Shown here: positions 1 through 26,026 of the stretch, one piece after another
Numbering within the stretch: the first letter of the stretch is position 1
How the letters are laid out: every line of letters begins with the position of its first letter
The notes under the pieces: generated by a model
The model's input: only the letters and a program-made list of their open reading frames with translations
What the model was told of the DNA's origin: nothing
Database searches by the model: none
IMG/VR virus record: IMGVR_UViG_3300048838_000164
Span: 1-26,026 of that record
DNA length: 26,026 bases
Reading direction: 5' to 3' (one strand)
Origin: a virus
Position numbers and translations under genes: made by a program

Positions 1-1833
1 CGAGCCGATCATTGGAACCATAATGCCGTTCTTTTTGTAATTAATGAATTTGTTATTTCTTATCAAAATCGAGGTTAGGTAAGTCGATCCATCGTCTAAT
101 GAAGACACAATGATGCTACCTGTTATCGGCGTCCCATGCGTGTCGTTGCCAAGACTGGATGTATCGCCGCTTTCTTCTATGACGTTTGACTCGATAGTTA
201 CATTCCATGAGCAGATTTGGTCATAAGTCCCACAATAGTAAAGCGCAACCCCGTTATAAAAATGGTTCCCGCTTATTAATAGGTGTCCAACTGCTCGATG
301 CACACCGTACGTGCAGCCTGTCATGTAGTTATTGCTAAACACGCCGCGAATCTTTTTAGAAGTTGCAGCTGTGCAATAAAAACAGCTAGTAACCGCGTCA
401 AAATAGTTCCTTTCAGCTATGACTTGATTGCCTGAAAGCGAGCCATATGTCACACCATCCGTATGAAAAGCCTCATAGAAGATGCCGTACAATGCTGATT
501 TAACTTTGTTATTTTCAAATATGAAGAAGTTACCAACATCTGTTTTGAGTGCGTAATATTGTAATGTTTCAAACGTATTTCCCGATACGATAAGATTGTC
601 GGAATACGCACTTATGCCGTCAGACGTCAACCCGCATTCTACGTCATAGCAATGGTTGTTAATAAATTTGCACCGACCAGCGCCTGTAGTTATCTGGAAA
701 CAAGGATATGTTGCTGAAGATGACGGGCCCCTTGCTCTGCCTGTAAAATAGCAAGAGTCAATGACTACGCCTTGAGCATTTGATGTTGCCGTGGTGTTTG
801 AGTATGTCTGGTTTATAAATCTACATCGGTAGGCCTTACCAAACGTCACGCTTGACCCTGACCACGAGATATAAACGTTGTCCATTACTGCATTGATGAC
901 CTGTCCATTTACGTTGCTGAACGAGATGGCAGAGTTTGACAGTGCCGCCGATGAAATAGTTCCGCCGCGCATATCTATGGTGATTGCCTTTGTTATCACC
1001 TGTATACCGGAAAATAGATAATCGTCGTCCGGGTGACCATACAAAGTCGCTCCGTCAGAAAGCAGTGTATTCGCTGCACTAAGCAGCGCATCAGTATCTG
1101 TAGCGCCATCACCAACAGCCCCTAATGCACGGAAGCTGGTATTTCCGTTATCAAGCCGCAACGTCGCATAAAGCCCGCTAGCAGCCAGAAAGATAACGTC
1201 ATAACCATTAGCCGTGCCTGAGCTGGACAAGTCCCACGTTGAATTTGCGCGATCCTTGACCAGGAGCTTTTTTGTCACAGTCAAATCAGCGTCCGCAATC
1301 GCCTGAGCCATAGTGTCATAAGTGACAAGCTCAGAAGAAAAAGTGACATTATTAGCCAGTGAATTCAGCAGCCCGTTCTGAATCTCGCCGCTCGCCCAAT
1401 ACAGCACGCGGCCTTCTTCTGGTTCAGGTAACGCATTGGTGTTGCTGGAGCGATCCAGCGTTTTCGGAAACAGTAGCGCCCGCTGCTCGACAGTGTTGTT
1501 GATCTGCTGGGTGATCATTATCGCGGCGTCAAAGTCTTCATTGACGGTGGCGGCAAGAAAGTCGCCTGCGTTCTGGTAGTCGTAAGCAGTGCGCTCGATG
1601 GTCATGGAGCGAATCAGGATTACTTCTGTATCTGCTGCCGGGGCCGTGGTGAATACGACAGTTCCGCCCGCGTTCACGCCTTCGCCGGTGACGGTGTAAC
1701 CAGACGTTTGCAGCACGTCATTGAGATAGACTTCAAGGTGATCGGTGTCAAGGATTTTGAACTGATAGGCGAATGTGGTGGTCGCGCCGTTGGCGGTGTG
1801 GACGTTCTGCGGGGTCTGATCTGGTACGGTCAT
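1..1833 (-). CDS. Tailspike / tail fibre, T7-type anchor plus beta-helix (3' end outside window)
   Basis: This is the receptor-binding tail protein. The frame is open for 611 codons from ATG at 1833 to the window edge without a stop, so the C-terminus is missing. A GAGG lies 7 nt before the ATG. Residues about 1-110 (starting MTVPDQTPQNVHTANG, with FAYQF and a GYTV beta-strand region) resemble the T7 gp17 N-terminal domain, which anchors the fibre to the tail. After a short linker, GAVGDGATDTDALL marks the usual start of a pectate-lyase-type right-handed beta-helix. Asn/Gly-rich turns follow (for example FINNHCYD, IVSGNTFE, ISGNHFY). Such a helix suggests depolymerase or glycan-binding activity, but no catalytic residues can be assigned here. 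The distal coding region is much richer in A+T than the rest of the window (20 G/C in bases 1-60), which points to exchange of the receptor-binding part. It lies 35 nt downstream of terL. Confidence 0.88.
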   Translation of the reverse strand, partial: MTVPDQTPQNVHTANGATTTFAYQFKILDTDHLEVYLNDVLQTSGYTVTGEGVNAGGTVVFTTAPAADTEVILIRSMTIERTAYDYQNAGDFLAATVNEDFDAAIMITQQINNTVEQRALLFPKTLDRSSNTNALPEPEEGRVLYWASGEIQNGLLNSLANNVTFSSELVTYDTMAQAIADADLTVTKKLLVKDRANSTWDLSSSGTANGYDVIFLAASGLYATLRLDNGNTSFRALGAVGDGATDTDALLSAANTLLSDGATLYGHPDDDYLFSGIQVITKAITIDMRGGTISSAALSNSAISFSNVNGQVINAVMDNVYISWSGSSVTFGKAYRCRFINQTYSNTTATSNAQGVVIDSCYFTGRARGPSSSATYPCFQITTGAGRCKFINNHCYDVECGLTSDGISAYSDNLIVSGNTFETLQYYALKTDVGNFFIFENNKVKSALYGIFYEAFHTDGVTYGSLSGNQVIAERNYFDAVTSCFYCTAATSKKIRGVFSNNYMTGCTYGVHRAVGHLLISGNHFYNGVALYYCGTYDQICSWNVTIESNVIEESGDTSSLGNDTHGTPITGSIIVSSLDDGSTYLTSILIRNNKFINYKKNGIMVPMIGS

Positions 1834-1868
1834 GGCGCGGCCTCGAATCAGGCGGCGCTCGTGTCCGC

Positions 1869-3470
1869 CTAGTAATCGGTCTGGACTTCAATTAGTCCGT
1901 CATTTGGTCGCCAATTTTCCCGTTGTTGGGTAGCTGGATTCCCCACTGTTTTGCCGATCCGCACCGGTGTGGCGGCAATTGCGCCCGCGCCCGAGTCGAG
2001 ATAATCGTCTGGCTGTTCTTTCACTTCCGGGTTCCACTCGATCATCTGATCCCACATCGGTCCGTTCAGAACATCGACATGCGCCCACAAATAACCGGAA
2101 TCCATCGGCGCTTCGAAGGCGTCCAGGATTCGCTTGTTCTTGTTCGTTGTCTGGAAATTCTCACGGACGGCGCAGCCGGTTCCCTTCAGATGCTTTTTCA
2201 AGATGACAGGAACGTGACCGCCGGGGCCGTTGGTTTCGACTTCAACGCATGGAATCAGGTACTGAACAGCCAGCTCCCGGATCCGCTTGCATTGCTGATC
2301 GATGTCGCCTTCAAGGCCTTCGCATACATGCCAGTACAGATAGCCCTTCTCGTCGGTCAGCATCAGAGAAAATGCGCTGGCATCGCTGGTGATCTTGCCG
2401 AGTGCACAGTCCCAATACGCGATTGCTCCAACCAGGCGCACGTTGCCAAGGTATAGGCCTATCGTTTTGTTTGCTGCATGAATTCGCGGCTGTACGTCGT
2501 AGGGGATGATGCGCTCAGGATTCAATCGGATGTCTCCCACTGGTTTTGCGTGCAGCTGGTACTGGCTGTCCCATTCGTTGTGCGTGTTGCACTCGCGGCG
2601 GCGCAGGCCCATTTCCTCCGATGTGAAGCGCTCAGGCCAGGCGTTGCCCGCGTAGCAGTCGATTCGCACGCCGTTGTGGTCGGCCTTGAAGGTGATTTTG
2701 TTGTCCTTCCAGGTGTAATCCTTTCCGGCTTCCAGAACCTTGGTGTATTTGCCGATCCCGGCAAAGACAATCTCCGGCTTGAACTTCAAGGTGTAGGTCT
2801 GTTTGCCGCTCTTGAAGTCAATCTGGTGTTCGTCAGTGAACAGCGGAATCTTCAGCAGTTGCGCGCCCTTCTCGATCTGCTCATCGTAGATGCTGGCGTG
2901 ACTGTGCGGCGTGCCGATGAAAAGCTTTTTAGCGCCTGGCACTGCGATGTGGATCTGCTCGCTTAATCGATGGCGCAGCTTCTCGCGGTTTTCAGGCGTG
3001 CCGACATTCTTAGGCACTTCGACATCATCGTTTTGGATCTCGTCGGCGCGGCTGGATGTGATGTTGGACAGGATTCCAGCGGCTTGCATAGACGGGTTGC
3101 GCGGGTCGTTATGGCCCGGCACCCAAAAGAACGACACCTCGCCCGTTACAGAGTCTTCGGTGATGTAGTCGCGCGTCAGGGGGTGATTGATCAGAACGTG
3201 CCGAGTGTCGCGGCTGGTCTTGAATGCCGTGGTGTTCTGGTCGCCCTGGTGCAGTATTCGGTACGTTGGGTCGATGTAGTAGGCCCAAGCGTTGTACACA
3301 GCCAGCAGCGTCGATTTGCCTACGCCCCGGAACACCTCAAGCACAGCCAAGCGCCCGCGCGTTTCCAGAAAATTGCATATGCCGATGTGAATGTCGGGGA
3401 CGGTCCAGCCCTGTCGCGCCGCCCATAGCAAGAAGAACGCGACAAAGCCGACCCTGTCATTTTGCGCCAT
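1869..3470 (-). CDS. terL: Terminase large subunit (T7 gp19-like packaging ATPase/nuclease)
   Basis: This is the DNA-packaging motor and genome-cutting nuclease, 533 aa. The ATPase domain has a Walker A at residues 47-54 (FRGVGKST), a Walker B at about 144-151 (EIQNDDVE, preceded by SSRAD as in T7 gp19) and a coupling motif at 184-188 (FIGTP). The RNase H-like nuclease domain has candidate metal ligands D353 (YWDCALG), E410/E412 (VEVETNG) and D492 (YLDSGAGA). Length and motif spacing fit the T7 gp19 family, whose members often make genomes with direct terminal repeats. Residues about 214-277 form an extra beta-rich stretch (KDYTWKDNKITFK) between the two domains. ATG at 3470 overlaps the end of the small-subunit gene by 14 nt. 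SD-like AGAAG lies upstream. Confidence 0.96.
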   Translation of the reverse strand: MAQNDRVGFVAFFLLWAARQGWTVPDIHIGICNFLETRGRLAVLEVFRGVGKSTLLAVYNAWAYYIDPTYRILHQGDQNTTAFKTSRDTRHVLINHPLTRDYITEDSVTGEVSFFWVPGHNDPRNPSMQAAGILSNITSSRADEIQNDDVEVPKNVGTPENREKLRHRLSEQIHIAVPGAKKLFIGTPHSHASIYDEQIEKGAQLLKIPLFTDEHQIDFKSGKQTYTLKFKPEIVFAGIGKYTKVLEAGKDYTWKDNKITFKADHNGVRIDCYAGNAWPERFTSEEMGLRRRECNTHNEWDSQYQLHAKPVGDIRLNPERIIPYDVQPRIHAANKTIGLYLGNVRLVGAIAYWDCALGKITSDASAFSLMLTDEKGYLYWHVCEGLEGDIDQQCKRIRELAVQYLIPCVEVETNGPGGHVPVILKKHLKGTGCAVRENFQTTNKNKRILDAFEAPMDSGYLWAHVDVLNGPMWDQMIEWNPEVKEQPDDYLDSGAGAIAATPVRIGKTVGNPATQQRENWRPNDGLIEVQTDY

Positions 3471-3807
3471 TCGCGAAACGCTTCTGGAATTTCACCAGCT
3501 GGGCACGGCCTCGCTTCTCGGCATCCTTGATCAGCTTATCGAGCTGATCATCGTCGTCGTTGCTGGCTCCCAGTATCCCGGAAATGTGCGATTCTGGCCG
3601 CACCTGCATGGTGATGACCTTGTTCAGCAGTGTGGCCGTGGCGGCGGCGTCCTTCTTGCACCAATACCGGTTGCCGCGCTCTTCCTGCGTCATCTCGCTT
3701 GGCTTCATCCCGGCACCAGGCCAATCATCCGGATCAGCCTCCGCGATGAACGCATCCGCAAGCCGCTCGCTTAAATCTTTCAGCTTCTGGATCTGGTCTT
3801 CTCTCAT
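3457..3807 (-). CDS. terS: Putative terminase small subunit
   Basis: This 116-aa protein is encoded directly before and overlapping terL, so DNA recognition for packaging is its likely job. ATG at 3807 overlaps the stop of the upstream ejection-protein gene as ATGA. An open frame 12 codons longer would reach into that gene and is less likely. The N-terminus (MREDQIQKLKDLSERLADAFIA) is helical. A middle NRYWCKKDAAATATLL segment is followed by an acidic Asp run (NDDDDQLDKLI) and a basic C-terminal tail (EKRGRAQLVKFQKRF). No textbook helix-turn-helix is obvious, so the assignment rests on position, size and charge distribution. Confidence 0.65.
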   Translation of the reverse strand: MREDQIQKLKDLSERLADAFIAEADPDDWPGAGMKPSEMTQEERGNRYWCKKDAAATATLLNKVITMQVRPESHISGILGASNDDDDQLDKLIKDAEKRGRAQLVKFQKRFANGAK

Positions 3808-6098
3808 TGCATAGCCTCCGGTGTAACCTCTCCTGGTTTCCACCAGTAATCTTGCCCGTACTCCTTGCGTCGTTTCCTCACTATTTTGTTGAAGCGCTTC
3901 TGAGCGTCCGGATCCACCAGCATTTCAAGCTGATCAAACAGCGCATTGGTAAACAGGTGCGTTTGCCAGATGTCAGGCGTGTAGCGGTTCACATAGTTGA
4001 CGGTCTCACCAAGGACGTTGGTTTCCTCCCCTCGCACGGCCTGCTGAAGATTGCCCAGCGTGAGCTGTGCGGTCTTGTCGATCAGCTCGCCCGTGGGGCC
4101 GGTGAACGTCTGAACGAGCCCGCCGCCAAATCGGTTTTGATCCGAGAATATCAGATCCCCAAAAATGCCCAGCCCGCCACCTTGAGCAATCGACGCGGCA
4201 ATAAACTTTTTATCCATTGGCCGAGGCTCACGACCTGCAGCAACGTCCTTCATCTGCAACGCCACCGCACCCAAAACGGTCGTAGTGGCTCCCAGCGCGG
4301 CGATGTAGCGCAGTTTGTCGGTCAGCGTGGCCTGGTTCGCGATGCGGTAAAAGTGCGTCATGATGATCGTGGCCGGGAATGATTTCAGCATCCAAGCAGA
4401 GCGCCAGACTTGCCCCTCGATGGATGCACGCCCGAGCCCCCAGTTTGTCAGCGCGCGCACGTTGGCATCAGGCGATGGCACCGCAAAGTCAGTTTCGCTC
4501 ATGATCATCTGGTGAAACTTCACGCCGCCCGGCTGGGTCATGTCGGCAAAGCGCGCGCCTTTGAAGTCCAGCGGAGTGGATACCCTGAAGGCGTCCCAAT
4601 CTTCCGGCGTGATCCCGTAGGTTTTGAAGGCTCGCAGCAGGTTGTCGTCAAGCTCGTCGAATTGCTTGCCGAAGTTTTCCGCCAGCATCGATCCGAATTC
4701 CATGCCAAAGGCTTTGCGGCCGGCATCGGTCCAGGGTGACAACAGCGAGGCGCGCATGACGCCTTCGGCCACCTTGGCAGACGCCCCGACGCCGTAGACG
4801 TCCGCGTATCGGTTCGCGGCATTGACTCGCCCGATCATGGCATCGGCAAGCAGGCCCATCTTCACGCCAAACACCTGCGCCTCTTCATTGGTCATCAGCT
4901 GCATGTGACGCTTCAGCACTTTGAAGGCCGGGATCCCGTTGTATTTTGACGTGATCGCTTGAAAGCCAATATCCGACACGGCAGACAAAAACGCCTTGCC
5001 CAGCGTGGAAGCGGTCAACAGGTTGCGCGTGGTCTGCATGAAGTCAGCGAGGCCCGTCATTTCGCCCTCGCTGGTCTTGCCGCTGACGTTGTTGTAAACC
5101 GCTTTGGCAAAGCGCTCCTGGTAGCCCTTCAGCTTTTCGGTTTTCTTCACCTGGTTCAGCAGTGCGTCAAACGTGGATTGCGGCGAAGGCCCGAAGGTTT
5201 CCATCAGGCCGATATCGTTGGCCATCATGTCAACGTGATCGGTCAGCGTGGCGAAGATGTCACCGCGCCCGAATTCCTTTTGATACTCCATCCAGCTTGC
5301 CGCGTCCTTGAAGTACAAGAAGCGCCGCTCCGAATGCTTGCGCGCCAGCTTCTTGCCGAGCCGCGGCACGGTCAGATCCTTGGTTTTGTTCAGGCCGCGC
5401 GTGGTGATCGTTTCAAAAACATAGTCCAGCGCATTTTCAAGTTCCTGCGGGCTCAGTGGCTTGCCTGAATCGTCAAGCATCTGCGCCGGGTCCAGCTTCG
5501 TCCGGATGCTGTCTTTCCATTTCTCAAGGCCTGCCGCCTCAACTGCGCGCGCCTCATGATTCTGCGGCATCAGGTAGCGATCGTTTTTGCTGATTGATCC
5601 ACCCTTGGCGTTGAAGTCCAGCCGCATCTGCTCAAGCGTTTCGTGCCACTGCTTGGCAAACTGCATCAGGTCCGGATCGTCTACCGTTTCGCCATAGATC
5701 GCGCGCACCAGCTTGCCCAAGCCTTCGGAGTCCTGCGAGAAACCGAGCTTGCGCGTTCTGAAGCGTTGCAGCATGTCGGCCAGCTGGGCATGGTATCGGG
5801 CCGCGTGATACTTCTGGCGGTATTCGACATTCGCATAGCCTGCCACGCCTGTCCGGTCCTTGGTCAGCAGAGCCAACACTCCGGCATAGCCGCCTTCTGG
5901 GTGCGTACTCGCCAGCTCCCAGGCTTTCGACAGTCTCACCGCCTGAATTGCCGTCTCGCGCTTTTGCCGCGTCAGTGAGGCCACAATGTTTTCCAGTTCC
6001 GCTTCCGGATCCTGCGCAGCAATCAGCTGGTTTGCAGTTTGCCGGGTAATCTTGCCGGACTGCTGAGCGATGTTGATGCAATGTGCGAATGACGCCAT
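3804..6098 (-). CDS. Large internal virion / DNA-ejection protein (T7 gp16 position)
   Basis: This 764-aa protein is the last and largest of three long genes between the tail tube and terminase, the place of T7 gp16. In T7 such proteins are ejected into the cell envelope and build the DNA conduit. The sequence is mainly helical and charged, with long amphipathic stretches. A central segment is Gly/Ala/Leu-rich (TRNLLTASTLGKAFLSAVSD), and a second hydrophobic segment (YIAALGATTTVLGAVALQM) near residues 610-640 could insert into membrane. No lysozyme or transglycosylase motif like that at the N-terminus of T7 gp16 was seen. ATG at 6098 abuts the upstream TAG, and a strong GGGGAGG lies 8 nt before it. 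Function is inferred from position and composition. Confidence 0.7.
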   Translation of the reverse strand: MASFAHCINIAQQSGKITRQTANQLIAAQDPEAELENIVASLTRQKRETAIQAVRLSKAWELASTHPEGGYAGVLALLTKDRTGVAGYANVEYRQKYHAARYHAQLADMLQRFRTRKLGFSQDSEGLGKLVRAIYGETVDDPDLMQFAKQWHETLEQMRLDFNAKGGSISKNDRYLMPQNHEARAVEAAGLEKWKDSIRTKLDPAQMLDDSGKPLSPQELENALDYVFETITTRGLNKTKDLTVPRLGKKLARKHSERRFLYFKDAASWMEYQKEFGRGDIFATLTDHVDMMANDIGLMETFGPSPQSTFDALLNQVKKTEKLKGYQERFAKAVYNNVSGKTSEGEMTGLADFMQTTRNLLTASTLGKAFLSAVSDIGFQAITSKYNGIPAFKVLKRHMQLMTNEEAQVFGVKMGLLADAMIGRVNAANRYADVYGVGASAKVAEGVMRASLLSPWTDAGRKAFGMEFGSMLAENFGKQFDELDDNLLRAFKTYGITPEDWDAFRVSTPLDFKGARFADMTQPGGVKFHQMIMSETDFAVPSPDANVRALTNWGLGRASIEGQVWRSAWMLKSFPATIIMTHFYRIANQATLTDKLRYIAALGATTTVLGAVALQMKDVAAGREPRPMDKKFIAASIAQGGGLGIFGDLIFSDQNRFGGGLVQTFTGPTGELIDKTAQLTLGNLQQAVRGEETNVLGETVNYVNRYTPDIWQTHLFTNALFDQLEMLVDPDAQKRFNKIVRKRRKEYGQDYWWKPGEVTPEAMQ

Positions 6099-7733
6099 CT
6101 ATGCCGCCTCCCCTATGACGCAAGTCAGCACGGACTCAAGGCCGGTCAGCTCGTCGTCGAATTCTTTTATCAGGTCAGCGGCGTTGATCTGCTCGCCATC
6201 AATTTCGATCAGTGGATTTTTCAGCGCTCGATAGGCCTCAAGATCTGCGTCATAGGCTTCAGCAAGTCCGCTCCTTTCCAGATAGTCACGCTCGCGCGCG
6301 GAAATTGTCTGCGGTGCCGTCTTACGAGTCGCCGGTGGTTCGGCATACATGTCAGCGGTTTTCTGCGGTCCTGCGTATTCCTGCGCGCGCTTGTCCAGCT
6401 CTTGGATAAAATCGACATCTCGCTTTACAAGAGCTTCAGAAATTCGCTGATGAATGATCTTCTGGTATTTTACCGGGATGATGCCTTGGTCGATTCTGGC
6501 AAGGTCTGCCCGCGCTTCTGCTGCGGTTTCGTGCAGGCTTATTTTGCGCTCAATGATGGCGAGTCGTGACTTGAAGACATCAACCTCTTCAGCATAAGCG
6601 CCGTCAACTAAGCGGCGCGCCTCTTCCTTCTGCGCGCGCGCCTTCATCCTTGGGTTTTCGGCCTTCACTTTTGCTACCGCTTCGGCAAAGTCTTCTGGTG
6701 TTGGCTTCTGTACTTGCGTCAGCTCGTATTCAAGGTGATTTTTCTCCGCTCGTAGCGCCTTCAGGTCGCCCCGGCTCAGCACTTCACCAGCGATCGGCAT
6801 CAGCTCTTCATCAGCCTGACGCAAAACAGAATCCTGAATGCCGAGGATTTCGCTTCTTGCTTCTGCAAGCGCTTTGGCCTCGATGCCAGCGCGATCAATA
6901 TCAGGCAGCGCGCCGGACTTTTCAGCACTTTCCAGCGTGGCCGCCATGCGCTCAAGGTAGGCCAGTGATGCGTCAACATCTTTGGAGGGTGGCAGCTCTT
7001 TCGAGTAGCCTATAACACGGCGTAACCAACCAGACACACCAGCAGCGGCACCACCCACCACTGCTGCGCCCCCTGCTGCAAAAGCAATGTTAGCCAGAGC
7101 ATCACCGGCGCTGTAGGGTGAATCAATATCCTTTTTATGCGCGTATACAAAGCCTTGAAGCCCAAGCTCTACCGCCCCTTCGATGACCGCCGCATTGCGC
7201 GCAGCCAGAGCCACACGCCCCAGCGTTGTGAGTGATTTGCCGACCGTGACCGGCGCCGCGATGCCGACCGTGGCAATGTTCAGCGGGTCGAGCATGTAGC
7301 CGGTCATTGCGCCAAGAAATTGCGCCGTTCCGGATCCGCGCGCCTGAACGCCCTGCGCATACTCGCGCCGCTGGCGCAGCATCTCGTTTCGTTCTTCATG
7401 CAGCACGGTATCGGGCTTGATGTTCGGATCGTTCAGATCCTGGGCAATCCGGTCATAGTCTACTGCTCCCGATGTAGCTTGGCCTGGTCGACCGGTCACG
7501 CGCTTTCGATAGGGTTCCGGGTTGATCTCGCCGGTTTTGATGCGCTCATCAATCAGCCGGTTTCTGGTTTCGTAGCCTTCGCGGTTCAGCAGCGTGGATA
7601 TGATCAGCTCTTCGTCAATCACCTGCCCGACCGAGGCGTCAAAGGTTTCACCGAATTCTGTTTCCGGCTGGAACTCATACCGGCCAAACTGCTGAAGCGT
7701 GGCGCGCATGTTGGCCTCATTTATAAGCGGCAT
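6099..7733 (-). CDS. Internal virion / ejection protein with Gly-Ala membrane segment
   Basis: This protein is 544 aa from ATG at 7733 (MPLINEANMRATLQQF). That start has AGGAAG 6 nt upstream. A frame extension to 7808 overlaps the upstream gene further and looks spurious. Around residues 140-250 there are hydrophobic, Gly/Ala-rich stretches (MTGYMLDPLNIATVGIAAPV and AFAAGGAAVVGGAAAGVSGW) of a kind that could form membrane helices. The C-terminal half is charged and coiled-coil-like (LKALRAEKNHLEYELTQVQK, ARAQKEEARRLV). It sits between two other long virion genes in the gp15/gp16 region of a T7-like order. This suggests a component of the ejected channel or internal core. No enzymatic motif was recognised. 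Confidence 0.65.
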   Translation of the reverse strand: MPLINEANMRATLQQFGRYEFQPETEFGETFDASVGQVIDEELIISTLLNREGYETRNRLIDERIKTGEINPEPYRKRVTGRPGQATSGAVDYDRIAQDLNDPNIKPDTVLHEERNEMLRQRREYAQGVQARGSGTAQFLGAMTGYMLDPLNIATVGIAAPVTVGKSLTTLGRVALAARNAAVIEGAVELGLQGFVYAHKKDIDSPYSAGDALANIAFAAGGAAVVGGAAAGVSGWLRRVIGYSKELPPSKDVDASLAYLERMAATLESAEKSGALPDIDRAGIEAKALAEARSEILGIQDSVLRQADEELMPIAGEVLSRGDLKALRAEKNHLEYELTQVQKPTPEDFAEAVAKVKAENPRMKARAQKEEARRLVDGAYAEEVDVFKSRLAIIERKISLHETAAEARADLARIDQGIIPVKYQKIIHQRISEALVKRDVDFIQELDKRAQEYAGPQKTADMYAEPPATRKTAPQTISARERDYLERSGLAEAYDADLEAYRALKNPLIEIDGEQINAADLIKEFDDELTGLESVLTCVIGEAA

Positions 7734-9672
7734 TGGCTCTTCCTTTCGCGCGATTGCTGGACGTTTCGCGCACCCGCTGGCGCTGCTTGTCGAACAGGGT
7801 TTTGTCAAAGGAGAAGGTGAACTCGGTGCCGTCAGGCTTTATCAGCTTCATGCCATCACGCACAGCAATGTAACGATTGGCGCCCACAAAAACGATGGCC
7901 GAATCCTGAATGATCGAGGCGGCCTGCTCGTCACTCATGGACCAGACACCGCCAAAGCGTTTCACCATGTCCGGCGTGAACTCGTCAATGTAGTCCTCGA
8001 AGTCGTCCTGATCGATGCCGCGCGGAAGCTCAACCTTACCGCCGTTCACCTTGCCAATTCCACCGCTCACGGCCTTGATGGATTTCTCAAAGTCGCCGCT
8101 GTCAAAAATCCCGTTTTTGCGCGTGGCGTAATAGTGCGCCAAGGCAGCGTTGATCATGTTGCGCTTGTCGTCGCCCGCGTAAACGCCGCCCGCGTAATCA
8201 TCGAACACAGGCAGATATTCAGAAGATAGCGCCTGCTCTGTGGTTTTGTTGGCAATGATGTTCTGGCCCTCGAAAATGGCAGACATCACTTGCCGGTCAC
8301 CAATGGCCCCGGCCATGGCAAAAAGCCCGGCGTTCTGCTTGTCGAGCTGCTCCCACACCTTGGTAGATGATCCTAGCGCCAGCGCCAGACTGGTTTTCTC
8401 CTTCGGCGTCATGACCTTCAAGCCCTGCACCAGAACGTCAGCCTCTTGGCTGGTCAGTGGTGAAACGGGCTTGCCATAGTGCGATGTCAGGTAGTCGGCC
8501 TGTTTCAGTCGCACGCCAATGGCTTCGCTCAACGCCTGCGGATTGCTGAAATCCATCTGGACAGGCTCAACCAGGCGCTGCTCGATTCCGAACTGCATGC
8601 CATCTTTTGAGACTTCGCGCTCAATGGTTTCCTCCGCTACCTGAAACGCCTTCAACTGCTCAGCATTGCCAACGCCAGTCACTTGGGGCAGCAAGCTGTC
8701 ACGCGCCGACTTGGGCAAGCGCACAAACTGCGCCGCGTTCTTGGCTGTTGTGACCGCTTCCAATTCATCAGCGCCAAGCCGTTGCGCGCTGGATAGCGCG
8801 GCCTGATACTCTTCCGGCTTAACATCCATGCCGATCTGGAAAGCAAGAACTGTATCTTTAACCAGCTCCTTGTCTCCTTGCTCGGTCAGCTTCTTGGCCT
8901 TCTCGGCATTCACAGCAATATCTGTTTGCGCGGCAATCCTGAAGCGTTCGCGCTCTTCAGGCTCCAGGCTTGGATAGGCGTCGCCGCTCAGCTTTTCCAG
9001 TGCATCGGCTGGGTCTTTGCCAATGTCGCGCGTGACTTCGGCGCGGTTCAGTTCATGGCGGAATCGCTGCTTTCTGTCAGTTGCTTCGGCTTCGGTGTAG
9101 GTGCCCTCTTCCACGCCGCGCATGATCACCCGATCAGCCCTGGCGATGCCGTCTTCATAGTCGCCGGTTTGAGCGGTCATGCTGGCGATTTCGGGCAGCA
9201 TCAGGTCACGTCGCGCGCGGTTGGTTTCGAGCTGGCCATTAAAAGAGCGCTGCTTTATTGCCTCGCCGTTTCTGAATACCTGGGCATCAATGGCCTGCTT
9301 GAATTCCTTCAGCCCCTCCGGATCGTCCTTGAAGCGCTCGCCGTGGATCTTGTATTGCTCTTCAACGAAAGCGTTGTATCGGGTGTTGTGCGTGCTGAAG
9401 TCGGAGTCGCGCTCAAGATCTCCCGCGAAGCTGATGATGGCCTTGGCCGCTTCGGTGCTGGACTCTTCAACCTTGATGTTTCGGTCCTGCTTCTGAATCG
9501 CCTGCTCAAGATCCTGTCCCATCCAATGCAAACGGTTCAGAGCGTCAGCGCCCACCGCGCCAGCTCTCGCAATAGAATCAAGCGCCGCCGTCTGGCCGCC
9601 TGCAGTGGATACGCCTTGATTGATTCGCGCCGTCTGCGTGCCGAGGCCTTCGGCTATTGGTATGCGTGCCAT
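7717..9672 (-). CDS. Internal virion / ejection protein (T7 gp15 position)
   Basis: This protein is 651 aa from ATG at 9672 (MARIPIAEGLGTQTARINQG). The start overlaps the upstream stop as TAATG and has GAAGGTGG about 9 nt before it. A 12-residue longer frame is rejected because it would begin inside the upstream gene. It has a soluble, highly helical, charged composition with few hydrophobic stretches. Long coiled-coil-like runs include IQKQDRNIKVEESSTEAAKA and LKEFKQAIDAQVFRNGEA. Position directly after the gp14-like gene matches T7 gp15, which stacks in the internal core and is ejected into the periplasm. The family is poorly conserved, so the call depends on synteny. Confidence 0.65.
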   Translation of the reverse strand: MARIPIAEGLGTQTARINQGVSTAGGQTAALDSIARAGAVGADALNRLHWMGQDLEQAIQKQDRNIKVEESSTEAAKAIISFAGDLERDSDFSTHNTRYNAFVEEQYKIHGERFKDDPEGLKEFKQAIDAQVFRNGEAIKQRSFNGQLETNRARRDLMLPEIASMTAQTGDYEDGIARADRVIMRGVEEGTYTEAEATDRKQRFRHELNRAEVTRDIGKDPADALEKLSGDAYPSLEPEERERFRIAAQTDIAVNAEKAKKLTEQGDKELVKDTVLAFQIGMDVKPEEYQAALSSAQRLGADELEAVTTAKNAAQFVRLPKSARDSLLPQVTGVGNAEQLKAFQVAEETIEREVSKDGMQFGIEQRLVEPVQMDFSNPQALSEAIGVRLKQADYLTSHYGKPVSPLTSQEADVLVQGLKVMTPKEKTSLALALGSSTKVWEQLDKQNAGLFAMAGAIGDRQVMSAIFEGQNIIANKTTEQALSSEYLPVFDDYAGGVYAGDDKRNMINAALAHYYATRKNGIFDSGDFEKSIKAVSGGIGKVNGGKVELPRGIDQDDFEDYIDEFTPDMVKRFGGVWSMSDEQAASIIQDSAIVFVGANRYIAVRDGMKLIKPDGTEFTFSFDKTLFDKQRQRVRETSSNRAKGRANAAYK

Positions 9673-10145
9673 TATGCTGCCACCTTCGTTTTTTGGTTGC
9701 CGTACCATCCGGCTTGATATCCTGCGTAAGTGCTGAGCGCCGTGGTGCCTGCATTGACCACGCCCGCCACCGCCGCCTGATTGCCTGCGGTTCTCAGTGA
9801 GCTGGCCTGAGCCCGCAACCGGCTGGCCGTGTCCATGCCATCATTGACGCCGGTCAATGCGTCCATTTCGCCGCGTTTCACAATGTCCGTATTGATCAGG
9901 CTGGCCGTAGCTGAATCCAGACTGCCGCCGCCCGCCGCAATCGCCGCCCGTGCTGAAGCCGCTTTCTGCTGCGTGTTCTTGCGGATCATATCGGCGCGCA
10001 CTTGCGCTTCACCCTTGGCTGCGTTGGCGTCGGCTTCGGCTTGCTTTGCCTGCCCCTTGCTGATTTCTCGCTGTTGCATGCCAGACATTACGGACGCGCC
10101 AGCGCCAACAGTGGCGGCAACGATTAACGCGGTTTCAACACCCAT
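9672..10145 (-). CDS. gp14-like internal core / ejection membrane protein
   Basis: This 157-aa protein is typical in layout for T7 gp14-type proteins. It has an N-terminal small-residue hydrophobic segment (residues about 4-22, ALIVAATVGAGASVMSGM). A long Ala/Lys/Glu helix with coiled-coil character follows (QAKQAEADANAAKGEAQV), then a Gly turn (IAAGGGSLDSATASLI). A second Ala/Gly helix near the C-terminus is AAVAGVVNAGTTALSTYAG. T7 gp14 is ejected first and forms the outer-membrane pore. The start follows the GNAT stop with no gap, and the stop overlaps the next start as TAATG. Confidence 0.78.
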   Translation of the reverse strand: MGVETALIVAATVGAGASVMSGMQQREISKGQAKQAEADANAAKGEAQVRADMIRKNTQQKAASARAAIAAGGGSLDSATASLINTDIVKRGEMDALTGVNDGMDTASRLRAQASSLRTAGNQAAVAGVVNAGTTALSTYAGYQAGWYGNQKTKVAA

Positions 10146-10592
10146 TCAATTCACCTTCTTTTTGAAAAGTGGCCCGATGTGCTCATATCCCAAGTGCTCA
10201 TAAAGTCGTGTCGTGCCGTCGATGTTCACGCCCGTTGATATGCCCAGGTGCAGCTCAACCGCGCCCAGCTCAGCGGCCCAGGCTTCAAAGGCTGTGATTA
10301 ACTTGATGGCGGTCAAGCCGTTGCGCCGACCGGGCTGGACAAACAGCGAGTAATCGAAGCCGATTTTTTCGCGTGAGTACCAAAGCTCAGTGATACCCCC
10401 GGCAAAGCCGCCAATGATTTCGCCATCCTGCTCAGCCACAAACACCACCCCGCCGCCCGTAATGATGTTCGCCAATGAGTCGGACGCCTTGCCAAAATCA
10501 AACTTGAAGCGCGACAACGTACTTTCTGACAATAGCAGCCGCCCTAATTCCAAAAGTCGGGGCATATCTGAAATAGTGGCCACGCGGATCAT
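10146..10592 (-). CDS. GNAT-fold N-acetyltransferase-like protein (T7 gp13 position)
   Basis: This 148-aa protein has GNAT-superfamily layout. An N-terminal strand and helix (IRVATISDMPRLLELGRLLL) are followed by a central beta region (GVVFVAEQDGEIIGGFAGGI). Motif A has the acetyl-CoA loop near residues 85-98 (VQPGRRNGLTAIKLI, close to the R/QxxGxG/A consensus but with Leu-Thr after the Gly). A late Asn-Thr-like segment precedes YEHLGYEHIG. The start overlaps the tail tubular B stop as ATGA. It lies between the gp12- and gp14-like genes, exactly where T7 encodes gp13, itself GNAT-like in sequence. It may therefore be a morphogenesis factor that kept the fold rather than a free acetyltransferase. 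Catalysis is not shown. Confidence 0.85.
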   Translation of the reverse strand: MIRVATISDMPRLLELGRLLLSESTLSRFKFDFGKASDSLANIITGGGVVFVAEQDGEIIGGFAGGITELWYSREKIGFDYSLFVQPGRRNGLTAIKLITAFEAWAAELGAVELHLGISTGVNIDGTTRLYEHLGYEHIGPLFKKKVN

Positions 10593-13060
10593 TTTGCGTT
10601 CACCGTCAGGCGCATGATCACCGCCAACAGATGGAAGGGCAGCGCATTGGCCGCTTCGATCGTTACCGACTCCTGCCGATACCAGCCGAGCTTCATCCCG
10701 TCCACGTCGCCGCTGAAAGCGGGCGGCGCTTGATCCAGCAGGCTGGACCCGAACTGCCGGAAGTCGGTGTATTGCCCGTTGACGTTGGCGGCGTAGGTGT
10801 CCAGCAGTCGAAGCACAACCGAGCTGATACGAACATGCGCGCCCTGTGCGCTGCCTTCGTTGGTGAAGATTTCCGGGTTGAGCGTGACCACCTTGGGCCG
10901 AACAGGCAGGCCGTAATAGATGCGATTGGCGGCGCGCGCCAGGGTGATTGATCCGCTCGCGACGACTTCTGTTGACATCACCGAGCCATCGGCCACCACG
11001 TCGATAGTTTCTCCTTCAAGATGGTCGATGCCGGTCCAGACAGTTTGCGCCGTGGCGTTGTAGGCCGTTCCAGCGCTGTGCAGGTTGTAGAAGGTGCCGG
11101 ACTCGTAGCGCTCGATGTAACGCACCGTAGAGCCGTCAATAGTGCGCCGAACAACGCACCAGACCTGATCGCCGTTCTCGTCATCAGGAATCACGCAGAC
11201 CGATTCATAGAGCCCATCTCCAGCCGTGACCTGCCGGCACCACGACAGCACGCCTTCGTCTTGATCAATGGCCAGCGTGACCATGACGCCATCGGCACGC
11301 ACACACCACAGGATGGAGTCAGGCTCCTGCTGGTAGGCCATATCAACTATCCCGCCCGCAGTAATGTGCTCACTCAACTTGGTCAGATCCGGACTTGAAA
11401 AGCTGTCATTCTCCAGCCGGAAACCCATTGCGCGCAGCTTGAGCCCGCCCCGCTGCCAAAAGCAGACATCGCTGCCGACCTTGATCGGCTTCACGCCGTT
11501 GGCACCGTAGCGTGTCGGGGTGTCGATCTGGATATTTGTTGGCGTGATCGGCTGCTCGATGCCGCCTGTAATCGTGAACTCTGCGCCACTGGTCAGGGCA
11601 ATGATGCTGCGCTTGGTGCCGATCAGGTGCCGAATCGGGTTGTACTCGGTCGCGTCCATGTCGTAACTGATGGCCGCGTCATCTTCCACCCCAAGCTCGA
11701 AATTCAGGAACTCGCCCACGCGGGAACAAAGCAGCGTGTGCGGGTACGCGGTCGAGCCGCCTACGCATAGCCGCTGTTGGTAAAAGCACCCTGTTCGCGG
11801 GTAGCCATTGGCAGCGCTCCACATGCTGGAATTGAGTGTCCAGGCTCCGGCCTGCGCCGAAGCGTCAGAGCTGAGCGCCTGCAATACCTGGGCATCTACT
11901 TCCGTGGCGTTGGTGTAGGACGTGATTTTGACCAAGCCGCCGTTGATTTCGACAAACTTGCCGACATCCTCAGACCGGAAGCCGTTGACCGCCGCCGATA
12001 CAGTGACAGTTTGCACTGCGCCGCCGTCCGTGATGCTGCCAGGATCTGGCGCTTTGTTCACTCTGACATTGCTGCCGGTTGTCCCGCTGATCGTTTCATA
12101 GGTGCCGTTGTACTTGATCGGCGTGCAAGCCGTGACTATTACGGTAGCGCCCGAGCTTATGCCGTGGTTTGCTGCCGTGGTGATGTCAACGTATGAATCG
12201 CCAGTTGTGCCAGCTGTCCACGCCCCCGCCGTGATGGTCTGCTTGGTGCCGTAAACCGTGCCAGTGGATAGCGTGAGCGAGATGGTACTGCCGACAGTGG
12301 CGTCACTTCCGGCAGATGGCTGGCAAACGGCCTGCGGGCTGCCTTCGATTGCCCATGCGCCGGAAGCCACAGACGTGCTGGCAAATGCTGACTCTATGGT
12401 GCAGGTGACCACTGTTGCGCTGGTGTAGCCAGTGATCAGCGCATATCCGCCCAGGTGCGAGATGTGACGCCCAACATCCGCCGCCAGAAAAGCCGAAGCG
12501 CCTGCTGTGAATGTCCGACCAGTGCCGACCGTGGCCGCGCTCAGTGTCAGCGTGGTGGCCGGTGTATGCCCCTGCTCCTTGAATGGCTCGACCACCCAGG
12601 GCGTGTCTTCGATTGCCCAATCGTCAGCGGCAAACCGTCGCAGGCGCTGGACCGGGTGCGATTCGTGGAACAGGAAGATGGTATCTGCCCCGCCCAGATA
12701 CTCGACCTCGAACAGTTCCGCTTCGGTGTAAACCGTGGCGATTTCGTAAGGGCTTGCGCCGTCCATGATCGGCGCGCCGTCCTGGTCATAGAAGCGAATG
12801 TATCCCTCACCAAACTCCAGTACGTTGCTTTGTGAGATGGAGAACTCGAACCTAAGCAGGCGCGTCTTCTTGGCGGATGTCTTGACCTCGTTGATATAGG
12901 TCAGCATCGGCGCAGAGCGCACCCCGCCGTGGATCAACGGGATGCAGTTTTCGATTTCCTTGGCCCCGTTCTTGTACCGCTCAACATCCACCCGGCCATA
13001 CATGCGCGGCGATAACTCGCCCGCTGTGAAGTTGGTCTGAACGACTGAAGCCAGTGTCAT
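10589..13060 (-). CDS. Tail tubular protein B (T7 gp12-like nozzle)
   Basis: This 823-aa tail nozzle protein caps the tail below the adaptor. The N-terminus (QTNFTAGELSPRMYGRVDVERYKNGAKEIEN) and GGVRSAPMLTYI are hallmarks of the family. The C-terminal half keeps conserved blocks such as YPRTGCFYQQRLCVGGS and FEFSISQSNVLEF-type strands. Residues about 181-240 and 348-410 are two related modules (both with a DVG...I..GG...IT.YT.AT..... pattern and an ending GAW.). They are separated by an inserted Gly/Thr-rich beta stretch (241-347, with NHGISSGATVIVT). ATG at 13060 overlaps the gp11-like stop as ATGA. Confidence 0.93.
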   Translation of the reverse strand: MTLASVVQTNFTAGELSPRMYGRVDVERYKNGAKEIENCIPLIHGGVRSAPMLTYINEVKTSAKKTRLLRFEFSISQSNVLEFGEGYIRFYDQDGAPIMDGASPYEIATVYTEAELFEVEYLGGADTIFLFHESHPVQRLRRFAADDWAIEDTPWVVEPFKEQGHTPATTLTLSAATVGTGRTFTAGASAFLAADVGRHISHLGGYALITGYTSATVVTCTIESAFASTSVASGAWAIEGSPQAVCQPSAGSDATVGSTISLTLSTGTVYGTKQTITAGAWTAGTTGDSYVDITTAANHGISSGATVIVTACTPIKYNGTYETISGTTGSNVRVNKAPDPGSITDGGAVQTVTVSAAVNGFRSEDVGKFVEINGGLVKITSYTNATEVDAQVLQALSSDASAQAGAWTLNSSMWSAANGYPRTGCFYQQRLCVGGSTAYPHTLLCSRVGEFLNFELGVEDDAAISYDMDATEYNPIRHLIGTKRSIIALTSGAEFTITGGIEQPITPTNIQIDTPTRYGANGVKPIKVGSDVCFWQRGGLKLRAMGFRLENDSFSSPDLTKLSEHITAGGIVDMAYQQEPDSILWCVRADGVMVTLAIDQDEGVLSWCRQVTAGDGLYESVCVIPDDENGDQVWCVVRRTIDGSTVRYIERYESGTFYNLHSAGTAYNATAQTVWTGIDHLEGETIDVVADGSVMSTEVVASGSITLARAANRIYYGLPVRPKVVTLNPEIFTNEGSAQGAHVRISSVVLRLLDTYAANVNGQYTDFRQFGSSLLDQAPPAFSGDVDGMKLGWYRQESVTIEAANALPFHLLAVIMRLTVNAK

Positions 13061-13641
13061 CGGTAACGGGCCTCAAGCACGGCAAAATTGCCCAGCGTGC
13101 CGGGGCTTTCGTCCTGTCCGTCAATGGCGCGTGCCATCTTCAGTGCATCGGCAAACAGGTTGGTCTGATACTGCTGCACTGTAGTGCTGGCCGTGATCGG
13201 ATAAGCAAGGCGCGCACTCATGGCAAATTCGGCAGCATTGACCAGCAGCGGGTCCCAGCTGGCCGGATCTTCGTTGCGGTAGACGTAGCGAAGGCGCAGC
13301 GTGTCGCCGTCCATCAGCAGCTTGCTGTCTTCGATAACATGATCGACCACTTCGGCCGCCGCGTTGTTGATTTCGATGTTTCGCAGCCAGTCACCCGGCA
13401 GAGCAAACTGGCTTGAGTAGCCGTAAGCCGGTTCTTCCGATTCAGGCGACAGCACCACGCGCTTGGTGGCGCAGTTCCAGGTATGCGAGCGCAGCACGAA
13501 GTCACGCACTGTCGGCCAGAAGTTGGCGCACAGTCGCGCCCGGTCCAGCCCGTTGGTGTTGTTCGCGTCTGCAAAGGAGTTGATCGGGCTCTCGCCCAGC
13601 ATCATCAGGGCGTTGGAACAGATTGAAATTGCCGATGCCAT
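13057..13641 (-). CDS. Tail tubular protein A (T7 gp11-like adaptor)
   Basis: This 194-aa tail adaptor joins the portal to the nozzle. The N-terminus MASAISICSNALMMLGESPI and the block ANFWPTVRDFVLRSHTWNCATKR are diagnostic of gp11-type proteins, as is ALPGDWLRNIEI. Length matches the T7 protein closely. The gene begins about 22 nt after the T-run of an intrinsic terminator, with AGAGGG upstream of ATG at 13641. Its stop overlaps the nozzle gene start, so the two are translationally coupled. Confidence 0.94.
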   Translation of the reverse strand: MASAISICSNALMMLGESPINSFADANNTNGLDRARLCANFWPTVRDFVLRSHTWNCATKRVVLSPESEEPAYGYSSQFALPGDWLRNIEINNAAAEVVDHVIEDSKLLMDGDTLRLRYVYRNEDPASWDPLLVNAAEFAMSARLAYPITASTTVQQYQTNLFADALKMARAIDGQDESPGTLGNFAVLEARYR

Positions 13642-13662
13642 CGCTTGCCCTCTTTTTGTTGC

Positions 13663-13693
13663 CTATAAAAAAGCCCGCCCACAGGGGCAGGCT
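13663..13693 (-). terminator. Intrinsic terminator between head and tail genes
   Basis: On the minus strand a 9-bp stem (arms at 13685-13693 and 13672-13680, one G-T wobble, CTGT loop) is followed directly by TTTTTTAT. It lies after the capsid/decoration genes and just before the gp11-like gene, the same place as T-phi after gene 10 in T7. It probably terminates part of the transcripts, so that capsid messages exceed tail messages. Confidence 0.9.
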
Positions 13694-13720
13694 CTCAAGG
13701 TGCCGCACTACCGCCAGGAA

Positions 13721-14209
13721 CTAGCCCGGCAGAGCGACATACACATCAATGCGGAATTGAATATCGTCAGTCGGGTTGGCGCTCAGCAGCGTTGCGTACA
13801 CGTTGGCCACCTGCGTGGTGCGTGTGATCGTAGTGCTTGCCACATCGATGTAATCGCCGGTAGTCGCAACAGCAGAGTCTTCCGACTTGATGCCCGCCGT
13901 TGCCACGTCCAGGCCGTCCGCGATGCCATCAACATCGATCACAGTCTGAGCCGCATCGACCGAAGCCGAAGCGCGCAAACCGATGTCCATTGTTACCGAT
14001 GTTGTCAAAGCGCCGTGGAACACTCGGAAGCCAAGAATGCGGGTGCCGACAGGCAGATCCACAGGGCTTGCAATGGTGTCGTTTTGCGCCCAGGCCGCCG
14101 TTGCCGGTGAACTGATCGACAGGACATGAACGCGCCCGAGGGACTCGTCGTTGCGCAGTTTGGTGCCAGCGGCTACTTTTGCCGCCTCACGTGAGACTAT
14201 TTCAGCCAT
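13721..14209 (-). CDS. Putative capsid decoration / stabilising protein
   Basis: This 162-aa protein is encoded 12 nt after the major capsid gene and before the terminator, so it shares the highly expressed capsid transcript. An AAGGGG lies before ATG at 14209. It is rich in Val, Thr, Ala and Asp with alternating beta-strand patterns (RILGFRVFHGALTTSVTMDI, TTITRTTQVANVYATLL) and no catalytic motif. Composition and place fit a cement or decoration protein of a T7- or epsilon15-like capsid. Family membership could not be recognised directly. Confidence 0.6.
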   Translation of the reverse strand: MAEIVSREAAKVAAGTKLRNDESLGRVHVLSISSPATAAWAQNDTIASPVDLPVGTRILGFRVFHGALTTSVTMDIGLRASASVDAAQTVIDVDGIADGLDVATAGIKSEDSAVATTGDYIDVASTTITRTTQVANVYATLLSANPTDDIQFRIDVYVALPG

Positions 14210-14221
14210 GGTTCATTCCCC

Positions 14222-15085
14222 TTATTGGAACGCAATTTCGACGACTTTCTCAGCTTGTGTGCGCAGAGCACCAAACGAGGCAGCCATAGAAATTTGCAAA
14301 GTGTCTTTCTTGTCGCCGCGTCGCTGCATGTTGCCTTCAACGAAGCCCGTGCCGAACTGAATGCCAGACTTGGCCCACGCGATTGCGTAGTACGTGCTGG
14401 AAGCGGTGTAGAGCGCCTGGTAAGGTACCCAGGTGAATCCCATCCACTTGCCGGACACATCGCCAGACTGGAGCATTTTGACCGCCATATAGTCCGCGCT
14501 GGTCAGCGTAGTGTCGGTCAGAATGTCTTCCAGCATGCGCGAATCGAACGTCAGGAACAGCTCTTCGCCGTTGTGTTCGTCACACTCGGCAGCCCGGAAC
14601 ATCTTTTTGCACTCGATCAGCTTGGCCTTGGTGAAACCAGCAGAGCCGTGCGCAATCTTCTGGCCAGACGGCAGCGCTTCGGTTGTGGCGTCGCGCAAGG
14701 TCTGGGTTCCGCGTGCTGCGTCGTAAATGATCTTGTCGATGCGGCGATTTTTTCGGCGCATCAGAAGATCCATGTACGGGCCAGACGGATTTGCCAACAG
14801 TTTGGGCTCGTCCGCGCGATCAACCGGAAGCGCGTCGTAATAGTCAGACATGGTGGCAATCGGGGTCAGATGCGTGGCATCCATCCATACTGTATCGCCG
14901 TGTCGGGTTGTGTTGGCCGTCAGGTTTGCGCCGTCATCCGTCAGCATGTTCGCGGTGAATGAATCGCCGGTGATGATGCCTCGATCAGTGATCGCCCGCT
15001 GAAGCCGGGATTCTTGCTGGCCATTCTCCAGCCGCATCTGAGTGTCAAACTGACGCACCATCGCCTCAGTAATAGTGAAAGGCAT
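14222..15085 (-). CDS. Major capsid protein
   Basis: This 287-aa coat protein is expected to have the HK97 fold. The N-terminus (MPFTITEAMVRQFDTQMRLENGQQ) is followed by an E-loop-like region (SFTANMLTDDGANLTANTTRHGDT). Conserved-looking blocks follow, such as PVDRADEPKLLANPSGPYMD, RRIDKIIYDAARG and SGKWMGFTWVPYQ, as seen in podovirus capsid proteins of this size. ATG at 15085 has a strong AGAGGAG about 8 nt upstream, consistent with high expression. It follows the scaffold gene after a 225-nt gap and precedes the decoration gene. Confidence 0.9.
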   Translation of the reverse strand: MPFTITEAMVRQFDTQMRLENGQQESRLQRAITDRGIITGDSFTANMLTDDGANLTANTTRHGDTVWMDATHLTPIATMSDYYDALPVDRADEPKLLANPSGPYMDLLMRRKNRRIDKIIYDAARGTQTLRDATTEALPSGQKIAHGSAGFTKAKLIECKKMFRAAECDEHNGEELFLTFDSRMLEDILTDTTLTSADYMAVKMLQSGDVSGKWMGFTWVPYQALYTASSTYYAIAWAKSGIQFGTGFVEGNMQRRGDKKDTLQISMAASFGALRTQAEKVVEIAFQ

Positions 15086-15260
15086 GTTTAATGCTCCTCT
15101 GCTTGCAAATTGGGGTCATTCGCCGTGCAGGGTGTCCGCTTCGCGGGCCTGTCATTCTGGGGCTACAGCCAGGGCTAAGGCGGGTGTCCATCTGCCACAA
15201 TGGGCCGCTTGATGGCTGCACTATGGGGTAAGCGTCAGGTGTGATTCCCAACTAGGAAGG

Positions 15261-15276
15261 AGCCCCCGAAGGGGCT
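15261..15276 (-). promoter_or_regulatory. TTCG-tetraloop hairpin in the leader before the capsid gene
   Basis: On the minus strand AGCCCC-TTCG-GGGGCT forms a perfect 6-bp stem with a stable TTCG loop, followed by CCTTCC rather than a T-run. It sits in the 225-nt gap (15086-15310) between scaffold and capsid genes, the only sizeable non-coding stretch in the head module. It could be a weak terminator, an RNA-processing site or an mRNA stabiliser. No convincing sigma-70 promoter was seen in this gap. Confidence 0.5.
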
Positions 15277-15310
15277 GAAGGCGGGCTGGCGATGCGGGAG
15301 GTGTTGCGGA

Positions 15311-16201
15311 TCAGGCTGCGGCGTGATTGCCGTATTTCTTGGCGAAGTACGCCTGCACCTTCTTGGTGACTTCGGAATGCTTCGGGTGTTTCGGGTTTTT
15401 GTACTCTTCCGACAGCATCATCATCTCGACGCTTGAATCATCTTGAGGAATCACGCCCGCTTCATTGGGTGGCGAGTCCTCGCGCATCTCAGCACCAAAG
15501 CGCGCAGCAAACTTGATGAAGTCCGGATCGTTGCCGAACTTCGCATCTAGGCGTGCAATTTCAACCTCGTCCATTCCAGCAAAACCTGCACTGAAAGCCT
15601 TGTTGGCATTGCCAAGCTGGGCCTTGAATTCGGCTTCATTGCTCCAGACATCGCGCAAGGCCTTGGTGCAATCCTCCGTGGTCAGCGCTTGATTGCCTTG
15701 CAGCAGATCCGGAGCCCACTCGTTGAGACCATACTCCAGCACGGCCTGCACCTGGGCATTGGTCAGGCCCTTCGCGTGCATGCTCTTCAGAAAGCCTTTG
15801 GTCTTCTCGTCCTTCATAAAGGCGTCAGCGTCAAAGCCTTCGCCCAGCGCTTTGCCGTCGATCTGGTAGGCGTCTGCGGATTCTGGTGGCGGCTCGTCCG
15901 TGCCTAGTCGCTTGGACAGGTTTGCGTAGCCTTCGCTCAGTTTCTTGGTTGACGCTTCCAGATTGAACGACTTGTCTTCCCCGAAGACGCGGTACTTTTC
16001 CGGGATATGATCGAACGGATTTCCTGCCGCACCAGCTTCACCAGCTCCAGCAGACAGAACAGACACACCAGAAGATTGAACACCAGCACCACCGCCAGCC
16101 ACGCCAGAAGCGCCACTATCACCTGAGCCAGCAGCGCTACCACCTTCGCCGCCGTCCGGATGAACTTCATTCATCAAGTTCCACAGTGAGTTCAGTATCA
16201 T
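15311..16201 (-). CDS. Capsid assembly scaffold protein
   Basis: This protein is up to 296 aa and lies directly before the major capsid gene, the T7 gp9 position. A low-complexity Gly/Ser/Ala N-terminus (about residues 17-60) leads into an acidic, helical body (NPFDHIPEKYRVFGEDKSF, DADAFMKDEKTKGFLKSMH). The C-terminus is basic (YKNPKHPKHSEVTKKVQAYF), the usual capsid-binding charge pattern of scaffolds. The start is uncertain. ATG at 16201 has GGGGTGA close upstream, while ATG at 16174 (MNEVHPDGG) overlaps the previous gene by only 8 nt and looks more natural as an N-terminus. It would be absent from mature virions. Confidence 0.85.
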   Translation of the reverse strand: MILNSLWNLMNEVHPDGGEGGSAAGSGDSGASGVAGGGAGVQSSGVSVLSAGAGEAGAAGNPFDHIPEKYRVFGEDKSFNLEASTKKLSEGYANLSKRLGTDEPPPESADAYQIDGKALGEGFDADAFMKDEKTKGFLKSMHAKGLTNAQVQAVLEYGLNEWAPDLLQGNQALTTEDCTKALRDVWSNEAEFKAQLGNANKAFSAGFAGMDEVEIARLDAKFGNDPDFIKFAARFGAEMREDSPPNEAGVIPQDDSSVEMMMLSEEYKNPKHPKHSEVTKKVQAYFAKKYGNHAAA

Positions 16202-16445
16202 CGTTCACCCCGTTTGCTTTATTAACCTGGTTGATTATGTAGTCCAGCACGTTGCGCTGACCCTGGTATTCGAATGTGTTCAGAATTCTGTCGATGCCCG
16301 CGCCGCCTGCGCCTTTGTTGGCGAAGCGCTTGATCAGATCATCCAGAATCTTCTGGCCGGTCTTGTTGATCTCGAAGATCAGCGCATAGTCGTCAGGCGT
16401 TGCAATCGGCTCTGGTCGCACCAATCTTGCAGCGTCTTCACTCAT
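16167..16445 (-). CDS. Bbp19-like small phage protein
   Basis: This 92-aa protein shows the pattern of the Bbp19-type family found near the heads of podoviruses. A helix (DDYALIFEINKTGQKILDDLIKRF) comes first, then a short variable loop and a second helix beginning EYQGQRNVLDYIINQV. ATG at 16445 overlaps the upstream stop as TGATG and has GGAGG 7 nt before it. A TTG one codon earlier is not needed. The role is not established, and the position between portal and scaffold suggests a head-assembly or accessory virion protein. Confidence 0.65.
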   Translation of the reverse strand: MSEDAARLVRPEPIATPDDYALIFEINKTGQKILDDLIKRFANKGAGGAGIDRILNTFEYQGQRNVLDYIINQVNKANGVNDDTELTVELDE

Positions 16446-16711
16446 CAACGAACCTCCCAGAACAGCGAAGGCGAGCCCGCGCCGGACAGGACAGGCCGCA
16501 CAAACAGCGGGCTCTTGAATCGGATTTCCTTGTCAGCGTCGGCAGTCAATTCGGTGTTGACGATGGTCCGCCAGTTGCCATCACTCGCCAGATACTCAAG
16601 CGAAAACGTGCCGCTGCTCCAGGTGCCATTCACGTGCAGATGCACCTCGCCATAGACCTTGAAGGATGACCCTGTGCCGTTCGCGCTGAATGTTCCGCTT
16701 TGCGGTGTCAT
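16445..16711 (-). CDS. Small beta-sandwich protein, probable virion component
   Basis: This 88-aa protein is rich in Gly, Ser, Thr and aromatic residues with clear beta-strand alternation (SSFKVYGEVHLHVNGTWSSG, FSLEYLASDGNWRTIVNT). The sequence suggests a compact beta-sandwich, perhaps a capsid-surface or fibre-linked protein. No family was recognised. It is coupled to the Bbp19-like gene through a TGATG overlap and starts 2 nt after the stop of the upstream gene. Confidence 0.6.
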   Translation of the reverse strand: MTPQSGTFSANGTGSSFKVYGEVHLHVNGTWSSGTFSLEYLASDGNWRTIVNTELTADADKEIRFKSPLFVRPVLSGAGSPSLFWEVR

Positions 16712-16713
16712 GG

Positions 16714-16935
16714 TCAGATCCTGCCGAGCTCTTTGACGCGCTCACGCTGGACCTCATACTCAAGCGATACAGCCTTCTGCTTGTCCTTCAGTTCGGCACG
16801 TTGCGCTGTCAATGTGTTGATTTGCTGCTCCAGCTCTCGCAGCCTGGCTATCTCTTGCGCATGCTTGAACGCCTCGCTTGTCTGCGCATCATCGCGCAGT
16901 GTCTTTGCAATTTTGAAACGCTGCCAAAAGCTCAT
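16714..16935 (-). CDS. Small coiled-coil protein
   Basis: This 73-aa protein starts at ATG 16935 (MSFWQRFKIAKTLRDDAQ), which overlaps the upstream stop as TGATG. The longer open frame to 17166 would lie inside the neighbouring gene and has shadow-like, Arg/His-rich composition. The body is a near-continuous heptad helix (IARLRELEQQINTLTAQRAE through VQRERVKELGRI). It is likely a structural or chaperone-like factor of head assembly. No family was recognised. Confidence 0.7.
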   Translation of the reverse strand: MSFWQRFKIAKTLRDDAQTSEAFKHAQEIARLRELEQQINTLTAQRAELKDKQKAVSLEYEVQRERVKELGRI

Positions 16936-17300
16936 CAGTCTGCCCTCGTTCCGGTAATCGTTGGGATGCCAACCAGCTCGCTCGATTTGATTCCGATGGC
17001 GTTGGGCATGTATCGGCGCAGATCGCGGTTCCACTGCGCCTCTTTGTGTGCTTCGTTCAGAATCTTCAGGTTGTTTGTCAGCCCTACCGGCACTCCTGCA
17101 CGATGCAAAATAGCCTGGTCGGCAATGGTCTTTTCTGGCTGTTCGCTGTTCTCGATCATTCGACACTGAGCCAGCAACACCCGCGCAATCTGCTCAGCCG
17201 CCTGTCGTGGCAGCGCATCCATGCCCTGGATCACGCGACCATTGAACAGCAGCGCAATTCCGCCGCCTTCTGTGATGATTGAGCGCAGCTGACTTTTCAC
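16935..17300 (-). CDS. Hypothetical head-region protein
   Basis: This protein is 121 aa from GTG at 17300, whose GTGA overlaps the stop of the previous gene. An alternative GTG at 17333 would add 11 residues and give a 37-nt overlap. No strong ribosome-binding site marks either. The sequence begins with a Gly-rich strand-turn region (IITEGGGIALLFNGRVIQGM), followed by helices (ALPRQAAEQIARVLLAQ) and a mixed C-terminus. It lies among small genes between portal and scaffold. Function is unknown, and no catalytic motif is visible. Confidence 0.65.
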   Translation of the reverse strand: MKSQLRSIITEGGGIALLFNGRVIQGMDALPRQAAEQIARVLLAQCRMIENSEQPEKTIADQAILHRAGVPVGLTNNLKILNEAHKEAQWNRDLRRYMPNAIGIKSSELVGIPTITGTRAD

Positions 17301-17704
17301 AGTTTGAAGATCCGGTTTGATCCGCTGTCCCACGTCACAGTTATGTCGCCGCCGTTGGGCGTGACAGGCAGGCCGGTCGCGGTGTCAATGTTCAGGATCA
17401 AGCGGCTTGTCGCTTCGGTGCCGGTGTCCTGATACATGTCAATCGACTCTGAAACGTCGCCAGTGACGGCGGAAAACGTCACGTCAGCCGCATCGGCCAC
17501 GCCCGCGGTCACCGTCTTGGATGCCAGGTTGCCGGACGTTGCGACGCGAGAAGCGCCAGCGCGGTCTGCCAGATCCTCATCGACAGCCAAATCAATGGTG
17601 TCGTCAGCCTCATCGATCAGCATGATCTTGATGTTGTTGGTGTCGAAGTCGATGGAGCCATCGAGGAAACCTTCCCGGCCTTTGTCATAAAGCGCGTTAG
17701 CCAT
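17297..17704 (-). CDS. Conserved phage beta-rich structural protein
   Basis: This 135-aa protein begins MANALYDKGREGFLDGSIDF, followed by IKIMLIDEADDTIDL. The pattern LYxKGREgFLxGxIDxD...IKvmLiD with a C-terminal TGLPVTPNGGDITVTW is typical of a phage protein common in head/tail gene clusters of environmental phages. The rest is strand-rich and Asp/Thr-rich. It is probably a virion surface or decoration component, though the role of the family is not established. ATG at 17704 overlaps the end of the upstream repeat protein by 8 nt. Confidence 0.75.
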   Translation of the reverse strand: MANALYDKGREGFLDGSIDFDTNNIKIMLIDEADDTIDLAVDEDLADRAGASRVATSGNLASKTVTAGVADAADVTFSAVTGDVSESIDMYQDTGTEATSRLILNIDTATGLPVTPNGGDITVTWDSGSNRIFKL

Positions 17705-18812
17705 TCAGCCTCCCGGCAATGTCTTTGACCAGATCAAGAACCAGATCATTAATGAACGCGATGTCCGCGACGATGATCACATCGCCCACAACGGCCGCGC
17801 CGATCGTTTCGCTGCTCGCAATTCCAGCAGGAAGGATGGTGACATTCCCAACCGTCAGGACTGGGTTGCCGAGGGCTTCAAGGCTTTCGATTGAAAGGGG
17901 CAGGATGGCGAAGCCGTTGGACAGTACAGCCGCCCCGATGGCTTCCGCCGTTGCAATACCGGACGGCAAGACAGAAACCGCGCCCGCCGAAAGCGCTGCG
18001 GTTCCGAACGCTTCCGCCGTGGCGATGGCGCTCGCTGTGATGGTGTACAGACTGGACAGAACAGCCGTCCCGAATGCCTCAGCTGATGCGATGCCGTTCG
18101 GAGTAATTGACACCGCCCCGCGCCCGATCACTGCGGTGCCGAAGGCTTCGGCGCTGCTCAGACCGGTTGGCGTGATGGAAAGCCCACCGCTGGCCAGGTA
18201 ATAGACGGCAATCATGCCGAACATTTGATCCCCGCCGCCCGAAGTGCTGTATGTCGTGCTGTAGGTGCTGGTTGAGCTGACTTCGCGCCGCGCGTTGTAA
18301 AAGCCTGACGTTCCACTTGCTCCGCCGGGGTCGATAGCCTCATCAGTAAACGAGTTTGTGAAGGCTGCGCCCGCGTCCGTGTTTCCGCGCGAGTCAGATC
18401 CAAAAAACGCCATGAGTGTTGAATTGGCGTTTGCGGTAGTCGCTGTCGTTCCTGATGCTTGAGAAGTTACTGCTGTCGCGCCTGAGTTGGCCGTGGCGCT
18501 AACATCAAAAGAATCTATGCCAGACCACTCAAACAAGCACATCTGATAAGGCCGGTTTGCACCAGGCGAAAGGGTGACCGTTCCCTCTGTGCCGTCCGAT
18601 ACCTTCCTGAACCATGCTCCGCCTACGGCTGAGCTGAAATAAGACTGCACCAGCGTCCAGCCTGCTGGCGTTGCGCATGAAACTGCGTTTTTATCCCAGC
18701 TCACCCGGCATTCGAGGATGTTGCCGCTTGTCGGCGTACTGGTAAACGTGGCCGAAGGCGTTGCCCCCGCATCGCTGAACGCGGTTTTTGTCTGGACAAG
18801 CGTCGCAGTCAT
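17697..18812 (-). CDS. Virion-associated protein with lectin-like domain and six tandem repeats
   Basis: This 371-aa protein has an N-terminal half (about 1-205) that is strand-rich with Trp-containing blocks (GWTLVQSYFS, GAWFRKVSDGTEG, CLFEWSGIDSF), like adhesive or glycan-binding beta-sandwich domains on phage surfaces. Residues 211-344 contain six consecutive 22-23-residue repeats of the form ITPxGIxSAEAFGTAVL. A short hydrophobic/helical C-terminus follows (AFINDLVLDLVKDIAG). It starts immediately after the stop of the upstream gene. It lies in the head module, so it may be a capsid fibre or surface protein. The function is inferred from architecture only. Confidence 0.75.
   Translation of the reverse strand: MTATLVQTKTAFSDAGATPSATFTSTPTSGNILECRVSWDKNAVSCATPAGWTLVQSYFSSAVGGAWFRKVSDGTEGTVTLSPGANRPYQMCLFEWSGIDSFDVSATANSGATAVTSQASGTTATTANANSTLMAFFGSDSRGNTDAGAAFTNSFTDEAIDPGGASGTSGFYNARREVSSTSTYSTTYSTSGGGDQMFGMIAVYYLASGGLSITPTGLSSAEAFGTAVIGRGAVSITPNGIASAEAFGTAVLSSLYTITASAIATAEAFGTAALSAGAVSVLPSGIATAEAIGAAVLSNGFAILPLSIESLEALGNPVLTVGNVTILPAGIASSETIGAAVVGDVIIVADIAFINDLVLDLVKDIAGRLNG
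17781..18182 (-). repeat. Six tandem protein-coding repeats (22-23 codons each)
   Basis: These encode residues 211-344 of the 371-aa protein. Units begin at residues 211, 234, 256, 279, 301 and 324. The shared core is I-x-P-x-x-I-x-S/T-x-E-A-x-G-x-x-V-L. Units 1, 2 and 3 share SAEAFGTA or TAEAFGTA, whereas units 4-6 have diverged. The DNA is not identical between units, so the duplication is old or selected for variation. Confidence 0.9.
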
Positions 18813-19247
18813 TTACGCGATAACGTCCTGCATCAGCAAAACAAGCGGCGCTAATTGCGCGCCAGTTAGGGCGCGAATCGTAGTCGTAAAGTCTGCGTTG
18901 AGCTGCCAGACCAAAAGATATCCGTTTTGCTTTGGCAGCGTGCTGAAAATATGAGCTTGAACCGCCGCCATTTTTGTTTTTATGGCTCCGTGCTCAGCAA
19001 TCAGGTCATAGGCCGCATCACCTTCAACAGCGCGAGCATGCGCGCCAATGCCTTGCACAGCCTCGCTTTCGGCAAACTCGGCCAGCATGTTGCGATACAC
19101 CCGCCCGATTTCGATGACGCGATCAGCCAGGCAGCCGGCGCTGATCTGCGTGATGATGGTCTGGGTGTAGTCGCGCACCTGCTTGTGAATGCCTTTGATG
19201 TGCCGGTATGCCTGCTCGACTTCTGAAACATCGTAACGAATTGCCAT
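18813..19247 (-). CDS. Hypothetical protein downstream of the portal
   Basis: This 144-aa protein is mostly helical (SEVEQAYRHIKGIHKQVRDY, IGRVYRNMLAEFAESEAV) with a C-terminal region of short strands and helices (GYLLVWQLNADFTTTIRAL). No membrane segment or catalytic motif was seen. It begins 1 nt after the portal stop and abuts the repeat-protein gene, so it belongs to the portal operon. A head-closure or accessory head role is possible, but the family was not recognised. Confidence 0.7.
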   Translation of the reverse strand: MAIRYDVSEVEQAYRHIKGIHKQVRDYTQTIITQISAGCLADRVIEIGRVYRNMLAEFAESEAVQGIGAHARAVEGDAAYDLIAEHGAIKTKMAAVQAHIFSTLPKQNGYLLVWQLNADFTTTIRALTGAQLAPLVLLMQDVIA

Positions 19248-19248
19248 C

Positions 19249-20847
19249 TCAAACCCCTATTGCCTTTTTCGCCGCCATCTTGCCCGCCTCGCCCATGACT
19301 TCCCGGGCCTGCATCTGGTCAAGCTGCTGCTGTTGTTCTGCTTTACGAGACTCACGACGCGCCTGAACTGTGTCCTGATCCGGGACAATCTGCGTAGGTA
19401 CGCCCAAGGCTTCGGCCTTGTAGCGCATGGCGGCGTCGAAATCGATGTTGTCCAGGATCTCCGGCTGTATCTCTGCGATCATCACCGCCCCGGCAACGTA
19501 CTGATCAATTGCTGCCACTTCTTCAAGCTTCTGTGATCTGGCCAGCGGGCTCATGTACTTGATGGTGTAGGAGCGGTTTGCCAGCGATTCAGGTGGCGCA
19601 CCCAGCACGCCAGCGCGGAAGGCAATGCCAAAGCAGCGTTCGATCATTGGCTTGAGGAATTCAGACTGAAGCCGTCCGAAGATCGGGCCAAGCATCTTGC
19701 GAATATGCGCCAGGCGCGCATAGATTTCGGCAGCGGTGCGTGGCTGGCCTTCCAGCGGCGGGAGCAAATCCGCCATCATGACGCGCTTGATTTGCGCTTG
19801 GATGCGCTCTTCGCTGACAAAACCGGTATTGAAATCGGCAGAGCTGCGCAGCTCCTTCATGCTGTCCACGGAGTTGGCCACAATCACGCGGCGCGGGCCT
19901 ATCTTGATGTTGCGCGGATTCAGCACGCCGTCATCTTCAGCGATCCACAGACCGCCGACAGCAATGTCTAGATTCGCGTGCATCAGGCGCTTGATCTCGT
20001 TCACGCTCTTGCTGTCGGGCAGCGCATCGAACACCGCGCCGACTGCGTAATCACTGCCCGGGATCTTCATCCAGCGAGGGCAGACGCAAGGAAATTCGTG
20101 ATAGCCAGACTCGCGCACGACCGTCTTGGTTTTGACTTCGGTGTGCACGCTGGCGAATGGCAGATTCTTTGCCAGGCGAGCCCCTGCGACATAGGTCGAG
20201 CGCGGATAGATGGCATGGCAAAACGTGAATTTCTCGTCTGGCTTGTTGTCTTCCATGCACTTGCGAATGTCCGGGCTCACCTTGTCGTCGCCGTACTGTG
20301 AGACGGCCTGCGCTGCGGTCAGCTCGAACTCGCGGTAGATCGTATCAACGGGCATGCCTTGCTTGCTGCAAGCGATGTAACACTGCTGGATTGGCCATTG
20401 CTGGAAGGCAAAGCCGCCCTGCTCTGCCTCGTCGATGTACAGCACAAACCAGCCAGCACAAACCGCATCGATGAACGCCTCGAAAATCTCCGAGTCGAAA
20501 TTGCTGTTGTGGATGTTCTGCCAGATGAATTTCGCAGAGTCATACAGCCATCGCTTTTCCTCGTCGGACTCTTCACCCACGTCCAGGCCGAACCACAGCG
20601 CGTTTGCTGGCACCATGCCGTCAATGATGTGACTGACCATGATGCGAACAGATTCGGTTGTCGTTGAATCCAGCAGATCAGCACGGCGCGCGCGGCCGTC
20701 ATCTGAAACGCTCGAAACGTCACCAAAAAAGCCCTTGGATCGAAGCGGGTAGCTGTACTTGAAACAGTCTTCCCACGTTGACGCATACGGGCTGCGCAGT
20801 GTTTTCAGTGCGCTAAGTCGCTTGGTGGTATTCGCGCCTATGTCCAT
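19249..20847 (-). CDS. Portal protein (T7 gp8-like head-tail connector)
   Basis: This 532-aa dodecameric portal forms the packaging and ejection gate. Features typical of the T7 gp8-type connector family are the N-terminal LKTLRSPYASTWEDCFKY and VRIMVSHIIDGMVPANALWF. Another is FDALPDSKSVNEIKRLMHAN, followed by GLWIAEDDGVLNPRNIKIGP. The C-terminus is a charged Gln/Arg-rich helix (QARRESRKAEQQQQLDQM). Length matches the family. The gene opens the head module. ATG at 20847 follows the previous stop by 3 nt with a GGCGG upstream. Confidence 0.94.
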   Translation of the reverse strand: MDIGANTTKRLSALKTLRSPYASTWEDCFKYSYPLRSKGFFGDVSSVSDDGRARRADLLDSTTTESVRIMVSHIIDGMVPANALWFGLDVGEESDEEKRWLYDSAKFIWQNIHNSNFDSEIFEAFIDAVCAGWFVLYIDEAEQGGFAFQQWPIQQCYIACSKQGMPVDTIYREFELTAAQAVSQYGDDKVSPDIRKCMEDNKPDEKFTFCHAIYPRSTYVAGARLAKNLPFASVHTEVKTKTVVRESGYHEFPCVCPRWMKIPGSDYAVGAVFDALPDSKSVNEIKRLMHANLDIAVGGLWIAEDDGVLNPRNIKIGPRRVIVANSVDSMKELRSSADFNTGFVSEERIQAQIKRVMMADLLPPLEGQPRTAAEIYARLAHIRKMLGPIFGRLQSEFLKPMIERCFGIAFRAGVLGAPPESLANRSYTIKYMSPLARSQKLEEVAAIDQYVAGAVMIAEIQPEILDNIDFDAAMRYKAEALGVPTQIVPDQDTVQARRESRKAEQQQQLDQMQAREVMGEAGKMAAKKAIGV

Positions 20848-20850
20848 AGA

Positions 20851-21069
20851 TCAACCGCCCAGGGTGTCTTTGCCCGTTGATAACGTCGAGCCAGTGCCGG
20901 GCAGGATCCCGGCTTGCTTGCCTGCTGTTGCCAGCAATGAGCTTTTGCGCCGCGCTGTTCTGCGCAATGCGCCTTCGGCGTTGGCTTTCTCGGTCGCTTT
21001 GCGCTCAGCTTCAAGTTGTTCTGCTACCGGGTCGCGCTTGACCGGTTCGGGTGCTCCGCCGCCGCACAT
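20851..21069 (-). CDS. Small conserved phage protein preceding the portal
   Basis: This 72-aa protein begins MCGGGAPEPVKRDPVAEQLEAE, with a Cys-Gly-Gly-Gly start, a charged helix and an Arg-rich segment (ALRRTARRKSSLLATAGKQAG). Small proteins of this pattern often sit beside podovirus portals. Their role is unknown, and the Cys near the N-terminus could be functional. It is coupled on both sides, with a TGATG overlap to the preceding gene and a 3-nt gap to the portal. Confidence 0.75.
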   Translation of the reverse strand: MCGGGAPEPVKRDPVAEQLEAERKATEKANAEGALRRTARRKSSLLATAGKQAGILPGTGSTLSTGKDTLGG

Positions 21070-21377
21070 CAGATCAGCGGCCCTTTCCGCTCAGCCGGTG
21101 GCTTGGGGCATACATAGCCGTCGCGGGTCAGTACTGCGCGGGTGATGGTTGAGGCGTCGATTTCGGACTGTTCAGGCAGATCGGAGTCGGCTTTTGCATC
21201 ACGCAAGGAAAGGCGATACTCCTTGACCGCTTGGGCCTTGGCATCGTCAATCAGCTTCTGGATTTCTGGCGAGTGTTGCAGCGCTTCGCCTTCTTGGGGT
21301 GGCATCTGCGCAGGCGTCGGATTAACGCCAGGCGTTTGCGGGGTGAGGACTCGGTTTTGCTTGTGCTGGTTGTGCAT
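21069..21377 (-). CDS. Hypothetical small protein
   Basis: This protein is 102 aa from ATG at 21377 (MHNQHKQNRVLTPQTPG), which has AAAGGGCGG just upstream. A longer open frame to 21548 would cross the end of the fibronectin gene and has His/Arg-rich shadow composition. It has a Pro/Gln-rich N-terminus, a central helix (SPEIQKLIDDAKAQAVKEYR) and a C-terminal segment with RDGYVCPKPPAERKG. No family was recognised. It lies 65 nt after the FN3 gene stop and is coupled to the next gene. Confidence 0.65.
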   Translation of the reverse strand: MHNQHKQNRVLTPQTPGVNPTPAQMPPQEGEALQHSPEIQKLIDDAKAQAVKEYRLSLRDAKADSDLPEQSEIDASTITRAVLTRDGYVCPKPPAERKGPLI

Positions 21378-21442
21378 GTTCCGCCCTTTCTGGCTGGTCA
21401 GGTTGGGCGGATTATTCGGCAGGCAGTGGGGCGGATTCCCAA

Positions 21443-21811
21443 CTATTGCACGGGCTGAATGGTCACGTTCACGGTGATGACTACGCCGCGCAGTGATCCT
21501 GGTGCAGCCGGTTGCGCGTCGATTGTTGTGGTAATTGCAGGCGACCATGCTCCCTGCCTGCCTGATTCAACCGTCGCAATGCGGGCGCTATACGTGCCTG
21601 CACTCAGCCCTATGACTGTGTGCGTTGTGCCTGTTGGGTCTGCTGTCGCCACGATCACGCCAGCCTTGGACACCTCGAGCACATAGGATCGAATGCCAGT
21701 GATGGCGCTGCCGTCCTCGCGGGTTGTCGCGTGCTCCCATGTGTATGCAATGTCGTCCGCCTGTGCCAGTGATGCCAGTGCGATCAATGCCGCAGCTATC
21801 AGTCGTTTCAT
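21443..21811 (-). CDS. Secreted fibronectin type III-like protein
   Basis: This 122-aa protein has a classical Sec signal peptide (MKRLIAAALIALASLAQA, cleavage after AQA). It is followed by one fibronectin-III-like beta-sandwich with the pattern YTWEHATTREDGSAI...YVLEV...TVIGLSAGTYSARIATVES. The REDG block and SAGTYxARIATV strand are common in small phage FN3 proteins. It is probably exported to the periplasm or cell surface, or incorporated in the virion after processing. ATG at 21811 overlaps the previous stop as ATGA. A signal peptide on a late phage gene next to the portal is unusual. Confidence 0.8.
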   Translation of the reverse strand: MKRLIAAALIALASLAQADDIAYTWEHATTREDGSAITGIRSYVLEVSKAGVIVATADPTGTTHTVIGLSAGTYSARIATVESGRQGAWSPAITTTIDAQPAAPGSLRGVVITVNVTIQPVQ

Positions 21812-22710
21812 TTCTCATGCTCCCGGTCGAGTAGCTCTTTGATGCGGTCGTTGTTATTGCGCAGCAGTTGCGCCAGATCTTCCGGGCTCATGTCCGGGTT
21901 GCTGATTGCTGTCTGGTAGTCGTCCAGAGTGATGCCAAGCTGGATCAGACCGCGCATCAGAAAAACAGCGGCTTGTGCGTCGTTCATAAGGCTTGCTCCA
22001 CTTGTGCCAGTACTTTGTCGATACATTGCAGCCGCGTGTCGTGCCAGTGCAATAAGCGCGTCCCGAAACTCGGCGGGCGTTGCGTTCGCTTCGCGTTTGC
22101 CGAGTGTCGGCTTGTTTGCCGCCTTGCCGCGCTGGTCGTGGAATCCAATCTGATGCGTTCCGTTCGGGCGATCCCATCGCAGTTGCAGCGGTGGTTCTTT
22201 CCCGCAGTAGTACAGCCACGTTGCTTTCGCCGCGCGGTGCCCGTATGCGCTCTGCCAAACCTCGCACACCCAGCCGCCATCGATGCACCGCTGCCAGCCA
22301 ATACCGGAAGGCGCGGCCAGCCCATGCGCCGCCCATGCGCGGGTTTTCGCCGGGTGTTCCAGCACCCAGCCGAAGCGGCGCACAGATTCAAGCGCACTAG
22401 CAAAACAACCGCCGTCGTTCCCCGGCCTGTTGTGTTCGCCTCCCCACCGCTTGTAATTGATTGGCGCAAACGCACCCCACAACTGGCACGGCGGGTGCGC
22501 AACAACCGGGTGCGGGCCTGCATAGGTGCGTGCATCGCGGGCTTCGTCCCACGGGTCAACGCCTGGCACGCCCACATAGCAGCCCTTCGGTTCCACATAC
22601 AGGGCCGCCACCGTCCGGCACTCCACCGGGCGCATAACACTTCGGTCAACCGGACTGCCCGCGGCGGTCCGGTCTGTGGCTTCGTCTTGCATTTGTAGCG
22701 CCGTGGTCAT
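21808..22710 (-). CDS. Phage protein with DNA-cytosine-methyltransferase-like motifs
   Basis: This 300-aa protein shows a recognisable phage family: AALYVEPKGCYVGVPGVDPW, DARTYAGPHPVVAHPPCQLW, GWVLEHPAKTRAW, then WVCEVWQSAYGHRAAKATWL. HPPC (residues 72-75) and LEHP (117-120) resemble the PC and EN catalytic motifs of C5-methyltransferases. The S-adenosylmethionine motif is not clear, so activity is uncertain. ATG at 22710 has GAGG 7-8 nt upstream, but residues 1-26 and that ribosome-binding site lie inside an attC-like site. The native start may have been ATG at 22635 (MRPVECRT). Residues 242-300 look like a separable helical add-on with its own GGAG-ATG at 21987. Confidence 0.75.
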   Translation of the reverse strand: MTTALQMQDEATDRTAAGSPVDRSVMRPVECRTVAALYVEPKGCYVGVPGVDPWDEARDARTYAGPHPVVAHPPCQLWGAFAPINYKRWGGEHNRPGNDGGCFASALESVRRFGWVLEHPAKTRAWAAHGLAAPSGIGWQRCIDGGWVCEVWQSAYGHRAAKATWLYYCGKEPPLQLRWDRPNGTHQIGFHDQRGKAANKPTLGKREANATPAEFRDALIALARHAAAMYRQSTGTSGASLMNDAQAAVFLMRGLIQLGITLDDYQTAISNPDMSPEDLAQLLRNNNDRIKELLDREHEK

Positions 22711-22732
22711 CCGGTTACCTCAAACGTTAGCC
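22632..22732 (+). other. attC-like recombination site 1 (integron type)
   Basis: In plus orientation, R'' is GCATAAC (22632-22638) and R' is GTTAGCC (22726-22732). The L'' arm (22644-22666) and L' arm (22699-22719) pair over 21 positions with 19 matches once two unpaired bases on the L'' arm are allowed, one of them the C of TCAAC. Total length is 101 bp. Extra bases confined to L'' give attC its polarity and make the minus strand the recombinogenic one. R'' and R' here do not match each other well, which is expected when a cassette has been inserted at G^TT. Confidence 0.83.
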
Positions 22733-22975
22733 GTCGCTGTCATTGCCGACAAGGCTTGCGATGTATTTGGAAGCGAGGCGGTGCCCTTCATCGCAACCGG
22801 CGTAATAGGCATCAGCTTGAGGCGTTCCCATTGCGTATTGCTTTTTGCCGAAGGTTTGATTTGTTTCGCGCAGCCGGTACTTCAGAATTTCGAGCACACC
22901 GTGGCGGTACTCATCACTGCGCGGATCGCGAGGTATCGCAAACGCGGAATCGAAAATTTCTTGAGCCTTGCTCAT
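22727..22975 (-). CDS. Cassette-borne small phage-like protein
   Basis: This 82-aa protein is the only good gene inside the attC-bounded cassette. It starts at ATG 22975 with AGGAG 6 nt upstream. The sequence has EYRHGVLEILKYRLRE, then a Gly-Thr-x-x-Ala-Asp-Ala-Tyr-Tyr-Ala-Gly-x-Asp-Glu-Gly-His-Arg block (residues 50-66), a pattern seen in small phage and prophage proteins of unknown role. Its stop TAA is the reverse complement of the first three bases of the cassette (TTA of TTAGCC). It reads against normal cassette polarity, but with phage late transcription. Function is unknown. Confidence 0.75.
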   Translation of the reverse strand: MSKAQEIFDSAFAIPRDPRSDEYRHGVLEILKYRLRETNQTFGKKQYAMGTPQADAYYAGCDEGHRLASKYIASLVGNDSDG

Positions 22976-23088
22976 CTGGCGCTCCTGCTATGTCGTCGTT
23001 CGACGGCTAACTATGTGCTCAAGCGGACTGCCCGGACGGGCTTCCGCTGTTCTGATCTGTGGTCGGCGGGCAGCCGCTTAGCACGGCG
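22727..23088 (+). mobile_element. Integron-type gene cassette (362 bp) in a phage genome
   Basis: This is the segment between the two predicted G^TT crossover points. On circularisation, the last G (23088) would join TTAGCC (22727) to make R' GTTAGCC. That is an exact 7/7 complement of the cassette's own R'' GGCTAAC (23005-23011). Deleting the segment restores GCATAAC ... GTTATGA, 6/7 complementary. This double agreement is the signature of a cassette inserted into an older attC. There is no integron integrase in the window, so insertion would have used a host IntI. Confidence 0.83.
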
Positions 23089-23094
23089 TTATGA
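23005..23094 (+). other. attC-like recombination site 2 (integron type)
   Basis: In plus orientation, R'' is GGCTAAC (23005-23011) and R' is GTTATGA (23088-23094). The L'' arm (23015-23034) and L' arm (23067-23084) form a perfect 18-bp stem when C23020 (in CTCAAG) and A23027 are left unpaired. Two extrahelical bases six positions apart on L'' match canonical attC. Total length is 90 bp with a 32-nt variable loop, within the usual attC size range. R' ends 1 nt before the stop codon of the lipoprotein gene (23096-23098). Confidence 0.88.
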
Positions 23095-23095
23095 C

Positions 23096-23371
23096 TCACA
23101 GCAGGCATTCCCGCCGCGTGTCGGTTGCCTCGCATCCGTTGATGTCGGTCACCAGTGCGCGCCCGTCGATCAGCAAGGTGTTGGCGCGCAGCAACGCAGT
23201 CAGATACTTGTCGCCGTCCGTCTCGCTCAGTGCGCCGATGGCCTGCGCCTGCTCGATACGCTCGGCCAGCGCAACGATCTGATTTGATGCAAACGCCGCT
23301 GTGTTGTTGGGTTTGTCGATTGCTGTACATGCAGCCAGTGCGACGACTGCAACGGTGGCTAGATGTCTCAT
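23096..23371 (-). CDS. Lysis-block lipoprotein
   Basis: This 91-aa protein has a lipoprotein signal (MRHLATVAVVALAAC, lipobox LAAC with lipidated Cys at residue 15). The mature part is helical (SNQIVALAERIEQAQAIGAL, YLTALLRANTLLIDGRALV) with a Cys-containing tail (NGCEATDTRRECLL). Directly after the holin gene (ATGA overlap), it is in the place of an outer-membrane spanin, but its mature part is longer and more helical than Rz1. It could be another envelope protein. Its stop codon almost touches the attC site 2 boundary. Confidence 0.75.
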   Translation of the reverse strand: MRHLATVAVVALAACTAIDKPNNTAAFASNQIVALAERIEQAQAIGALSETDGDKYLTALLRANTLLIDGRALVTDINGCEATDTRRECLL

Positions 23372-23547
23372 GATCTCGGCTCCTTGAAGTAGGCAAAGGT
23401 CGAGCTGATCAGCAGCGCAATTCCCGCCTCGCCACCAGCGGGCAGCGACGCGGCCAGATCCGGGCAGTAATACGACAGCAGCCAGATCACCAGCATTGCC
23501 AGCGCCCCGCCGATTGATACATCGCGAACAGTGGTTTGATTGCTCAT
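23368..23547 (-). CDS. Putative holin
   Basis: This 59-aa membrane protein has two predicted helices (IGGALAMLVIWLLSYYC and AGIALLISSTFAYF) separated by an acidic/Gly loop, with a short charged C-terminus (KEPRS), as in class II holins. ATG at 23547 has GAGG 5 nt upstream. The longer open frame to 23802 lies over the endolysin gene and is spurious. Being adjacent to the endolysin and a lipoprotein supports a pore-forming lysis role in the inner membrane. Confidence 0.8.
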   Translation of the reverse strand: MSNQTTVRDVSIGGALAMLVIWLLSYYCPDLAASLPAGGEAGIALLISSTFAYFKEPRS

Positions 23548-23554
23548 GCTTACC

Positions 23555-23890
23555 TCACTTGCTGCCGTTGTGTTCGAATGAGTAGTGATTCCCGTCACCA
23601 AATCGACCGCCCCAGGTGCCGCCGATTGATTCCCAGAACTCGCCAAGCGGCCTGTGTGCTTCGGTCGATGGTAGATACTTGCCGTTTTTGAACAGGTTGA
23701 AGTCGACAGCCAGGCGCAGCTTATGGGTCGATCTTGGCTCGCCGTAGCCTTTGGATTCTCCCAGCGATCCGAACACGCGCGGATCCCGGTATGCGTCGCC
23801 AAAGGTAAGCTCGTAGCCGTTCTGGTAGGCGTACTGGATCAGAGAAGCAATGGAGCGGGTGAACTGTCGTTGCTTGGCGGACAGGCTCAT
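23555..23890 (-). CDS. Endolysin, M15-type L-Ala-D-Glu/D-Ala peptidase
   Basis: This 111-aa zinc peptidase should cleave peptide cross-links or stems in peptidoglycan. Motifs are FGDAYRDP (30-37), STHKLRLAVDF (54-64, zinc ligands H56 and D63) and GNHYSFEH (101-107, third ligand H102), with GEFWESIGGTWGGRF between them. This order is characteristic of M15C phage endolysins. ATG at 23890 overlaps the upstream stop as TGATG and has AAGGTGA 6 nt before it. A GTG one codon earlier is less likely. No signal peptide is present, so release would depend on the holin. Confidence 0.92.
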   Translation of the reverse strand: MSLSAKQRQFTRSIASLIQYAYQNGYELTFGDAYRDPRVFGSLGESKGYGEPRSTHKLRLAVDFNLFKNGKYLPSTEAHRPLGEFWESIGGTWGGRFGDGNHYSFEHNGSK

Positions 23891-24174
23891 CACTGATCAC
23901 CTTTGCGCTGGTTGCGCTCTCGGGTCATCAAGTAATTTCGTATGTCGTCAATTTTCCCGTCGATGACGCGATAATGCTCGTCCATCTTGTCTGCGAGCTT
24001 GTCGCGGAATTGAAGCAGCTCCTTTTCGTGCTGCTCCTGTCGTTGTTCAATCGCAAGCATTCGAGACTCCTGCCGGTGTAGGATCTTGCCGACAAGCCAC
24101 TTGGTCAGAGCAAACCAAGTCGCCAGAACGGCAAAAATAATCGGCTCTATGTGATCGTTTAACCACTGCCCCAC
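23890..24174 (-). CDS. Membrane-anchored coiled-coil protein of the lysis block
   Basis: This protein is 94 aa from GTG at 24174, with GGGAG about 9 nt upstream. One N-terminal membrane helix (IIFAVLATWFALTKWLVGKIL, residues about 12-32) is followed by a long charged coiled coil (RMLAIEQRQEQHEKELLQFR and onward). This is the layout of inner-membrane spanins and of some phage holin/antiholin-like proteins. It is coupled to the endolysin gene. The exact lysis role is not resolved by sequence. Confidence 0.7.
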   Translation of the reverse strand: MGQWLNDHIEPIIFAVLATWFALTKWLVGKILHRQESRMLAIEQRQEQHEKELLQFRDKLADKMDEHYRVIDGKIDDIRNYLMTRERNQRKGDQ

Positions 24175-24258
24175 CGTTAACCACTCCCGGCTTTTCGGTG
24201 CATTGTGGTGATCTGGCCGGCTATGTTCCCGACCTAAACGCGCGCGCGGGAGAGCGGC

Positions 24259-24561
24259 TCAGCTCGCAGCACTCCCAATCTTCAGTTCAATCGGCAGCTG
24301 CCCGATCTTCTTGCCGGTCTGCTGCATCCAGAGCCGAATGATCGGCAATGCGTCTTCGGTTTTGAGCGAGTACCGGTGCAGCTTCCAGCCCTTGATCCGG
24401 TTCTTCGGTATTCTGGTGGCGGCCTCCATGTCGTCGAAGGTCATGCCTGATCGCTGCACGTCCATGATAACCTCAAACCAGTCGAATCGATACCCGCTTT
24501 GCAGTCGTTTTGCTTTTGCGATTGTGTCCAGGATTTCAAGATTGGTGATAGCTAGTGTCAT
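24259..24561 (-). CDS. Helix-turn-helix-like DNA-binding protein
   Basis: This protein is 100 aa from ATG at 24561 (MTLAITNLEILDTIAK), which has a GTGAGG 8-9 nt upstream. ATG at 24582 would add 7 residues and overlap the previous stop as ATGA, and both remain possible. Residues about 41-65 (TFDDMEAATRIPKNRIKGWK) resemble a helix-turn-helix with helix 3 RIKGWKLHRYSL, followed by helices (TEDALPIIRLWMQQTG). It is probably a phage transcription regulator, lying just before an 84-nt gap that separates the replication-type and lysis blocks. The gap (24175-24258) contains a CG-alternating run but no clear promoter. Confidence 0.6.
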   Translation of the reverse strand: MTLAITNLEILDTIAKAKRLQSGYRFDWFEVIMDVQRSGMTFDDMEAATRIPKNRIKGWKLHRYSLKTEDALPIIRLWMQQTGKKIGQLPIELKIGSAAS

Positions 24562-24578
24562 GTGTATAACCTCACGTT

Positions 24579-24662
24579 TCATGCTGCTGCCTGCTTGCCT
24601 GGTTTGCGTCGCCCGTGTTTGATGCCGCAGTCATAACAGATTGCTGCCGGATATTTGCTCAT
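24579..24662 (-). CDS. 27-residue Cys-x-x-Cys mini-protein
   Basis: This very short frame is coupled at both ends by ATGA overlaps (start at 24662 in the stop of the 57-aa gene, stop at 24581-24579 in the next start). The sequence MSKYPAAICYDCGIKHGRRK continues for only 7 more residues. Its CYDCGxKHGRR start looks like the first zinc knuckle of a longer small phage zinc-ribbon protein, so this may be a truncated relic or a genuine mini-protein. Its expression is plausible from the tight coupling. Confidence 0.5.
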   Translation of the reverse strand: MSKYPAAICYDCGIKHGRRKPGKQAAA

Positions 24663-24832
24663 TTCTCACGCTCCATCTGCGCAAAACAATCGACCTCTTT
24701 CCAGATCAGCACGACAGCCGCTTCGATGTCTCTGCCGAGCTGGGTTGGGCATGGCTGGGGGATAGTGTCATCGCCTCGCCGCCATGCGTTGAAACGCTCC
24801 AGCCGGTACGCGAGACCGGCCAGAGATTCCAT
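24659..24832 (-). CDS. Small phage protein with Asn-Ala-Trp-Arg-Arg-Gly motif
   Basis: This protein is 57 aa from ATG at 24832. A much longer open frame to 25084 runs over the neighbouring gene and is rejected. The motif LERFNAWRRGDDTIPQP, followed by GRDIEAAVVLIWKEV, is a layout seen in small proteins of phage replication/late regions whose function is unknown. It starts 4 nt after the stop of the 113-aa gene and is coupled to the 27-residue frame through ATGA. Confidence 0.7.
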   Translation of the reverse strand: MESLAGLAYRLERFNAWRRGDDTIPQPCPTQLGRDIEAAVVLIWKEVDCFAQMEREK

Positions 24833-24836
24833 GGTG

Positions 24837-25178
24837 TCATACCGTTGTACGGTGCTCACAAAACCCGCTCCTTGTATGCCAAGCCTGGGTATCCTCAGCA
24901 CACAGCTGACACGGATGCGAGAGGATCGCCGCGATGCGCTGCAGGTCGTATCCGGCAGTGTCGTTGGCCAGCGTTCGCCTGCCCTCATCCGTGCGCTTGT
25001 ACTCGGCTTGCAGGAACTCATACCAGTCCCGGCCTTGGCTTTGCCCATGACTGAAAAGCGTGTGCTCGTATCGCATGACTGCATCGAGCTGATCGCGTAG
25101 CAGACGCATCAACGCAGGCTTTGCCAGGCCCATGTCGAAAACGGTTTCGCATCGTTTCAGGAATTCTTCACGGGTCAT
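24837..25178 (-). CDS. Hypothetical protein with C-terminal Cys/His cluster
   Basis: This 113-aa protein has a helical N-terminal part (MTREEFLKRCETVFDMG, LMRLLRDQLDAVMRY). A C-terminal cluster (C90, C93, H101, C107, H109 in HPCQLCAEDTQAWHTRSGFC) could bind zinc. ATG at 25178 overlaps the rusA stop as ATGA, so it is co-translated with the resolvase and may act on DNA or in a replication complex. No family was recognised. Confidence 0.7.
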   Translation of the reverse strand: MTREEFLKRCETVFDMGLAKPALMRLLRDQLDAVMRYEHTLFSHGQSQGRDWYEFLQAEYKRTDEGRRTLANDTAGYDLQRIAAILSHPCQLCAEDTQAWHTRSGFCEHRTTV

Positions 25179-25684
25179 GCCGCCATCTCCTGCTGACCTG
25201 GGATGATGAGTTGATCCTTGCGCGTGATCTGGCAGTTGCTGACCGACACGGGCGTGATCTTGATCCGGACGCCTGGACGCTCGCCGTAGCGCTTGAACGC
25301 ATCGACGTGAACGACCTGGGCATCATCGAGCCAGCAGATACCGTTGAGCGCGTCCTTGACGGACTTCAGCACGTTGTCGACGTCAGGCTTGGTCGTGTGC
25401 GCGATGAAGCCTTCGAGCGCGGCCTGTCGCTTCCAGTTCGGCCAGCCTGCCGGGATCGAGAACAGGAGCGCGACTTCGAGCACCACCGGCGCCGTGATGA
25501 CCGGATACTTGCCGTGGTGCATGACGACGCGGGCTTGATCTGCAATCGTCTGCTCGTAGCTGACGGTTTGCTTCGGCGTGTAAGACTGCACGAACGATCG
25601 GCCTGATTTTGTGGTGATCTGCCGATGACGCGCCCTCGCCTTCGCTACCGGCTCGCCTGGCACAATGAATTGAATTTCGTTCAC
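25175..25684 (-). CDS. rusA: RusA-family Holliday-junction resolvase
   Basis: This 169-aa endonuclease cuts branched DNA formed during phage recombination and replication or before packaging. The N-terminus has FIVPGEPVAKARARH, the usual strand and Lys/Arg substrate-binding segment. The catalytic core KPDVDNVLKSVKDALNGICW followed by LDDAQV holds the conserved acidic residues (D101, D103, D111, D120/D121). The C-terminus continues for about 25 residues past the core. The GTG start at 25684 overlaps the upstream stop as GTGA and has a strong AGGAG 6 nt before it. Confidence 0.94.
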   Translation of the reverse strand: MNEIQFIVPGEPVAKARARHRQITTKSGRSFVQSYTPKQTVSYEQTIADQARVVMHHGKYPVITAPVVLEVALLFSIPAGWPNWKRQAALEGFIAHTTKPDVDNVLKSVKDALNGICWLDDAQVVHVDAFKRYGERPGVRIKITPVSVSNCQITRKDQLIIPGQQEMAA

Positions 25685-25878
25685 CTTGTTCTCCTCTCGC
25701 TCAAAAATTTCATGTGTGCCTCTCGGGTGATCAGCAACAGGCGCAGGTCGGACCGTTGCGCAGCTCTCCAGACTCGCACTGCCATCGTAGGCGTCATCAG
25801 GCTCAAGGCCTTGTTGCTGTCGAAGACAGGCCGACCCGAATCCCAGGGCGTATGCTGATCTGGGTATCGCTCAGTCAC
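25681..25878 (-). CDS. Hypothetical 65-aa protein
   Basis: This protein is 65 aa from GTG at 25878, whose GTGA overlaps the preceding stop. A GTG at 25887 would add three residues. The sequence has a Pro/Asp-rich N-terminus (TERYPDQHTPWDSGRPVFD) and a basic helical C-terminus (AVRVWRAAQRSDLRLLLITR). Translational coupling to rusA on one side and to the edge gene on the other supports expression. No family was recognised. Confidence 0.6.
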   Translation of the reverse strand: MTERYPDQHTPWDSGRPVFDSNKALSLMTPTMAVRVWRAAQRSDLRLLLITREAHMKFLSERRTR

Positions 25879-26026
25879 GGCCTCCACCCCCCGTTGAATT
25901 TGTTTTTCAGCTCGTTGAGCTGGTTTCTGTCTGGCGTTTGACGCTCTGCCAGGTTGTTCAGGGCGCCATGTTTTTCGATTGCGCTGCGGTCGTACTGCTT
26001 GCGTTTCGCGTCCGCGATACGACCCA
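25875..26026 (-). CDS. Partial gene at the right edge (C-terminal 49 residues)
   Basis: The frame is open to the window edge with no start inside, ending GGWRP at the TGA at 25877-25875. The visible part is charged and helical (IADAKRKQYDRSAIEKHGAL, RNQLNELKNKFNGGW). It overlaps the next start as GTGA. It is probably the end of a replication- or regulation-related gene, but too little is visible to assign it. Confidence 0.55.
   Translation of the reverse strand, partial: GRIADAKRKQYDRSAIEKHGALNNLAERQTPDRNQLNELKNKFNGGWRP

Follow-up and report, generated by a model that had tools for sequence, protein, structure and literature searches.

The attC region of the window

The window, i.e. the whole stretch of 26,026 nt analysed here, is an IMG/VR virus record and a partial contig. 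Its best-supported genes make up a late gene set like that of podoviruses, encoded on the minus strand: terminase (phrog_38), virion proteins, tail (phrog_376), major head (phrog_3437) and portal/head-tail adaptor (phrog_332). Structural and packaging genes of a phage thus stand on the same contig, and codon scoring places all called coding bases of the window on the minus strand. Between the late block and the right-hand genes, which include a region similar to M15-type endolysins, lie two attC sites, the recombination sites of integron gene cassettes (Table 1). Upstream of the lysis region we also observed a transcriptional-repressor-like gene (phrog_16553) and a RusA endonuclease gene (PF05866), at 24259-24582 and 25175-25684.

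Table 1. Features of the attC region, in window coordinates (CM, covariance model)
Feature	Position	Strand	Details and evidence
phrog_12600 gene, 300-aa ORF	21808..22710	-	phrog_12600, E 5e-68
attC site 1	22632..22732	+	R'' 22632-22638 GCATAAC; R' 22726-22732 GTTAGCC; CM and detector
attC site 1 crossover	between G22726 and T22727	+	extrahelical C22647 and A22654
Complete 362-bp gene cassette (TTAGCC ... attC2 ... G)	22727..23088	+	R-box complementarity; copies in L162 and L163
Cassette gene, 82 aa	22727..22975	-	antisense to attC; homologues; third-position mismatches
attC site 2 (the cassette's own)	23005..23094	+	R'' 23005-23011 GGCTAAC; R' 23088-23094 GTTATGA; CM, detector and fold
attC site 2 crossover	between G23088 and T23089	+	extrahelical C23020 and A23027
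Right flank after attC site 2	23089..23302		99.5-100% identical in L162; junction of the extra cassette of L162

A covariance model made from 20 short attC sites of other loci and contigs, run with default filters, found exactly two attC sites in the window, both on the plus strand: site 1 with 44.0 bits (E = 1e-8) and site 2 with 39.6 bits (E = 1.2e-7). No further match at E ≤ 1 was present in the rest of the 26 kb. A preliminary description, made from the letters alone, had named two significant plus-strand matches at about these positions as what would support it. The helices of the model covary (61 double-change cells versus 20.6 in shuffles), and the score of its alignment collapses when the arms are slid. 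Running the same model with the filters off gave wrong bounds for both sites (26.2 and 15.6 bits), and the default filters were used instead. A custom detector following the plan AAC ... two-bulge ... GTT scored 25.5 for site 1 and 27.5 for site 2, while the best score among 20 dinucleotide-shuffled windows was 22.5; at a threshold of 24 the detector gave no matches across 832 kb of shuffled viral DNA. The fold of site 2 beats all 200 of 200 shuffles (z = -3.19). No family was matched in an Rfam scan of the window at the gathering threshold.

Both sites possess R'' and R' boxes with AAC/GTT cores, paired L boxes and extrahelical bases on a single arm; the sequence, the detector and the covariance model agree on this architecture, which had been described earlier. 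The L arms of site 1 read GGT[C]AACCGG[A]cTG versus GGT-AACCGG-aTG. In site 2, removal of C23020 and A23027 leaves GTGCT+AAGCGG+CTGCCCG, the perfect 18-bp stem that had been claimed for it. With two attC sites 373 bp apart (start to start) and no match to the integron integrase (IntI) model TIGR02249 in the window, the locus has the composition of an integron cassette array without its own integrase (CALIN). It contains one complete cassette and the attC end of a neighbour.

Site 1 is a part of this left-hand cassette, the one with the phrog_12600 gene. The ATG and the first ∼25 codons of that gene lie inside the site, the attC-encoded N-terminus of the protein is kept in cassette-borne homologues, and the DNA homology between the window and viral contig L102 crosses site 1 and ends at its R' end. 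The phrog_12600 gene is a recurrent cassette gene. A left boundary of its cassette (GTTATGC start) was not found left of the gene in the window, where the gene may be fixed in the operon with no left cassette boundary recognisable. In non-cassette copies of phrog_12600 (e.g. L082) the homology is lost just before attC.

The complete cassette and its gene

The R'' box of site 2, GGCTAAC, is the exact complement of the R' box of site 1, GTTAGCC, which is what a circular intermediate would give; we verified in this way the earlier statement that R'' complements the G|TTAGCC formed on circularisation. The junction of the circle is ...GCACGGCG|TTAGCCGTC....

The 82-aa gene of the cassette is antisense to attC. 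It stops at a TAA formed by the complementary strand of the R-box TTA (22727-22729), and a Shine-Dalgarno-like AGGAG precedes its ATG. Homologues of the protein are present in five other viral contigs and five bacterial genomes, and in this family the fraction of mismatches that fall at third codon positions is 0.67-0.69 in the antisense frame versus 0.21-0.27 on the other strand. The bacterial homologues (L167, L168, L169, L170 and L171) have 39-52% identity and come from Pseudomonas, Massilia, Caballeronia and Methylococcus genomes. Family and structure searches with the 82-aa protein gave no match in Pfam, PHROG, NCBIfam or PDB, and a tblastn search against phage records found none. In BLAST searches with the cassette region, plasmids gave no match, and the sole match to phage records was ∼23555-23876 (endolysin).

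Alleles that differ by one cassette

A second viral contig, IMGVR_UViG_3300048592_000535 (L162), contains window positions 22529-23299 at 99-100% identity along with one extra cassette of 452 bp, inserted exactly at the G^TT point of attC site 2. Its identical copy of site 1 likewise scores 44.0 bits in the covariance model search. When the 452-bp cassette is removed in silico between the two G^TT points, L162 aligns to the window continuously over 772 columns, with 99.35% identity and both flanks covered; it is the only other contig found to carry the right flank. The near-identical copy of the 22727-23088 cassette in L162 has a different right neighbour, and in another viral contig, L163, an 87.5% homologous cassette, with homology starting exactly at 22727, has different neighbours too. 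At the level of nucleotide sequence, the alignment of these two phage contigs thus shows that they differ by a whole cassette that was gained or lost at G^TT. Comparison of related phages for such clean edges had been proposed beforehand, and the L162 allele, together with the covariance-model matches and the lack of an IntI match above the cut-off, bears out the initial reading, in which two attC sites within a phage operon enclose one cassette and no integrase is visible.

The homology between the window and L162 stops inside genes at both edges (22529 and about 23300). In L162 the genes on either side of the shared segment (2010-3474) look truncated; one is a replication-protein-like N-terminus, the other an interrupted phrog_12600 gene. 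The outer junctions of L162 may come from a chimeric assembly or from an illegitimate recombinant or insertion; the cassette boundary is unaffected.

Arrays of attC sites in other viral contigs

Searches started from the 82-aa gene and its phrog_12600 neighbour uncovered viral contigs that each have an array of 2 to 11 attC sites. Four contigs with 5-11 attC sites also hold phage structural or packaging genes: G003 (major head, portal, tape measure and tail genes), G012 (terminase, portal, head and tape measure), G008 (terminase, along with helicases) and G010 (portal). The pattern of one narrow attC subtype matched 111 IMG/VR stretches, and large proteins encoded there have matches among phage families for terminase, tail, recombination and replication functions. 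Most of the loci were collected with this one subtype pattern, and the array contigs come from metagenomes or are incomplete. Arrays of up to 11 sites were observed, among others, in viral contigs L097, L102, L112, L131, L163, L164, L222, L231, L252 and L259.

In 162 of 225 pairs from the viral arrays, the R' box of one site matches the R'' box of the next at each of the four variable positions. Restricted to informative pairs, this chain rule holds in 113 out of 167, while a site's own two boxes match in 8 of the 167. Such a chain of R boxes is the signature of circular cassettes that cross over at R'.

The TIGR02249 search gave no match above the cut-off in 16 related contigs, which are partial; as in the window, the intI gene of a complete integron was not seen. 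Weak matches below the cut-off, in three of the 16 contigs (G002 with 41.3 bits, G004 and G009), are generic tyrosine-recombinase-like stretches.

Orientation of cassette genes relative to attC

In ordinary cassettes the gene typically, though not absolutely, is co-oriented with the attC top strand and is followed by attC at its 3′ end. We calibrated this convention on the annotated class 1 aadA1 array of an E. coli plasmid. The preliminary description had the locus as an integron cassette, and this is right with regard to the attC sites and R boxes; the ordinary bacterial layout is not what we found, the 82-aa gene being antisense to attC.

The same arrangement prevails in the other viral arrays. 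Among 131 cassettes oriented confidently by the codon model, 125 are reversed and six are canonical (59 versus 2 at the level of loci), cassettes in these counts being not fully independent. Divergence at third codon positions, a measure free of codon bias, gave 17 votes for the reversed frame versus one when substitutions between homologous cassettes were compared. In ten whole contigs and in the window, attC and the called gene bases within the array occupy opposite strands; the lone exception is 212 bp in G011, and G014 has none. Reversed genes are preceded by a Shine-Dalgarno-like motif in 105 of 128 cases (about 40 in shuffles). Their starts lie at a median of 27 nt beyond their attC, with 24 starts located within attC, and the R-box TTA is read as the stop TAA in 52 of 127, when about one-third of boundary-reaching ORFs would be expected to do so by chance of frame.

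As a control we took 63 cassettes of bacterial arrays, fetched near intI or by the same covariance model and processed by the same pipeline. This control is small: 18-21 cassettes were oriented confidently, all of them canonical and none reversed. By longest ORF the bacterial cassettes were canonical in 49 cases and reversed in one. Used alone on viral cassettes, the longest-ORF measure orients weakly (72 versus 46) because GC-rich DNA has long antisense ORFs; this ambiguous measure was set aside in favour of the codon model and third-position divergence.

The codon model and the divergence data together show, for the predicted genes of the viral arrays, an orientation antisense to attC, with attC as a 5′ leader and the R-box TTA often supplying the stop. 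We considered bacterial contamination of IMG/VR as a source of the reversed arrays and rejected it, as confidently oriented control cassettes are never reversed and the sole viral locus with a canonical array of several confident cassettes, which is also the main canonical locus (L272), is an isolate-genome record. This long canonical array (L272/L278, IMGVR_UViG_2834908352_000001) is probably a prophage call extending into a host integron. No report of a systematic inversion of cassette genes was found in the literature searched, a body that left most subscription-journal papers and preprints outside.

Probable origin and exchange of the viral cassettes

We think it probable that the window contains a segment of an integron cassette array which is carried by a phage and has no integrase of its own (CALIN), and that its cassettes are dedicated to phages and are swapped by host IntI through the bottom strand of attC. 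For the sites of the window we infer host IntI as the recombinase. An integron integrase encoded by the host, or by a co-resident element, would fold and recombine the single-stranded attC bottom strand during phage replication, and cassettes would be cut out and passed between phages by that integrase. The inverted layout would make the cassette genes readable by the phage operon and the bottom strand the one with the mRNA sequence. If the operon is co-directional with replication, the recombinogenic bottom strand would be on the lagging-strand template. In Vibrio cholerae, bottom strands placed on the lagging-strand template were shown to raise cassette excision dramatically (PMC11023631). 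Since the bottom strand would be the mRNA-sequence strand and, where transcription follows the fork, the lagging-strand template, phages could have operon expression and easily folded sites at the same time. Insulation would be another benefit: inverted cassettes would be silent behind the host Pc promoter, and host cassettes would be silent in a phage operon. A broader proposal is that phages keep their own inverted cassette pool apart from the bacterial one, with host integrases as a trans-acting means of exchange among unrelated phages and with the layout silencing phage cassettes behind a host Pc and host cassettes in phage operons. In such a pool attC would contain the ribosome-binding site or stand ahead of it, the R-box TTA would provide the stop codon, and the recombinogenic strand would be the one with the mRNA sequence; we give this proposal about equal chances of being right and wrong.

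Another possibility, which we regard as unlikely, is that a phage recombinase other than IntI moves these attC-like sites, the system being merely integron-like. Because the contig is incomplete, the gene for a phage recombinase could be located beyond the window, and such a recombinase would be compatible with the absence of IntI matches over the cut-off from the array contigs, with the tyrosine-recombinase-like stretches of G002, G004 and G009 and with a gene layout that differs from that of bacterial cassettes. Most array contigs, the window included, are nevertheless devoid of any recombinase-like match. The sites also keep the details that IntI requires, namely AAC/GTT cores, two bulges 6 nt apart on one arm and the R' G^TT crossover, and attC sites of other virulent phages recombine with IntI1 on a par with a bacterial control site (PMC9892861).

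Slightly less likely still, in our judgement, is an ordinary bacterial cassette that was inserted once by host IntI and is now a fixed, non-mobile passenger. The attC architecture is indeed canonical bacterial, and Burkholderiales genomes contain related attC sites of the short kind (31 of 300). Yet in L162 and L163 the same cassette has other neighbours, there is an allele that differs by one cassette, and the homologues are in other phages, with bacterial relatives at only 39-52% identity. The orientation of the gene, unlike that of all confidently oriented bacterial control cassettes, is the one seen in nearly all viral arrays, which favours a cassette of the phage type over the single acquisition of a host cassette.

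That an assembly artefact joined a bacterial integron fragment to a phage contig through attC repeats is very improbable, in spite of the repeat nature of the arrays and of the edges of L162 homology inside genes, as the window cassette shares its strand and operon with the flanking genes, neither of the genes at the homology edges is broken in the window, reversed arrays turn up repeatedly in many contigs of many different samples, several of these contigs having structural genes, and the bacterial control has no reversed arrays that could be the source.

Relation to known systems

Integrons have been studied as a bacterial system of gene trading. Compared with sedentary chromosomal and class 1 integrons, the viral arrays have the same attC secondary structure, R-box chain, cassette size and tandem organisation, but no intI was found, the gene is inverted, the cargo is of the phage accessory kind, and attC makes a 5′ leader instead of a 3′ tail.

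Clusters of attC without an integrase have been reported in virulent phages and shown to be recombined by IntI1 (Qi et al. 2023, PMC9892861), so that the locus has precedents; the published cases are few, a survey of 10,705 genomes having found them in 21 phages. With 111 IMG/VR stretches hit by a narrow subtype alone, the rarity of cassettes in phage genomes assumed in the preliminary description does not extend to uncultured phages. The CALINs of Tetrasphaera phage TJE1, Polaribacter phage P12002L and Pseudoalteromonas phage H101/PH101 (PMC9892861) resemble the arrays described here in having attC sites and cassettes without intI and in carrying DNA methyltransferase genes. The IntI1 activity of attC was demonstrated experimentally in that study. 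Genes of TJE1 are on the attC strand, in the canonical way; in the window and in nearly all IMG/VR viral arrays examined they are reversed. The IMG/VR arrays further differ in reaching about 11 sites and in offering a natural allele pair that differs by one cassette. A departure from the usual integron orientation is known from the reverse-orientation integrons of Spirochaetota (PMC9668308); there the integrase is reported as reversed, while here the cassette gene is reversed relative to its own attC and no integrase was found.

The presence of attC in phages is, therefore, of an already known kind; the many uncultured phages with arrays, and the inversion of genes, look new. The inversion points to a distinct pool of exchangeable genes specific to phages. 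Should inverted arrays of methyltransferase and other accessory genes be widespread in uncultured phages, host IntI would link phages in a shared, site-specific gene market, and natural cassette exchange would have been underestimated. Gene inversion could serve as a simple diagnostic to tell phage-type cassettes from bacterial ones, and it offers a direct test of how strand exposure in replication controls cassette mobility.

The recognisable cargo of the viral cassettes includes N6/N4 and C5 DNA methyltransferases, RNA ligases, a queuine tRNA-ribosyltransferase and other phage accessory genes. DNA methyltransferases are its commonest kind, and the cargo is consistent with a role in counter-defence.
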